From positions 1-64,000 of the forward strand of contig DASRDP010000104.1 in assembly GCA_035652535.1 (NCBI GenBank): DNA of 64,000 bases. The letters are read 5' to 3'. The notes under the pieces were generated by a model. The model saw only the letters and a program-made list of their open reading frames with translations, was not told where the DNA came from and ran no database searches. Made by a program: the position numbers and the translations under genes. The stretch comes from Chloroflexota bacterium. Lineage in GTDB: Bacteria; Chloroflexota; UBA6077; SHYK01. The stretch's first letter is position 1; the number at the start of each line of letters is the position of its first letter. This document shows positions 1 through 64,000 of this stretch, in pieces.

Positions 1-288
1 TTCCTCGCGGGGATCGGCAATTCGGCCGCGGTCGTCCTTGCTATTCCCATCATGGCGGACCTGGTGCCCAAACAGCACATGGGTCTGGCGACGGGGATCT
101 TAGCGGCCGCCGGATCGATCGCCGCGCCTTTCGCGAGCCTCGTAGCTGGAGGGCTCGCGGACGTCTACGGGCCGCGAGTGATTTTCGCCGTCATGGCGAC
201 CATGACGCTCGTCGGCATGCTCCTGCTGCCCGGCGTGCAGCCGCCACCAGAGCTTGCCGCGCCGGGCGCGGAGTCCACGCGCACGTGA
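1..288 (+). CDS. MFS transporter, C-terminal part (cut by window edge)
   Basis: Frame 1 is open from the first base, so the start lies outside the window. The visible 95 residues contain two hydrophobic helices separated by the short loop GGLADVYGPR, which resembles the DxxGxR-type loops of major facilitator transporters. The protein ends in a short hydrophilic tail. The substrate cannot be read from this piece. It converges on the leftward gene that ends at 326, with 37 bases between them. Confidence 0.7.
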   Translation, partial: FLAGIGNSAAVVLAIPIMADLVPKQHMGLATGILAAAGSIAAPFASLVAGGLADVYGPRVIFAVMATMTLVGMLLLPGVQPPPELAAPGAESTRT

Positions 289-325
289 GACGGAGCAGGG
301 CCGGACGGAGACGCCCAGCGGCGCG

Positions 326-1342
326 CTAGAGATCCCGCAGACTCTCCGCGAACAGATCCTCGACTTTCGGCTTCTCCTTGATGAATCCCTGCTCGAAGGA
401 GAAGTCGATCGAGGTCTGCAACATGTCGCGGTTCCCCTTGACACCGTAGACAAAGGGATCATCGCCGACGATTTTGCGCGTCATCTGGACGTATTGGTTC
501 CCGAAGAAGAGGGCAGAAGGAATGCTCTCCGAAAAGCGCTCCTGCCAGACCCGCTTCGATTCGAGGAAGGCCTTGTAGAGATTGAAGGGCAGCCACGGGT
601 TGGCGCGATAGACGTCGCCCCGGACGGCGTATCCGTGGTTCGACGGAACAAACCCGTACTTCTTGACGAAGCGCTCCGCCTCCGCCATCCGGTCCGGGAA
701 GAGCGGCTTCACTTTGCTCCAGTCGGCATCCTGCGCGCGGATCGTGGTCGATCGATCGATGATGTTCCATTCGCGCGAGAAGGCCCGCCCGACCGGCGCG
801 GCATCGATCTCGTGATTCACGAGCATCGACGCGAGGCTCTTGTCCTCGGGAATGCGGTGGAACTTGATGCCTTCCATGGGCTTGAATCCCGTCGCGCCGC
901 CGTGGCTGAATACCTCACTGCGCTCCATGTACCAGTCGACGCTGAACTGATCGACGCCGAAGTCGTGCTGCATCACCCCACGAAACCAGAGCGAGGCGGT
1001 CTGCTGGTATTCGCCGACCCCTACTCGCTTCCCCACCAGATCGTTGGGGGTCTTGATGCCGGAATCCACGTGGTAGGAATGCTCCATGTGCATGAACCGG
1101 CGGGATGGGAAGATGGGCAGCATGACCATGTCCGCGCCATGCGAGCGCGCGATCAGGTAAGAGGAGATGGACATCTCGGACAGCTCGAACTCCCAGAAGT
1201 TGAGCTGGCGCCAAAAGGTCTCGGAGGGGTCCGAATAGGTCGGGATCAGCTCGACGCCTTCGATTTCGACCTCGCCGCGGAGGAGCGGCTCGACGCGCTC
1301 ATTCTTGCCCGTTACGAAGCTCAGCCTCAGCTTGCTTGCCAC
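326..1342 (-). CDS. 4,5-dihydroxyphthalate decarboxylase-like protein (binding-protein fold)
   Basis: This 338-residue protein resembles the family shared by 4,5-dihydroxyphthalate decarboxylase and NitT/TauT-type binding proteins. Recognisable family stretches are FEMSISSYL, LPIFPSRRF, GKRVGVGEYQQTASLWFRG and PSNHGYAVR. I chose the GTG at 1342 because GAGAGGGGAG lies a few bases upstream. No signal peptide is present, so it is probably cytoplasmic, which favours an enzyme over a transport protein. It is the last gene of a leftward group with a DHH protein, a UbiD decarboxylase and a binding-protein lipoprotein. A decarboxylase of an aromatic acid would fit that company, but the substrate is unknown. 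Confidence 0.7.
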   Translation of the reverse strand: MASKLRLSFVTGKNERVEPLLRGEVEIEGVELIPTYSDPSETFWRQLNFWEFELSEMSISSYLIARSHGADMVMLPIFPSRRFMHMEHSYHVDSGIKTPNDLVGKRVGVGEYQQTASLWFRGVMQHDFGVDQFSVDWYMERSEVFSHGGATGFKPMEGIKFHRIPEDKSLASMLVNHEIDAAPVGRAFSREWNIIDRSTTIRAQDADWSKVKPLFPDRMAEAERFVKKYGFVPSNHGYAVRGDVYRANPWLPFNLYKAFLESKRVWQERFSESIPSALFFGNQYVQMTRKIVGDDPFVYGVKGNRDMLQTSIDFSFEQGFIKEKPKVEDLFAESLRDL

Positions 1343-1427
1343 TCGCGTTGCTCCCCTCTCAGTCGTGAAATTTGATCCGTCGGCCCTGGATGATACTCCG
1401 ATCAGCCAGACGGGGAGAAAGGCGTCA

Positions 1428-2291
1428 TCACCCCTCGGTCGCGTCCTCTGATTCGGATGTTGGCTGACGTTCCATATCCCACGGGAGCACCCGGCTTTGA
1501 AACCCGGACGCGTTTCGGTGGCCACCGCCGCCGAACGCCCGCGCAATGGTCGAGACGTCGAAGCTGCCCGCGGATCGAAGAGAGAACTGCCAGACGCCGT
1601 CGGCCCGCAGGAAGAACGACGCCGCGAACGGATAGTCGGGGTACTTGGTGCGCAAGCGGTCGATGTGCTCCGAGCAGTTCATGTTCGGGATGTTGATGAC
1701 CGGAACCGTATGGCCGCCGATGTCGCGAAACAGGGCGTGCGCGCATGCCGCCTCGCCGTACGCGTCGATATATTGCTGGACGGCCTTGCCGCGCTCGACC
1801 GCTTGCTCGAGGCCTGCCTCCACCAGCGCGTCCCACGATTCGAAAGTCATTGGAAGCGAGCTGATGTATGCCATCGCCCAGCGTGTCTCGTCGCCAAACC
1901 GAAAGCGCCACAGATCACGGTCCTCGACGATGTCGACGATCCATGGCCTCGGCTGGGCGCCCTGGGCGAAGTAGTCCCAAGCGATGCCGGCGCCGGAGCG
2001 CTCCATATCGAATTGACAGAACGGCAACCCATCGAGATCATCCCGCGCGGTCTTGTGATGATCGAGCACGAGGATCCTGGCGGCCCCCTCCGCCATCTCC
2101 AGCATCGTGGCGCGCGGATAGGCGAAGTCGAGCACGTAGACGTCGCGGCCCACCACGTTCGGCGGCCGCTCCCCATGATGGGCCGGCCGAAATGTGGTCG
2201 CGACGTCCGGGCGCAGCTTCCGGAACGCCCACGCTGCCGTGAACCCGTCGAAGCAGCCGCCGTGATAGATCACGAGGGTATTCTCGCTCAC
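1428..2291 (-). CDS. DHH-family phosphoesterase
   Basis: A 287-residue protein of the DHH/DHHA1 superfamily, which hydrolyses phosphodiester or pyrophosphate bonds with Mn ions. The N-terminal half has HGGCFDGFTAAW, DFAYP and the LDHHKTA signature. The C-terminal half has the DHHA1-like GGGGHRNASGF loop. It lacks a helicase or RecJ extension, so a small oligoribonuclease or cyclic-dinucleotide phosphodiesterase type is more likely than RecJ. GTG at 2291 is preferred because GAGCGAGGAA precedes it closely. It sits 45 bases after UbiD in the same direction, and its role beside catabolic genes is unclear. Confidence 0.75.
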   Translation of the reverse strand: MSENTLVIYHGGCFDGFTAAWAFRKLRPDVATTFRPAHHGERPPNVVGRDVYVLDFAYPRATMLEMAEGAARILVLDHHKTARDDLDGLPFCQFDMERSGAGIAWDYFAQGAQPRPWIVDIVEDRDLWRFRFGDETRWAMAYISSLPMTFESWDALVEAGLEQAVERGKAVQQYIDAYGEAACAHALFRDIGGHTVPVINIPNMNCSEHIDRLRTKYPDYPFAASFFLRADGVWQFSLRSAGSFDVSTIARAFGGGGHRNASGFQSRVLPWDMERQPTSESEDATEG

Positions 2292-2336
2292 ATGTTCCTC
2301 GCTCAAACCCAACCGCGCGACCACCCTAATTGTGCC

Positions 2337-3980
2337 TCAGTCGCCCAGGTCTGACCGCTGTCGCATCTGGTCATCCACCGGGATCGTCTGCTTCAGGAGG
2401 AGCGCCGCGGCCTCGTCCATGCATCCCTGCTCCGTTAGCTCCACGAGCCGAGCCGCTTCCTGCGGCCAGTGGCCGAGTGACTGGCCAAACCAGGGGCCCT
2501 TCGGCTGCAGCGGAGGAAGCTCCAGTCGCTGCCACAAGTCTCGAGCGTGCTCCATGTAGTCTCGCCGAGGAAGCGAGATCGGCGGGTTCGCCCACTTTCG
2601 CGTCGCGTCGATGAGCATGATTGAGGCGCCCTGCGGGCTGGCGAGAGACGTCGGGTAGGACTGTTCTGTGCGCGGGACGTCGCGCGGCGCCACCGATTCG
2701 TCGAGGCCGGCCTGTCTCCCCTGAATGATTTTGATGTCCCGGTGAGGCTGGTGGCGATTGATCGCGGCCCACAGCACCGACTCGAGATCCCACGGATCGA
2801 TGTCCTCGTCCACCGCGATGACGATCTTGGGCCAACTGGTCGCGACGGACATCACCGCGTACAACGCCTGCCAGACCACGCTGTTGGGCGTTCGCGATCC
2901 GCCGAGGTCCTGCATGCGGATGACGCAGAGGTGACGCGCGCTGCCGCAGTGGTGGAACGCCACGTCCTTGACCTGTGGGATTCCGTGCGCCCGCAGGAGC
3001 GCCAGCACGCGGCCTTCGCAGTTCACCGCCCGCATCAGACTCGATTCGCTCGGCGGCATCTGACAGATCACGTCGTGCCAGATCGGGTCCTTGCGATGGG
3101 TAATGCAAGTGACCTCGAACGCGTGGACCCGGCCGCCAAACATTACGTGACCTCGGTTTTCGCCACTGGGCCCGTCGAGGTCCATGACGTCCGTCGGGAT
3201 CCTACCCTCGATCACGACCTCGGCCGTTGCCGGCACCTCCAGGTCAACAGTTTCCGCGGGCACCACGTCGATCGGCTCACCGATGAGCCCGCCGGCCACC
3301 GCCAACTCGTAGACCCCGTGCGGGACGTCGGTAGCGGCCACCAGGGGCACGACCGGAACGGCCCCGACGACGATGGCCGCCTCCATCGGCACGCCCCGCT
3401 GCCGGCACTTGTGCCAGTGCATGCGCAGGTGGCGCGTCGTTCGAATGTTGGCTCGCGTGGGCCCCAGGACGATGCTGTTGTACATTCCCGCGTTCGCGAT
3501 GCCGGTATCGGGGTCGCGGGTGATCACGGCGGCCGCCGTTATTCGCGGAAAGGCCTCCCACCCGTTCGTGGCGATGGGAACGCCGAACTCCATCAGGGCG
3601 CCATGCTCCATGAGCGAGTCGCCCTTGTGGACTTCTTCTTTCACCGGGCCCGTCGCGACGCGCCGCGGCGCGACTTGGTCGGTGAGCGCCCGGGTCCAGC
3701 GGTCGTGGACTTCAGCCTCAGGGCACCCCAGTGCGAGAGCATACACTTCGCGGTTCGCCGCGATCACCGACGAGGCGACCCGACTTACTCTCTTTCCGTC
3801 GCGGTCCGTCACGTTCTCGAAGAGGAACCCGAAACGGTTCGGTTCGTCGATGCCGCGGTACTGCCATTTGACCAGGGGGTGCAGCTCGCGATCCTTGTCG
3901 ACTGGATCGAAGATACGGCGGAGCTTGCCCGCCTCCTCCAGGTGGTGCAGATACTCGCGAAAGTCTCGATAGTAGGTCAT
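2337..3980 (-). CDS. UbiD family prenylated-FMN decarboxylase
   Basis: A 547-residue UbiD-family protein, close to the usual 480-550. These enzymes use prenylated FMN to remove or add CO2 on aromatic and alpha,beta-unsaturated acids. Typical stretches are the N-terminal FREYLHHLEEAGKLRRI, GMYNSIVLGP, ITHRKDPIWHD, KIVIAVDEDIDPWD and SVLWAAINR. The start is preceded by AAAGGA at good spacing. It lies 12 bases after the lipoprotein gene ending at 3993, so the two are probably co-transcribed. No UbiX partner is in the window, so the cofactor prenyltransferase must be elsewhere. The substrate is not determinable; the neighbouring dihydroxyphthalate decarboxylase-like gene suggests an aromatic acid. 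Confidence 0.85.
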   Translation of the reverse strand: MTYYRDFREYLHHLEEAGKLRRIFDPVDKDRELHPLVKWQYRGIDEPNRFGFLFENVTDRDGKRVSRVASSVIAANREVYALALGCPEAEVHDRWTRALTDQVAPRRVATGPVKEEVHKGDSLMEHGALMEFGVPIATNGWEAFPRITAAAVITRDPDTGIANAGMYNSIVLGPTRANIRTTRHLRMHWHKCRQRGVPMEAAIVVGAVPVVPLVAATDVPHGVYELAVAGGLIGEPIDVVPAETVDLEVPATAEVVIEGRIPTDVMDLDGPSGENRGHVMFGGRVHAFEVTCITHRKDPIWHDVICQMPPSESSLMRAVNCEGRVLALLRAHGIPQVKDVAFHHCGSARHLCVIRMQDLGGSRTPNSVVWQALYAVMSVATSWPKIVIAVDEDIDPWDLESVLWAAINRHQPHRDIKIIQGRQAGLDESVAPRDVPRTEQSYPTSLASPQGASIMLIDATRKWANPPISLPRRDYMEHARDLWQRLELPPLQPKGPWFGQSLGHWPQEAARLVELTEQGCMDEAAALLLKQTIPVDDQMRQRSDLGD

Positions 3981-3992
3981 ATCCGTCCTTTC

Positions 3993-5705
3993 TTATTTGC
4001 GCACGTCCCATTCGCCAGCGTTCCACGGCGGTCCAGCCCCGACATTGACGAGGCGCGCCCCGATCATCTGGGGTTCTAGGTTGTAGAAAAGCCCCAGAAG
4101 AAGCGCCTGATCGGTCATTTCGTGAACGATCTGCCCAAGGATGCGCATGCGCTCTCCTCTGGGGATCGTGATGAACAGGCGGTCGATGAGCGCGTCGAAG
4201 GCCTTATCTACGTAACGTGAGTTGTTCTGGCCGACGAATCCGTTTTCTGGCAGGGGAGTCTGGCTGCTGTGGATACGCTTCAGGAAGTTGATGTCGGACG
4301 GTTGGTTGTAGAGAAGGAAGCCGGGAAAGGTCGCCATGTAGGGGCGGTCCTGCGCGCGCTGTGGAGGAATGATGGTCGTTTCGACCGCGAGCCCGATCTG
4401 CTTCCAGTAGTCGGCGACGGCGAACACGGACTTGCGACCAATCTCGATTCCGCGATTGCGAATCTCGACGGAGACTGGTTGCCCCGCGGCGTCTCGGAGC
4501 ACGCCGTCCTGTCCGCGTCGAAATCCCACGCTCTCGACCAGCTGGGTCGCCTGGCGGGCATCGTATGGGTATTTGACCGCGGATCCCTCCACGTCGTCGT
4601 AATCCGGCTCGTTCGGACCGAGGAAGAAGTGCGCGACCTGCGACATTCCCGGTCGGAGCAGCGTATCGGCCATCGTCTGCCGATCGATCGCTGAGAGGAG
4701 GCCGCGTCGAAAGCGCGGGTCGCCGATCGCGGCGGGCTCAGGCGTCAAGAGTTGTGGGTACATCACAAGCCAGCCGTTGACGTCGGTCTCGATCTTGCCG
4801 TCCCGCCACTGGTCCCCCACCTGGAGCGCCTCGTCCAGCGAGAGGCTCCTCCCCAGGGTCAGCTCGACGCTGCCGGCCAGGATATTCGCGGACAGCGTGT
4901 CAGGATCGGGGATGAACTTCACCTCGATCTCGTCGACCTTCGGGCGGCCAAGGACGTACGCGTCGTTGGCGACGAGGAGAAGATGGCTGCCCGCGACCCA
5001 CTCTTTCAGCTTGAATGGGCCGGTGCCGACGAACTCCGGACCCCAGTATGGCAGCTCCCCCAGGGCGGCTCGATTGTCGAGATAGGGCTTCTCGACGATG
5101 TGCTTCGGAACGGGCAACAGGACAGAATCGGTGGCCAGAAGCCCATCCGCCTGAATGAAGGGCCGATTCCAGTGGACGATGAAGGTCTGCGCGTCGGGCT
5201 GCTCGGTGCCGCGGATCGAATCGAAGGCGAGATCGCGAAAGAGGGGCACGTCCTTGTCCTGTCCGATGGCCACCGTGAACGCGAGATCCTCGGACGTAAA
5301 GGGCGCGCCATCCTGCCACACGATGCCCGAGCGCAAGTGCCACGTCGTCTCCATCGTGCCGTCGTCGGCCACCTTCCACAATCCGTTGTCCGTGGACGGC
5401 ACGGCGTCCGCAAGCTGCGGGTGCAGCTTGCCCTTCACGTCGACCGACGACAGGCCCGCCGTCACGAGCTGGCCCACCTCGCTCGCCCCGGGCACGCCGG
5501 CGCCGCCGGCGGAGTTGATCGTGTTGCTGAGCGTCGGTGGGTCTCCCATGATGGCGGCGACGATGCGCTTCGGCGCCGCGGGCGCGGAGGGAGGTGCGGA
5601 ACCGATGTCGGTGATCGAAGACGGACGGGAAGACGGGAGACTGCAGCAGACGAGCACGAGGGCGAGGGCGAGGGCGAAACCAGTGGCGGGCGTCCCACGT
5701 CTCAT
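3993..5705 (-). CDS. ABC-type peptide/solute-binding protein (SBP_bac_5)
   Basis: A 570-residue extracytoplasmic binding protein of the oligopeptide/nickel (SBP_bac_5) family. The ATG at 5705 gives MRRG followed by a hydrophobic segment and a Cys pair near residue 20, so a lipoprotein signal is likely although the residue before Cys is atypical. Family features are the PTLSNTINSAG opening, HLRSGIVWQDGAPFTSEDL and GPFKLKEW. No permease or ATPase gene is adjacent. It heads the leftward group with UbiD and is one of several related binding proteins in this window (40016, 41931, 60802 and the pseudogene at 58144). Confidence 0.85.
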   Translation of the reverse strand: MRRGTPATGFALALALVLVCCSLPSSRPSSITDIGSAPPSAPAAPKRIVAAIMGDPPTLSNTINSAGGAGVPGASEVGQLVTAGLSSVDVKGKLHPQLADAVPSTDNGLWKVADDGTMETTWHLRSGIVWQDGAPFTSEDLAFTVAIGQDKDVPLFRDLAFDSIRGTEQPDAQTFIVHWNRPFIQADGLLATDSVLLPVPKHIVEKPYLDNRAALGELPYWGPEFVGTGPFKLKEWVAGSHLLLVANDAYVLGRPKVDEIEVKFIPDPDTLSANILAGSVELTLGRSLSLDEALQVGDQWRDGKIETDVNGWLVMYPQLLTPEPAAIGDPRFRRGLLSAIDRQTMADTLLRPGMSQVAHFFLGPNEPDYDDVEGSAVKYPYDARQATQLVESVGFRRGQDGVLRDAAGQPVSVEIRNRGIEIGRKSVFAVADYWKQIGLAVETTIIPPQRAQDRPYMATFPGFLLYNQPSDINFLKRIHSSQTPLPENGFVGQNNSRYVDKAFDALIDRLFITIPRGERMRILGQIVHEMTDQALLLGLFYNLEPQMIGARLVNVGAGPPWNAGEWDVRK

Positions 5706-5874
5706 ATAGCACGTCACTCCACACATCCCGGACGTCGATTCGCTGGCTCCGCCATGGTACTGTATCGGCGAGCCTGCTCGGGAGGATCGACAGCACTATA
5801 CCGGCGGAGCGCCGCCCAGGTCCGTTCGGCGCCGGACTTTCCGAGCAACGCATCCGCCTGGCCAGGAGGGAGAG

Positions 5875-7005
5875 ATGGAAGTCTGGATCCGCCAATCGAT
5901 GGCATACCACTGTATCGAGAATGGAGGTATGCCCTTTCCCGTCCCGGGCAGGCTCTACGATCGCGCCCTCGGCGAGTCGCTCTACTCCGATCGGATGCGT
6001 TTCATTCGGCGAGTCGACGAGCTCGGCTTCGACGGCCTGATCTTCACCGAGCACCACTTTGGGCCCAATGGCGGCCTCACGCCCTCGCCCATCGTCATGC
6101 TGGCGGCCGCCTCACAGGTGACCGAGCGGATCAAGCTGGTCACGATGGGGATTTCCCTGTCCGTCTACGAACAGCCGGTGCGCCTGGCGGAAGAGCTGGC
6201 GATGATCGACAACCTGTGCCACGGGCGACTGGTCGTCGGTCTGATCACGAGCGCCGCGCAAAGCCTCTACGCGTTCACCATTCCAGTCGACGAGGAGCGA
6301 TCTCGATACCACGAGGCGTACCATCTCATGGTTCGGGCATGGACGGATCCGGAGCCATTTGAGTGGCGGGGAACGCACTTCAACTACGACTGCGTCTCGA
6401 TCCTGCCGCGGCCTCTTCAGACGCCGCACCCGCCAATTTGGACGACGTGTAGCTCGGAGGAGAGCCTCCAGTGGGCTGCTCGGAATCACTTCTGCCTTGT
6501 CGCCCCCGGCACGACGGCACAGACCTTCGACATTCTGAATTACTACCGTGAATACGCCCAGACACACTGTGGCTGGACGCCCACCGCGATGGACCTGGGG
6601 ATGGCGCGCGAGTTCTACATCGCCCCGACCCAGGCCCAGATTGACGCCGTCATCGACGACCTCCTGGACAACGACGAGGTCAACGGCGTCAACCCCCGAT
6701 TCCGCGTGCCGGTCCTGACCAAGATGCTGCGCGAGCAATGGTCCACCCGCACGTACGACTATGGCTCGCACCTTGGCCGACCGGCCGGGAGCGGGCGAAG
6801 CGCGGAGGGGTACTCGGGCGGCCAGTTCCTCCTCGGTGATCCCGACGCCATCACCCGTCAGATCATCGAGCAGCACGACGTGTGCGGACGGCCGGGTGTC
6901 CTCATCATTCGACCTGAGATTGGAACGATGTCACTCGACGAGGTCGGCGACGGATTGGAGCTATTCGCGAAAGAGGTGCTCCCCACGGTCCGAGCGATCC
7001 AGTAG
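5875..7005 (+). CDS. LLM-class flavin-dependent oxidoreductase
   Basis: A 376-residue member of the bacterial luciferase-like monooxygenase superfamily, which uses reduced FMN and O2 (or F420). The first part shows a barrel start with RRVDELGFDGLIFTEHHF and PSPIVMLAAASQVTERIKL. The middle has LAEELAMIDNLCHGRLVVGL. A late YSGGQFLLGDP is typical of the nucleotide-binding end of these barrels. AGGAGGGAGAG precedes the ATG. It is divergent from the binding-protein/UbiD group, and the 169-base gap should hold both promoters. A role in oxidising the same compound class is an inference. Confidence 0.85.
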   Translation: MEVWIRQSMAYHCIENGGMPFPVPGRLYDRALGESLYSDRMRFIRRVDELGFDGLIFTEHHFGPNGGLTPSPIVMLAAASQVTERIKLVTMGISLSVYEQPVRLAEELAMIDNLCHGRLVVGLITSAAQSLYAFTIPVDEERSRYHEAYHLMVRAWTDPEPFEWRGTHFNYDCVSILPRPLQTPHPPIWTTCSSEESLQWAARNHFCLVAPGTTAQTFDILNYYREYAQTHCGWTPTAMDLGMAREFYIAPTQAQIDAVIDDLLDNDEVNGVNPRFRVPVLTKMLREQWSTRTYDYGSHLGRPAGSGRSAEGYSGGQFLLGDPDAITRQIIEQHDVCGRPGVLIIRPEIGTMSLDEVGDGLELFAKEVLPTVRAIQ

Positions 7006-7012
7006 CGACTTG

Positions 7013-7201
7013 CTACGATCGACCTTCGCGCACCACAAAGCATCCGGCCGCCACGAAGAACCCGCCGAGCACGACGCCGGTATAAATTCCTGCCAGCCCG
7101 GGCCGCAACAGGCCGGATGCCGCGAGCGCGCCCAGGGTGATCAGGCCGGTCAGAGCGGCACCGATTCCGGCGCCGAGCACAACGTCAACGAGCGACCGCA
7201 C
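7013..7201 (-). CDS. Small two-helix membrane protein
   Basis: A 62-residue frame starting with GTG at 7201, one base past the stop of the sensor kinase gene, which suggests translational coupling. The product has two hydrophobic segments, roughly residues 5-25 and 33-53, separated by RPGLAG, and a charged C-terminus. It matches no family I recognise. The close spacing, consistent hydrophobic pattern and lack of a competing gene support it. The start is weak: only GAGG right before the GTG. Confidence 0.45.
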   Translation of the reverse strand: MRSLVDVVLGAGIGAALTGLITLGALAASGLLRPGLAGIYTGVVLGGFFVAAGCFVVREGRS

Positions 7202-7202
7202 C

Positions 7203-9305
7203 TCAGCGCGACGCGATGCTGCTGGCGGCCGGTGAGTCGAGCACCTCGCGCACCTTTTGAGCCAGGGCAGTTGGGGTGAACGGCTTCTGCAGATACGCGA
7301 CCGATGCGCCGACCAGACCATGGCGAAGCGCTACGTCATCGGTATAGCCGGACATGTACAGCACTCGGCTCTCCGGTCGCAGGGCCGATAGACGGCCGGC
7401 CAGCTGACGGCCACTCATCCCGGGCATGACGAGATCCGTCACGACCAGATCGATGGGACCTGCATGGCCCTTCGCGATCTCCAGCGCCTCGTTTCCCTCG
7501 CGGGCTTCGATGATGCGATAGCCGCGGGCATCGAGGGCTGCGCACGCCAGGGCGCGCACCCCGGGCTCATCCTCGACAACCATCACGGTCTCCGCCCCTC
7601 GCGCGACCGCCGGCACCGCCCGGGAGGAGGAGGCCGCGAGGACGGCCTCGTCGTACCGCGGGAGATAGATCTTGATCGTCGTGCCGATGCCCGGTTCGCT
7701 ATAGACCCAGATGTCCCCCCCACTCTGCTTGACGATCCCGTAGACGGTCGAGAGGCCAAGCCCCGTTCCCTTACCCCGCTGCTTGGTTGTGAAGAACGGC
7801 TCGAACATCCGGGCCTTGGTGTCCGGATCCATCCCCACGCCCGTGTCGCTGACGGCGAGTAGCACGTGTCGGCCCGAGCGCGGCAATCCATGGCGATCGA
7901 GGTACGAGTCGTCAATTTCGACGTTCGCGGTCTCGATACTGAGCCGGCCGCCCGTCGGCATCGCGTCCCGTGCATTCGCAGCGAGGTTGATCACGACCTG
8001 GCTGAGCTGACTGGGGTCGGCGCGCACCGAACCCAAGCCAGGATCCAGACGCTCGAACAGCTCGACATCCTCGCCGATGATTCGGCGCAGGAGCGCATCC
8101 ATCTCCGACACGACGGCGTTCAGATCGAGCACCTCCGGCCGGAGCACTTGCCGACTGCTGAAGGCGAGGAGCTGGGCCGTGAGGGCTGCGGCTCGCTGGC
8201 CCGCCTTGATGATCTCGTTCATGTACGTCGCCCGATCCGGATGATCCGGGCTCACCTGCAGGAGTTCCCCAAAACCGTTGATGACCGTCAGGAGATTGTT
8301 GAAGTCGTGGGCCACACCGCCCGCGAGCATGCCCACGGCCTCCATCTTTTGTGATTGCCGAAGCTGCTCTTCGCTTTCGCGAAGGGCGGCTTCGAACTCC
8401 TTGCGTTCAGAGATGTCGACGGTCACGCCGCGAATGCCGATCGGCGCGCCGGTTTCGTCGTGGATCAGTCGGCATCGGGTCTCCGTCCATACGACGCGAC
8501 CGTCTTTCGCGACGTAGCGGTAGTCGAGCTGGCGATCGTTGCCGGGCTCGGTGCTGGAGAGCGCTTGCGCCATGACCCGTAGCCGGTCGTCCGGATGGAT
8601 GATTGTGAGCCAGAATCCGGGCGTCCCGAGAAGCTCATCCACCGTGTAGCCGAGCATGGTCTCGACGTATCGACTGATGAAGGGCACCCGCCGCGCGCCA
8701 CCGCCCGATTCCCACCAGTCCTCCCATACAATGCCCGGAACGTTGTCGATGATGGCGTCCATGCGCTCGCGCTGGGCCTTCAGATCGTAATACGCGTTCT
8801 GCACGGCGTCGTGAAGCCGAGCGCGCTGAATCACCAGTGCGAGCTGGCTGGCGAGGACTTCGAGGATCCGCGTCTCCTCGCGCGAAATCTTTCGCCGGTA
8901 GCGCGTGGCGAGCCAGAGGATGCCGAGGGACGCCTCACCCGCGCAGATCGGAGCGACAATGACGGTGCGGAATCCCTCATTCTTGAACGATCGATAGCCC
9001 TCGACCGTCTCGAGGTCTTCAATGCAGATCGTTTGCCGGGTCGCGAGGGACCGGTACCGAATGGTTGGATGTCCGTGACTCGACGGGTTAAAACGCCCGC
9101 TTAGGACATTCGCGGAGCTGCGGTAGCCACGGCTCGCCGCTGGCTCGACGTGATTCTCCCCGTCCGTGACTAGACCGATGACCCCCGCGTCGTAGGGCCC
9201 GATGAGGAGCATTCGGTCGAGGCTCTCCTCGAGGACGCTCTGAAGATCGGACCCCCGAATCAGGGTCTGGCTGATCTCGCGGAGCACGCCCTGTCGAGCG
9301 GTCAT
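7203..9305 (-). CDS. Hybrid sensor histidine kinase (GAF-PAS-HisKA-HATPase-REC)
   Basis: A 700-residue kinase with its own receiver domain. A GAF domain covers about residues 15-165 and a PAS domain about 190-305, ending in GVTVDISERKEFE. The phosphoacceptor His is H333 in GGVAHDFNNLL. The ATPase part has the N box (INLAANARDAM) and the G boxes (DTGVGM, GKGTGLGLSTVYG). The receiver domain covers about 575-695 with acceptor D624 in TDLVMPGMSG. No membrane segment is present, so it senses a cytoplasmic signal. GAGGAAG precedes the ATG. No response regulator gene is next to it, so phosphate must go to an unlinked phosphotransfer partner. Confidence 0.9.
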   Translation of the reverse strand: MTARQGVLREISQTLIRGSDLQSVLEESLDRMLLIGPYDAGVIGLVTDGENHVEPAASRGYRSSANVLSGRFNPSSHGHPTIRYRSLATRQTICIEDLETVEGYRSFKNEGFRTVIVAPICAGEASLGILWLATRYRRKISREETRILEVLASQLALVIQRARLHDAVQNAYYDLKAQRERMDAIIDNVPGIVWEDWWESGGGARRVPFISRYVETMLGYTVDELLGTPGFWLTIIHPDDRLRVMAQALSSTEPGNDRQLDYRYVAKDGRVVWTETRCRLIHDETGAPIGIRGVTVDISERKEFEAALRESEEQLRQSQKMEAVGMLAGGVAHDFNNLLTVINGFGELLQVSPDHPDRATYMNEIIKAGQRAAALTAQLLAFSSRQVLRPEVLDLNAVVSEMDALLRRIIGEDVELFERLDPGLGSVRADPSQLSQVVINLAANARDAMPTGGRLSIETANVEIDDSYLDRHGLPRSGRHVLLAVSDTGVGMDPDTKARMFEPFFTTKQRGKGTGLGLSTVYGIVKQSGGDIWVYSEPGIGTTIKIYLPRYDEAVLAASSSRAVPAVARGAETVMVVEDEPGVRALACAALDARGYRIIEAREGNEALEIAKGHAGPIDLVVTDLVMPGMSGRQLAGRLSALRPESRVLYMSGYTDDVALRHGLVGASVAYLQKPFTPTALAQKVREVLDSPAASSIASR

Positions 9306-9544
9306 GACCCGCTTCCTCGCCCCTTGGCAGAGACGCAGCGGGCCCCGCGGGAACTGGCGCCCCGATCGCGGTGGCTGCTCCCCACTCCCTCACCGCCTCG
9401 TGGCGAGCGGCAGTGGGTCCGGGCTACCCCGCTCACAACTCGCTGGCCTCGACTCCTGTTACTCGTCGTGGGGCCGCGCGCTACCCGCCCAGCAACGCTC
9501 GGGTGGTTGACTGTCCGTGTGACAGCAACGAGGAGGGGTCCCCT

Positions 9545-9697
9545 ATGGTCCGCATTGTTCACCGGATAGCTGCGACGATCATTGCGGTTTCGGCAGTGTG
9601 GGCCGTGGTGGTGGCTGCGCTGGCCATCGCAGTCGGGCCCGCGAATTTGTGCCACGCGGCGTTCGGACCCGGACTCTGTTCGTTCTACGGGATGTGA
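9545..9697 (+). CDS. 50-residue single-helix membrane/exported peptide
   Basis: A 50-codon gene with a strong Shine-Dalgarno, GAGGAGGGG, 7-9 bases before ATG. The product has a basic N-terminus (MVRIVHR), a hydrophobic helix of about 24 residues and a short tail with two cysteines (LCHAAFGPGLC). It could be a membrane peptide or a short secreted peptide with a disulfide. A strong hairpin follows at 9760-9795. The evidence is the RBS, the hydrophobic design and the terminator; I recognise no homologue. Confidence 0.5.
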   Translation: MVRIVHRIAATIIAVSAVWAVVVAALAIAVGPANLCHAAFGPGLCSFYGM

Positions 9698-9759
9698 TGG
9701 CTCCCCGTGCCTGCGACGCGACCCGCCGTAGCCCATCAACGTCAGCAGTCCTCACGGCA

Positions 9760-9800
9760 ATACCAGGCCGGAGCGAGACCGCCCCGGCCTGGTATGTCTC
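9760..9800. terminator. Convergent hairpin terminator
   Basis: A perfect 12-bp inverted repeat, ATACCAGGCCGG (9760-9771) and CCGGCCTGGTAT (9784-9795), with a 12-base loop. It lies between the small rightward gene ending at 9697 and the leftward Tyr-rich gene ending at 9834, so it can end both transcripts. The T-tract is weak on both sides. Confidence 0.7.
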
Positions 9801-9833
9801 GTTAGGGGGCGTGCCGAGCGTCTGAACGTATCT

Positions 9834-10232
9834 CTACCAGTACCAGGGCCAGTAGTAGTAGCCGTAGCCGTACGGTGGGTAATAGCCGCCATAGTAGTAC
9901 GGATACATGCCGTAATACCAACCGTACGAATACGGGTACCCGTACGAGTAGCCGTAAGAGGGGTAGTACGAGTATGGATAGTACCAGTACCAGTACGGAT
10001 AGTACGAGTACGGATAGTACCAGTACGGGTACGAATAGTAGTACGGCGAGTACGTGTAGTAGTACGGCATGCTGGTGTAGTAGCTGTAGTAGTTACAACC
10101 GTACGTCGTTCCGTAGTACGTGGTAACGCACTGCGCGCTCGTGCTGGGCGTGGCAACGCTTGCGCTCAGGAGCAACAGCAGCCCCAACATCGGAAGCGCT
10201 AGCCAACGAAGCGTAGGCCGGATCAGGCGCAT
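9834..10232 (-). CDS. Secreted tyrosine-rich low-complexity protein
   Basis: A 132-residue protein with a clear signal peptide (MRLIRPTLRW, a leucine stretch, then TPSTSA before Gln34). The mature 99 residues hold about 48 Tyr plus many Trp, Pro, Ser and Gly. Blocks such as WYYPYSYYP and YGYSYGYPY recur, so it looks like an expanded repeat. Two Cys lie at the start of the mature part. I chose ATG 10232 because GGAGGG lies 7 bases upstream. Extreme Tyr content recalls structural or adhesive exoproteins that are cross-linked by dityrosine, but that is inference. No domain family is recognisable. Confidence 0.75.
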   Translation of the reverse strand: MRLIRPTLRWLALPMLGLLLLLSASVATPSTSAQCVTTYYGTTYGCNYYSYYTSMPYYYTYSPYYYSYPYWYYPYSYYPYWYWYYPYSYYPSYGYSYGYPYSYGWYYGMYPYYYGGYYPPYGYGYYYWPWYW

Positions 10233-10292
10233 GGCTCGTCCCTCCAATGAAGTTCTGAATTGTCCCCGGCGCGCATTCTAGCAAATTCGAGA

Positions 10293-11252
10293 TTAGGCTC
10301 CGGGAAGCGCCGCGGCGGCGGGGACAAAGAGGCTGGCGACGGACAGGCGCTCCGGAGTCACGCCCTGCTCGAACGCGAAGTCCATCATGGCCTCGAGGGG
10401 TCGCCGATTATCCGAGACGTTGTATGCCCAGTAATTTGTTCCCATCAGCTCGCGCTGCTCGTCCAGCAGCGCGCTGGCCCATGAGATGGAGAGCACCTGC
10501 TGCTCCTCAATTCGCGCGAACGCCTCATCGCGAGAACGCCGAAACGCCCTCAGCAAGGCGACCGGCGCGTCCGGATGCTCGTCGACAAAGGACTGCGGGA
10601 ACGTCACCATGTGGCTTATGGGAAAGATCCCCGTCTTCTTGAAGTACGCTTGCTCCTCCGTCTTGTAGTCGGGAAAGAGCCTTCTCACGCGTGGGTCCTT
10701 CGCCCGAATCGACGGCAGCACATCGGCTTGAATGACTGCGTCCACCTCTCCCGATACCAGTTTCGAGTCGAGCTTTCCCTCTCCCAGCGGCTCAATCACC
10801 ATTCCCGGCGGTGGATCTTTGGGCACAGGACCGGCGGATAGCCACCGGATCCGGGTCAGATCGACGTGATAGTAGTGCTGAAGAGCGCCGCGGGCCCAGA
10901 TTCCTGCCGTGTTGGACCAAATGAGAATGCCGACTCGCTTCCCTTCGAGATCCTTTGGGTGCCGGATCCCTGCCGATGCGTTGACGAAGATGTAGGAGAG
11001 GCGAAACTTCCGATTCGGAAATGCGGGTATCGCGATGAATGGAACACCGCGCGCCCGCTCGCCCACGTAGCTCCCGAACGAGTACTCGCACGCGTCGATC
11101 TCCCCCTCGCGCAGCAGCCGGTGAATCGCGCCATCGTCGGTGCCGTGCGTGATTTGGAGCGAATACCCTTCAACGGTGACCGTACCGTCGATGATTGGCA
11201 AGTTCAGATCGTGTTCGGCAATGCCGAGTCGGATGATGGGCTCCTCGGGCAT
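10293..11252 (-). CDS. 4,5-dihydroxyphthalate decarboxylase-like protein, second copy
   Basis: A 319-residue relative of the protein at 326-1342. Shared traits are the opening IRLGIAEHDLNLPI, ACEYSFGSYV, IPAFPNRKFR, HPKDLEGKRVGI and ISHMVTFPQSFVDEHP. It has no signal peptide, so it is probably cytoplasmic. GGAGGA precedes the ATG. A wrecked Rieske oxygenase gene lies 67 bases upstream in the same direction. That pairing matches aromatic-acid catabolism, where an oxygenase is followed by a ring-acid decarboxylase. The gene itself looks intact, although its presumed partner is not. Confidence 0.7.
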   Translation of the reverse strand: MPEEPIIRLGIAEHDLNLPIIDGTVTVEGYSLQITHGTDDGAIHRLLREGEIDACEYSFGSYVGERARGVPFIAIPAFPNRKFRLSYIFVNASAGIRHPKDLEGKRVGILIWSNTAGIWARGALQHYYHVDLTRIRWLSAGPVPKDPPPGMVIEPLGEGKLDSKLVSGEVDAVIQADVLPSIRAKDPRVRRLFPDYKTEEQAYFKKTGIFPISHMVTFPQSFVDEHPDAPVALLRAFRRSRDEAFARIEEQQVLSISWASALLDEQRELMGTNYWAYNVSDNRRPLEAMMDFAFEQGVTPERLSVASLFVPAAAALPGA

Positions 11253-11319
11253 CGATTATTCCTCCGTTGTGCAACGCGATCTCGAAATCGATTGCGGCTA
11301 TGTCCGCCCCGTCACCGAA

Positions 11320-11952
11320 CTACGGCCGGCAGATACTCGGGCACCAAATCTTCCACGATCCCAACGTCCGTCGCTCCGAGATGCTCCGTGGTCCGATCGT
11401 AGATCCGCGGCATGATCCTCGTGGGGATTGTCGCCGATTCCGGAGAAGCTTCTCCGGTCGCGCATCGCGGCCCGGTCCTGGCGGTCGTTGTTGGCGACGT
11501 TGCGCACTTTCCCGCCATCCGGAGAAACGTCCACCCCTGGCATGATCTTGCGCCGGCGAAGCGCTTTCTCGTGGTCGATCCCGAGCGTCCGGCTGACGTA
11601 GATACCGTAGTCCCACGTATGCTCGTCGTCGATGTGCCCATGACCGCGCGGGGGGACCAGACAGAAGCAGAGCGCAATGAAGCGCATGGACTGGACGCGC
11701 ATCGAACGTTCGGGGTCGGGAGGATGGTTCCGCCCCGTGCCGCGGCAGAACCCGTAGGGTCTGTCCACGATCTCGACGGAAGGCGACGAGGTCCTCCCCT
11801 AACAACCGCACGCGGGCCGGATCCGAGTGCGGCTCCGCGACCTCCTCCGACAGGAGCGCCGGCATCCAGTACCGCCGCATGACGTCGCCCATTGGGGTCC
11901 CCGGTTCGACGCGGGTTAGCAGCTCGTCTTCTACGCGACTGAGCACAGCCAC
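11320..11952 (-). pseudogene. Rieske oxygenase remnant
   Basis: The first ~60 codons (MAVLSRVEDELLTRVEPGTP onward to RVRLLGEDLVAFRRD) match the N-terminus of Rieske aromatic-ring oxygenases and the intact gene at 62567-63742. Oxygenase-like sequence then continues in a second frame (DDEHTWDYG, GVDVSPDGGKVRN, FSGIGDNPHEDHAA) and again in a third (RIYDRTTEHLGATDVGIV). The CxH...CxxH cluster region and the mononuclear iron site are missing. At least one internal deletion and two frame changes are therefore needed. AGGAGG and GTG at the original start survive. Confidence 0.75.
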
Positions 11953-12148
11953 CCTCCTGTGGTGTGGCCGATTCTACGGATGGGTAGGTCGAGTCGCAAG
12001 GGCTCGATGAACGCGAGACACTGCCCCCGCGCACAAACAGCTTGATCGAGAGCGAGGCTCGTGTCCGACAGCTCTTCGCCCGTATGCTATAAGCACCCAG
12101 CGGCTGGCGATGATTTCGCGGCTCGGTTTTTGGCACAGGAGAGTAACG

Positions 12149-12415
12149 ATGCAGAACAACGCCCCGTCAGAATCGGACCCCATCGCCCGGCTGAAGCCGG
12201 GCCAGAAGGTACTGGCCGGGCATGACGAGGTCGGTGAGGCGGCAGGGGTGGTCTATCGCGGAGACGCGGCGTTCCTGCACATCATCCGTTATGGCGCCGG
12301 CAAAGACGAGCTCTTCGTGCCCGTGATCGCCATCGATCGCGTGGTCGGCGACCACGTGTATCTACACCTCGACGCGCTGGACCTCGCCGCCAAGCCCTGG
12401 CACGAACAACCGTAG
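12149..12415 (+). CDS. Small PRC-barrel/DUF2171-like protein
   Basis: An 88-residue soluble protein. The order VLAGHDEVGEAAGVVYRGDAAFLHI..., then ELFVPVIAIDRVVGDHVYLHL, fits a small beta-barrel of the PRC or DUF2171 kind, where a G-x-V/A-G turn is followed by an I/VP-x-x-x-I segment. ATG 12149 is chosen over the upstream in-frame ATG because CAGGAGAG lies just before it. Such proteins are common and mostly uncharacterised. A lipoprotein gene follows after 39 bases in the same direction. Confidence 0.65.
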   Translation: MQNNAPSESDPIARLKPGQKVLAGHDEVGEAAGVVYRGDAAFLHIIRYGAGKDELFVPVIAIDRVVGDHVYLHLDALDLAAKPWHEQP

Positions 12416-12454
12416 CCTTCGTGAGCGCACCGTTCAATTCCGTGAGTAACTGAC

Positions 12455-13216
12455 ATGACACACCACATCGTTCGACGGGGAACGCCGCTGGTGGGCGTTC
12501 TCCCGCTCGTCTTATCCTTACTGCTCCTCATCGCGTGCTCTGGGCCTCGCGACGCCGTGATTCCCACCGACATCAACCGCTGGGACAGCGACCTCCGGCC
12601 GGTGATCGACCGCCTCACGGGAGACGATCGGCGGCTGGCCGTCGCCTACCTCGACCGCGAGCGACAGGCAGCATCCCTCAGCGGACAACCGGTCCCAGCC
12701 GGCGTGACCGTCGGGCAGGCAATCGACCTGCAGCGGAAATTCGAACAGGACCAGGCCAAGCAGCGCCTCCAAAGTCGGGAACGGCAGGACCAACAGGAAC
12801 AGGCCCGCAAAGAGGCGGAAGGTCGGGCCGCCGCGGTGTTCGGAATTACGCTCCTGGACAAGAAGATTATCCCCGCGGATCTGGCGAGCGGGAATCGCTC
12901 GGATCAGGCGGCATTTACGTTCCAGTTTGCAAACCTCAGCGACCAGGAGCTGCGCGAGGTCAAGGGCGACCTCCACCTCTCTGATAGCTTCTTCGGCACT
13001 GAGCTGAAGGTCATCCCGCTGGACTACCGCGACCCCCTGGCACCGGGAGAATCGGTGACGTGGACGGCCACGATTCAGCTCAGTCCGTCGGCAATCATCG
13101 ACCAACGCGTGCGAAACGAGGAGCTGAGTCAGATCAAAGTCGTCCTCACGCCGGACGTTGTCGCCTTCGCGGACGGAAGCATGCTCGACCTACCGGTCGC
13201 GATCGCGCAGCCGTGA
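12455..13216 (+). CDS. Lipoprotein of unknown function
   Basis: A 253-residue protein with a clear lipoprotein signal: basic start, a leucine-rich helix and the lipobox LIAC at about residue 28. Residues about 90-130 are rich in Gln, Arg, Lys and Glu and probably form a coiled coil. The C-terminal 120 residues look like an all-beta domain of the FxxxNLSDQELREVKGDLHLSD kind, similar to domains that describe charge or conformational interaction at the cell surface. No enzyme motif is visible. It may form a unit with the gene at 12149. Confidence 0.7.
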   Translation: MTHHIVRRGTPLVGVLPLVLSLLLLIACSGPRDAVIPTDINRWDSDLRPVIDRLTGDDRRLAVAYLDRERQAASLSGQPVPAGVTVGQAIDLQRKFEQDQAKQRLQSRERQDQQEQARKEAEGRAAAVFGITLLDKKIIPADLASGNRSDQAAFTFQFANLSDQELREVKGDLHLSDSFFGTELKVIPLDYRDPLAPGESVTWTATIQLSPSAIIDQRVRNEELSQIKVVLTPDVVAFADGSMLDLPVAIAQP

Positions 13217-13287
13217 GCCGCGACCGATCACGCGGGCTCCACGTGCCGACGGCCACCCTTCCATCGGTCTACCGCGAGATCGGACCC

Positions 13288-15231
13288 TTACGCGCCGATG
13301 GTGGTCGCCGCGGGGGCCCCGCGCGCGCTCAAGATCCGCTCGTCGCCCACGCGGCGCGTGATCTTCTGGTCATCGAGGTGTTCGAGGAGCGCGAGCGCGT
13401 ACCGGCGGCTCGTTCCTAAAACGTCCCGGACCTGCGCGACGGTCACACGGCCGGAGGACGCCAGGGCAGCCAGGATTCGCGCCACCACCTCGTCGTAGGT
13501 GGACCGCGCGTACACCAGGTCCTGCGCCACTTCGACCAGTGTTCCACGATCGATGAGCGCCTGGATTACTTCGTCCGAGACGCCATGCGCCGCGCGAATC
13601 TCCGCTCGATTCGGCGGCGCCACGCCAAAGCCTTCGAGCGTCGACACCAACGCTTGCGCCGCCCGCTCCTCATCCACGGACAGCGTGACGGAGAACTCCG
13701 GAAGTCGCGCGCGCGGCCCATCTTCGGCCAGTGTTCCGTTTTCCAGCAGGCGTCGCTCGATATGGGAAAACGCCCGGGCATCGAGTCCCAGCCGCTTACG
13801 CAGCTCCTCTATCGGCATACCACTTCGCAAGCGATGGGCGACATGGTAGCCTCGAAGCTCCGTCACGACGCGCTCGGCGAGGTGCGACCACCCACCGCTG
13901 GAGATCACCAGCGAGGAGCCGGTCAGCTCTTTTTGCGCTTCGTCCGACGCCTGGCGGTCGAGAACCACAACAGCGCCCTCCTGGACGAGGGGCGCCAGAA
14001 GACCCTGCATCTCCGCAACGCTCTTCGAGGAGCGGCGCGCCAGCTCAGCCACATCAGCCGGCTCTCGCTCCTGAAGCGTCTGCAGCGCGATCTCTTCGGG
14101 AGTGCCCCGCTGCAGCACGGCCAGCTGTCGAAGAACGCGCTCCTGCATGCGTCGGTGGCGTTTCGGATGGTCGTCCACGATGGTGCCGCCGCCCACGGTC
14201 GCGCTCGGCGAGGGAAGGCGCAGAATGAACGGGTCCGACCGGGCAACCGCGAGGGGTCGATCGAGACGAATCTGCGCCCAGGATGTCTCGCCGGGCCCCA
14301 GCTCCGGGCGGTCGAGGAGAGACACGCGGCCCATCGCCTCGGCCGCGCCGGCGTGAAACGTGACGCGTGCATTGTGCGGCAGCGGCCTCTCTGCGTCGGC
14401 GACGGCGCGGAGCTGGACGTCGACGACGCGCGTTGCCTTCAGCCAGCCGGGCGCCGTGACGACGTCGCCCCGTTCGATCTCGTCCGTGCCGATCGACGAG
14501 AGGTTGATGGCGACGCGGCTTCCGGCGGGAGCACGATCGACCTGCTTTCGATGCGACTGGAGGCCGCGGATGCGCGCCCGTCGCCCGCTCGGCAGGATCT
14601 CGACCTCGGCGCCCACCTGCAGCTCGCCGTCGATCAATGTGCCCGTGACGATCGTCCCGAACCCCGACATGGTAAACACCCGGTCCACCGGAAGCCGTGG
14701 CAACCCGGTCTGTCGGCGCTGGCGCTCAGTGGCCAGCAGCGAGTCCAGCTCCTGACGGAGATCGTCGAGCCCGCGGCCGGTCGTGGAGGACACGGCGACC
14801 AGGCGCGCGCCGGCCAGCGTCGTGGGGGCGACGGTCTCTTCGACTTCCACGCACACCAGCTCCAGCCACTCGTCTTCGACGAGGTCGCACTTGGTGATGG
14901 CTACGACGCCGCGGCCGATCCCAAGCAGATCGAGAATGGCCAGGTGCTCGCGCGTCTGGGGCATGACCCCTTCGTCGGCCGCGATGACCAGAAGCGCAAT
15001 GTCGATTCCGCCCACCCCAGCCAACATGTTCTTGATGAACCGCTCGTGGCCCGGGACGTCGATGACGCTCGCCTCCTGACCGCTGGGAAGGCGCAGCCAT
15101 GCGAAGCCGAGATCGATGGTCATGCCGCGCTCTTTCTCTTCTCGGAGGCGATCTGGATCAATGCCGGTCAGCGCCCGGATCAGCGTCGACTTGCCATGAT
15201 CGACGTGCCCGGCAGTCCCAATTACGCGCAT
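13288..15231 (-). CDS. selB: Selenocysteine-specific elongation factor SelB
   Basis: A 647-residue SelB, the GTPase that brings Sec-tRNA to in-frame UGA codons at a SECIS hairpin. The P-loop is GHVDHGKST at residues 8-16, switch I has [13 protein letters not shown], switch II is DVPGHERF and the base-recognition motif is TKCD. EF-Tu-like domains 2 and 3 follow, then about 270 residues of winged-helix domains that bind the mRNA hairpin. The length is normal for SelB. Its ATG lies 4 bases after the M14 peptidase stop, so the two are co-transcribed. selA is 6 kb away at 21004-22395. Confidence 0.93.
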
Positions 15232-15235
15232 CCGG

Positions 15236-16906
15236 TCATCCCACTCGTGCCGCGCGCCGTGACCGCCCGGCCGACAATCCGGCGAGGGGGAGACGCGCCG
15301 GCGTTACGAGCCGAAAGGCCGGGAACGGGTCACCCACGCGGACGTGGCGGTCGAAGAACTCCCAGCGCGCGAGTCCGTCATCGCTCTCCGGCTCCAGCAA
15401 GTACACGACGAGGTTTCCGAGTCGCTGGGCCGTCGGGACGACGAGGGCGCCGGCCTCGAAGCGAACCCGCTGCCGTTCCGCGCGCACGGCGAGCACCGTC
15501 TCGAATCGCTCGATGCCGGTACAGATGTCGGGGCTGCGCGTCTTCTCCATCGACAGCACGACCGCGGCTTCCACGTCTAGCTCAACCGGGGCGGCGAGGG
15601 CGCCGACCTCCACATTGTGCTGGCGGAGCTTCTCCGTGATCTCGGGCCGCGTGACGATATAGGCGTATGGCCGCTGGACCGCGACGGTGGGGATGAAGCG
15701 CGCGAAGTATCCGGCCCGGTAGGTCACAATCCGCCGACCGGGGATCCGCCGACGGCGGATGGAATCGCGATCGTACGCGAGGATCTCCGTGTCCTCGAGC
15801 CAGTGCACCGGCCAGTCGAACACGAGCGATCCGTCCCGATCACGGCGCGCCGCCCCATAGTTGATCCCCACCAGATCGTCGGGCTGGGGGTTGCGCCCGG
15901 CCTCGATGGTCTCGCGTTCCGCTCGCTCCGCCGTCTCGATCACCTCCATCGCGTGCTCGGCGATGTAGCGGAAGATCTCGACCAGGTAGGCGGAAATGGT
16001 CTCGACCCGGCTTCGGAAGTCGATATACGAGTACGTCTCGAGGAGGATGTCGAGCCGGCCGGTCAGTCCGCGGTACTGGCTGCCGAAGCGCGGGAGGCCT
16101 GGGTAGGTCTCCCAGCCGCTGCTGGGGTCGTTCTGATCTCGATAGTTCCCGTAGAAGAAGCCCCGTCGACCCGTGGAGGCGAATACCGCGTCGGCGACGC
16201 TTGGGAGCAACCGCGTGCGCACGTATTCGATCGGCGCGGGATGCCCGCTCCGGGGGCAGTGCGCCGTGTCAAAGGTCAGGTCGTACGCGTGGATTGATCC
16301 GTCCGTCGTGTGGCAGTCGACGAACACGTGCGGCCACCACTGACCAAAGAACCGCGACAAATGGTTCGATTCGATCGCTTCCTGCTTCATGTAGTCGCGA
16401 TTCAAATTCCAGCCCTCGCCCGTGTTCCGTGTCCCCACGCCTCCCGGGGGGCCGATCTGCCCTTCCAGGGCCTGGAGGTCCAGCTTTCGATTCTCGGTGG
16501 AGATGCGATCGTTGCCATCGGGGTTGAGGATCGGGATCAAAACGAGGGTGAGGTGGTCGAGCAATTCGCGGTAGGCGCGAGTACGCTGGTCGCGCGGGCG
16601 CGTCGCATCGCGAATGAAGGCGAGGAGCGCCTCCTTCCCCTCCACTTCGCCGGCGTGGATGTTCGCGATGACCATGACCACGGGTAGACCGGCCCGACGG
16701 GCCGCGGCAGGCGTGAGGGCGCGGTTCCCCGAGAGAACCACGAACGGGATGTCGCGCCCTTCGGCCGACCTGCCGATCGTTCCAACGCGGATCAGATCCG
16801 GGGCCCGGCGCCGAGACTGGCGGAGAAAGTCCATCACGTCAGCGTGGAGCGAGGTTTCCCGAAACCCGGTCCGTTCGGCCTTGGTGAGGATGGAGTCGGA
16901 AAGCAT
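15236..16906 (-). CDS. M14 family zinc carboxypeptidase
   Basis: A 556-residue metallopeptidase. Zinc ligands are the His and Glu of NIHAGEVEGKE and the His of DCHTTDGS. The substrate Arg/Asn region is seen in NLNRDYMK, and the likely catalytic Glu is in LLETYSYIDF. The C-terminal 200 residues form an additional beta-rich part common in large bacterial M14 proteins. No signal peptide is evident. ATG 16906 avoids overlap with the divergent S9 gene and sits 7 bases after a TATTAT box, with no Shine-Dalgarno. It is followed directly by selB. Confidence 0.85.
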   Translation of the reverse strand: MLSDSILTKAERTGFRETSLHADVMDFLRQSRRRAPDLIRVGTIGRSAEGRDIPFVVLSGNRALTPAAARRAGLPVVMVIANIHAGEVEGKEALLAFIRDATRPRDQRTRAYRELLDHLTLVLIPILNPDGNDRISTENRKLDLQALEGQIGPPGGVGTRNTGEGWNLNRDYMKQEAIESNHLSRFFGQWWPHVFVDCHTTDGSIHAYDLTFDTAHCPRSGHPAPIEYVRTRLLPSVADAVFASTGRRGFFYGNYRDQNDPSSGWETYPGLPRFGSQYRGLTGRLDILLETYSYIDFRSRVETISAYLVEIFRYIAEHAMEVIETAERAERETIEAGRNPQPDDLVGINYGAARRDRDGSLVFDWPVHWLEDTEILAYDRDSIRRRRIPGRRIVTYRAGYFARFIPTVAVQRPYAYIVTRPEITEKLRQHNVEVGALAAPVELDVEAAVVLSMEKTRSPDICTGIERFETVLAVRAERQRVRFEAGALVVPTAQRLGNLVVYLLEPESDDGLARWEFFDRHVRVGDPFPAFRLVTPARLPLAGLSAGRSRRAARVG

Positions 16907-16910
16907 CACG

Positions 16911-16920
16911 TCTATAATAC
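16911..16920. promoter_or_regulatory. Shared bidirectional -10 element, probably leaderless both ways
   Basis: TATAAT at 16913-16918 lies 5 bases before the GTG of the rightward S9 gene (16924). Read on the other strand, TATTAT at 16919-16914 lies 7 bases before the ATG of the leftward M14 gene (16906). The two start codons are only 17 bases apart, and neither has room for a Shine-Dalgarno. The symmetry of the -10 sequence explains transcription in both directions. Confidence 0.6.
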
Positions 16921-16923
16921 GTC

Positions 16924-19062
16924 GTGTCCGAGCAGCCAATTCCCCGGCGTCTCACGCTCGACGCCGTCGCCCACTACCCCCGCCCAGGCACCAGCGCGCC
17001 GGCTCACATCGCCTTCTCGCCAGACGGGCGGCTCCTCACCTATCTCTACAGCGAGCGGGGCGACCTCGTGCGCGACCTGTGGGCGCTGGACCTGGAGACG
17101 GGTCAGCGCCACATCCTCGTCGCCGCGGGGGCCACGCCCGACTCGGACGACACGGTAAGCCCGGAGGAGGCGCTCAGGCGCGAGCGCCAACGCGTGCGCG
17201 AGGGCGGGGTGACGAATTACCGATGGGCGGATGAGGCGGACCGGCTCGTCCTGATCCTGGGCGGGCAGCTCGCGGTCACATCGAGCCGCGGCGAGGCCCC
17301 GCGCATCCTCGCCCGCGCGGCAGATCCAATCGAGGATGCCCGGCCCACGGCGGACGGCGCGCACATCGTGTTCGTTCGCGGGCGCGACCTGTGGACAGTG
17401 GACGTCGAGGCTGACACGAGTCGGCGGCTGACGAGCGACGCGAGCGAAACGATCTCAAATGGAGTCGCCGAGTTCATCGCCCAGGAGGAGATGGGCCGAA
17501 GCGAGGGGTTCTGGATCGCTCCCGACGGCCAACGGATCGCCTACACCCGGGTCGATGAGGGACACATCCCGGCGTATCCCATCGTCCATCAGGGGGGCGA
17601 CGCCTGGCGCGTCGAGTCGCACCGCTACCCGTTCGCCGGTGCCGCCAACGCGCACGTGCGGCTCGCGGTGCTTCCGATCGCGGGAGGAAAGACGCGCTGG
17701 CTCGACTCGGTACCGGACGATCGGGGCTACCTCGCGCGGGTGGACTGGCGCCCGGATGGATCATTGGCGGTTCAGGTCGAATCGCGTGACCAGCGCCGTC
17801 TCGATCTGATCCTCGTCGATCCCGCGAGCGGCGAGCGGTCCACTCTTCTGACCGAGACGTCGCCATCCTGGATCAACCTCCACCGTGACCTACGATTCCT
17901 GTCCGATTGCTCGTTCATCTGGTCGTCGGAGCGGACCGGCTATCGCCACCTGGAGCTGCGTGGGCCGGACGGGAGTCTCGTGCGCCAGCTCACCGACGGC
18001 GCCTGGCCGGTCGACGCGCTGGTCCACGTCGACGAGGCGCGCCGGACCGTCTACTTCGTCGCCGGCCGCGAGAGCCCGCTCGGCCGAGACCTGTATGCGG
18101 TGTCCCTCGACGGAGGAGCGATCACGCGGCTCAGCGACGGCGTCGGATTTCACGGCGCTTCGTTCGCCAAGAGCGGCCGGCAATACGCGGAAACCACGGA
18201 GTCGCGAGATCAGCCACCGCGGGTCGTCATCCGCTCGATCGACCGTCCGTCCGACATTCCGGTGCACGACCCGCCGTCCGCGGAGGCTTGCGCGCCAGGG
18301 CTGGTGACACCGGAGATCGTCGAGGTGTCGTCGCGTGATGGAGCCACCTTGTATGGCTCCCTATATCGGCCAAGGGGCGTCCAGTTTCCCGCGCCGACGA
18401 TCGTCTCGGTCTATGGCGGACCGCACGTCCAGTCGGTCACCGACACCTGGGGAATGACCGTGGACCTCCGCGCCCAATATCTCGCGTCCCTGGGGTTCCT
18501 CGTATTCAAGCTGGACAACCGCGGGTCCGCGCGGCGAGGACTAGCATTCGAAGCGGCCATCGAGCGGCGGCTGGGGACGATCGAAGTTCAGGACCAGGTC
18601 GACGGGGTACGGTGGCTCGTGGCAGAGGGTCTCGCGGACGCGCGGCGAGTCGGCATTTATGGCTGGAGCTACGGCGGGTACATGGCAGCACTGTGCTTAC
18701 TGACCGAGCCGGCCGTCTTTCGCGTGGCCGTGGCGGGCGCGCCCGTCACGGCGTGGGATGGCTACGACACCCACTACACGGAGCGGTACATGGGCACCCC
18801 GTCGGAGAATCCCGAGGGGTATGCCAGAGGCTCGGTGCTGACCCATGCGTCGCGTCTTGAAGGGCGCCTCATGCTGGTGCACGGAATGATCGACGAGAAC
18901 GTCCACTTTCGGCACACGGCCCGACTCGTCGCGGCCCTCGAGGCGGCGGGCAAGGCGTGCGACGTGCTCATCCTTCCCAACGAGCGCCACATGCCCCGTG
19001 ACGAGGCCGGTCGTCGCTACGTCGAGGAGCGCGTGGCGGCATATTTTCTCGAGCACCTGTGA
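16924..19062 (+). CDS. S9 family prolyl oligopeptidase (DPP IV-like)
   Basis: A 712-residue serine peptidase. The first ~450 residues form a beta-propeller of the DPP IV type, with an EE pair in FIAQEEMGRSEGF that in DPP IV holds the substrate N-terminus. The alpha/beta-hydrolase domain carries the triad S582 in GWSYGG, D657 in HGMIDENVHF and H689 in NERHMPR. No signal peptide is seen, so it is probably cytoplasmic. GTG at 16924 follows a TATAAT box by 5 bases. Together with the divergent M14 peptidase it suggests a shared peptide-turnover function. Confidence 0.9.
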   Translation: MSEQPIPRRLTLDAVAHYPRPGTSAPAHIAFSPDGRLLTYLYSERGDLVRDLWALDLETGQRHILVAAGATPDSDDTVSPEEALRRERQRVREGGVTNYRWADEADRLVLILGGQLAVTSSRGEAPRILARAADPIEDARPTADGAHIVFVRGRDLWTVDVEADTSRRLTSDASETISNGVAEFIAQEEMGRSEGFWIAPDGQRIAYTRVDEGHIPAYPIVHQGGDAWRVESHRYPFAGAANAHVRLAVLPIAGGKTRWLDSVPDDRGYLARVDWRPDGSLAVQVESRDQRRLDLILVDPASGERSTLLTETSPSWINLHRDLRFLSDCSFIWSSERTGYRHLELRGPDGSLVRQLTDGAWPVDALVHVDEARRTVYFVAGRESPLGRDLYAVSLDGGAITRLSDGVGFHGASFAKSGRQYAETTESRDQPPRVVIRSIDRPSDIPVHDPPSAEACAPGLVTPEIVEVSSRDGATLYGSLYRPRGVQFPAPTIVSVYGGPHVQSVTDTWGMTVDLRAQYLASLGFLVFKLDNRGSARRGLAFEAAIERRLGTIEVQDQVDGVRWLVAEGLADARRVGIYGWSYGGYMAALCLLTEPAVFRVAVAGAPVTAWDGYDTHYTERYMGTPSENPEGYARGSVLTHASRLEGRLMLVHGMIDENVHFRHTARLVAALEAAGKACDVLILPNERHMPRDEAGRRYVEERVAAYFLEHL

Positions 19063-19132
19063 GCCAGAAGCCGCCGGAAGCGCCGCGCGCGGACGCGTCG
19101 CGCGCCTCGGCCAAGAGGCCGACGAGTTGCCG

Positions 19133-20311
19133 TCAGTCGAGGCGGAATCCGACGATCTGGAGGAGGGAAGCGAGGAGGTCGCGGTCGCCGGGCTCTGACG
19201 CCTCGGCTACCAACGCCGCCAGCCCGTGTATCGCGGCCAGGGCGCGCGGCGTGTCCAGGTCCTCGTCCATAGCGGCGAAGAAGGCGTCGCGATATGTCAG
19301 CGCGCGATCCGAGGGAGAGCCGCCGCGCGGGCCCTTCAGCGCATGGACGACGGAGCGCCAGCGATCCGCCGCCGCCTCGAGGTCGTCGGGTATGTATTCC
19401 AATCGCTGGCGGTACTGTGTGCCGATGAGATAGTAGCGCAGGGCATCGCCGCCGTAGACGGGGAGCAGATCGCGCGCGAACGCCATGTTGCCCTTCGACT
19501 TGCTCATCTTCTCCCCGTCCATCCATACGAGCCCGACGTGTACCCAGTACTGACAGAACGGACCGACGCCACTCGCCGTCTCGGACTGGGCGATCTCGCT
19601 GCAGTGGTGCGGAAAGATAAGGTCTTCACCGCCGCCGTGGATGTCGAGACGGGGGCCCAAGTACCGGTTCGCCATGGTGGAGCACTCGATGTGCCATCCG
19701 GGTCGCCCGGGGCCCCAGGGGCTCTCCCACACCGGCTCGCCCGGACGCGCAGCCTGCCAGAGCCGAAAGTCGAGCTGGTCCTCCTTGTTGGGATCATCGG
19801 GGTCCTCGCCCGTGTCGCGATGGGCCTGGAGCATGCCCGCGCGATCGAGGCCGCTCATCGCCCCATAGCCGGGGAACCGCGCGGCGCGAAAGTAGACCGA
19901 CCCGCCCCGGGGATACGCCATCCCCTTCTCGATCAGGCTCGTGATCGTCGCGATCATCCCCGGGATCTCCTCGGTGGCGCGCGGGTACACCGTGGGCATG
20001 ATGACGTTCAGGTCTTCCAGGTCGGCCAGGAAAATCTTCACGTACCGGTCGGCGAGCTCCCGGTAGTCCATCCCCAGGGCGTTGGCGCGCTCGATGAGGG
20101 GATCGTCGACATCGGTCACGTTCTGGACGTACCGAACCCCATGGCCGAGATAGCGGAGGTAACGCTGGAGCACGTCGAACACCAGGTAGGTTCGCGCGTG
20201 CCCCAGGTGAGTGGTGTCGTAGGGTGTCACGCCGCAGACGTACATCGTGACTGGTTCTGCACGGGGACGGACGGTCTCGAGCTCGTGGGAAGACGTGTTA
20301 AACAGGCGCAT
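19133..20311 (-). CDS. Cysteinyl-tRNA synthetase or MshC-type cysteine ligase
   Basis: A 392-residue class I ligase. It has a zinc-site Cys in YVCGVTPYD, the HIGH-type motif THLGHARTYLVFD, the second zinc region GWHIECSTM...GGEDLIFPHH and the signature KMSKSKGN. These are shared by CysRS, which charges tRNA-Cys, and MshC, which joins cysteine to GlcN-inositol in mycothiol synthesis. The protein is 70-100 residues shorter than typical CysRS, and the TPYDTTHLGH stretch is closer to MshC, while GHARTYLVFD looks like CysRS. It converges on the S9 peptidase gene. Confidence 0.8.
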   Translation of the reverse strand: MRLFNTSSHELETVRPRAEPVTMYVCGVTPYDTTHLGHARTYLVFDVLQRYLRYLGHGVRYVQNVTDVDDPLIERANALGMDYRELADRYVKIFLADLEDLNVIMPTVYPRATEEIPGMIATITSLIEKGMAYPRGGSVYFRAARFPGYGAMSGLDRAGMLQAHRDTGEDPDDPNKEDQLDFRLWQAARPGEPVWESPWGPGRPGWHIECSTMANRYLGPRLDIHGGGEDLIFPHHCSEIAQSETASGVGPFCQYWVHVGLVWMDGEKMSKSKGNMAFARDLLPVYGGDALRYYLIGTQYRQRLEYIPDDLEAAADRWRSVVHALKGPRGGSPSDRALTYRDAFFAAMDEDLDTPRALAAIHGLAALVAEASEPGDRDLLASLLQIVGFRLD

Positions 20312-20410
20312 CGATGCTCGCAGTTGGGGATTGGCCGACGGGTCATGATAGCACGCGCCAGGTCCAACAGTCCGACGCCAACAATATTGACAGTATGACT
20401 ATAAAGACTC

Positions 20411-20439
20411 TTGACATTGACGGCGGCCATTGCTATATT
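20411..20439 (+). promoter_or_regulatory. Consensus sigma-70-type promoter of hsp20
   Basis: TTGACA at 20411-20416 and TATATT at 20434-20439 are separated by exactly 17 bases. Transcription would start about 45 bases before the hsp20 ATG. A further TTGACA lies at 20387-20392. No CIRCE-type inverted repeat was seen in this stretch. Confidence 0.8.
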
Positions 20440-20489
20440 GGACCTGAAAAGGGGTCGAGAGCCCCACCACACATCGAGGAGGACCGACG

Positions 20490-20951
20490 ATGGCGAATCT
20501 CGTGCGCTGGGACCCGTTCGGAGAGGCTCTGAGCCTCAGGCAGGCAGTCGATCGGCTGTTCGAGGATGCCTGGGTTCGCCCGTGGCTCGGCCACGCGACC
20601 GATGGGGTAGCGGCACCACCCATCGACATGTACGAAACGGGTGAAGATCTCGTCGTGACCGCCTCCCTCCCGGGCGTCAAGCCGGAGGACGTCGAGATCA
20701 CGGTTCAGGGTGAGGTGCTCACGATTCGGGGTGAGGCCCGAGACGATGAGACCGTGAGTCAGGAGGCATATCATCGGCGCGAGCGCAAGTACGGGCGGTT
20801 TACCCGCCAGCTCGCCCTTCCGACGCCGGTCGACAGCACCAAAGCCGAGGCACACTTCGAGCACGGCGTGTTGAAGCTGCGCCTCCCCAAGATGGAGCAG
20901 GCGAAAGAGCGGCGAATTCAGATAACCAGTGCCTCGACGAACTCGCACTAG
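20490..20951 (+). CDS. Hsp20 small heat-shock protein
   Basis: A 153-residue alpha-crystallin-type chaperone that holds unfolding proteins in large oligomers. The N-terminus is MANLVRWDPFGEALSLRQAVDRLFED. The alpha-crystallin domain covers about residues 45-140, with DLVVTASLPGVKPEDVEITV, the KYGRFTRQLALP stretch and the HGVLKLRLPK end motif. GAGGAGG stands before ATG. It is a single-gene unit with a near-consensus promoter at 20411-20439 and a terminator at 20969. Confidence 0.92.
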   Translation: MANLVRWDPFGEALSLRQAVDRLFEDAWVRPWLGHATDGVAAPPIDMYETGEDLVVTASLPGVKPEDVEITVQGEVLTIRGEARDDETVSQEAYHRRERKYGRFTRQLALPTPVDSTKAEAHFEHGVLKLRLPKMEQAKERRIQITSASTNSH

Positions 20952-20968
20952 CCGAGCGTGACCCGTGA

Positions 20969-20998
20969 GCGGCCCGAGTTGTCGGGCCGCTTTTCATT
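20969..20998. terminator. Rho-independent terminator after hsp20
   Basis: A perfect 9-bp stem, GCGGCCCGA and TCGGGCCGC, with loop GTTG, followed by TTTTCATTT. It ends hsp20, and being symmetric it may also stop the leftward selA transcript, whose stop is at 21004. Confidence 0.88.
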
Positions 20999-21003
20999 TG
21001 TCG

Positions 21004-22395
21004 TCACCAGCTCGCGAGGGCCTCAATCGCATCGGCGACGAATTGATCCTCATTCGGCGCGATGGTTCGCACGTCCAGCAGCACGCGATCGTGGGCGACC
21101 CGGGCGACAATGGGCGGGGACCAGTGGCGAAGCCATTCGGCCACCTGTGCACACGAGCGCGTCGGGTGTTCGAGGGCCACAGCGAAGCTGGGAAGCACCT
21201 CGCCGGGAAGAGATCCGCCGCCAACCGCGGCCGTTGAGTCCGCCACGTGGGCAAACGGACTCCCCGCCGCCCGCGCGATCGCCGAGGCGCGAGCGCCGAG
21301 CTCGTCCGGCGTGGCTGAGATCATTCGCCACACGGGGATGGCCGTTTCCGCTTCCTGGCGCACGTAGTGCGCCAGGGTGGCACGGAGCCCGGCTAGCGTC
21401 ACCTTGTCGGGCCGCAGCGCCCGCGTGAGGGGGTGCCGGGTGATGGCGGCGATGGCTTGCTCGCCGCCGACGAGGATGCCGGCCTGCGGCCCGCCGAGCA
21501 GCTTGTCTCCGCTGAAGCACACCACGTCGGCGCCCGCGCGCACGCTTTCCTGCGGCATGGGCTCGTGACCCAGTCCAAATCGCTCGGTGGGGAGAAGGCT
21601 CCCGCTCCCCAAATCGTCCACAAGGAGGCGTCCGTGGCGGTGCGCGATTGCCGCCAGATCCTCGATGCTTGCGCTGTGGGTGAATCCAACGACCCGGAAG
21701 TTGCTGGCGTGAACCCGGAGGAGGACGGCTGTCTCGTCCGTGAGGGCGGCGGCGTAGTCCTCCGCGTAGGTCCGATTGGTGGTGCCGACCTCGACGAGGC
21801 GAGCGCCGCTCTGGCGCAAGACGTCGGGGATCCGAAATCCGCCGCCAATCTCTACGAGCTGCCCGCGCGAGATGACAACCTCTCGGCCCGCGGCGAGCGC
21901 AGCCAGCGCGAGGAGCACCGCGCTGGCGTTGTTGTTGACGACCAATGCGGCTTCGGCGCCGGTCAGGGAGCAGAGGAGGTCCGACACGTGGCCGTGCCGG
22001 GAGCCCCGCGCCCCGCGTTGGAGATCGAACTCGAGCGAGCTGTACCCCTGCGCGAGACGCTCCATGGCGCGAATCGCCGCCGCGCTAAGCGGCGCCCGCC
22101 CCAGGTTGGTGTGGAGGATAATGCCGGTCGCATTGACGACCGGTCGCAGACTCGGCTCGTCGCCCCGCGCGAGCCGTGCGCTGGCATTGGCGAGGAGCGT
22201 CTCCGGACTCGGCGGCTCGCCGGTGGCGCGCTCCCGAGAGTCGGCCACGGCCGACCGGATCGCGTCAACGACGGTGGCGCGAGGGAACTCCTGGAGGAGT
22301 CGGCGCGCAGTCTCGGTCTCCAGCAGTTGGCCGATGCTGGGGAGCGAACGACGGGCGTCCTCACCCGTGCCGTCGCGTGTACCGACGTCTGCCAC
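21004..22395 (-). CDS. selA: L-seryl-tRNA(Sec) selenium transferase SelA
   Basis: A 463-residue PLP enzyme that converts Ser-tRNA(Sec) to Sec-tRNA(Sec) using selenophosphate. Characteristic stretches are VVNATGIILHTNLGRAPLS, VVNNNASAVLLAL, SRGQLVEIGGGFRIPD, VGTTNRTYAEDY and DLGSGSLLP. The PLP lysine is in CFSGDKLLGGPQAG. The start is GTG, with GGAGGG immediately upstream. With selB at 13288 it indicates that this organism makes selenoproteins. selC and selD were not seen in the window. Confidence 0.93.
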   Translation of the reverse strand: MADVGTRDGTGEDARRSLPSIGQLLETETARRLLQEFPRATVVDAIRSAVADSRERATGEPPSPETLLANASARLARGDEPSLRPVVNATGIILHTNLGRAPLSAAAIRAMERLAQGYSSLEFDLQRGARGSRHGHVSDLLCSLTGAEAALVVNNNASAVLLALAALAAGREVVISRGQLVEIGGGFRIPDVLRQSGARLVEVGTTNRTYAEDYAAALTDETAVLLRVHASNFRVVGFTHSASIEDLAAIAHRHGRLLVDDLGSGSLLPTERFGLGHEPMPQESVRAGADVVCFSGDKLLGGPQAGILVGGEQAIAAITRHPLTRALRPDKVTLAGLRATLAHYVRQEAETAIPVWRMISATPDELGARASAIARAAGSPFAHVADSTAAVGGGSLPGEVLPSFAVALEHPTRSCAQVAEWLRHWSPPIVARVAHDRVLLDVRTIAPNEDQFVADAIEALASW

Positions 22396-22499
22396 GAACC
22401 CTCCAGCTCCCCTTGGATGCGATTCTACGGAGGGCTGTGGCCCGCCAGCAACGAACCGCCGCGTTGCCTATACTCTGCGCGGCTGGAGTGTGGAGTCTC

Positions 22500-24710
22500 A
22501 TGGCACCATCGGCGCGCGTGACCGTGATCGTGGTGACATGGAACGGCCGTGCGCACCTCGGCCCATGCCTGGACGCCCTCAGCCGCCAGACCCTCACCGA
22601 TTTCGATGTGATCCTGGTCGACAACGGCTCGACCGACGGCTCAGCGGAATTCGTTTCCCAACACTTCCCCTCCGTCCGTGTCATCCGGAACGCGCGCAAC
22701 CTCGGCTTCGCGGCGGCCAACAACATCGGCATCCGCGCCAGCGACACCCCCTACGTCGCCACCCTCAACAACGACACGATTGCGGAGTCCACGTGGCTCG
22801 AAGCCCTCGTGCGCGTCGCTGAGTCGCGTCCCGAGCTGGGCTCCGTGGCCTCCAAGATGGTGTTCGCTCACGACCCCACCACCATCAATTCGTGCGGCAT
22901 CGCCATCGACCCGGCCGCCATCGCCTGGGACCTCTGGGGCGGATATCCCGCCGCGGCGGTCGACCAGCCCCGGACCGTCTTCGGCCCATGCGCCGGCGCG
23001 GCGCTGTATCGGCGGGCGATGCTGGACGAAGTGGGGCTGTTCGACGAGGACTTCTTCGCCTATCTCGAAGACGTGGATCTGGCCTGGCGGGCACGCCTCC
23101 GCGGCTGGGACTCCGTGCTGGCGCCGGACGCGATCGTCCACCACGCCCACGCGGGCACCCTTGGCGAGGGGTCGCCGACGAAGCGCTTCCTGCTGGCGAG
23201 GAACAAAGTCTGGACCATCGCCAAGTGCGCCCCGTTCGCCCAGCTGCTGCGCTGGCTTCCACTGATGCTGATCTACGACGCCGGCGCCGCGTCGTTCGGC
23301 GTCATCCACGGGCGGGACTGGGCCTCCGTGCGCGGCCGGCTCGCCGGCCTCCGAGGCATCGGACGAGCGCTCGACAAGCGGCGGGCAATCCAGGCCCGCC
23401 GCTCCGTTTCGTGGGCGCGCCTGCGCCCCCTCTTCGCGCCCCTCGCTCCGCCCTGGGACGTGCCCCGACGGTATCGCCACCTCGTGGCGCCCCCTCGGTC
23501 CGTTGGTCCACCGGACCATCGTGGGCGCCCCGCGGCCCTCCGCGACAGAATGCGCCAGCCCTTGCTCGACGCCGCCGGGCTCGCCCTGCGGTCGTCAGGG
23601 AAGCGGGCGTCACAAGGCGAGCCGCGCGTGGTGGTGCTGCGGCCCGACCACCTGGGCGACGTGCTCCTATCGCGGCCGGCGCTCCAGCTGCTGCGCGACA
23701 GCCTCCCCCCGAACGCTGTAACCACGGTGGTGGGACCGTGGAGCGCGGCGGCGCTCGAGGGCACCGCCCTGCGGGTGGTGACGTTCGCCTTTCCCGCGTT
23801 CACGCGCGCGCCCAAGCCGAATGCCCTGGCGCCGTACGCGACGCTCCTCGCCCTCGCGACGCGCCTGCGCGCCGAGCGGTTTGACGCGGCGCTCGTGCTG
23901 CGGCCCGACCATTGGTGGGGTGCGCTTGCCGTCGCCCTTGCCGGCATCCCAGTGCGGGTTGGCCATCGAACACCCGGAACGGCCCCGTTCCTCACCCACG
24001 CCGTGAGCGACGGAGACGGGGAGCACGCGGCAGACACGGCCCATCGCGCGGCGCTCGCCCTGCTCGCGGCTCTGGGGCGGGAGGCGTCCGCCTGCCCGGA
24101 CCGACATGTCACCGTCACCTACGCTCCGCGACCGGCAAGCGCTCGCGCGGCGGACGCCTGGCTCGCGCGGGAGGCGATCGATGCGGACCGCTTCATCGTT
24201 GTTCACCCGGGCGCGGGCGCAGACGTGAAGCTGTGGCCTGCCAAACGGTGGGCGGCCCTCTTCGCGGCGCTGCCAGACCCCGCGATCGTCGGGCTCACGG
24301 CCGGTCCCGGCGAGGAGACTCTCCGGGAGCAGGTGCGTCTGCAATGCCCCCGTCAGCTCCACGTCGCGCCGCGGCTCGACTGGGACGGCCTGGCCGCGCT
24401 CTACGCGAGGGCCAGACTCGTGATTGGTGTCGATAGCGGACCCCTGCACCTCGCGGCCGCCGTCGGAACCCCGACGGTTCGGCTCTACGGTCCCACCGAT
24501 CCCAGGTGGTATGGTCCGCGCGGCCAGGGCACCGCGCACGAGGCGATCAGGTCCGAGCTACCGTGCGCTCCCTGCGGTGACCTCGATCATCCCCCGTGCG
24601 GGTTCCGCTTCGATGCGCCGTGCATGGCGTCGATCTCGGTCGAGGCCGTCGCAAGGGCCGCCGACGCGCTCTTTCGGCTTCGGGCCTCGGCCTCCGGACC
24701 ATTCAGGTGA
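22500..24710 (+). CDS. GT2-GT9 fusion glycosyltransferase
   Basis: A 736-residue two-domain enzyme. Residues about 1-290 are a family 2 glycosyltransferase (VTVIVVTWNGRAHLGPCLDAL, ILVDNGSTDGS, NNIGIRASDTPYVATLNND, FDEDFFAYLEDVDLAWRAR). A linker of about 80 residues follows. Residues about 375-725 are a family 9, heptosyltransferase-like domain (VVVLRPDHLGDVLLSRPALQ, VVHPGAGADVKLWPAKRW, GVDSGPLHLAAAVGTPTVRLYGPTDP). The ATG at 22500 opens the GT2 domain exactly. The next gene begins inside its stop codon. The fusion suggests two consecutive sugar additions in surface glycan assembly. Confidence 0.88.
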   Translation: MAPSARVTVIVVTWNGRAHLGPCLDALSRQTLTDFDVILVDNGSTDGSAEFVSQHFPSVRVIRNARNLGFAAANNIGIRASDTPYVATLNNDTIAESTWLEALVRVAESRPELGSVASKMVFAHDPTTINSCGIAIDPAAIAWDLWGGYPAAAVDQPRTVFGPCAGAALYRRAMLDEVGLFDEDFFAYLEDVDLAWRARLRGWDSVLAPDAIVHHAHAGTLGEGSPTKRFLLARNKVWTIAKCAPFAQLLRWLPLMLIYDAGAASFGVIHGRDWASVRGRLAGLRGIGRALDKRRAIQARRSVSWARLRPLFAPLAPPWDVPRRYRHLVAPPRSVGPPDHRGRPAALRDRMRQPLLDAAGLALRSSGKRASQGEPRVVVLRPDHLGDVLLSRPALQLLRDSLPPNAVTTVVGPWSAAALEGTALRVVTFAFPAFTRAPKPNALAPYATLLALATRLRAERFDAALVLRPDHWWGALAVALAGIPVRVGHRTPGTAPFLTHAVSDGDGEHAADTAHRAALALLAALGREASACPDRHVTVTYAPRPASARAADAWLAREAIDADRFIVVHPGAGADVKLWPAKRWAALFAALPDPAIVGLTAGPGEETLREQVRLQCPRQLHVAPRLDWDGLAALYARARLVIGVDSGPLHLAAAVGTPTVRLYGPTDPRWYGPRGQGTAHEAIRSELPCAPCGDLDHPPCGFRFDAPCMASISVEAVARAADALFRLRASASGPFR

Positions 24711-25864
24711 GCGTAAAAGGGGCGCTCAAGAAGTGCGCCCTCGCTGGCGGACTCGTCGCCGCATCTACGTTCGGGGTTTGGGCCTGGGCGACGGGCGTGC
24801 GGCGGCGTCCGACCGCGCGGGACGTTCGGCGCATCCTCGTCATTCGCCTGGATTTGATGGGCGACGTCGTGTTCTCGCTGCCGGCCATCGAGCTGCTCGC
24901 GGAACAGTACCCCGAGGCCACCGTCGACGTCCTGGTCCTGCCCTATACGGCGCCCCTGCTGCGCGGCGTCGCGCACGTCCGGCGGATCCACACCCTCGAC
25001 GTCAATCAGTTTCGACGTCCCAGTGGCTGGCGTCGTGCCGCGGAGCTGATCGCGTGCATTCGCTCGCTTCGAGCGCAGCGGTACGATCTGGCGATCGGCC
25101 TCTCCGGCCTCATGGGCGGCGTATTCGCGGCGCTCAGCGGCGCCCGCTGGCGCGCCGGCTATGCGGCGGAGACCCTTCCTGGCTGCTACAACCTTCGCGT
25201 GCCAGGCCGTCGCTATCGCGAGGCAAAGCACGAGGTGATGTACTGCGTCGACCTCGTTCGCGCGATTGCCGGAGGACCGGCGCGCGACGTGGCCCCGCGC
25301 CTGTCGCCCGCCACGCCGGAGCGGCCGCCGGCATCGCCCTACATGGTCCTCGTTCCGGGCGCCAACAACGGACGGGCCAAACGCTGGCCGCCCGCCTACT
25401 GGGCCGCCCTGGCCGATGCGCTCGCGACGACCTCCGAAGGCGAGATCGTGCTCGCCGGGTCGGAATCCGAGGGCAGTTTGGCTCGGGAGATCGCGACGCT
25501 CGCCCGCTGCGCAATCGTGAATCGCGCAGGACAGACGTCGGTCGATGAGCTGGTGTCGCTCCTGGCCGGCGCCCGGGTCGTGGTCGCCGGAGACACCGGG
25601 CCCCTCCACGTCGCCGCTGCCCTCGGGCGCCCCGTCGTGGGGATCTTCGGCCCGACCGATCCGGTGAACACGGGTCCGCTGGGATCCGCGTCCACCGTCG
25701 TGCGCCTCGGCCTCACCTGCAGCCCCTGCTACGACTTGCGCAGCCCCGCGGACTGCAAGCTGCCCGATCGCAGCACCCGGTGCATGTGGGGACTCGACCC
25801 ATCGACCGTGGAGCAGGCGGTGCGAAACGCGCTCGCCACGGCGCCCTCCGCAGCGCACGGGTGA
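24707..25864 (+). CDS. Family 9 glycosyltransferase (heptosyltransferase-like)
   Basis: A 385-residue GT9 protein. After a hydrophobic N-terminal helix (residues about 10-25), which may anchor it in the membrane, come ILVIRLDLMGDVVFSLPAIELL, MVLVPGANNGRAKRWPPAYW and VVAGDTGPLHVAAALGRPVVGIFGPTDP. The GTG at 24707 overlaps the stop of the upstream fusion gene in GTGA, a sign of translational coupling. GT9 enzymes move ADP-heptose or similar nucleotide sugars. Without LPS genes around, the real substrate is open. Confidence 0.88.
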   Translation: MSVKGALKKCALAGGLVAASTFGVWAWATGVRRRPTARDVRRILVIRLDLMGDVVFSLPAIELLAEQYPEATVDVLVLPYTAPLLRGVAHVRRIHTLDVNQFRRPSGWRRAAELIACIRSLRAQRYDLAIGLSGLMGGVFAALSGARWRAGYAAETLPGCYNLRVPGRRYREAKHEVMYCVDLVRAIAGGPARDVAPRLSPATPERPPASPYMVLVPGANNGRAKRWPPAYWAALADALATTSEGEIVLAGSESEGSLAREIATLARCAIVNRAGQTSVDELVSLLAGARVVVAGDTGPLHVAAALGRPVVGIFGPTDPVNTGPLGSASTVVRLGLTCSPCYDLRSPADCKLPDRSTRCMWGLDPSTVEQAVRNALATAPSAAHG

Positions 25865-25908
25865 GCGGATTTTGCCCGACCTCGGGAGGAGCCTGTACCC
25901 TCTCCGAT

Positions 25909-27042
25909 ATGCGGCACATACTGGTCGTCAAGCTCGCCGATCTCGGTGACGTGCTCACGGCCACCCCGGCGCTCCGCGCCCTTCGAAATTCCTTCCCCGG
26001 CGCGCGCATCACCGCGCTCGTCACCCCGCACGCAGCCCCGCTCCTTCAGCCGAGCAGCGCCGTGGATGAGGTCATCACCTTCCCCAAGGCCGCGTTCGAC
26101 GACTTTCGATCCGTCCTCGGCCCGCGCAGTGGCCCGCGGTCGCTCGCCGCCGCCCTGGGACTCGCGGCCCGCCTGCGCGCCGGGCGGTTCGACGCCCTGG
26201 TGCTGCTCCACCACCTCGTCACGCCGGTCGGGGCGCTGAAGTATCGGGCGCTGGCGCGCGCGACAGACGCGCCGGTCCGCGCGGGCCTGGACAATGGGCG
26301 CGGCGCGTTTCTCACCCACCGCGCCGCGGACGCGGGCTTCGGGGCGCGCCATGAAGTCGAGTACTGCCTCGCGGTGGTCGAGGCGCTTGGAGCGCGCGCC
26401 GAACGGACGCCGATGGAGATGTCGCTCAGTCCGTTTGAGGCGGACGAAGCCGCGCGGCGCTGGCAGCGGCTCGGCCTCGATCCATCCGACGTCGCGATTC
26501 TTCATCCGGGGTCGGGACGGTACAGCCTGGCCCGACGGTGGTCGCCAGAGCGCTTCGCCGCCGTGGGCGACGCGCTGGCGAGCGATGGGCTGCGCCCGGT
26601 CCTGGTGGCCGGCCCGGGCGAGGAGGCGCTCGCTCGGGAAGTTCAGCAGGCGATGCGATCCCCCTCCTCCACCCTCTCCGGTCTCGACGTGCGGGCGCTT
26701 GCCGCCTCGATGCAGGGCACCCGAATCTTCGTGGGGAACGACAGCGGCGTCATGCACCTGGCGGCCGCGGTCGGTACGCGGGTCGTCGCGGTCTTCGGCC
26801 TCTCCAACCATCGGGCCTGGGGCCCATTTCCACCGGAGGCCCACACCGTGGTCCGCCTGCCCCTCCCGTGCAGTCCCTGCTTCTACACGGGCCATGGCCT
26901 CGGCACGCCGCAGGGCTGCGCGTCGCGCGCGTGCCTCACAGACCTCCACGCTCAGCTCGTGATCGACGCGGCCCGCCGGGCCGTCCGGGGCGAGCCGGAT
27001 CCGGCGCCCGTCGCGACGGGAGGCGAGGCCAGTGGCGCCTGA
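25909..27042 (+). CDS. Family 9 glycosyltransferase, third in operon
   Basis: A 377-residue GT9 enzyme that begins HILVVKLADLGDVLTATPALR and contains AILHPGSGRYSLARRWSPERF and VGNDSGVMHLAAAVGTRVVAVFGLS. The late CSPCFYTGHGLGTPQGC region has several Cys. ATG 25909 fits the family start, and a TACCCT sequence lies 7 bases before it. An in-frame GTG at 25861 overlapping the previous stop in GTGA is the alternative and would add 16 residues. The stop overlaps the next gene by 11 bases. Confidence 0.85.
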   Translation: MRHILVVKLADLGDVLTATPALRALRNSFPGARITALVTPHAAPLLQPSSAVDEVITFPKAAFDDFRSVLGPRSGPRSLAAALGLAARLRAGRFDALVLLHHLVTPVGALKYRALARATDAPVRAGLDNGRGAFLTHRAADAGFGARHEVEYCLAVVEALGARAERTPMEMSLSPFEADEAARRWQRLGLDPSDVAILHPGSGRYSLARRWSPERFAAVGDALASDGLRPVLVAGPGEEALAREVQQAMRSPSSTLSGLDVRALAASMQGTRIFVGNDSGVMHLAAAVGTRVVAVFGLSNHRAWGPFPPEAHTVVRLPLPCSPCFYTGHGLGTPQGCASRACLTDLHAQLVIDAARRAVRGEPDPAPVATGGEASGA

Positions 27043-27583
27043 ACCGGGCAGCGTCGCCCCCGTCGAATGCCCACGCCACCGGAACGTCCGGACCTATCTC
27101 CGGTGTGGCCGCTGCGGCGCCGCTATCTGTCCCAAGTGCCTGGTGCACACGCCCGTGGGTGCGCGCTGTCCGACGTGCGCGCGACCGGCCGGCGGGTTGC
27201 CGAGCCTGGGCCTCCTCGTCTACGGCCGATCGATCGGCGCCGGCGTCGGCGTCGGGGCCATGTGCGGAGCGTTTCTGGCCGTCATTCAATTCGGCGCGCT
27301 GGCATTTCTCCCCATGCTGCTGATGGGGTTTCTCGTGGGCGAGGCGGTCTCCGCGGCCGGCCGCCGGCGGCCCGCCCGCGAGCTCGCCGTCATCGCCTTC
27401 CTGTCCGCCGTCGTGGGACCGGTCGCCGGTCGCGCCCTGGTCTTCTGGCTCTTGACGCCGATTGCGGACCCCGCCATTCGGGCGTCGTTCGCGCTTTCGG
27501 CGGCGTTTCAGGCCTTGGGGGCCTTCGGCGTGCTGCTGGCGATCGTCGCCGGCGTCATCGCCTCGTCGCGCGTCAGCGGGTGA
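27032..27583 (+). CDS. Zinc-ribbon membrane protein
   Basis: A 183-residue protein. Residues about 12-51 carry a B-box-like zinc site (CPRHRNVRTYLRCGRCGAAICPKC, then CPTC), followed by three to four hydrophobic helices between about residues 65 and 180. Such zinc-ribbon plus membrane proteins are common in Chloroflexota and Actinobacteria without known function. GGGAGG precedes the GTG, which overlaps the end of the GT9 gene, so it belongs to the glycosyltransferase operon. It could be a membrane partner for the glycan pathway; this is inference. Confidence 0.75.
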   Translation: MAPEPGSVAPVECPRHRNVRTYLRCGRCGAAICPKCLVHTPVGARCPTCARPAGGLPSLGLLVYGRSIGAGVGVGAMCGAFLAVIQFGALAFLPMLLMGFLVGEAVSAAGRRRPARELAVIAFLSAVVGPVAGRALVFWLLTPIADPAIRASFALSAAFQALGAFGVLLAIVAGVIASSRVSG

Positions 27584-27610
27584 CGAACCCCGCGCCCGTC
27601 AGCCGGGCAG

Positions 27611-27970
27611 TCAGGAGATCGGCTGCGCAACCGGCCGCTCCCTGGCGTTCGCCGAGCCCGCCGGACGCGCATCGGCCTCGCATGGATCATCATCGGGGAC
27701 GCTCATCGGGCTCGGGCGACGCCAGCACGCGCGCGCGGCGGACATGCATCGAATCTGCTCGTCGGCGGTGAGGGGCGGGGTCCCCATGAGGCAGACGATT
27801 TGGTACAGAAGACGGCAGCCATCGTCGCCGGGCTCTTCGGGTCCCGACCACCGCTCGCGGTAGTGAACGCACGCGCCCTTGTGGCGCCGCCAGTTCGGGT
27901 TGTCCTGGATCGTGTCGGTCGCCTCGCAGCGGAGTTTCGGCATTCTACCACACGGTATTTCGGCGCTCAT
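27611..27970 (-). CDS. Cys-rich protein, third gene of the XRE-DUF2851 operon
   Basis: A 119-residue hydrophilic protein with eight Cys at positions 7, 15, 34, 52, 60, 75, 82 and 97. The core IQDNPNWRRHKGACVHYRE and CRLLYQIVCLMGTPP looks conserved in design, while the last 35 residues look disordered. The ATG at 27970 overlaps the stop of the DUF2851 gene in ATGA, which fixes the start and ties the two genes. The Cys pattern suggests metal binding or an iron-sulfur cluster, but I recognise no family. An ATG at 27943 is a less likely alternative start. Confidence 0.65.
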   Translation of the reverse strand: MSAEIPCGRMPKLRCEATDTIQDNPNWRRHKGACVHYRERWSGPEEPGDDGCRLLYQIVCLMGTPPLTADEQIRCMSAARACWRRPSPMSVPDDDPCEADARPAGSANARERPVAQPIS

Positions 27971-29307
27971 CCGGTCGCCAGGCGGCCACCGCCAGCGGGA
28001 CACGCCTCGCACGCGCGAGCGTCACACCAGCCCCGGTAGATCGCAATCAAACCCTGCTGCCGGACCGCGGTCATGCGCACGACGCGCGCATGGGGACCGA
28101 GGATCTGGCTCGCCATGTGGCGCGTGATCTGGTTGCTCGCGAGGGGCGCATGGGCGAGGAGCGCGTCCGTCGCCGCCGCGGCGAGCGCCTCATCGCCGGA
28201 TCGGCGAGCTGTCGCCCCGACCCAGGGCAGGAGGACGTTCACGACGATGTCCGCCGCCCGCTGCCGTCCGATGAGCGCGCCAGGGCGCGCGAGGGGACGC
28301 GCGAAATCCGCGTGCGCCCGCCAGTAGTCGCCCTCGCCGGTCCGAAGGAGGAGGGCGTCGAGCCCGGCCGCGGCCTTCCCGGGCGCGCGCTCTGTCAGCA
28401 ATGCGCGGACGTGCCGGTCGAGCGGCCACCGAGCGACGTCCGCCGCGAGAGCGGCCGCGGCCGCGACCCGGCGCGCCGGGTGATTGACGGGCCGGACGCC
28501 CACCCACCGCCACCCCAGCCCCCGCCTGGGTCCGGAGCGCCGCGCCTCGGCCCACGCGCGCTCGATAGCTCGCGCGTAGGCATCGGCGCCGACGCCGACG
28601 CCGCGCTGCGAGGGAAGGAGGCCCGCTTCACCGAAGAGCAGCGCATCCAACAGCAACGGATCGCACCGCGCGGTGAACTCCGCTTCGTGGACGCCGATGC
28701 GGTCGGCCAGGAGCCGAAAGGGGGAAGAATTCGCGGAGTATCCCAGCGCCCCGAGCACGCCCGCCCACAGAGCCTGTTCCTCGCCGACGATAGCGATGTC
28801 CGCCTCCAGTCTTGCGCTCTTGGCCTCGATGCGAGCCCGCCCAGCACGGTCCAGGAGTTCAGCGGCCTCGGCAGGGGACAGGCAGGCGTGGACCGCTACG
28901 GGCGCCGCGCCAGACTGCCAGCGCCCAAGCTCCGCACGCAGCCACCCGGCGGGATACTGATCGGCGAGAGCCACCTCGGGAATCCCGCGCCCGTTCGCCG
29001 TGACCGCGCCCTGGCGCGCGTCGAGATGGAGCACGACGTGGAGCACCGTGCCCCCATAAACAGGGTCAGCGCCGTGCCCGTGCTGAACCCAGCCGCCCGA
29101 CCGCGTGTGGACCTCGACGTCTCCGCGCTCGACGCGGCCATCGATGGTAACCACCGCGCCCCGAAAGTCCGGGCCCCAGCTCCCATACCGCCGCCCCGGA
29201 TAGATCACGTGAACCTGCTGACCATCGCGAGCGCACAGCGAGCGGCCAACCTGGCGCTGCCAAAGCCAGGCGACAAACGCCTCCGGCGCGCGGAGCAGAA
29301 CCGTCAC
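27967..29307 (-). CDS. DUF2851 family protein
   Basis: A 446-residue protein of a widespread family without assigned function. Diagnostic parts are SWGPDFRGAVVTIDG, RGDVEVHTRSGGWVQHGH, GGTVLHVVLHLD and the C-terminal ASNQITRHMASQILG followed by GWCDARACEACPAG. The order P-D, about 15 residues, then E-V-H recalls the active-site layout of PD-(D/E)xK nucleases with K replaced by H, but that is only an idea. GTG 29307 overlaps the XRE gene stop in GTGA. It is the middle gene of a three-gene operon. Confidence 0.8.
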   Translation of the reverse strand: MTVLLRAPEAFVAWLWQRQVGRSLCARDGQQVHVIYPGRRYGSWGPDFRGAVVTIDGRVERGDVEVHTRSGGWVQHGHGADPVYGGTVLHVVLHLDARQGAVTANGRGIPEVALADQYPAGWLRAELGRWQSGAAPVAVHACLSPAEAAELLDRAGRARIEAKSARLEADIAIVGEEQALWAGVLGALGYSANSSPFRLLADRIGVHEAEFTARCDPLLLDALLFGEAGLLPSQRGVGVGADAYARAIERAWAEARRSGPRRGLGWRWVGVRPVNHPARRVAAAAALAADVARWPLDRHVRALLTERAPGKAAAGLDALLLRTGEGDYWRAHADFARPLARPGALIGRQRAADIVVNVLLPWVGATARRSGDEALAAAATDALLAHAPLASNQITRHMASQILGPHARVVRMTAVRQQGLIAIYRGWCDARACEACPAGGGRLATG

Positions 29308-29564
29308 GACGGCGGCCCTTCGCCGCCGATCGGGGGCTCGTCTGGCCGCGCCAGGTCGCCGTAGGAGACCCCCGCGCGCTCGGCCACGATGTCCAGGATC
29401 CGGACCGATGCGCCCCGCGGCGCATACAGCCCCGTCTCCCAGTCGCTGACCGTCTGCTGACGCACGCCAAGCTGCTTCGCGAATTCCTGCTGCGAGAGCC
29501 TCAGCGAGCGGCGCAGTCTGCGCACGGTCTCCGCCCGCCACGTTCGCCCGAGATGGCGACCCAT
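29304..29564 (-). CDS. XRE-family regulator, first gene of the DUF2851 operon
   Basis: An 86-residue DNA-binding protein. The helix-turn-helix spans about residues 22-48 (LSQQEFAKQLGVRQQTVSDWE), followed by two more helices of the Cro/C1 fold and a short Pro-rich tail. The ATG lies 6 bases after a TATACT box (29576-29571) with no Shine-Dalgarno, so the transcript is probably leaderless. A palindrome of ACACGG half-sites overlaps this box, suggesting that the protein represses its own operon. Its stop overlaps the start of the DUF2851 gene. Confidence 0.85.
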   Translation of the reverse strand: MGRHLGRTWRAETVRRLRRSLRLSQQEFAKQLGVRQQTVSDWETGLYAPRGASVRILDIVAERAGVSYGDLARPDEPPIGGEGPPS

Positions 29565-29570
29565 GGCGGG

Positions 29571-29596
29571 AGTATACACGGAACCGTGTAACACGG
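29571..29596. promoter_or_regulatory. Leaderless -10 box with overlapping palindromic operator
   Basis: On the minus strand TATACT (29576-29571) stands 6 bases before the XRE gene ATG. Overlapping and just upstream are TACACGG (29575-29581), CCGTGTA (29584-29590) and ACACGG (29591-29596). The first two form a 16-bp palindrome with centre AA, and the last two form a second palindrome, CCGTGT-A-ACACGG. Occupation would hide the -10 box. The divergent oxidoreductase gene (start 29655) could also be affected. Confidence 0.65.
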
Positions 29597-29654
29597 CGCG
29601 GGCCCGCGGGGTCTGGAGGACGGTCGGATGTATGCTTGGCGGGGAGGGGTGCAG

Positions 29655-30803
29655 ATGAGCGAGCGGGCCGACGTCGCGATTGTCGGCGGCGGTGTCATCG
29701 GGGCGAGCGTCGCATTCCACCTCGCCGAGCGGGGCATACGCGACGTCCTCATCATCGAGCGCTCCGCCCTGGGGTCCGGCTCGACGGGCCGCGCGGCAGG
29801 TGGCATCCGCCAGCAGTTCTCCACCGAGCTGAACTGCCGCATCTCCATGCTCAGCGTCGAGAAGCTCCTCTCCTTCGAGGAGACCACGGGCTGGGACCCG
29901 CGATTTCGCCAGGTCGGTTACCTCTTTCTCCTCACACGTCCCGAAGACTGGGCGCTCTTCCAACGCAACGCCGAGATGCAGCGGCGCCTCGGCCTCGACG
30001 TCCAGCTCCTCAGCGCGCACGCCGCGCAGCACATGGTGCCCGCGATCATGGTGGACGACGTGTTGGGAGCGACGTTCTGCCCGACGGACGGCCACGCCGA
30101 CCCCACCCAGGTATGCCTCGGGTACGCGTCAGCGGCGCGCGCGCGAGGTGTGCGAATCCTATCGGGCACGACGGTGACCGACGTCGGGCTGGAGGGCGGC
30201 CGAGTCGCATTTGTCGAGACCGATCACGGCCGTGTCGAAGCGCCGTTGGTGGTCGACACGGCAGGTCCGTGGTCCGCGCAGATCGCGGCGCTCGCCGGCA
30301 TCTCCATCCCGATCCAGCCCTACCGACGGCAGCTCTATTACATGGAGCGGCTGGCGACGATCCCGGAGTCAGCCCCGATGGTGGTGGACTTCGCATCGAG
30401 CATGTATTTCCGACCGGAGGGGCCCGGCATGCTGCTGGGCATGACCGACCGGAGCGAGCCCTCGAGCTTCAACATCAACACGGACGAGGCGTTTCTCGCC
30501 ATGCTCGTCGAGCATGCCGTTCGCCGCGTCCCGGCGCTCGAGGGGATGCGCATCATCCGCGGGTGGGCGGGCCTCTACGACGTGACGCCGGACGCGAACC
30601 CCATCATCGGCCGCGTCCCCGAGGTCGACGGATTCATCATCTCGGCCGGCTTCAGCGGCCACGGGTTCATGCACGCGCCCGCCGTCGGCCAGCTCGTCGC
30701 CGAGATCATCGTCGACGGAGCGGCGCATACCCTCGACCTGTCGCCCCTGTCGCTGGACCGATTCACCGCGGGGACGATAACCGCGGAGCAGAACGTCATC
30801 TGA
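29655..30803 (+). CDS. FAD-dependent amine/amino-acid oxidoreductase (DadA-like)
   Basis: A 382-residue flavoenzyme of the glycine/sarcosine/D-amino-acid oxidase group. The FAD-binding motif VAIVGGGVIGASVAFHLAERG is at residues about 6-26, followed by SGSTGRAAGGIRQQFS. The middle has DGHADPTQVCLGYASAARARG. The C-terminus has RIIRGWAGLYDVTPDANPIIG and AGFSGHGFMHAPAVGQLVAE, typical for this family. ATG 29655 follows GGGGAGGGG with good spacing. It is divergent from the XRE operon and converges with pheA, 2 bases between stops. The amine substrate is unknown. Confidence 0.88.
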   Translation: MSERADVAIVGGGVIGASVAFHLAERGIRDVLIIERSALGSGSTGRAAGGIRQQFSTELNCRISMLSVEKLLSFEETTGWDPRFRQVGYLFLLTRPEDWALFQRNAEMQRRLGLDVQLLSAHAAQHMVPAIMVDDVLGATFCPTDGHADPTQVCLGYASAARARGVRILSGTTVTDVGLEGGRVAFVETDHGRVEAPLVVDTAGPWSAQIAALAGISIPIQPYRRQLYYMERLATIPESAPMVVDFASSMYFRPEGPGMLLGMTDRSEPSSFNINTDEAFLAMLVEHAVRRVPALEGMRIIRGWAGLYDVTPDANPIIGRVPEVDGFIISAGFSGHGFMHAPAVGQLVAEIIVDGAAHTLDLSPLSLDRFTAGTITAEQNVI

Positions 30804-30805
30804 CG

Positions 30806-31915
30806 TTAGGGAAGAGGCGCGGTCGGGAGCGTCGCCGACTCGTCCACCGGCCATGACCCGAGCACCTTGAGATAGGCGGAGAGCGCCTTCAGCTCGGTGA
30901 GAGCCTCCGCGATGACCGCGTCCTGCTCGTGGCCGGCCAGCTCGACGAAGAAGATGTAGTCCCACGCCCGCCGGCGCGAGGGCCGGCTCTGGATGCTGCT
31001 CATGTTCACGCCGCGGCGTGCGAACACGTCGGCCACGTCGCGCAGCGCCCCGACGTGGTCGCGGATGCTGAAGAGAATGGCCGTCTTGTCGCGACCGGTG
31101 GGCGCGCTCGATGCCGTGCGGCCGATCACGTAGAAGCGCGTGTAGTTCGCGGCTAGGTCCTGGATGTCGCGCTCGAGGATGTTCAAGCCGTATTCGGCGG
31201 CCGCGAGAGCGGGGCCGATGGCCGCGCCCGTCCGGTCCTCGGCGGCCATGATGGCCGCGCGCGCCGTGCTGGCGGCGTCCACGATCTCGCACCCCGGAAG
31301 GTTCCGTGCGACCCAGCCGCGACACTGCGCCAGGGCGACGGGAATGGAGTAGACCGTGCGGACCTCTTCCCTGCTCGCCGCTCGCGAGAGGAGTTGCATG
31401 GAGATCGGGAGCACCACCTCCGAGCACACGCGCACGTCGGTGTCGACCAGGCTATCGAGGGTGAGGAGGATCGCGCCCTCGGTGGAGTTCTCGACGGGCA
31501 CGACGCCATAGTCGACGTGGCCGAGCTGCGTCTCGGTGAACACCTCGGGGATCGTGTCGAACGGCACGAACGTCGCGGACTCCCCGAACCGCTCGAGCGC
31601 CGCCTGGTGGGTGAAGGTCGCCGGCGGACCGAAGTACCCGACCCGAATCTCGCGCTCGAGCGCTCGGCACGCCGAGATCACCTGGCGGTAGATCGCCGCG
31701 AGGTGGGCATCGGTGAGGGGACCATCTCCCGCGAGCGCTCGTACGCGTTCGATGACGTCGCGCTCCCGATCGGGCGCGTACGCGCTCCGACGGGACGCCG
31801 TCTTGGTCGCGCCGATCTCCACGGCGATGCGCGCCCGCGCCTGCAAACGGCTCACGATCTCCGCGTCAAGTCGGTCGATGCGCTCGCGAGCCTCACGAAT
31901 CGTTGGGTCGTCCAC
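30806..31915 (-). CDS. pheA: Chorismate mutase/prephenate dehydratase (P-protein)
   Basis: A 369-residue bifunctional enzyme of phenylalanine synthesis. Residues about 1-90 are an AroQ chorismate mutase (IREARERIDRLDAEIVSRLQ). Residues about 95-275 are prephenate dehydratase, with YFGPPATFTHQAALERFG, VPVENSTEGAI and the catalytic TRF in AANYTRFYVIG. An ACT domain follows. Its usual ESRP Phe-binding motif reads QSRP here, so feedback control may differ. GTG 31915 is preceded by GGAG at 7 bases, and TATACT lies at 31946-31941 upstream on the same strand. Long antisense open frame upstream of this start is not part of the gene. Confidence 0.9.
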   Translation of the reverse strand: MDDPTIREARERIDRLDAEIVSRLQARARIAVEIGATKTASRRSAYAPDRERDVIERVRALAGDGPLTDAHLAAIYRQVISACRALEREIRVGYFGPPATFTHQAALERFGESATFVPFDTIPEVFTETQLGHVDYGVVPVENSTEGAILLTLDSLVDTDVRVCSEVVLPISMQLLSRAASREEVRTVYSIPVALAQCRGWVARNLPGCEIVDAASTARAAIMAAEDRTGAAIGPALAAAEYGLNILERDIQDLAANYTRFYVIGRTASSAPTGRDKTAILFSIRDHVGALRDVADVFARRGVNMSSIQSRPSRRRAWDYIFFVELAGHEQDAVIAEALTELKALSAYLKVLGSWPVDESATLPTAPLP

Positions 31916-32017
31916 GGGCAACTCCGTTCGCGTGCATCCCAGTATAGTGGCCCCGGTCGGCCAGACCCGCCCGTGGACGGGCGGCGCGCCATGCCAGCAG
32001 GGCATTCGCGGGCATGA

Positions 32018-35670
<3,653 letters not shown>

Positions 35671-35695
35671 CGCGCTCGATCCTCCAAATGGTGAT

Positions 35696-36547
35696 CTACG
35701 ACGCCGCGAGCTCGACGTCGCTCGTGCGGGCGGGCGACGGCTCTGGCTTCGCCGCCGCGTTCAGGCGCTCGGCGGCGCGGGTGATCGGACTCGCGAGCCA
35801 GTAGAGTCCGCCGACCAGGCCAGCGCCCCCGATGACGTTGCCGATCGTCACCGGCAGCAGGTTCTGCGCGTATCCGACCCAGGAGACCCCGTCGCCGTGG
35901 GGTTGAAACAGGGCGATTCCCATGAGGGTCATGTTGGCGATGCTGTGCTCGAACCCGGCGGCGACGAAGGCGAAGAGGCACCAGAAGATCAGCACCAGCT
36001 TGGCGGCGTCGCCGATGGGGCGCATGGCGCACCAGACGGCCAAACAGACCAGCCAGTTGGCGAGAATGCCCCGCGCCACGGCGGCTCCGAACGGGAGAGC
36101 CATCTTGCCGGCCGCGACGGATTCGACCAGCGCCCTCTGCGGATCGCCGGCCAGCACGCCGGACTGCGCCACGAGCCACGCGAGCCCGAGCGACCCGATG
36201 AGATTGCCGACGTATGAGGTGCCCCAGATCGCGGCGAGCTGGCCCCAGGTCGCCCGCCCCGCCAGGGCGCCCGCCATGAGCGTCATCGCATTCCCGGTGA
36301 ACAGCTCGGACCCCGCGAAGATCACGAGGGCCAGCGCCCCTCCGAACGACGCCCCCATGACCACCTTGAGCATCGGGGAGCTGGCGGCGGAGAGCGGTCC
36401 CCCGACGACGAAGATGAATGCGATCCCAAGACCGACGTAGGCGCCGGCCAGACATGACAGGATCAGATACTGGACGACGGAGCGACTCAGGAGCGCGGCT
36501 TTCTTTTCCGCGGCTGCCATCACGCTGCCAAGGGTTTCTTCGATCAC
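35696..36547 (-). CDS. Formate/nitrite transporter (FNT) family channel
   Basis: A 283-residue protein with six to seven hydrophobic helices, the FNT size. Family stretches are the GAYVGLGIAFIFVVGGPL helix, GSELFTGNAMTLMAG (the conserved FTGN), GNLIGS and the FEHSIANMTLMGIALF segment with the conserved pore His. It carries nitrite or formate across the inner membrane. GTG 36547 is chosen because GGGAGGAG lies just before it. nirA follows immediately, so it most likely imports nitrite for assimilation. Confidence 0.9.
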   Translation of the reverse strand: MIEETLGSVMAAAEKKAALLSRSVVQYLILSCLAGAYVGLGIAFIFVVGGPLSAASSPMLKVVMGASFGGALALVIFAGSELFTGNAMTLMAGALAGRATWGQLAAIWGTSYVGNLIGSLGLAWLVAQSGVLAGDPQRALVESVAAGKMALPFGAAVARGILANWLVCLAVWCAMRPIGDAAKLVLIFWCLFAFVAAGFEHSIANMTLMGIALFQPHGDGVSWVGYAQNLLPVTIGNVIGGAGLVGGLYWLASPITRAAERLNAAAKPEPSPARTSDVELAAS

Positions 36548-36663
36548 GGCGCATCTCCTCCCGCTGGTGGGCTTCGACAGAAAGAGGGACGCCCGAGGCG
36601 TCTCCAAATCGGATTCGCTCGAGCGTCCCAGTTGCCTGGCTCAGTCTGCTCGTCTTGGTCGCG

Positions 36664-36867
36664 TTAGCCGGTCGGCTCTCCAGTCCCCTCCGGGCCGTCG
36701 TCTCGGCGCGCCTGCATGCTCGGACGCCACTCGTGCTCGACGGCGAAGACGACCACGCGGCCGTCCTTGATGACTCCGCGGAAGCTCCCGTATCGGCAGC
36801 GGCGGATCTCGTCGGCGTACCGCGTGATCAACGACTGCAGATCCATCTCGGGATTCACGTCAGCCAC
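36664..36867 (-). CDS. Small YezD/DUF2292-like protein
   Basis: A 67-residue protein. The part IRRCRYGSFRGVIKDGRVVVFAVEHEWRP matches the short DUF2292 (YezD) pattern, where a Y-G-S turn is followed by IxDGRVVxxE. Family members are often encoded near sulfite or nitrite assimilation genes, as here upstream of the FNT and nirA genes. GTG 36867 follows GGAGG with good spacing. The function is unknown; the C-terminal tail looks disordered. Confidence 0.65.
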   Translation of the reverse strand: MADVNPEMDLQSLITRYADEIRRCRYGSFRGVIKDGRVVVFAVEHEWRPSMQARRDDGPEGTGEPTG

Positions 36868-36993
36868 TCGCGGCCTCCGCGTTCGTCATGCCGAGACCTT
36901 ATCGCGCCGGCGCCCGTGGCTGGTATAGAAGAACAAACTAAAGAATCCCCGGATTCATTGGGCAGAATGTCTGAGGCCGGAAACGGCGCGGCC

Positions 36994-37749
36994 TCACCGG
37001 GTGTCAACGCGCACGCGGTCGTCCATCACGACCCAGCCGACGCCGGACTCGTCCGGCAGCACGACGAGCGCGAAGCCGTCTTCATCGCGGACGAACCGGA
37101 CCTGGTCGCCCGGCTCCAGCGTCGCCACCACATCACCATCGCTCGACACGGCATCGGTGTGATCCATCACTTGCAGCCAGGTAGCGGATACGACCTCAGC
37201 CGGCTGGGAAGGCGCGTCGGACGACGGCGACGGCGGCGAGATCGGCGCCGTGGTGGGCGGAGTGGCGGGCGCCGCCGGTATCGTCGGGTCCGTCGCCCGA
37301 GGACGAGCAGACGGCTCGGGCGTCGCAGCCGTCGCTTCCTCCAAATCAGGTTGAGCCACGCGACCGGCCGCCGTGGGCGGTCGCGGCGTCGCCGTGGGGG
37401 CGAGAGGGCGCGGGGTCGGCGACGGCGTGTGGGTCGCCGCCGGCTCGCTCGTCGGTGTCGCCGACGGCGTGGCGAACACGGTCGCCGTCGGCGTGGGCGA
37501 GCGGGAGCTCGTCGGCGACCCGGGGAGGCTCTCGCACGCGATGCCGTTGTGGTTCGCGTCCAGGTGGTTGGGATCCCCCGATCCCGAAGCCAGGAAGTAG
37601 GCTTGGGCCTCTTGCCAAGTTTGAAAGTCGCGGCAGTTCTTGTCCGCCGCGAAGAGCTCTCCTGCCTCGCCGGGCCACAATCCCGGGACCGTGGTCGCGA
37701 GGAGGAGCATGAGCGCGCCACGGGCAATTGGAAGGACAGGCGCCCGCAT
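36994..37749 (-). CDS. Secreted excalibur-domain protein with Pro/Thr-rich linker
   Basis: A 251-residue exported protein. A signal peptide ends near residue 30. Residues about 35-75 are an excalibur calcium-binding domain (NCRDFQTWQEAQAYF...DANHNGIACE, two Cys and a DxNxxG loop). Residues about 76-185 are a Pro/Thr/Ser/Ala-rich stalk. The last 65 residues look like a small SH3-like beta domain (GDVVATLEPGDQVRFVRDEDG). It probably sits in the cell envelope. A VTT membrane protein gene lies upstream in the same direction. Confidence 0.8.
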   Translation of the reverse strand: MRAPVLPIARGALMLLLATTVPGLWPGEAGELFAADKNCRDFQTWQEAQAYFLASGSGDPNHLDANHNGIACESLPGSPTSSRSPTPTATVFATPSATPTSEPAATHTPSPTPRPLAPTATPRPPTAAGRVAQPDLEEATAATPEPSARPRATDPTIPAAPATPPTTAPISPPSPSSDAPSQPAEVVSATWLQVMDHTDAVSSDGDVVATLEPGDQVRFVRDEDGFALVVLPDESGVGWVVMDDRVRVDTR

Positions 37750-37813
37750 CGTCGACCTCGAACCCGATTGGCGTGGATCGCGCGGCGGGTCGCGCCGCGC
37801 CAGCAGGAGCAGC

Positions 37814-38419
37814 TCAGCCCCAGCCTGCGAAGAAGACCCCTCCGAGCGCTGCCAGCAGCCAGAATCGCAGCGTCTTGCCCAGGAACGTGCTCACCAGAAA
37901 GATCCATAACGGCATGCGGGTCGCTCCCGCGACCATGCCCACCGCGTCGAAAAAGGGGTTGGGCACGATCGCAGCCAGAAAGATGACTGGCCCACCGAAC
38001 CGGCCCATCCACCGCTGGATCGCCGCGTACCAGCGATTCTCGGGGACCAGACGTCGCCCGCTGTACCCCAGCGCATAGCCGGTCAGCTCGCCGAGCGCGG
38101 CGGCGACGCCAGCGACGAGGGCGACCGCCCGCGGGTCCAGAAAGGTGCCGGCGAAGACGATCGCGGCGATATAGGGCACGGGAAGGATCAGCGAGGCGGT
38201 GGAGAGAAGAGTGACCAGGAATACCCCGAGGTACCCATAGCGGCCGAGGGCGTGGTAGTCGACGGGAAGGGCGATGATGGCGGCGGACATGCCCGCGACG
38301 GCCAGGGCCCACGCCATGGCCTGGAGCCGCGCTCCGCGGGTCGCAAACCTCGCGCTCCACGACGCCTGGAGCACGTGCACGGTCTCGCTCGTGGCCGCGG
38401 AGATTCCGTTGGCTTGCAC
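37814..38419 (-). CDS. VTT-domain (DedA/TVP38-like) membrane protein
   Basis: A 201-residue protein with about five hydrophobic segments. The core GYLGVFLVTLLSTASLILPVPYIAAIVFAG, then GELTGYALGYSGRR and FLAAIVPNPFFDAVGMVAGATRM, is typical for VTT/SNARE-associated proteins; the FxGR-like turn appears as YSGRR. These proteins scramble lipids or support membrane homeostasis. GTG 38419 is preferred because GAGGGA lies just before it, which removes a non-hydrophobic 32-residue extension. Confidence 0.8.
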   Translation of the reverse strand: MQANGISAATSETVHVLQASWSARFATRGARLQAMAWALAVAGMSAAIIALPVDYHALGRYGYLGVFLVTLLSTASLILPVPYIAAIVFAGTFLDPRAVALVAGVAAALGELTGYALGYSGRRLVPENRWYAAIQRWMGRFGGPVIFLAAIVPNPFFDAVGMVAGATRMPLWIFLVSTFLGKTLRFWLLAALGGVFFAGWG

Positions 38420-38566
38420 AGTCCATCCCTCGGGAACCGATCGGGGAGCGCTGGGCGCAATTCTAGTGTCGCCGGTCGCAGAATGGAAATAAGACTTCTC
38501 CAGGAAGCCCATCACGAATGGCTTATACGGTGACCGGAGGAGCTGCCCCAGGGACGCCCCGCCACA

Positions 38567-38998
38567 TCAGCGGCGGTGGCGGCCCTCGATCTGGGACAGG
38601 CGCTCGATGTTTTCGACCTCGTCCGGGTCCGGGCGCTCCACGGCGAACCAGGCGTCGAGTATGGCGCGCGCTGCCTCCACCGTGAGCAGCCGCGAGCTCA
38701 GCACCAGGACGTTGGCGTCGTTCCACCTGCGCGCCCCGGTCGCGATCCACGGGTCCCACACGAGCGCGGCGCGCACCCCCGGCACCTTGTTCGCCGCCAT
38801 CGCGGTTCCGGTCCCCGTCCAACAGAAGAGCACGCCCTGGTCAGCGGTCCCTTCCGCGACCGCGCTCGCGACCTTCACGGCCACCTCAGGCCACTGCGCT
38901 GGAGGCACGAGCTGCACGTCGTGGCCCCGCGCCCGCAGGTCGTCGACGACGGCGTCGGTCAGCTCGTTCGCGTCATCCGCGCCGACGAGAATACGCAC
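38567..38998 (-). CDS. RpiB/LacA/LacB family sugar-phosphate isomerase
   Basis: A 143-residue isomerase, the family size. It begins RILVGADDANELTDAVVDDLRARGHDV. The active region is GVLFCWTGTGTAMAANKVPGVRAAL with the catalytic Cys, and RRWNDANVLVLSSR carries the conserved N-D-A-N. The enzyme would interconvert ribose 5-phosphate and ribulose 5-phosphate or a related pair. The SDHAG motif of true RpiB reads ADDAN here, so the substrate may be different. GTG 38998 is 8 bases after the stop of the upstream DUF427 gene. Confidence 0.8.
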   Translation of the reverse strand: MRILVGADDANELTDAVVDDLRARGHDVQLVPPAQWPEVAVKVASAVAEGTADQGVLFCWTGTGTAMAANKVPGVRAALVWDPWIATGARRWNDANVLVLSSRLLTVEAARAILDAWFAVERPDPDEVENIERLSQIEGRHRR

Positions 38999-39006
38999 GG
39001 GGCGAC

Positions 39007-39813
39007 TCAGTCCCTCGACCAGCGCGTCTTCGGCCGCGGCTGGAGCTCCTCGTCCACGTAGAGCGCGTCAACGCGCTCGTTGAAGAAACAGAGGAGGCCC
39101 GCGACCTTCGGGCACTCGGGGATGGGCTCAGGGTAGCTCCAGACGATGTCGTCGAAGGTCTGATCGCCTACGCGCACGCTCCAATACGACGCGATGCCCT
39201 TGTATGGGCAGCGCGTGTGGGTGTCGGTGGGATGCAAGAGATCGAGGCGGACGTCCTCGGGCGGCAGATAGTAGCGCGTCGGCAATCCCGTCTCAAACAG
39301 CAGCCGCGGGCGATGGCTGTCGGCGACGGTGACGCCGCCCAGCACGACCCGCACGTGGCGCGTGCTCGCCAGCACGTCGACGCGCTTGTACGGATCCCGC
39401 GGATGGACGAAGACCTCTTCATCCTCCTCGTACCATGCGTCCATCGATGGCCAGTCGAACGCGATGTACTCGCTCATCTCGGGCCACTGTGGCGTCCCGG
39501 CGTTGAAGCGCCACGCGCCCTGCTCGGCGACGCGGCTCCCAGCCCGGACGTTCCAGAAGGTCGCTGTGCCCTTTTGCGCATCGGTCTCCGTGCGACCGGA
39601 CGGCACCAGAAGGTCCGTGCGCACGTCGCCGCGGGGAAAGTAGTAGACGGGGAGGTGGCCGCGCTCCCGAAAGAGCATGACGCGCCGGCTATCGGCGATC
39701 GTCTCGCCGGCGAACACCACGCGCACGCGCCGAGGGCTCGGCTCGGCGATCGCCCAGTAGTCCTCGGCGGAGGGCGGCCCGCCGTTGGTGAGAGGGACGG
39801 CAAGTTGGCTCAT
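39007..39813 (-). CDS. Tandem DUF427 domain protein
   Basis: A 268-residue protein made of two DUF427 copies. Copy 1 covers about residues 30-125 (RVRVVFAGETIADSRRVMLFRERGHLPVYYFPRGDVR). Copy 2 covers about 145-250 (HVRVVLGGVTVADSHRPRLLFETGLPTRYYLPPEDVRLDLL, then THTRCPYKGIASYWSV). Domains of this kind are small beta folds of unknown activity. GAGGAGC precedes ATG 39813. The next gene, an RpiB-like isomerase, starts 8 bases after its stop. Confidence 0.85.
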   Translation of the reverse strand: MSQLAVPLTNGGPPSAEDYWAIAEPSPRRVRVVFAGETIADSRRVMLFRERGHLPVYYFPRGDVRTDLLVPSGRTETDAQKGTATFWNVRAGSRVAEQGAWRFNAGTPQWPEMSEYIAFDWPSMDAWYEEDEEVFVHPRDPYKRVDVLASTRHVRVVLGGVTVADSHRPRLLFETGLPTRYYLPPEDVRLDLLHPTDTHTRCPYKGIASYWSVRVGDQTFDDIVWSYPEPIPECPKVAGLLCFFNERVDALYVDEELQPRPKTRWSRD

Positions 39814-39915
39814 CTCGTGCTCCTCGCGTGACTCGTTCAATCATATGCCGATCCAGCCGGCTTCGTTCCCCATTGTCCATAAGCAATTCCCACGGATTTC
39901 CGCTCCATTTTCTTA

Positions 39916-39956
39916 TCTAAGAATGGTCTAAGAGTAGGCCCGTTTTTCGATATAGT
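39916..39956 (+). promoter_or_regulatory. Promoter with 11-bp-spaced direct repeat before a binding-protein gene
   Basis: TATAGT at 39951-39956 is a likely -10 box about 60 bases before the ATG at 40016. The -35 position has no consensus but overlaps the second of two exact TCTAAGA copies (39916-39922 and 39927-39933). Their 11-base spacing is one helical turn, as at sites of OmpR/PhoB-type response regulators. Confidence 0.4.
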
Positions 39957-40015
39957 CGAACGAGACAGTCCAGCCGTCACCCGTCCGGCTCATCCCGCGA
40001 TGCGAGGGTCTGAAC

Positions 40016-41716
40016 ATGGTCTTGACACGGATCGGCGCCGCTCTGATCGGGATGGCAATCGTCACCACCGCATGCGCCGCGGGGGCGGCGCCCAAAGGCG
40101 CGGGGGGCGACCCGGTGCCAGCGCCTCCACACCGCAAACACATTACGGCGGCGATCCTCGGAAATCCCTACACCCTCAGTCAGGCGGTGAATACCGCGGG
40201 GACCGGGTCCATCCGCGGCGTCGGCGAGCTGGAGAAGGTCATCAACGCGGGCCTCACGAAGCTCGATGAGGATGACAACGTCGTGCCGCAGCTCGCCAAG
40301 GAGGCGCCGAGCCTCGAAAACGGCCTGTGGACCGTGTCCCCGGACGGCACGATGCAGACGACGTGGAACATCAAGCCCGACGCGACGTGGCAGGACGGGG
40401 CGCCCTTCACCGCAGCGGACATCCAGTTCACGGCGACCGTCGTGCGAGACAAGTCCGTCGCCATCGCCGGGAATCCGGCATACCGGGCGATGGACGCGGT
40501 GACGACGCCGGACGAGCGCACCGTCGTCGTCACCTGGAAGCAGCCGTTCATCTACGCGGACCAGCTCTTCAGCTACACCATCGCGCTCCCCCTTCCCGAC
40601 CATCTCCTTCGCGCGCAATACGAATCGGACAAGGCGAGCTTTCTCGACCAGCCGTACTGGACGACGGATTTCGTCGGGACCGGCGCTTTCAAGCTGCGGG
40701 AGTTCGTTCGGGATAGCCACATGATCGTCGAGGCATGGGACGGCTACGTGCTCGGTAGACCGAAGCTCGACGAGATCGAGGTGCGGTTCCTGTCAGACCC
40801 CAACGTCGTGATCTCCAATATTCTCGCCGGAGAAGTCGACGTCACGATCGGCCGCGGCATGAACCTGGAGCAGGCGCTCCAGGTGGACGAGCAATGGGAC
40901 GGCGGAAGAATGGACGCGAAGCCCAGCAACTGGATCGCCCACTACCCGCAGCTCATGACGCCCGACCCGGCCGTCATCGGCGACGTCCGCTTTCGGCGGG
41001 CACTCCTCCAGGGGATCGATCGCAAGGCGCTCTCCGACACGCTCCAGGCCGGGCGCGCGCCCGTTGCCGACACGATTCTTTACATAAACTCACCCGAGTA
41101 TCGCGACGTCCAGGGGAGCGTCGTGACGTATCCCTTCGATCCGCGCGGCGCGGCGCAGGCGATCCAGGGGCTGGGGTTCGCGCGCGGGGCCGACGGCATG
41201 TTCGCCGGTCCCGACGGGCAGGCCCTCACGATCGAGAGCCGCACCAACGCCGGTGACGATCTGAAAGAGAAGCTCGTCCAGGCCACGGCCGACTCGTGGC
41301 GCCAGATCGGTGTGGGGGTCAACACCGTCGTCACGCCGCGCCAGCTCGCCTCAGATCGCGAATATCGAGCCACGAACCCCGGGTTCGACCTCGTCCGCCA
41401 GCCCTTCGACTTGACGCGCTTCATCTCGTCCGAGATCCCCCTTCCCGACAACAACTGGAAGGGGAAGAACCGAACGCGGTACAGCAACCCGGAGCTGGAC
41501 GGCCTCGTCAGCCGGTACTACAGCACGATTCCCAAAACGGACCGCACCGCCGTCCTCGCCCAGGCGGCGCACATCTTGTCCGACCAGGTGATCGGCCTGG
41601 GTATTTTTTATGGACCGGAACCGATGCTCATCAGCAACAAGCTCGTCAACGTCTCGTCGGGCAAGGCCGCCGACGTCGATGAGACGTGGAACATCGAGAC
41701 GTGGGACCTCCGATAG
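40016..41716 (+). CDS. ABC-type solute-binding lipoprotein (SBP_bac_5)
   Basis: A 566-residue binding protein. The signal ends at VTTAC, so it should be a lipoprotein. Family parts are AAILGNPYTLSQAVNTAG near the mature start, SPDGTMQTTWNIKPDATWQDGAPFTAADI and GTGAFKLREF. It is most similar in layout to the proteins at 3993 and 41931. No permease or ATPase is nearby. A possible regulated promoter lies at 39916-39956. The ligand is unknown; the family binds peptides, nickel chelates, opines or sugars. Confidence 0.87.
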   Translation: MVLTRIGAALIGMAIVTTACAAGAAPKGAGGDPVPAPPHRKHITAAILGNPYTLSQAVNTAGTGSIRGVGELEKVINAGLTKLDEDDNVVPQLAKEAPSLENGLWTVSPDGTMQTTWNIKPDATWQDGAPFTAADIQFTATVVRDKSVAIAGNPAYRAMDAVTTPDERTVVVTWKQPFIYADQLFSYTIALPLPDHLLRAQYESDKASFLDQPYWTTDFVGTGAFKLREFVRDSHMIVEAWDGYVLGRPKLDEIEVRFLSDPNVVISNILAGEVDVTIGRGMNLEQALQVDEQWDGGRMDAKPSNWIAHYPQLMTPDPAVIGDVRFRRALLQGIDRKALSDTLQAGRAPVADTILYINSPEYRDVQGSVVTYPFDPRGAAQAIQGLGFARGADGMFAGPDGQALTIESRTNAGDDLKEKLVQATADSWRQIGVGVNTVVTPRQLASDREYRATNPGFDLVRQPFDLTRFISSEIPLPDNNWKGKNRTRYSNPELDGLVSRYYSTIPKTDRTAVLAQAAHILSDQVIGLGIFYGPEPMLISNKLVNVSSGKAADVDETWNIETWDLR

Positions 41717-41930
41717 GGCAACGGCCCCCAAATGGCGTGAGGGGTGACGCGCCAGTGCGACGGCGACAGCCGCGGCGATGAAGGGAACCAGGGCTCCGCT
41801 CGTCGCCACGCAGCGTACAATAGGACCGGCCATCCGACGATCGAGGGAACGCACAGAGGGAGTGGCGCCGGTGGGCTGGGGGGAGCGCCGCTCGTGAACG
41901 TGCGGCGCACACTGGCTGGCGAGGAGTGAG

Positions 41931-43682
41931 ATGACGCGCGGCGGGTCGCGAACATCGAGCCTCTACGCGCGAGCGGCCATCGCTCTCGTCGCCCTCATCA
42001 CCACGATCGCCGCGGGCTGCGGCCCAACGGCGGCCCGCGCGCCGAGCGGCGACCGGGGGCCCGCCCAGGACCAGCGATCCCCCAAACGCATCGCCATCGC
42101 CATGCTGGGCGAGCCGCCCGCGGTCTGGGACGACATCAAGATCGCCGGCGGGACCGTGCCCGGCATCGGCCAGTTCGAGATGCTGGTGACGGCCGGGCTG
42201 GCGGTCGCGGACGAGGCGGGCACGCTTCACCCCGAACTGGCCGAAGCGGTCCCCACGACCGAAAATGGCCTCTGGGAGCTATCGCCGGACGGGCGCATGC
42301 GCGTGACCTGGAAGATCCGCGATGGCGTTCGATGGCACGACGGCACACCGTTCACCTCGGACGATCTACTCTTCACGGCCACGGTGGGGAACGACACCGA
42401 TCTGGCCGTGCTGCGCGAGCCGGCCTACGACCTCATCGCCGACGTCTCAGCGCCCGACCCGCGCACCATCGTCGTCTCGTGGAGCCAGCCCTACATCAAC
42501 GCCGATCGCATGTTTTCCTCGGGATCCAGCGGGTTCGCCCAGCCGTTGCCGCGCCACATCCTGGAGCGACCCTTCAACGAGAACAAGGAAGGGTTCCTCC
42601 AGATTCCGTACTGGAACACGGAGTTCGTCAGCACCGGCCCGTTCAAGATTCGTGATTGGCAGACCGGCAGCTATGTGACCCTCGACGCCTTCGACCAGTA
42701 CGTCCTCGGCCGCCCGAAGCTGGACCAGATCGAGGTGAAGTTCATCGCCGACCCGAGCACCCTCGTGGCGAACGTCCTGTCCGGCGCCGTGGACCTCACG
42801 TTCTCACGCGCCGTGTCCATCGAGCAGGGGGTGCAGGTGCGCGACCAGTGGCACGATGGAAAGATCGTGCCCAACATCTCCGGCACGGGATGGACCATGA
42901 TGTATCCCCAGCTTCGCGTGCCGAATCCGGCCGCGCTGGTGGAGGCGGACTTTCGCCGTGCGTTGATTCAGAGCATCGATCGCGAGCAGCTGGCGGAGAG
43001 CCTGGCCGCCGGCCTCGGGCCGGTCGCCGACAGCATCATCCCCCCGGACGCCGCCGAGTACCCCGCCATCAAAGACAGCATCGTGCGCTGGCCGTACGAC
43101 ACGCGCCGCGCCACGCAGATGATCGAGGCCATGGGATTCGCCAAGGGGGCCGACGGCTTCTACCGCGACCCAGCGGGCCAGCAGGTGTCCATCGAGATCC
43201 GGACCACGACCAATGAGGCGAACCAGAAGTCGTCGTTCGCGGTCGCGGACTCCTTCCAGCGGGTCGGACTTCGCTCCGAGGCGGTGGTGATCCCGGTCCA
43301 ACGGCTCCAGGACAACGAGTACCGCGCGAATTATCCGGGCCTCGAGCTGGTGAACCAGCCGGACGGGGTCGATGGCCTCGACAACCTCCTCGACAGCTCC
43401 GCCGCCCCGCTTCCCGAGCGCAACTACCGCGCGCCGAACAAGAGCCGGAACCGCGGGTCCTACGTGAATCCAGACTATGACGCCATGATGGACAAGTACC
43501 TCACGACGGTGCCGATGGGCGACCGGATGAAGGCCCTCGGAGCCCTCATCCACTTCCAGACCGACCAGCAGCTCGTCATGGGCCTGTTTTACAGCGTGGA
43601 CGCCATCATGATGACCAATCGCCTCGTGGGAGTGCCGCCGGCCAGCGGCTGGAACGCCCACACGTGGGACGTGACGTCGTAG
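41931..43682 (+). CDS. ABC-type solute-binding lipoprotein (SBP_bac_5), second in tandem
   Basis: A 583-residue binding protein with signal and lipobox TIAAGC near residue 30. It shares AMLGEPPAVWDDIKIAGGTVPG, MRVTWKIRDGVRWHDGTPFTSDDL, GPFKIRDW and the YVLGRPKLDQIEVKFI segment with its neighbour at 40016, so the pair arose by duplication. GAGGAGTGAG precedes the ATG. The 214-base gap between the two genes could hold a separate promoter. No transport partners are encoded here. Confidence 0.87.
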   Translation: MTRGGSRTSSLYARAAIALVALITTIAAGCGPTAARAPSGDRGPAQDQRSPKRIAIAMLGEPPAVWDDIKIAGGTVPGIGQFEMLVTAGLAVADEAGTLHPELAEAVPTTENGLWELSPDGRMRVTWKIRDGVRWHDGTPFTSDDLLFTATVGNDTDLAVLREPAYDLIADVSAPDPRTIVVSWSQPYINADRMFSSGSSGFAQPLPRHILERPFNENKEGFLQIPYWNTEFVSTGPFKIRDWQTGSYVTLDAFDQYVLGRPKLDQIEVKFIADPSTLVANVLSGAVDLTFSRAVSIEQGVQVRDQWHDGKIVPNISGTGWTMMYPQLRVPNPAALVEADFRRALIQSIDREQLAESLAAGLGPVADSIIPPDAAEYPAIKDSIVRWPYDTRRATQMIEAMGFAKGADGFYRDPAGQQVSIEIRTTTNEANQKSSFAVADSFQRVGLRSEAVVIPVQRLQDNEYRANYPGLELVNQPDGVDGLDNLLDSSAAPLPERNYRAPNKSRNRGSYVNPDYDAMMDKYLTTVPMGDRMKALGALIHFQTDQQLVMGLFYSVDAIMMTNRLVGVPPASGWNAHTWDVTS

Positions 43683-44021
43683 AGCGTCGCTCCCGGCGCG
43701 AATCGCCCAGGGAAGCTCGCCCAGCGCCTTCCAGCCGCCCCGATGTGACGGTCGCCGCGGGATTCGGCTTCGCGAACCTCGCGAGCGCTCATCTCCCGCT
43801 GTCGACGGCCACGCCCACGTTCTTCGACCCCGTTGAGGTTCATCGCGACGACGGTGACGCCGAATCCCGCGGTCGCGGGGAGCATCGACCCGAACGCTGA
43901 TGGACTACGCCCCGACTGACACTTCGCCAACAAAGACCTGCAGCGCCTCGTCGGCCGCATGTGGGCCCGCTATACCGAACGTCTCCCCGTGGACTGCGAG
44001 CGCCGACTTCACACGCGAATG
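43683..44021. other. Gene-free interval before the ssrA terminator
   Basis: No frame here has both a plausible Shine-Dalgarno and recognisable protein character. I see no RNA gene in it. The leftward ssrA terminator begins at its right edge. Confidence 0.5.
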
Positions 44022-44057
44022 ATAGAAAGATGCCGCTATCCATCGACAGATAGCGGC
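44022..44057 (-). terminator. Intrinsic terminator of ssrA
   Basis: Read on the minus strand, GCCGCTATC and GATAGCGGC form a perfect 9-bp stem with an 8-base loop directly after the tmRNA CCA end. It is followed by ATCTTTCTATC. Confidence 0.8.
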
Positions 44058-44059
44058 GG

Positions 44060-44414
44060 TGGTGGAGACGGGGGGGAATCGAACCCCCCGTCCAGAGCGA
44101 GTCGATCGGCGATGTACTCCAGGCGTAGTCGACGCTTTAACTCCTCGCTCTAGGCCCCCCGTCGACCGGGTTCCATCGAGCCAGTCGGCCTTGGCTTACT
44201 CGCGCCCCACGCCGACGGCGGGTCGCGCAGCACTTCGACTTATCGGCGCCCTATTTCGGCCCGCCGAAGTGAGGCCGAAGAGGACGGTCGCTGCTTACGC
44301 AGCGGCAGCGTATGCGTAGTCGCCAGTTACTGGCTTGCCCCCTGTTTTTCGAGTCGAGAGCGAACTCGGCCTGCAATCGCCTAATCTCCTCCCCTGTCGA
44401 GACCGAGCGTCCCC
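44060..44414 (-). ncRNA. ssrA: Transfer-messenger RNA (tmRNA)
   Basis: A 355-base tmRNA, which frees stalled ribosomes and tags the nascent protein. The 5' end GGGGACG pairs with the 3' CGTCTCC, followed by an encoded ACCA. The T arm GGGGGGTTCGATTCCCCCC is typical, and GGTCTCGACAGGGG matches the tRNA-like 5' part. The tag frame at 44324-44295 reads GDYAYAAAA and stops with TAA; the resume codon is my inference. smpB, the protein partner, is upstream in the same direction, and a terminator follows at 44057. Confidence 0.92.
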
Positions 44415-44482
44415 ATGTGTACGATGCGCCCGACGCCTTTCGGCATCCGCGCCTGCATGAGTTTACCATAACCGACGGAGCA

Positions 44483-44648
44483 CACCCCGGCCCGCGGTTC
44501 ACGGCGGCGACACCCGCTCTCGCCCGTCGCAGCCGCGCGATTCACCCCGGCCCGCCGTTCACGGCGGCGACACCCGCTCTCGCCCGTCGCTGCCGCGCGA
44601 TTCACCCCGGCCCGCCGTTCACGGACACCCACGCCCTCGTCCGTCGCT
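44483..44648. repeat. 60-bp tandem repeat between ssrA and smpB
   Basis: Two full 60-bp copies (44483-44542 and 44543-44602) and a partial third (to 44648) differ by few bases. Each holds a near-palindrome around CCGTTCACGG. Copy 2 has a 20-base core that recurs exactly, in the other orientation, at 55509-55528. The repeat touches the end of smpB. Period 60 keeps one frame open on the minus strand, but I see no start signal for a protein. Confidence 0.85.
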
Positions 44649-45129
44649 AGCGGGCCGACCAGAGGTCGCGTTTGACGGCGCGCTCGATCTCGCGCCGCGC
44701 GTCCCGCTCCGCGATGGCGGCCCGCTTGTCGTAGCTACGCTTGCCGCGCGCCACGCCCAGCTCGACCTTCACGTGGCCGCGGCGGTCGTACACGCGCAAC
44801 GGCACGAGCGTCACGCCCGTCTCCGACGCGCGGCCGGCGAGGTGCGCGATCTCGCGCGTGTGGGCCAGCAGCTTGCGCGGCCGGATCGGGTCGTGGTTGT
44901 ATCGGTTGCCCGCCTCGTATGGCGAGATGTGGGCGTTGAGCAGCCACAGCTCGCCGCGCTCGACCCGCGCGTAGGCCTCGCGCAGGTTCACCTTGCCCGC
45001 GCGCACGGACTTGATCTCGGTCCCCGTCAGGGCGATTCCCACCTCCAGCGTCTCCAGGATGTGGTACTCGTGATACGCGCGCCGATTCGTCGCGTACACG
45101 CGCTCGCGAGCGGGCGCTTCCTGCGGCAT
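44647..45129 (-). CDS. smpB: tmRNA-binding protein SmpB
   Basis: A 160-residue SmpB that carries tmRNA into stalled ribosomes. Signature parts are RRAYHEYHILETLEVGIAL, GTEIKSVRAGKVNLREAYA, NAHISPYEAGNRYNHDP, RPRKLLAHTREI and the basic C-terminal tail GKRSYDKRAAIAERDARRE. The ATG shares one base with the stop of the S41 protease gene (TAATG), so the two are translated together. ssrA follows in the same direction after the tandem repeat. Confidence 0.95.
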   Translation of the reverse strand: MPQEAPARERVYATNRRAYHEYHILETLEVGIALTGTEIKSVRAGKVNLREAYARVERGELWLLNAHISPYEAGNRYNHDPIRPRKLLAHTREIAHLAGRASETGVTLVPLRVYDRRGHVKVELGVARGKRSYDKRAAIAERDARREIERAVKRDLWSAR

Positions 45130-46529
45130 TATCCGAGGACCGGTGCGCCGAGCGCCGCCTCTTCCCGGGCATCGAGGATGCTCGCCTCCGCGTCATCGCG
45201 GAGCGATAGCCAGTCGCGCACCGACTGGCCCGGCGTCACCTGCATGGGAACGACAGCGCGCTGGCCCCCCAGCGGCGCGGCGGCGCTCGCGGGCTGCTGA
45301 CGCACGAAGTCGACGGCCTGCTGCAGCGCGGCGTCCGCTCCGGCCGCCGCCACCACGGGGATCTGCGGCGTGAGGCCGACGCCCTGAATGGGGCTCCCGT
45401 CGGGCGTGAGCCACCGCGCGACGGTGAGCCTTAGGGCGCCGCCGTCGCTCAACGTGTGGACAATCTGGACCGTTCCCTTGCCGTATGTCTGCTCGCCGAC
45501 CAGCGTGGCGCGACCATGGTCCCGGAGCGCGCCGGCCACGATCTCCGCCGCGCTCGCCGTTCCAGAGTCCACCATGACCGCCATCGGACCTGAGAGGGCG
45601 CGCGGCCGCCCGCGCGTCCGGATCGCCTCGCGCTCGGCTCCGCGCCGCTCCTCGTACAGGACGACGCCCTCGTCGATGAACTGGCTCGTCACGGCCACGG
45701 CGCCGTCGAGATAACCGCCCGGGTTGCCGCGCAGGTCCAGCACCCACCCGCGCGGGGAGCGCTGCGCGAGCTGGTCGAGCACTTCGCGCAGGTCCGACCC
45801 AACGCGCAGGGCGAAGCTGCTGATCCGAATGTAGGCGACGCCGTCCGGGCGCAGCTCCCCCCGCACCGATGGGACGCGGATCTCCTCGCGCGCGACCTTG
45901 ACGTCGAAGGGCGCCGCGCCCCCCCGAACGATGGTAAGGGTCACGGTTGAGCCGCGCGGGCCGCGAATCATCTGAATCGCGTCGAGGAGGCTGATGCCGT
46001 GCACGTCGCTCCCATCGACGCGAGTGATGACGTCGCCCGCCCTCAGCCCTGCGCGCTGGCCGGGCGAGCCGTCCAGCGGCGACACAACGTGCAGATCGTC
46101 GCCTTCCATCTCCACCTGGACGCCGATCCCGTCGAAGGCCCCGCGCAGGTCCGCGTCGGTGATCTCGCGGTGCGTGGGGTCGAGGTAGAGCGTGTGCTGA
46201 TCGTCGAGCGCGGTGAGCATGCCGCGAATCGCGCCGCGCGAGAGCTTGTGGGGTTCGACGGCCGACTCGTCATAAAAATCGCGGTCGACGTAGCCCCACG
46301 CCTCCCAGAAGGGGCGGAAGATGGCGTCCAGCTCCGGCGAGGGGGCTGGAACGGGCGCCGGCTCGGGCACGGCGCGGGCGAGGCCCACGCGCCGAAGGAC
46401 CGGCTCGATCGCGGTGTGCGACCGGCCGATGGCATCCGCGTGCCCGAGCGCGTAGCCCAGGCCGAAGGGCCCGATGGCGAGCACGAGGAGCATGACGAGC
46501 AGCGACGTGACCTGACGCGCTCGGCGCAC
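45129..46529 (-). CDS. S41 family C-terminal processing peptidase
   Basis: A 466-residue CtpA-like protease. The N-terminus is basic and then hydrophobic (residues about 8-30), an anchor or signal. A PDZ domain covers about residues 135-215 (GIGVQVEMEGDDLHVVSPLDGSPGQRAGLRAGD). The catalytic Ser is in VMVDSGTASAAEIVAGALRDH and the Lys in GEQTYGKGTVQ. GTG 46529 is chosen because GGAGG lies 8 bases before it. Such proteases trim or degrade envelope proteins. Coupling to smpB hints at a link to quality control, which I infer from position only. Confidence 0.9.
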   Translation of the reverse strand: MRRARQVTSLLVMLLVLAIGPFGLGYALGHADAIGRSHTAIEPVLRRVGLARAVPEPAPVPAPSPELDAIFRPFWEAWGYVDRDFYDESAVEPHKLSRGAIRGMLTALDDQHTLYLDPTHREITDADLRGAFDGIGVQVEMEGDDLHVVSPLDGSPGQRAGLRAGDVITRVDGSDVHGISLLDAIQMIRGPRGSTVTLTIVRGGAAPFDVKVAREEIRVPSVRGELRPDGVAYIRISSFALRVGSDLREVLDQLAQRSPRGWVLDLRGNPGGYLDGAVAVTSQFIDEGVVLYEERRGAEREAIRTRGRPRALSGPMAVMVDSGTASAAEIVAGALRDHGRATLVGEQTYGKGTVQIVHTLSDGGALRLTVARWLTPDGSPIQGVGLTPQIPVVAAAGADAALQQAVDFVRQQPASAAAPLGGQRAVVPMQVTPGQSVRDWLSLRDDAEASILDAREEAALGAPVLG

Positions 46530-47060
46530 TGGCGCAGCCTCCGATGGATCCGCGCCTCGGGGATCTCCGTCCTGACGCCCCGAGGGTGTGACGAGATCAC
46601 GCGTTGTCGAAAACGTGTGGCTCGGCGGACGTGGGTGATTGGAACAATTGTACCATCGGCTCGTTCGGCCCCTATCGCGCCTCACCGGTGGCGCTGGCTT
46701 CCAGACAGGCGAACGGATCCCTTCGTCGCCCCAGCGGGGAGCAATTGGAGCCGCCTCCCATGGTCGTTCGACGGCTGCGCCAACGCTTCACCACCGCAGC
46801 CACCTCCACCAATCCGGATTCGGAGCCTTCGTTCTGAGCGGGACGACGGATCGGCCATGATATCCGTCGCCGGCGCGGGAGCCGACGCCGGCGGTCGCGG
46901 CGGCTCCGAACGGCGAGGCTGGGCGAGGAGCGATTGGGCAGCCCGCTCGCCTTGTTCGCCCAGCGAGTCCCGCGACCGGTCATGCCGGGCGAGCGCGATG
47001 GACCGCCGCGCGCGATGCTCATCCGGGACGTCGGCGGCCGCGTAGCACAATGGCCCCGGT
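46530..47060. other. 531-base interval without a supported gene
   Basis: No frame shows a convincing start and protein character. A TACAAT box on the minus strand (46652-46647) is a candidate -10 for the S41 protease gene, giving a leader of about 110 bases. The right edge is the end of the recombinase gene. The stretch CGTAGCACAATGG at about 47040 only loosely recalls a tRNA D arm. Confidence 0.45.
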
Positions 47061-48113
47061 TCAGCGCTGGTCGCGCCGGCGCACGTGGCGCTCGGCCATC
47101 TCCTCCGCGCTCAGGCTGTACCGGTCGAAGGCGTCGCGCAGGTGCTGGACCTCGTAGTGGGCGTAGATCTTTTTCGTGGTCTCCGGACTCGCGTGGCCCA
47201 GGATGTCTTGCACCTCGGAGAGCTTGGCGCCCTGGTTCAGCAGCACCGTCGCCTTGGCGTGGCGGAAGTCGTGGGTCGTGGCCGGCACGTCCGCCAGGAG
47301 GCTGATCTTCTTCACCGTCTTCCATATAGAGAGGGGCGACAGCCGATAGTTGGCGCCACGACCCCTCACCCTGCCGCGGGCACGGTCGTGGCGGATGAAG
47401 GCCGGCGCATAGGAGTCGTTCCGCGCGTTGAAGTAGGCGCGCAGCGCCTCCAGCGCCTCCTCGGAGAAGAAGACGACGCGCTCGCGGTCGCCCTTGCCCC
47501 GAATGATCGCCTGGCTGTTCCATCCATCATCGAGGTCGGCGCGATCGAGCCGCGACGCCTCCTCCCGCCGCATGCCGGTCGAGAAGAGCGTCAGGATGAT
47601 GGCGCGATCGCGGAGAACTTCCAGGTAGGCCGCGGGAAAGCGCGTCGGGTCGGGGAGGGGAACAGACTTGACATAAAGCACCACGTTCGCCAGGCGGCTG
47701 TCCACGCGCGGGGAGCGGTACGAAGCCCGCCCCATCCCCGCCCGCGCCTGCTCCTGGATCGCCTCGAAGCTCGTCTCGCCGTTCAGCATGTGTCGGCGGG
47801 AGAGGAACCGAAAGAACGCGCGCACCCCGGCGACGTACGTGGTGATCGTCGCGCGATCGTCCCGGCCGTAGGACCGGATCAGCCAGCGCTGGAATGCCTC
47901 GAGCGCCTCCTCGCCGATCTCCGACGTGGCGAGCAGCTCCGGCTTGGCCTTTCGCTCGCGCAGGTGCTCGTTCCAGCGCCGGAGGGCGCTGGCGTACGTC
48001 GCCACGGTGCGGGGCGATTTGCCCACGAGCGAGTCGAGGAAGAGCTGCTGCGCCGCCAGGACCGACGGGTCAGCGGTGGACGTTGACGGCGCGCCGGCGC
48101 TTGCGGACGACAT
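47061..48113 (-). CDS. Tyrosine recombinase (XerC/XerD-type integrase)
   Basis: A 350-residue site-specific recombinase. The SAM-like core-binding domain covers about residues 18-115. The catalytic domain has the first Arg in LFSTGMRREEASRL, the beta-hairpin Lys in IIRGKGDRERVV, HxxR in TTHDFRHAKATVLL, the His in DILGHASPETTKKIY and the Tyr in that last segment. It is about 50 residues longer than XerC/D, partly from an insert near FNARNDSYAPAFIRHDRARG. ATG 48113 has no clear Shine-Dalgarno. It may be a chromosomal Xer or a relic of an integrated element; no att sites were found. Confidence 0.85.
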   Translation of the reverse strand: MSSASAGAPSTSTADPSVLAAQQLFLDSLVGKSPRTVATYASALRRWNEHLRERKAKPELLATSEIGEEALEAFQRWLIRSYGRDDRATITTYVAGVRAFFRFLSRRHMLNGETSFEAIQEQARAGMGRASYRSPRVDSRLANVVLYVKSVPLPDPTRFPAAYLEVLRDRAIILTLFSTGMRREEASRLDRADLDDGWNSQAIIRGKGDRERVVFFSEEALEALRAYFNARNDSYAPAFIRHDRARGRVRGRGANYRLSPLSIWKTVKKISLLADVPATTHDFRHAKATVLLNQGAKLSEVQDILGHASPETTKKIYAHYEVQHLRDAFDRYSLSAEEMAERHVRRRDQR

Positions 48114-48208
48114 CGTGGCAGCAATGGTAGCAGGCCAGTGGCGCGACCGCGTCCGGCCGCGCTCCATGTGTCGCAGGTGTGATAGCGCAACCCCCGGCCG
48201 CCCCTCGG

Positions 48209-48730
48209 CTACGACGCAAATGCCAGGTCCACGGCCCTGCGGAAGGACGCAGCGTCGAGCGCGGGATACCGGTACAGCTCGGGCTCGATGCGGGTGAAAT
48301 ACGCGCGAGCCGCGGCGGGATCCACCAGGCCCCGAGCGACCATCTCCCGAACGTCCGCGACGTCTTGGACGTGGCCGCGCTCCACCTTCGCCAGGGCCTG
48401 CGCGTACAGATCGAAGTGATAGAACGTGACTCGCCCCTCGCGGGAGATGAACGCGCCACGCTCTTCCCAACCCGCAGGAACAGGGATGAAATCCACCGGA
48501 GCGGCCAGCTCGACGTTGATCTCCAGCGCCTCTTTCAACCGAGCAATCGCTCGCAACAAACGATCGCTATCCGGAACAATCGCCAGGTCCACGTCGATGG
48601 TGGACTCGCGCCATCCCAGCAGCACCGCCGTCGCGCCCCCGGCGAGATACACCCGCGTATCAACCGCCGCTTCCACCCCGAGCGCCCGCATCAAGCGCTC
48701 GATCCGATCCCGGTCCGCTAACCCACGCAC
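48209..48730 (-). CDS. Nucleotidyltransferase-fold protein (DUF6036/MNT-like)
   Basis: A 173-residue protein. The nucleotidyltransferase core is seen in VYLAGGATAVLLGWRESTIDVDLAI, that is GG, then D-V-D for metal binding, with a possible third Asp in APVDFIPV. A helical C-terminal half follows (HVQDVADVREMVARGLVDP). Proteins of this type occur as toxin or antitoxin partners that modify tRNA or the partner. GTG 48730 lies inside the end of the preceding gene with a 13-base overlap, so the two are coupled. It sits next to a tyrosine recombinase gene. Confidence 0.7.
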   Translation of the reverse strand: MRGLADRDRIERLMRALGVEAAVDTRVYLAGGATAVLLGWRESTIDVDLAIVPDSDRLLRAIARLKEALEINVELAAPVDFIPVPAGWEERGAFISREGRVTFYHFDLYAQALAKVERGHVQDVADVREMVARGLVDPAAARAYFTRIEPELYRYPALDAASFRRAVDLAFAS

Positions 48731-48984
48731 GCCGCCGCTCGCTCGAAGCTCACCAGCCGCCGGATCAGCGCGTTGTATCGCGAATGCGCCGAGTCCGCAC
48801 CCGTCACGCTCAGCAGCGCGTAGAGCCGCTTCTCCGGATCCGGCAGCGGATTGGGCACCGCGATGCCGAGCTGCGCCAACCGCGGCGCCCCGATGGACGC
48901 GAGCAACGCCGGAATCGACTCGACGCCGGCCTCCAGGTCGCGGATCCCGGTCTCGACGAGGTCGCCGCCGGGCAATGCGTTCAT
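48718..48984 (-). CDS. Small partner of the nucleotidyltransferase, leaderless
   Basis: An 88-residue helical protein, starting NALPGGDLVETGIRDLEAG and ending RYNALIRRLVSFERAAACVG. I recognise no domain. The size, the position as first gene and the 13-base overlap with a nucleotidyltransferase gene fit the regulatory partner of a two-gene toxin-antitoxin unit. ATG 48984 stands exactly 6 bases after TATACT (48996-48991) with no Shine-Dalgarno, the same arrangement as the XRE gene at 29564. A longer frame upstream exists but lacks a start signal. Confidence 0.6.
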   Translation of the reverse strand: MNALPGGDLVETGIRDLEAGVESIPALLASIGAPRLAQLGIAVPNPLPDPEKRLYALLSVTGADSAHSRYNALIRRLVSFERAAACVG

Positions 48985-48996
48985 GGCGGCAGTATA
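48985..48996 (-). promoter_or_regulatory. Leaderless -10 box of the nucleotidyltransferase pair
   Basis: TATACT at 48996-48991 is followed by GCCGCC and then the ATG at 48984. There is no space for a ribosome binding site. Confidence 0.5.
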
Positions 48997-49143
48997 GGAT
49001 GGCGGCGGGACCGGCACCACCGGGTCCTGGATCGTGCTAAGCATAATGTGAATTAACTTTAGCATAGCTTCTCTCAAGGGGAGCGGGGCCGCGCCCAGCT
49101 CCTGTGGTACACTTCGAGAAACGGCCCCCGCTACGCGGTGCAC

Positions 49144-49175
49144 GTCTCGTCCCAGTGGGGCGAGACTCTTTGTGT
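49144..49175 (+). terminator. Hairpin in the ileS leader (possible attenuator)
   Basis: GTCTCGTCCC (49144-49153) and GGGGCGAGAC (49157-49166) form a 10-bp stem with one G-T pair and a 3-base loop, followed by TCTTTGTGT. It ends about 30 bases before the ileS start. It looks like an intrinsic terminator placed to attenuate ileS. A clear T-box consensus is missing upstream. Confidence 0.45.
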
Positions 49176-49196
49176 CAGCGGCCGGACGGAGCGCGC

Positions 49197-52100
49197 GTGT
49201 ACAAACCGGTTTCCCCCAAGGCAGACTTCCCGGCGCTGGAGCACGAGATCCTCCGCTTCTGGGACGAGCACAGCGTCTTCCAGCAGCTCGTGGAGCGTAA
49301 CCGGGGCAACGCGCGCTACTCCTTCATCGACGGCCCGATCACGGCCAATAACCCCATGGGCGTCCACCACGCCTGGGGGCGCACGTACAAGGACGTTTAT
49401 CAGCGCTTCTGGGCCATGCGCGGACGCGACCAGCGCTACCAGAACGGCTTCGACTGTCAGGGCCTGTGGGTCGAGGTCGAGGTCGAGCGCGCCCTCGGGC
49501 TCAACTCCAAGCGCCAGATCGAGGCGTACGGCCTCGACAAATTCGCCGAGCGCTGCCGCGAGCGCGTCCTCCAGTACGCCGGCGTGATCACCGAGCAGTC
49601 CATCCGCCTTGGACAATGGATGGACTGGGACCACTCCTACTACACCATGAGCGACAACAACATCGAGCACATCTGGCACTTCCTGAAGCGCTGCCAGGAG
49701 CGCGGCTGGCTCTATAAGGGCTGGCGCACCATGCCATGGTGCACGCGCTGCGGCACATCCCTCTCCCAGCACGAGCTGATCGGCACCGACTCGTACCGCG
49801 AGGTGTCTCACCCATCACTTTATGTCAAACTTCCCATCGTCGATCGGCCCGGCGAGTTCTTTATGGTGTGGACCACGACGCCCTGGACCCTCCCGGCCAA
49901 CGTGGCGCTGGCGGTGCACCCGGACCTCGACTACGTCAAGGCCGTCGTCGGCGGCGAGGCATACTACCTCTCGCCGAAGACCCTTGGCGCCGTGTTCGGC
50001 CGACCCATCGAAATCGACGCGACCGCCGGCGGCGACCCGTTCCGCGCCTACACGTACCGGGCCACGACGCCCCCAGAGGTCGTCGCGACCGTGAAGGGCC
50101 GCGACCTGGTGGGCTGGCGATACCATGGCCCCTTCGACGAGCTGGACGCCCAGCGCGACGTGCAGCACGCGGTCATCCCCTGGGAGGAGGTGGGCGAGGA
50201 GGAAGGCACCGGCATCGTCCACATCGCTCCGGGCTGCGGGGCGGAGGACTTCGCCCTCGGGCAGCGGTTCGGCCTCCCGGTGCTCGTCCCCATCGACGAC
50301 AACGGCGATTTCGTGCCAGGCTACGGTCCGCTCGTCGGCGCCAACGTCCACGACGTGCGCGACGCGGTGTTCGCGTCTCTGCAGGAGAAGGGCTACCTCC
50401 ACCGCGTGGCCGAGATCCAGCACCGGTACCCGACCTGCTGGCGCTGCGGGGAGGAGATCGTGTTCCGCGGCGTGTCCGAATGGTTCATCTCCGCCGAGGA
50501 GATCCGCCCGCGGATGATCGCCGCCGCCCGGACCGTCGCTTGGACGCCGCCTTCCGCCGGGAAGCGGATGGAGGACTGGCTGAACAACATGCAGGACTGG
50601 TGCATCTCGCGCAAGCGCTACTGGGGACTGCCGCTCCCCTTCTACCCGTGCGCCGCCTGCGACACGCTCACCGTCGTCGGGTCTGTCGAGGAGCTGCGCT
50701 CCCGCGCCGTAACCGGGATGGACCAGGTGCGGGAGCTGCATCGGCCGTGGATCGACGCCGTGCGCATCCGCTGCCCGAGCTGCGGCGCCGAGGTCGAGCG
50801 GGTCACCGAGGTGGGCGACTGTTGGCTCGACGCCGGCATCGTCCCCTTCTCCACGCTGGGCCCCGGCTACTTGAAGGACCGCGCCACCTGGGCGAGCTGG
50901 TTCCCGGCCGACTGGGTCTCTGAGATGCGGGAGCAGATCCGCCTCTGGTTCTACAGCATGCTCTTCATGAGCGTCGCCCTGGAGGACCGCTCGCCGTACC
51001 AGGCCGTCCTCGTCTACGAGAAATTGATGGATGAGACGGGCCAGCCCATGCACAAGAGCCTGGGGAACGCCATCTGGTTCGAAGAAGCCGCCGAGCGCAT
51101 GGGGGCCGACGTGATGCGCTGGCTGTACGCCGGCCAGAACCTGACCACCAACCTCCTCTTCGGCTACGGGCCCGCGGAGGAGGTGCGCCGCAAGCTCCTG
51201 GTCCTCTGGAACGTGTACAGCTTCTTCGTCACCTACGCCGAGGTCGAGGAGTTCACTCCGGGCCATGGAGGCGCGGGCGGCGCGGACCGCGGCCGCATGG
51301 ACCGCTGGATCCTCTCGCGGCTCGACGCGCTCGTCGCTCTGGCCAACGACCGGCTCGAGGCCTACGACGTGGCCGCGGTCGTCGACGCGGTCGACCGATT
51401 CGTCGACGACCTCTCGACGTGGTATCTGCGGCGCAGTCGGCGCCGGTTCTCCCGCGCGGCCGAGCCGGCCGATCGGCGGGCCGCCTTCTCCACCCTCCAC
51501 ACGTGCCTGGTCGATCTGGCACGGGTGATCGCGCCTATCATGCCCTTCCTCGCCGAGGAGATGTATCAGAACCTGGTCCGCTCGTGGGACAGCGCCGCGC
51601 CCCAGAGCGTGCACCTGACCCCCTACCCGACGACGGACGGCGCCCGCCGCGCGCCGGAGCTGGACTCCGAGATGGAGCTGGCGCGCGAGGTCGTGACCCT
51701 CGGGCGAGCGGCGCGCGGCGAGGCCGGGATCCGGGTGCGGCAGCCGCTCCCCTCCATCACCATCGCGGGGGAGTCGACCGACCTCCAGCTCTCCGACGAG
51801 CTGCGCCGGGAGATCGCCGACGAGCTGAACGTGAAGGCCGTCCTAACGGCGGAGAACGTCGAGGCCTTCGCCCGGCGCACCGCCCGCCCAAACCCGCGCG
51901 TCCTGGGGCCGAAGCTGGGCCACGACTTCCCCGCAGTGAGCCGCGCCCTCCAGGCCGGCGACTACACGATCCGGCCGGACGGCTCGGTCGCCGTGCGCGG
52001 CGTCGTCCTGGAGCCCGGCGAGGTGACCATCGCCCTCGAGCCGCTGGAGAACCGCGCCGTCGCCCAGGACCTGCGCTTTCGCGGTGGACTGGCCGTCGCT

Positions 52101-52400
52101 CTCGATCGAACGGTCACGCCGGAGCTGCGGAACGAAGGCCGCGCCCGGGAGCTGGTGCACCGGGTCCAGACGATGCGGCGCGACGCGGGCCTGAGCGTCG
52201 ACGATCGGATCACGTTGACCTTCGCCGGATCGGAATCCTGGGCGGCCGTGGTGCGCGAGCACCGCGACCGCATTCTGGACGAAGTCGGGGCGACCGATCT
52301 GCGCATCGGCGCACCGGACGGCTCGGGCGCGACCCTGACGTGGAAAGGGAGGCTCGACGACGAGGAGATCGAGCTGGCCCTTCGGCGGACCGGTGACTGA
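49197..52400 (+). CDS. ileS: Isoleucyl-tRNA synthetase with altered signature motifs
   Basis: A 1067-residue class I synthetase, the long (eukaryote-like, IleRS2) size. The HIGH site in GPITANNPMGVHHAWG reads GVHH at residues 55-58 instead of HxGH. The second signature reads PMHKSLGN, with M618-S621, instead of KMSKS. The editing domain shows VWTTTPWTLPANVAL, and the core has ISRKRYWGLPLPFYPC and GDCWLDAGIVPFS. GTG 49197 follows GGAG at 7 bases and fits the family start. It leads the operon ileS-lspA-rluD-gltX. A hairpin at 49144 may attenuate it. Confidence 0.9.
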   Translation: MYKPVSPKADFPALEHEILRFWDEHSVFQQLVERNRGNARYSFIDGPITANNPMGVHHAWGRTYKDVYQRFWAMRGRDQRYQNGFDCQGLWVEVEVERALGLNSKRQIEAYGLDKFAERCRERVLQYAGVITEQSIRLGQWMDWDHSYYTMSDNNIEHIWHFLKRCQERGWLYKGWRTMPWCTRCGTSLSQHELIGTDSYREVSHPSLYVKLPIVDRPGEFFMVWTTTPWTLPANVALAVHPDLDYVKAVVGGEAYYLSPKTLGAVFGRPIEIDATAGGDPFRAYTYRATTPPEVVATVKGRDLVGWRYHGPFDELDAQRDVQHAVIPWEEVGEEEGTGIVHIAPGCGAEDFALGQRFGLPVLVPIDDNGDFVPGYGPLVGANVHDVRDAVFASLQEKGYLHRVAEIQHRYPTCWRCGEEIVFRGVSEWFISAEEIRPRMIAAARTVAWTPPSAGKRMEDWLNNMQDWCISRKRYWGLPLPFYPCAACDTLTVVGSVEELRSRAVTGMDQVRELHRPWIDAVRIRCPSCGAEVERVTEVGDCWLDAGIVPFSTLGPGYLKDRATWASWFPADWVSEMREQIRLWFYSMLFMSVALEDRSPYQAVLVYEKLMDETGQPMHKSLGNAIWFEEAAERMGADVMRWLYAGQNLTTNLLFGYGPAEEVRRKLLVLWNVYSFFVTYAEVEEFTPGHGGAGGADRGRMDRWILSRLDALVALANDRLEAYDVAAVVDAVDRFVDDLSTWYLRRSRRRFSRAAEPADRRAAFSTLHTCLVDLARVIAPIMPFLAEEMYQNLVRSWDSAAPQSVHLTPYPTTDGARRAPELDSEMELAREVVTLGRAARGEAGIRVRQPLPSITIAGESTDLQLSDELRREIADELNVKAVLTAENVEAFARRTARPNPRVLGPKLGHDFPAVSRALQAGDYTIRPDGSVAVRGVVLEPGEVTIALEPLENRAVAQDLRFRGGLAVALDRTVTPELRNEGRARELVHRVQTMRRDAGLSVDDRITLTFAGSESWAAVVREHRDRILDEVGATDLRIGAPDGSGATLTWKGRLDDEEIELALRRTGD

Positions 52401-52971
52401 GCAGTCGAGGCCGCGCAACGTCGACTACGGCATGGCTCGGCGTGCGGAGCCCATCCTCCCGTCCTCGCACCCGGGCCTCCGGCACCGCCCGTCCCACGGC
52501 GCCATGGTCCGCCGCCTCGCCGGCTCCTCGCTGGTGGCGGCGTTCGTTCTGGTGGCGGACCAGATCACGAAGTCCCTCTCCGTCCGCTTCCTGGTCGATC
52601 AGCCGGAGCAGTCGGTGCCCATTTTGGGCGACTTCGCCCGGCTCACCTACGTGTCGAACCGGGGCGCCGCCTTCGGGATCCTGCAGGATCGGACGATCTT
52701 TTTCGTCATCGTGGGGCTCGTAGTCATCGGCGTCATCCTGGCCAGCTACCGATACTTCCCCGTCACCAGCGTCCCGTTGCGGCTCGCCCTCGGGCTCCAG
52801 CTGGGAGGCGCTATCGGCAACCTGGTCGACCGGGTGCGCTTCGGATACGTCGTCGACTTCATCGACGTCGCGATCTGGCCCGTGTTCAACCTGGCCGATT
52901 CGGCCATCGTGGTGGGCGTCGGGATCCTGGCGTTCCACCTCCTCCGGTCCTCCGATGCCCGCGAGAGCTGA
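52393..52971 (+). CDS. lspA: Signal peptidase II (lipoprotein signal peptidase)
   Basis: A 192-residue aspartic membrane protease that removes lipoprotein signals. It has four hydrophobic helices and the motifs DQITK, NRGAAFGIL, GNLVDRVRFGYVVDFID and FNLADSAI; the catalytic Asp are in VVDFID and NLAD. The GTG at 52393 overlaps the ileS end by 8 bases and gives a 37-residue hydrophilic head; an internal ATG at 52504 is an alternative. It would process the several lipoproteins in this window. rluD begins inside its 3' end. Confidence 0.9.
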   Translation: MTEQSRPRNVDYGMARRAEPILPSSHPGLRHRPSHGAMVRRLAGSSLVAAFVLVADQITKSLSVRFLVDQPEQSVPILGDFARLTYVSNRGAAFGILQDRTIFFVIVGLVVIGVILASYRYFPVTSVPLRLALGLQLGGAIGNLVDRVRFGYVVDFIDVAIWPVFNLADSAIVVGVGILAFHLLRSSDARES

Positions 52972-53956
52972 CGCGCCGCCCAAGCGCGCGCCGCGACGCG
53001 AGCCTGCAAGTTCGACCGCCGCCACGTTTACCGTGGAGCCCTATGGCGCCGGCATGCGCCTCGACGCGTATCTCGCCCGGTACGCCGGCGAGCATTCGCG
53101 CGCCGAGTGGCAGCGGCTCATCGAGTCCGGCTCGCTCACGCTGAACGGCGCGCCGACGAAGGCGGCGGCTCGCCTGGCCGGCGGTGAGCGGGTCGCCGTG
53201 GAGCGCGTGGCGTCGCACGCGCTGCTGGAGCCAGACCCGACGATCCCCCTCGACGTCGTGTACGAAGATGCGGCGATGGTAGTGGTGGACAAGCGCGCGG
53301 GGCTTGTCGTCCACCCGGCGCCAGGGCACGAGACCGGGACGCTGGTCCACGCGCTCCTTGCGCGGTTTCCCGAGCTGCGCGACCCGACGGGCGAGAAGCG
53401 GCCCGGCATCGTCCATCGCCTGGACAAGGATACGTCGGGACTCATGGTCGTGGGAAAGACCGTGGACGCGGTTGCGGCCCTGCAGTGGCAGATGCAGCGC
53501 GGCGAAATCGCGAAGCGCTACCGGCTGCTGGTCGCGGGCGTGATCCACGAGGATCGGGGCACCATCGAGGCGCCCATCGGACGGGACCGGTTCAACCGCC
53601 AGCGGATGGCGGTGCGGCCCGACGGCCGGCCCGCGCGAACGGAGTTCATCGTGCTGGAGCGGTTCGACCGGTTCACCTTTGTCGACGCCGGCCTTCCCAG
53701 CGGACGGACCCACCAGCTCCGCGTGCACTTCGCGTCCATCGGCCACCCGGTCGCGGGCGATCGCGTCTACGGAAGCGGACGCGCCCCGGGCGGTTTGACG
53801 CGCCAGTTCGTCCATTCCGCAGAGCTGACCCTCACCTCCCCGGCCACGGACGAGCGGCTTCGGTTCACGGCGCCGCTTCCGGCCGACCTGGAGCGGGCGC
53901 TCGCCGCGCTCCGGCGGCCGCGGTCCGTGATCGACCCGGCGGAGGCCACGGCATGA
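52955..53956 (+). CDS. RluA/RluD-family 23S rRNA pseudouridine synthase
   Basis: A 333-residue pseudouridine synthase. Residues about 30-90 are an S4 RNA-binding domain (MRLDAYLARYAGEHSRAEWQ). The catalytic Asp is in GIVHRLDKDTSGLMVVGKT. Later segments are EIAKRYRLLVAG and AGLPSGRTHQLRVHFASIGHPVAGD. The gene overlaps lspA by 17 bases and gltX by 4, so it is part of the ileS operon. The rRNA positions modified cannot be read from the sequence. Confidence 0.9.
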   Translation: MPARADAPPKRAPRREPASSTAATFTVEPYGAGMRLDAYLARYAGEHSRAEWQRLIESGSLTLNGAPTKAAARLAGGERVAVERVASHALLEPDPTIPLDVVYEDAAMVVVDKRAGLVVHPAPGHETGTLVHALLARFPELRDPTGEKRPGIVHRLDKDTSGLMVVGKTVDAVAALQWQMQRGEIAKRYRLLVAGVIHEDRGTIEAPIGRDRFNRQRMAVRPDGRPARTEFIVLERFDRFTFVDAGLPSGRTHQLRVHFASIGHPVAGDRVYGSGRAPGGLTRQFVHSAELTLTSPATDERLRFTAPLPADLERALAALRRPRSVIDPAEATA

Positions 53957-55428
53957 GCGCCCCGACGCCCGGCGCGGCCGAGGGGCGCCCGGTGCGCGTG
54001 CGGATCGCCCCGAGTCCGACCGGCCTGCCGCACATCGGCACCTTCCGGACGTTCCTCTTCAACTGGCTCTTCGCCCGAGGACGCGGCGGAAAATTCGTGA
54101 TCCGGATCGAGGACACCGACCGCGAGCGGCTGGTCCCCGGCGCCGTCGAGGCGCTGCTCGACGCGGTGCGCTGGTTCGGCCTCGACTGGGACGAGGGGCC
54201 CGTCGTCGGGGGACCCTACGCCCCCTACGAGCAATCCCTACGCCTCCCCATTTACCAGCGGTACGTCGATCAGCTGCTGCGCGAAGGCAAGGCGTATCGG
54301 TGCTACTGCAGCGTCGAGCGGCTCGAGGAGCTGCGGCGCGAGCAGCAGGCGCGGAAGGAGCCGCCGGGCTACGATCGGTTGTGCCGGAGGCTCACCGAGG
54401 CGCAGCGGGCGGAGCGCCAGGCGAGCGGCGCGCCGTTCGTGGTGCGCTTCGCCGTGCCGCTGGAGGGCTCGACGACGTTCACCGACGTCATCCACGGGGA
54501 CGTGACGTGGGAGAACCGGGTGCTAGACGACTTCGTCATCGTGAAATCGGACGGATTTCCCACCTACCACCTGGCGCATCTGGTCGACGACCACGTGATG
54601 GAGATCTCCCACGTGCTGCGGGGAGACGAGTGGATCTCCAGCACGCCGCGCCACGTGCTCCTGTACGAGGCGCTTGGCTGGGAGCCCCCGGTGTTCGCCC
54701 ATCTGCCCGCGATCCTGGGGCCCGATCGTAAGAAGCTGAGCAAGCGCCACGGGCCGACGGGCATCGCCGCCTTCCAGGAGGCCGGTTATCTGCCCGAGGC
54801 GATGCTCAACTACCTGGCGCTGTGCGGGTGGTCGTCCGGCACCGACGACGAGATCCTCTCCCTCCCCGACCTGGTAGCGCGCTTCACCCTCGACCGCGTG
54901 AGCCGGACGGGCGCCATTTTCGACCACGCCAAGCTCGATTGGTTCAACGGCATCTACATTCGGGCGCTTCCACCCGCCGAGCTGGCGGCGCGCATCCGGC
55001 CGTTCCTCGGTCCGGACGGCGCATCCGCCGACGACGCCTACCTCGCCGCCATCGCCGGGCTGATCCAGGATCGACTGCGCACCCTATCGGAGGCGCGGGA
55101 TCTCTCGTCGTTCTTCTTCGCCGAAGCGCTGGAGTACGACCCCGCGCTTCTCGTGCGCCCGGGGGTGACGGGCGACGCCACGCGCGCGGCGCTGGCGCGC
55201 GCCGCGGCCCTGGCCCGCACGGTCGAGCCCTTCACCCACGATGCGCTCGAGCCGCCGTACCGCGCCCTCACGGAGGAGCTGGGGCTCAAGACGAGCCAGC
55301 TGTTTATGTCAATTCGCGTCGCCTGCACCGGTCGGACGGCGACGCCGCCGTTGTTCGAGACAATGGAGGTGCTCGGGCGGGACCGGGTAGTCCAGCGGCT
55401 CGAGGACGCGGCCTCCCGCGTGCCCTAA
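53953..55428 (+). CDS. gltX: Glutamyl-tRNA synthetase
   Basis: A 491-residue class I synthetase. The HIGH-type motif is in RIAPSPTGLPHIGTFRT and the KMSKS-type in GPDRKKLSKRHG. The zinc-site region YRCYCSVERLEELRREQQ is present. GEKAYR-like and RIEDTDRERLVPGAVEA segments are typical. A C-terminal anticodon-binding helical domain is complete. ATG 53953 overlaps the rluD stop in ATGA. It may charge tRNA-Glu only, or also tRNA-Gln if GatCAB is present; that cannot be decided here. A repeat island follows its stop. Confidence 0.94.
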   Translation: MSAPTPGAAEGRPVRVRIAPSPTGLPHIGTFRTFLFNWLFARGRGGKFVIRIEDTDRERLVPGAVEALLDAVRWFGLDWDEGPVVGGPYAPYEQSLRLPIYQRYVDQLLREGKAYRCYCSVERLEELRREQQARKEPPGYDRLCRRLTEAQRAERQASGAPFVVRFAVPLEGSTTFTDVIHGDVTWENRVLDDFVIVKSDGFPTYHLAHLVDDHVMEISHVLRGDEWISSTPRHVLLYEALGWEPPVFAHLPAILGPDRKKLSKRHGPTGIAAFQEAGYLPEAMLNYLALCGWSSGTDDEILSLPDLVARFTLDRVSRTGAIFDHAKLDWFNGIYIRALPPAELAARIRPFLGPDGASADDAYLAAIAGLIQDRLRTLSEARDLSSFFFAEALEYDPALLVRPGVTGDATRAALARAAALARTVEPFTHDALEPPYRALTEELGLKTSQLFMSIRVACTGRTATPPLFETMEVLGRDRVVQRLEDAASRVP

Positions 55429-55967
55429 CCGTTCGCCCTGAGCAGGCCCTTCGGCCGGCTCGGGAGCCGCCGCGGTAAACGGCGGGCCTGGGCGCGGGGC
55501 GAGAGGCCGCCGCCGTGAACGGCGGGCCTGGGCGCTCGCCCTGAGCCTGTCGAAGGATTGGGATGGGGCATTCCACCCCCTCCCTGACCCTCCCCCCTCG
55601 AGGGGGAGGGAATTTCACCCCCTCCCCTGCCGCAGCGGGGGAGGGTGGGGGTGGGGGCCGCCGAACCGCTGTCATGCTGAGCGCAGCGAAGCATCAAAAC
55701 GGGCCTGCCATGCCGAGCGCCGCGAAGCATCCCTGGCTCCCGAGATCCTTCGGGCTCCGCCCTCAGGATGACAAACGGCTGCCATGCCGAGCGCAGCGAA
55801 GCATCTCGCACGAGAGAGATCCTTCGGGCTCCGCCCTCAGGATGACAAACGGCTGCCATGCCGAGCGCAGCGAAGCATCGAAGCGGCCCTGTCATGCTGA
55901 GCGCAGCGAAGCATCCCTGGCTCCCGAGATCCTTCGGGCTCCGCCCTCAGGATGACCGAGGCGGCGG
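55429..55967. repeat. Repeat island downstream of gltX
   Basis: No gene is present. Three repeat kinds occur in order. First, two copies of a palindromic GCGG..AACGGCGGGCCTGGGCG unit, 40 bases apart (55464-55534). Then hairpins built from CCCTCCCCC / GGGGGAGGG (about 55570-55660). Then four to five copies of an element with ATGCYGAGCGCAGCGAAGCATC at one end and GATCCTTCGGGCTCCGCCCTC AGGATGA at the other (about 55670-55955), some with the middle missing. A CCTGAGCCTGTCGAAGG unit lies at about 55540. Confidence 0.85.
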
Positions 55968-56765
55968 TCACCTCGATTGCCGACTGTCCCTCGCGACCCG
56001 AACTTCATCGAGGGATGGCGCTCGCGTCGTCGCCCGTCCGAGGTCGGTGAGCGCCCCGGCGAGCGTCGCGGCGTCGCGCACGGCGCAGCAATGCGCGTCG
56101 TTGTTGAAGAAGACAAAGACGTCGGAGCCCTCATCCCACTCATCCGCAATGCGCTGAGCCCAGGCTTGCATCGCCTCGGGCGTATAGCATGACGACGGCG
56201 AGCCCGTCCCCTGATGGAGCCGGACGTAGCCCCAGTCGGCGGTGCGCCAACTCGGCGTCACGACCTCGTTCTTCCGATCGGCCACGCACGGAGCGGCGCC
56301 GTGCTCGGCCAGCAGATCGCGGGTCGCGGGTGTACTCCATGAGGCGTGGCGGAATTCGACCGCCACCCGAACATCGCGCGGCATGGTCGAGAGAGTCCCA
56401 CGGAGCGCTTCGGGGTCGAACTCCAGGTTCGGCGGAAGCTGGAGCAAGACCGGGCCAAGCTTGGGCCCCAGCTCACGCATCACGTCGAAGTACCGTTCAA
56501 CCGTGGGCTCCGGCTCCCGCAGCCGCCTAATGTGGGTGAGGAAGCGGTTCATCTTCGTGACGAAGATGAAGTCCGGCGGCGTAGCAGCGGCCCACCTACG
56601 TACCGATTCGGGCTTCGGGAGCTGATAGAACGTGTTGTTGACTTCGACGACCTGGAACTGGGCGGCGTAGAACTCGAGCCACTGGCGCTGGGCCAGCTTC
56701 TCCGGGTAGAAGGCGCCGCGCCAGCTCGCGTATTGCCAGCCCGACGTCCCGATGAAGACCGCCAC
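55968..56765 (-). CDS. DUF72 family protein
   Basis: A 265-residue TIM-barrel-like protein of the DUF72 (YecE) family. Typical stretches are FIGTSGWQYASWRGAFYPEKL, FQVVEVNNTFYQLPKPESVRRWAAATPPDF, LGPVLLQLPPNLEFD, VAVEFRHASW and WGYVRLHQGTG. The end DVFVFFNNDAHCCAVRDAATL matches the family. No reaction has been firmly assigned. It is encoded toward the repeat island. Confidence 0.88.
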   Translation of the reverse strand: MAVFIGTSGWQYASWRGAFYPEKLAQRQWLEFYAAQFQVVEVNNTFYQLPKPESVRRWAAATPPDFIFVTKMNRFLTHIRRLREPEPTVERYFDVMRELGPKLGPVLLQLPPNLEFDPEALRGTLSTMPRDVRVAVEFRHASWSTPATRDLLAEHGAAPCVADRKNEVVTPSWRTADWGYVRLHQGTGSPSSCYTPEAMQAWAQRIADEWDEGSDVFVFFNNDAHCCAVRDAATLAGALTDLGRATTRAPSLDEVRVARDSRQSR

Positions 56766-56869
56766 CGTCGTCGTCCGCTACCGCCTCATCCCGCGCGCCC
56801 GGTCAGCCTACCATGTGGATCGAGCGCGCGGTCAGTCAAAACGGCTGTGGTATGATTCGGGGGGCCCGA

Positions 56870-56943
56870 TGCGGGATCGTTCAACGGTAGGACGGCTGAC
56901 TCTGGATCAGTTAATCGTGGTTCGAATCCACGTCCCGCAGCCA
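56870..56943 (+). tRNA. tRNA-Gln(CTG)
   Basis: A complete cloverleaf: acceptor TGCGGGA with TCCCGCA, D arm containing TTCAACGGTAGGAC, anticodon loop CTCTGGA (anticodon CTG, codon CAG) and T arm GTGGTTCGAATCCAC. The discriminator is G, as usual for tRNA-Gln, and CCA is encoded. TATGAT at 56851-56856 may be its -10 box. A terminator follows at 56947. Confidence 0.95.
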
Positions 56944-56946
56944 GCA

Positions 56947-56977
56947 GGAGCCCGGCAATGAATTCCGGCTCCTTTTC
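56947..56977 (+). terminator. Terminator of tRNA-Gln
   Basis: GGAGCC-C-GG (56947-56955) pairs with CCGGCTCC (56965-56972) with one bulged C, followed by TTTTC. Confidence 0.8.
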
Positions 56978-57064
56978 ATGTCCGCTCAGGCCCGCCCCCC
57001 GCCGGTACGCGCGACACGCTTGCCGACGTGCAATGAATTCCGGCTCCTTTTCATGTCCGCTCAG
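56955..57064. repeat. 35-bp direct repeat behind tRNA-Gln
   Basis: The stretch from GCAATGAATTCCGG to CCGCTCAG occurs at 56955-56989 and again identically at 57030-57064, 75 bases later. The first copy contains the loop and 3' half of the tRNA terminator; the second lacks the matching 5' half. Confidence 0.9.
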
Positions 57065-57189
57065 TCTGAGACAGCCTGTCGTGGACGTTCGCCAGTTTTG
57101 ATCCCTCCTTCTGACCCGAGGCACCGCGTGACGGCCTCGCCAACGTGGTCCGCAGCGACCTGCTGCGCCAGACCCCGGCCTACCGCCGA

Positions 57190-58092
57190 TCAGGCGGACG
57201 CTCCCACCCCGAGGAGCGCCTGGGCATTGCGGTCGAGAATGCCGGTCACCTCGTTGGGCGCCAAGCCGGCGACCTCGACGTCGCTCACGCATTCCTGTGG
57301 GGTGTGGTAGGAGTAGTCGGTGCCCAACATGAGGCGGTCGGCGCCCAGGGTTTCGCACGCGCATCGAAGGGCCGAGGGCGTGCCGTTCACCGTGTCGTAG
57401 TAGAGACGCCGAAGTCCAGCGGCAGCCCGCGGATCTGATCGGGTCACCCGGTCCCAGACGAAGGGGAGGGTGCCGCCCAGATGGGGAACGATGATCTTCA
57501 CGTGAGGAAACCGATCCAGGTGCCCGGACCGCGCGAGGCGGAGCGCGGCGATCGTGTCCTCGAACATCGCTCCCACACTCCATGCCAGGCCGAAGTCCTT
57601 CTGGAGCGGCCCGCCCACGCCCAATGGATGGAGGAATACCACCGCGCGCCGGCTGTCCAGCTCGGCCCAGAACGGGTGAAAATCGGGGTCGTCCAATGCC
57701 CGACCAGCGGTCGAGCAGCCCAAGTTGATCCCCAGAAATCCAAGGGTGTCCAGGCAGCGGCGGGCTTCGGCGATGGCGGCGCTCACGTGGGGGAGTGGCA
57801 CACACCCGAACGCGCCGTACCGCCCTCCGCCCCGTTCGACGGCCTGGCGGTAGAAGTCATTGGCGTACCTCGCGCCCTCAACCGCGTCTTCGACGCGTTG
57901 CAGGTATGGCTGTTGCGCCCCAACGGATAGCACCTGAAGGTCCACTCCACCGGCCGCCAGGTGTTCGGCGCGAAGGTCGGTGAGGCCGGCGGTATCGACG
58001 ATCTCCCGGTTGGGCCGCCAGGAGCATCCGAGGGCGCGCATGCGCGCCATAAACTCCGGCGTGTAGTAGTGCGCGTGAACGTCGATTCGCAT
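57190..58092 (-). CDS. Amidohydrolase family protein (ACMSD-like)
   Basis: A 300-residue metal-dependent hydrolase or decarboxylase of the amidohydrolase-2 group. It starts RIDVHAHYYTPEF with the HxH metal ligands. VVFLHPLGVGG has a third His, VKIIVPHLGGTLPFV a fourth and LMLGTDYSYHTP the Asp. Members include aminocarboxymuconate semialdehyde decarboxylase and gamma-resorcylate decarboxylase. Aromatic-acid decarboxylation would match other genes in the window, but the substrate is not shown. A binding-protein pseudogene lies upstream. Confidence 0.87.
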   Translation of the reverse strand: MRIDVHAHYYTPEFMARMRALGCSWRPNREIVDTAGLTDLRAEHLAAGGVDLQVLSVGAQQPYLQRVEDAVEGARYANDFYRQAVERGGGRYGAFGCVPLPHVSAAIAEARRCLDTLGFLGINLGCSTAGRALDDPDFHPFWAELDSRRAVVFLHPLGVGGPLQKDFGLAWSVGAMFEDTIAALRLARSGHLDRFPHVKIIVPHLGGTLPFVWDRVTRSDPRAAAGLRRLYYDTVNGTPSALRCACETLGADRLMLGTDYSYHTPQECVSDVEVAGLAPNEVTGILDRNAQALLGVGASA

Positions 58093-58143
58093 CGGCTTCC
58101 TCCCACCTGGTGAGCTGGAACGGGCGCGCCCCCTTGTTTCTGG

Positions 58144-58453
58144 CTACCGGCGGTCCCAATCCTGGACGTTCCAGGTTGCCGCGCCATGGGTTGGGACGGT
58201 TCCGCTTGCGTTGACCAGTCGGTTGTTGATCATCGTGGCTTGGGCACCATAAACGAGGCCACACTCCCGGTACCTTGCCGTTGGCAGTGCCGCTGATCGT
58301 GCTGTTCAACGTCGGTGGGTTGCTGCGAACCGCGGCGGTGATGCGCTTGAGGACGGGTGGAGCGGCCACTTGCGTTGGCGACGGGCTGGCGCTGGGCCCC
58401 GGCGGACGGCACCCGGAAATCCCCACGATCGCGACGACCACGCACACGGCCAA
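58144..58453 (-). pseudogene. Binding-protein (SBP_bac_5) gene with large internal deletion
   Basis: The upstream part encodes a lipoprotein signal (AVCVVVAIVGISGC) and the family opening KRITAAVRSNPPTLNSTISG, ending at GKVPG near 58265. Directly after, in another frame, comes a binding-protein C-terminus (VYGAQATMINNRLVNASGTV, then TWNVQDWDRR) with stop at 58144. About 450 residues are missing between the two ends and the frames do not match. Related intact genes lie at 3993, 40016, 41931 and 60802. Confidence 0.85.
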
Positions 58454-58636
58454 GCCCTCACACGGCCTCCCCCGGACCTTCGGCAGCCATGGCGTCCGTC
58501 ATACTCCGTCGCGCCACCCACGTCAACCATCGATTCACTTCACGGGATCGCGCCCTGACCGACGTCGTGGCGGGGGATGAACCTCCGACCTACCGGTGCT
58601 CCCGGCGCTATGGCCATGGCTGTGAGACGTGGCCCG

Positions 58637-59875
58637 TTAGTGGGGAGTCGCGGCGGTTTGGTGGCCCAGCGTGCCCCAGTTCGCCGTGACAAGGACGACA
58701 CCGATGAGGATGATCGCAAGGGCGCCGAGATACATCCCGGTGAACCCGAAGCGGACGATAAGCACCCCCGCCAGCGGGGCTCCGAGCCCCTCGCCGACGC
58801 GATAGAACATGGAGTACGTTGCCATGGCCTTGCCCATTCGGCCGGCTGCCGCGCGATCCATGGCGAGCGCCATGAGGGCCGGCTGGGCCAGTGACGTTCC
58901 GACCGCGCTGAACACGGCGGCGATGATGAACCCATTGAGGTCCCGCGCCTGCGTGAACACGACGAACGCGACCGCGAGCAGCCAGTAGCCCGCTAGAATC
59001 CACTGCCCGCGGCTGCCCCTGTCGAGATAGCGCCCACAGACGAAGCGCGCGGTGATGCTGGTTACGCCTGCCGCGATGAAATAGACGCTGATGTTCTCAA
59101 CATCGATCGCGCGGGCGTAGACGGGCACGAACGCGAAGGTGACCGGGGAGGTGAGCGTCAGGCACACAAGAATGACGGATGCCAGCAGCACGCGAGGTTC
59201 GACGAACGTGCTCAGGCCGATGCCGCCTTTCGCCCAACGGAACGCCCCGAGGAAGGTTGTCCTTCCCGCCCCGATGCGGGGGACCTGCGTGAGAAGGAGG
59301 GCGAGTGCGGCCAGGCCGCAAATGCCCCCGAGGAAGAACACGACGGAGAAACTCCCCGTTAGCTGCAGCAGCCAGAGCCCGATGGCGGGCGCGAACGCTT
59401 GCGATGCAGTCCCGGCGATGCTGTAATGGCCGGACGCTTCACCCCGCCGGCCGGGCGGCGCCAGCAAGGCGACCCCCGTCGAGCTGCCCGAGCTGAACGC
59501 CCCCCACCCAATACCGCGGATAGCATTGGCGAAAAAGGAGACCCAGAGCGACGGAAAAACAAGCGCGAAGGGGAGTCCGCCCAGCAGCCCTGCGCCGATC
59601 GCGATCGTGCCGCGAACGCTCCATACGTCTGAAAGATGCCCGATCAGCGGGCGCAGCACGAAGCTCGTCGCGCTGAACGATGTGAAGACCAGTCCAATGA
59701 TGATGGGATCCCCACCGATGTCCTGCACATACAGGGGCAACACGACGCCGACGAGGTAGTTGGCGAAGTAGCAGAGCACCGTCGACGTGCATAGCAGCAG
59801 AAAGCCGCGCGTCCAAAGCCGGGTTCGAGCGGACACGGGCTCGTCGAGCGACAGACCTTGCGGAGTCTGGGTCAT
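58637..59875 (-). CDS. MFS transporter
   Basis: A 412-residue transporter with about twelve hydrophobic helices. The first loop RPLIGHLSDVWSVRGTI carries a DxxxxR-type MFS motif. The pattern YFANYLVGVVLPLYVQDIGG is like bacterial drug or small-molecule exporters. ATG 59875 begins just before the first helix, while the longer frame upstream is hydrophilic. It is divergent from the isochorismatase-like gene. The substrate is unknown. Confidence 0.88.
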   Translation of the reverse strand: MTQTPQGLSLDEPVSARTRLWTRGFLLLCTSTVLCYFANYLVGVVLPLYVQDIGGDPIIIGLVFTSFSATSFVLRPLIGHLSDVWSVRGTIAIGAGLLGGLPFALVFPSLWVSFFANAIRGIGWGAFSSGSSTGVALLAPPGRRGEASGHYSIAGTASQAFAPAIGLWLLQLTGSFSVVFFLGGICGLAALALLLTQVPRIGAGRTTFLGAFRWAKGGIGLSTFVEPRVLLASVILVCLTLTSPVTFAFVPVYARAIDVENISVYFIAAGVTSITARFVCGRYLDRGSRGQWILAGYWLLAVAFVVFTQARDLNGFIIAAVFSAVGTSLAQPALMALAMDRAAAGRMGKAMATYSMFYRVGEGLGAPLAGVLIVRFGFTGMYLGALAIILIGVVLVTANWGTLGHQTAATPH

Positions 59876-60164
59876 ATCATCTCTCACGTCCGGAGGGGTT
59901 GTACCGCATCGGCCGGGATCGTCGGCGACCGTGCGTTTCACGCGGGCAAGAGTGGCTTCGTACGCCGACGACCGCGTCATCGCGTCCGGACGCCACTCCG
60001 GCTGGCTCCGCCCGAATGGCTCGAGGTGTGGGATGAACCCCGGGCGCGGGCGATCCACGAAATGCCGCGGCGCTTGACGCGCCGCGGCGCGCCTCACGAA
60101 AATGGCGCACGTCGCCGGTCGCGGTCAGCTCGTCACGGGCGACAATGCCGTTGTGAGGTGCGCA

Positions 60165-60836
60165 ATGGAGCTTCCGGACCTCCTCGACCCACGAAAGACA
60201 GCTCTTATCGTCGTCGACATGCAAAATGACTTTTGCGATTCGCACGGCGCCTTCGCGACGCACGGCGGCGACCCGAGCATGATCCAGGCGATGGCCCCGC
60301 GCCTGCTCCGGCTGCTCGAGGCGGCTCGCGAGATCCGACTGCCCATCGTCCACGTGCGCACCCACCACAGCGATTGGACGGACTCCGCCTCCTGGCTCGG
60401 CCGGCACGCCACCAACTACCGGCTGTGCTTTCCCGGCAGCTGGGGGGCGGACTACTTCCCGGGCTTCGAGCCCAGGCAGGATCCCGAATGGGGGCCGGGC
60501 TCGCACGAGTACGTCGTGACCAAGCACCGCTATAGCGGCTTCGTCGGGACGGACCTGGACATGGTGCTTCGATCCCGTGGCGTTCAAACCGTCATCATGA
60601 CGGGCGAGGCGACGAACGTATGCGTCGAGACTACGGCGCGCGACGCGTACATGCGGGACTACTTCGTAGCGTTCGTGAGCGATTGCACCGCGAGCGGCGT
60701 GCGCTCGGCCCACGAGGCAACCCTCTTCACCATCGGAAAGCACTTCGGCGCCGTCGTGACGTCCGACGAGATCATCGCAACCTGGGATCAGCTCGGCGCC
60801 GTCAGCGCCATTGCCACTCGGCAACGTTCCACGTGA
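60165..60836 (+). CDS. Isochorismatase-family cysteine hydrolase
   Basis: A 223-residue hydrolase. The triad is Asp in ALIVVDMQNDFC, Lys in YVVTKHRYSGF and Cys in GEATNVCVETTARDAYMRDY. The family includes isochorismatases, nicotinamidases, biuret hydrolases and N-carbamoyl amidases, and the sequence does not decide among them. ATG 60165 has TGAGGTG just before it. The last 35 bases overlap the end of the leftward binding-protein gene. Confidence 0.87.
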   Translation: MELPDLLDPRKTALIVVDMQNDFCDSHGAFATHGGDPSMIQAMAPRLLRLLEAAREIRLPIVHVRTHHSDWTDSASWLGRHATNYRLCFPGSWGADYFPGFEPRQDPEWGPGSHEYVVTKHRYSGFVGTDLDMVLRSRGVQTVIMTGEATNVCVETTARDAYMRDYFVAFVSDCTASGVRSAHEATLFTIGKHFGAVVTSDEIIATWDQLGAVSAIATRQRST

Positions 60837-62550
60837 AGATGCTGGTGGTGGCGATGGGCGCCGGGCCCGTGAGCGCCGCCGCGTGGGCCACGATCTGCTC
60901 GTTGTAGTAGAGAAAAAGCCCGGGCACGTCCTCGCTGAAGAGCCGCATCATCTGGATCACCTGGCCATTGCGCTCCGCCTGGTCGAGGGTGGCGGTGAAG
61001 GCGTCGGCCAGCCGATCGTACTCGGGATTCGACCACCCGCCGCGATTGGAGCCCGACCAGTGATTCTCGGCTGAGGGAATCTGCCGGGTCGTCAGATTCA
61101 CGAGCTGCGACTCCTGCGCCGGGCGGCTGGTGGTCGAGAGGGCGGGAAAGGTCGCCAGCACCGCGCTATCCAGCGCCTGCGCCGCCGGAATGACGTAGGA
61201 GCTGACCGCGATGCCCGCCCGGTTCCACCCGTCGGCCATGATCGCCATCTCCGACTGGTTGTGCGCGCTCGCCCGCACGCGCAGCTCGGGCGCGAGCCGC
61301 TCGCCATCCGGTCCGACGTAATACCCGTCCGCGCGGCGCGCGAAGCCGGCCTCGGTCAGCAGTCGATCCGCCTCGCGGAGGTCGAACGGGTACTTGACGA
61401 TGGCACGGTTCAGCGCGTCGAAGTACTGGACCTGGGGCGAGATGATGGTGTCGGCCGGCGAGCCAACCCCGTCCAGCAGCCCGTCGATCAGCTCCTGCTT
61501 GTTGACCGAGTGCGCCAGCGCCCTCCGCACCCGCACGTCCAGGAGGGCCGCCGGCTGGACCAGGTCGGGTTTGAGCTGCACCTCCGTGTACCGCACCTGC
61601 TGCGGATAATGAATTACGACCCCCGGACCGCCCGCGGCCCATTCGCGACGGAGCACGGCACCCTGCTCGAAGCGGATGGCGTCGTCGAACGTGAGCTGCG
61701 CGGCGCCGGACAGGATGTTGGCCACCACGGTATTCGGGTCGTTGATGAAGAGGAGCTGCACGCGGCTGATGGACGGCTTGCCGAACGCGAAGCCGGGGAA
61801 GGCTTCACCGTCGATCGACGTACCGGGCTCCCAGCGCTGCACACGATACGGCCCGAGCCCGACGTAGCCGGTCGTCCAGAAGGGGTGGGTGACGAAGGAC
61901 TCGCCGCCTGGCGTTCGATTCTCGTAGGCGGACTCCAGCAGGTGGCGCGGCAGCGCAGGAAAGCTCGTGCCCAGCAGGCCAGCTTCGGCATAAGCCCGGC
62001 TCCACGCAATGACCACCGTTCGATCATCGGGCGCGCGGACCTCATCCATGAGGCTCACCGGCGGGGACGCCGCGACGCCGAGCTCGGGGCTGGCGTAGAC
62101 GCGCCAGGCGAAGGCGAAGTCCTGCGCCGACAGGGGAGCGCCGTCGTGCCACGTTAGGTTGGGACGCAGGCGATACGTCGTCTCCATCCGTCCATCGGCG
62201 TCGACGCGCCAGCTCTCGGTCCGCAGGGTGGGCAGCTCCTCCGCCAGCTCGGGCCGCGGAGTGCCACCCCCATCGATGAGGACGAGGTTGGCGTTGAAGA
62301 GTCCACGCGTCGCATCAAGCGTCAGGTTCCCCGCCGCCTGCAGCACCTTCGTGGTGAGCGCCGGAGGCTCGACGCGAATGGCGATGACGAGCGTGCGCTG
62401 AGGCTCAGGGCTCGTCGAACGGGGGCCCGCCTCGTCGGTCCCACGGCTCGGCGACCGGGCGCACGCGGCGCAGATCACGAACAGGCAGGCCACAGTCGCC
62501 GCTCCTCGGGCCCACCGCTGGCACGTCGATCGGGCGAGGAGGCTCCCCAC
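60802..62550 (-). CDS. ABC-type solute-binding lipoprotein (SBP_bac_5)
   Basis: A 582-residue binding protein. GTG 62550 gives a signal with the lipobox region VICAAC. Family parts are IAIRVEPPALTTKVLQAAG, METTYRLRPNLTWHDGAPLSAQDF, GLGPYRVQRWEPG and the C-terminal TSIFTWNVAEWQWR. It follows the Rieske oxygenase stop by 16 bases, so the two form an operon: uptake or sensing of a compound together with its oxidation is a reasonable inference. No permease is adjacent. Its tail overlaps the isochorismatase gene. Confidence 0.86.
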   Translation of the reverse strand: MGSLLARSTCQRWARGAATVACLFVICAACARSPSRGTDEAGPRSTSPEPQRTLVIAIRVEPPALTTKVLQAAGNLTLDATRGLFNANLVLIDGGGTPRPELAEELPTLRTESWRVDADGRMETTYRLRPNLTWHDGAPLSAQDFAFAWRVYASPELGVAASPPVSLMDEVRAPDDRTVVIAWSRAYAEAGLLGTSFPALPRHLLESAYENRTPGGESFVTHPFWTTGYVGLGPYRVQRWEPGTSIDGEAFPGFAFGKPSISRVQLLFINDPNTVVANILSGAAQLTFDDAIRFEQGAVLRREWAAGGPGVVIHYPQQVRYTEVQLKPDLVQPAALLDVRVRRALAHSVNKQELIDGLLDGVGSPADTIISPQVQYFDALNRAIVKYPFDLREADRLLTEAGFARRADGYYVGPDGERLAPELRVRASAHNQSEMAIMADGWNRAGIAVSSYVIPAAQALDSAVLATFPALSTTSRPAQESQLVNLTTRQIPSAENHWSGSNRGGWSNPEYDRLADAFTATLDQAERNGQVIQMMRLFSEDVPGLFLYYNEQIVAHAAALTGPAPIATTSIFTWNVAEWQWR

Positions 62551-62566
62551 GACCGGCTCGCGCTCG

Positions 62567-63742
62567 CTAGCGCTCGGGCATGTGGCCGACCGGATGCTGA
62601 ACGCTCGCCGGGATGCGGAAGGCTCGAAGCCGCTGCCCCTCGCGCGCAATCGGGATCATGGGCTCGTTCTTCGCGGGATCGCGAATCACACCCAGGGGGT
62701 CCTCTCCGCGCTGCACCCGCTCCACCTGCTCCAGGAGCAGCTTTCGATAGAGGAGGATGCCCTTGTCCGAAGTAACGAGGTGCTCCGAGGTCCGGTCGGT
62801 GATGGGGCCTTGGGCGTCCCAGGCGAGCATGTCCTGGCCCGGGATCGTATCGTCCACGAAGGACCCGTCCGGCCGCTTGTGCTGCTGGACGCCGACGGGG
62901 ATCTCGGTCTGGGGCGGTCGACCGTCGGGGCGGGCCCTCGTCGTGTACCAGTACACGACCGTGTGGGTATCGTCGACCGGCACCCGGATCTGGAAGCTGG
63001 GCGTGTCGCCGCCCTGGGCCAGAATGTTGGGGAACAGCACCGGGTGGCCGGTGGTCCAGTCGTCGCAGTCCTCCGGCTCGCCCTCGAGCAGGCGCCGCTT
63101 GAAGATTCCGTACTCGAAAACGTCGAAGTCGATCTTGACGTGCCGCGCGGGCGCCATGAAAGGCGGCTTCCCCTGTTTGCGCATCGCGTAATTTCCAAAG
63201 GCCGCGTGCAGGTGCTCGAAGTGGACAGGGTCCATGGCATTGTCCATCGGCTGCAGCCAGTTGCAGTCCAGCTCTCCGATGCGGATGTTTCGGTCGAGGT
63301 CAGCGCGCACGAGGAGATCCCATCGCGGCAGGAGCGGCCGTGGCTCCGGCCCGAGGTAGGCGAAGATCAGCCCGCCCAGCTCCTGAACCGGGTAGGCCGC
63401 GATCTTCAGCGGCAGACAGGCTGGCTCAAAGGGCATGTCCACGACCCGTCCGGACGCATCGTACGTCCACCCGTGATATGCGCAGCGCAGCCCGTTTATC
63501 TGCGGAATGCCGTAGGCGAGGGAGATGCCGCGATGGGCGCACCGCTCGCCCACCAGCCCCAGCGTGCCCGCCTCGTCGCGGTACAGGACCAGGTCCTCGC
63601 CCAGGACGCGGACGGAGCGCACCGGGTCCTGATCGAGCTGGCCCATCGCGCCGACGACGTGCCAGTACCGACGCAATAGCTCACCGACCGGCGTCCCGGG
63701 CCCGACGCGCGTGAGCGTCTCGTTCTCTGCTTGCGTGAGCAT
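62567..63742 (-). CDS. Rieske aromatic-ring oxygenase (phthalate dioxygenase-like)
   Basis: A 391-residue oxygenase alpha subunit. The Rieske [2Fe-2S] site is CAHRG then CAYHGWTYD (CxH...CxxH). The mononuclear iron site is in NAMDPVHFEHLH (D..H...H). The long C-terminal part with PVDDTHTVVYWY and GQDMLAWDAQGPITDRTSEHL is typical of the phthalate 4,5-dioxygenase/vanillate demethylase group. ATG 63742 follows GGGAGG. No reductase gene is next to it. It leads an operon with the binding protein at 60802. Confidence 0.9.
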   Translation of the reverse strand: MLTQAENETLTRVGPGTPVGELLRRYWHVVGAMGQLDQDPVRSVRVLGEDLVLYRDEAGTLGLVGERCAHRGISLAYGIPQINGLRCAYHGWTYDASGRVVDMPFEPACLPLKIAAYPVQELGGLIFAYLGPEPRPLLPRWDLLVRADLDRNIRIGELDCNWLQPMDNAMDPVHFEHLHAAFGNYAMRKQGKPPFMAPARHVKIDFDVFEYGIFKRRLLEGEPEDCDDWTTGHPVLFPNILAQGGDTPSFQIRVPVDDTHTVVYWYTTRARPDGRPPQTEIPVGVQQHKRPDGSFVDDTIPGQDMLAWDAQGPITDRTSEHLVTSDKGILLYRKLLLEQVERVQRGEDPLGVIRDPAKNEPMIPIAREGQRLRAFRIPASVQHPVGHMPER

Positions 63743-63771
63743 CGGCAAACCTCCCACCCGCGGATCGAGCC

Positions 63772-63800
63772 ATTGTACCCCCGCTCACCCAGGTTGTCGG
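63772..63800 (-). promoter_or_regulatory. Candidate promoter of the Rieske operon
   Basis: On the minus strand CCGACA (63800-63795) and TACAAT (63777-63772) are 17 bases apart. The start would lie about 23 bases before the ATG at 63742. The rest of the window to 64000 shows no supported gene. Confidence 0.45.
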
Positions 63801-64000
63801 ATCGTTTGGCAGGATGCTGAAAGGGGCGCGAACTACGTTCGAGCTGACCACCGGGATCTCGGTCAGGGGGCGCCGCACGCTTCGCCAGCGTTCCTGCGCG
63901 AAGCCGAAGGCTCGGGGGGAGCGGACGAGCATCCCGTCGCTGCGCGCCCCCCTCGGCGCGGGCTGGTCTACCGGATCGCAGGCCACTATGATTGCTGCGT

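Follow-up and report, generated by a model that had tools for sequence, protein, structure and literature searches.

The compact operon analysed here, which runs leftward in a 64,000-nucleotide stretch of a Chloroflexota genome (hereafter the window), is probably an autoregulated accessory unit of DNA repair whose central gene, a member of the DUF2851 family, seems to encode a metal nuclease. In relatives, the operator of its XRE-type regulator also lies on mutL and mutS promoters, which suggests that DUF2851 helps DNA repair rather than phage defence. A role in nucleic-acid processing, one of two that the first-pass annotation had offered, thus receives strong support from a regulon that includes mutL, mutS, dcm and other DNA methylase genes.

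The three genes have exactly the coordinates and lengths first annotated for them (Table 1), and they are joined by overlaps of GTGA between XRE and DUF2851 (29304-29307) and of ATGA between DUF2851 and the gene for a Cys-rich protein (27967-27970). The palindromic operator described ahead of the unit was also confirmed. The chance expectation of TACACGGTTCCGTGTA in the window is 0.00, and in a scan of the 4.45-Mb genome the only perfect copy of TACACGNNNNCGTGTA was the operon's own. No good -35 box was found beside the predicted -10 box of this promoter. The ATG of the XRE gene lies about 7 nt past the TATACT box, and because it is so near, the XRE mRNA is probably leaderless.

Table 1. Features of the XRE-DUF2851 operon and its control region (window positions).
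Feature	Position	Strand	Details
XRE/Cro-type HTH gene	29304-29564	-	86 aa; HTH_3 E = 5.1e-11 (Pfam)
DUF2851 gene	27967-29307	-	446 aa, GTG start; PF11013 match
Cys-rich protein gene	27611-27970	-	119 aa; no Pfam family
Operator palindrome TACACGGTTCCGTGTA	29575-29590	-	TACACG-N4-CGTGTA kept across phylum
Predicted -10 box TATACT	29571-29576	-	Predicted from sequence; overlaps right half of operator
DUF2851 putative active site: E9, D47 (GPDF), E65-x-H67 (GDVEVH), H76-x-H78 (HGH)	29074-29283	-	
DUF2851 C-terminal C428-x4-C433-x2-C436	28000-28026	-	With C142, candidate Zn or Fe-S site

The XRE protein is without a sensor domain, and its recognition helix, RQQTVSDWETG, follows a subfamily pattern, RQQT(V/I)S(E/D)WETG, that is almost invariant. 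We examined gene order in 61 DUF2851 neighbourhoods of Chloroflexota genomes (that of the window and 60 that were fetched) and found a same-strand XRE gene of this one subfamily upstream of DUF2851, mostly directly, in three families of the window's own class (f1, f7 and f9; f-numbers label families and G-numbers genomes) and in ten of a sister class (f37, f41, f47, f49, f58, f63, f64, f70, f76 and f77). An XRE gene is not found beside the majority of the phylum's DUF2851 genes, a point against the repair reading. A related XRE subfamily (83-101 bits; families f26, f45 and f56), found with other neighbours in genomes without DUF2851 (e.g. G039, G050, G082, G113 and G204; L160-L170), was set aside.

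The pairing of XRE with DUF2851, together with the operator, is conserved far beyond close relatives, in at least 12 families of two classes, so that the lack of conservation which would have told against the first-pass annotation was not found. The core pair is XRE and DUF2851. Relatives of the Cys-rich protein occur only within its own order, in families f1, f7 and f4, and we therefore regard it as a local, lineage-limited addition outside the core unit. Its reported eight cysteines were counted correctly, but only five of these positions are conserved among the six known members (one of the five in 5/6), within the core motif NPNW-RH-GAC...YRERW...LLYQI-CL...C...CW. Nothing matched this protein in Pfam, PADLOC or PHROG searches.

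Other genes recur around the pair. In many sister-class genomes groES-groEL lie divergently upstream of XRE, and in several others tsaD lies convergently downstream of DUF2851 (L085, L086, L091, L094, L096, L120, L292, L296 and L299 for the two arrangements together). DUF72 and DUF488 genes or their remnants adjoin XRE or separate it from DUF2851 (L151/L089 in G176, L293 in G663, L096/L183 in G267 and L146/L215 in G169), which suggests an older XRE-DUF72-DUF488-DUF2851 operon.

The operator is kept before XRE in relatives from many families. We scanned 301 genomes of the phylum, counting as XRE-positive the 25 with an XRE match of at least 93 bits, and found a perfect operator in 31: 17 of the 25 XRE-positive genomes vs 14 of the 276 others (Fisher 8e-14). 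When sites were classed by the gene starting downstream, each of the 23 perfect sites of the XRE-positive group preceded XRE/DUF2851 (15), mutL (4; G183, G239, G253 and G176, the last with a small HTH gene in between), mutS (2; G218 and G311) or the C5-cytosine methylase gene dcm (2; G274, followed by vsr, and G288, followed by a gene for an EcoO109I-type enzyme). Five of the mutL and mutS sites in these 25 genomes lie within 60 nt of the gene and the sixth, in G176, is 359 nt upstream of mutL; for 50 mutL/mutS genes, chance would place 0.0002 perfect sites within 60 nt. DUF2851 has an operator of its own where XRE is not adjacent (G169) or is farther off (G176, G183 and G267). The sites fetched from the remaining genomes preceded none of the genes tested, the one in G201 standing before a NotI/D12 pair. 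In the class of G239, 175 of 393 genomes carry a perfect site. A few of the 40 site stretches fetched from that class precede other genes, proportions among these 40 not being unbiased because they were taken mainly from multi-site genomes. Pfam confirmed the MutL, MutS, C5 and N6/N4 methylase, Vsr, EcoO109I-type, NotI-type, DUF72 and DUF488 products.

The position of the operator within promoters is highly regular. In 14/14 sister-class mutL cases, from eight families (f47, f63, f64, f139, f140, f145, f146 and f148), the arrangement is TTGACA-N3-TACACG-N4-CGTG-TAxxxT, such that the 17-bp spacer of a TTGACA/TATAAT promoter of the sigma-70 type, which matches the consensus at 10-12 of 12 positions, is taken up exactly by the operator. 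Identical spacer geometry was found at a DUF72 gene (G663), at N6/N4 methylase genes (G616, G654 and G663) and at several DUF2851 genes. Ahead of mutS in f70 the operator goes with weaker -35 boxes, and in f77 its place is immediately upstream of the dcm -35 box. An operator between the -35 and -10 boxes would mean repression by occlusion, and from this spacer position and from the co-occurrence of XRE and operator we infer that XRE binds the operator and represses.

The mechanism we propose is that XRE would bind TACACG-N4-CGTGTA inside the promoter, block RNA polymerase and so hold the operon low, and that DUF2851 would be a chromosomal, probably metal-dependent DNA-cutting enzyme working beside mismatch repair. 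In relatives, a single repressor site would serve mutL, mutS, DUF72 and DNA methylase genes, and because they have this site in common all products of the regulon would be made under one control. In the window's own genome, the regulon would have shrunk to the window operon and the lineage-specific Cys-rich protein would have been gained. No perfect operator other than the operon's was found there, and a search allowing two mismatches gave 93 matches vs 162 for a reversed-pattern control, fewer than the control and hence uninformative. With no second perfect site in the genome, its mutL and mutS are therefore not controlled through this operator, so that the link to mutL and mutS comes from the sister class, and XRE appears to serve its own operon only.

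The DUF2851 protein of the window is a full-length member of PF11013 (158.8 bits against a gathering cut-off of 25, E = 2.5e-46, model positions 1-366 of 375), a family that it resembles in this respect and from whose other members in Bacteroidota, Chloroflexota, Thermomicrobium and Akkermansia it differs in its linkage to a dedicated XRE and, within its order, to the Cys-rich protein. As first annotated, it contains GPDF and GDVEVH and belongs to a family with no assigned function; a literature search returned no published function for DUF2851 and one passing mention only. Residues E9, D47, E65, H67, H76 and H78 are invariant in 56/56 sequences, and these acids and histidines fit a metal-dependent nuclease. 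The cysteines are nearly as constant (C142 in 55/56, C428 in 56/56, C433 in 50/56 and C436 in 55/56), and the motif RQQGL...C-x4-C-x2-C near the C-terminus may bind Zn or Fe-S. Some members of the PD-(D/E)xK superfamily carry Fe-S, and the C-terminal cysteine trio recalls them.

We modelled the fold with AlphaFold2, leaving four rows from plasmid records out of the alignment, and obtained confident models, with a pLDDT of 93.6 over the full length and of 96 over residues 1-135. DSSP assigned to the model helices at 9-17 and 72-75, the latter very short, and strands at 31-36, 48-55, 58-69 and 87-94. The N-domain order can be read as the alpha-beta-beta-beta-alpha-beta core of PD-(D/E)xK enzymes (MutH, Vsr, restriction enzymes, Cas4/AddB), with D47 of the GPD motif at the start of strand 2, E65 and H67 of E-x-H in strand 3 and a glutamate in helix 1. 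DUF2851 differs from that superfamily in that His67 takes the place of the lysine in 56/56 sequences, in two extra invariant histidines (HGH), in the very short second helix and in the lack of significant Foldseek or Vsr-profile similarity. Foldseek searches with the whole protein and with the N-domain gave no significant match in the PDB or a viral library, the best PDB match being 6eg7 (BbvCI; E = 0.24, probability 0.08). Residues and strand order are compatible with the PD-(D/E)xK-like site with His for Lys proposed in the first-pass annotation, but no significant PDB match backs such a fold, and we therefore regard DUF2851 as probably a metal-dependent nuclease whose fold assignment is uncertain. 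Homology to Vsr, suggested by PD...FWH-x-H vs PD...W--HGH, was rejected (hhalign probability 0.2 percent over 7 columns).

Lack of a significant fold match would also suit an enzyme of another DNA or RNA pathway, such as RNA processing or nucleotide metabolism, that shares its regulator with mutL through a broad growth or stress regulon. This is unlikely but deserves weighing, as groESL and tsaD are among the neighbours of XRE, and DUF2851 is flanked by dapB and signal peptidase genes, not by repair genes, in two annotated records from Bacteroidota, which thus show no repair theme. A broad regulon is nevertheless hard to reconcile with only one to five perfect sites per genome, or with the restriction of these sites, in XRE-positive genomes of the phylum, to DNA-processing genes and XRE/DUF2851, and no perfect site lies ahead of groESL or tsaD among the sites classified.

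The methylase sites raise a different alternative, which we judge distinctly improbable: XRE might be a controller of the restriction-modification (R-M) type with a methylation regulon, and DUF2851 a modification-dependent or restriction-associated nuclease. The operator does precede dcm in f77 genomes, N6/N4 methylase genes in G520, G616, G654 and G663, and the NotI and D12 methylase pair in G201, and like R-M controller (C) proteins the XRE protein is small, has an autoregulatory palindrome in its promoter and shares its operator with several R-M genes. It differs from them in being chromosomal and paired with DUF2851 and in having its site also on mutL and mutS. Furthermore, the methylase sites belong to differing, scattered systems, whereas those at XRE-DUF2851, mutL and mutS are kept across families or genera, and R-M genes are absent from the DUF2851 neighbourhoods in the gene maps examined. 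The operator stands ahead of several unrelated R-M methylase genes of the C5 and N6/N4 types (L201, L202, L289, L290, L294 and L302) and of the NotI and D12 pair (L214), which looks as though an operator of the host had been taken over by R-M systems.

The tight gene coupling, the XRE repressor and the nuclease-like residues had also led to the proposal of an anti-phage defence unit composed of a repressor, a nuclease effector and a metal-binding partner, and this claim did not withstand the distribution of DUF2851. The gene is chromosomal, occurs in 23 of the 25 class genomes and in 118 of the 301 phylum genomes, and is nearly always single-copy, since multiple matches in a genome are mostly two fragments of a single gene. 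Other carriers are Bacteroidota and Thermomicrobium, and one paper lists Akkermansia. It had no match in PHROG, PADLOC or viral contigs. The few matches in phage and plasmid collections were weak and covered half the length; they came from faecal 'phage' records without annotation and from replicons classed as non-mobilizable, of which several are very large. The XRE protein showed only a generic HTH similarity in PADLOC, with a weak match to the restriction-modification model 'Control_protein' (E = 2e-4). Being chromosomal, near-universal in the class, single-copy and without phage or defence matches, and lying in housekeeping-type neighbourhoods (e.g. near groEL and tsaD), DUF2851 looks like an inherited housekeeping-type gene and not part of a defence island, and a defence function is therefore very unlikely. 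A pair of XRE antitoxin and DUF2851 toxin is scarcely credible: the genes overlap and XRE is weakly similar to antitoxin HTH models, but most DUF2851 genes are without the XRE, the XRE site lies on mutL and mutS in other genomes, and DUF2851 is long and widely conserved. In one genome (G020, L083) DUF2851 is split into overlapping reading-frame pieces, a possible pseudogene or assembly error.

The preferred reading, of an accessory unit of DNA repair, also agrees with gene content. A mutL gene is present in 115 of the 118 genomes with DUF2851 vs 138 of the 183 without it (Fisher 4e-8, in a test that ignores phylogeny), and the three DUF2851 genomes without mutL are drafts at most 89 percent complete. 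We infer that DUF2851 acts in mismatch or damaged-base repair. Replacement by DUF2851 of a MutL lacking its endonuclease was not supported, as MutL in DUF2851 genomes keeps the endonuclease motif DQHA; because MutL retains this nicking motif and no missing mismatch-repair step is evident, DUF2851 would be an accessory and not a substitute. The DUF72 member of the regulon (TM1631 type), likewise of unknown function, has been predicted to act as an endonuclease in DNA repair (Konc et al. 2013, PMC3828134); it resembles DUF2851 in predicted role but is a TIM barrel with no known relation to it.

More tentatively, DUF2851 might constitute an unrecognised family of mismatch or damage nucleases that combines an E/D/E-x-H/H-x-H site with a four-Cys metal centre and works with MutS and MutL in Chloroflexota, Bacteroidota and Verrucomicrobiota, XRE being a dedicated mismatch-repair repressor. 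Our literature search found no account of an HTH repressor dedicated to mutS or mutL. If this proposal is true, a specific repressor governs the mismatch-repair genes of some bacteria and thereby possibly their mutation rate. The shared operator groups DUF2851 with mismatch-repair and DNA methylation genes and so makes its function directly testable.

Elsewhere in the window, a 463-aa open frame (21004-22395, minus strand) resembles SelA (selenocysteine synthase) as judged by eye. The RNA genes of the window are a single tRNA (Gln) and a tmRNA (44060-44414, minus strand) with the tag GDYAYAAAA.
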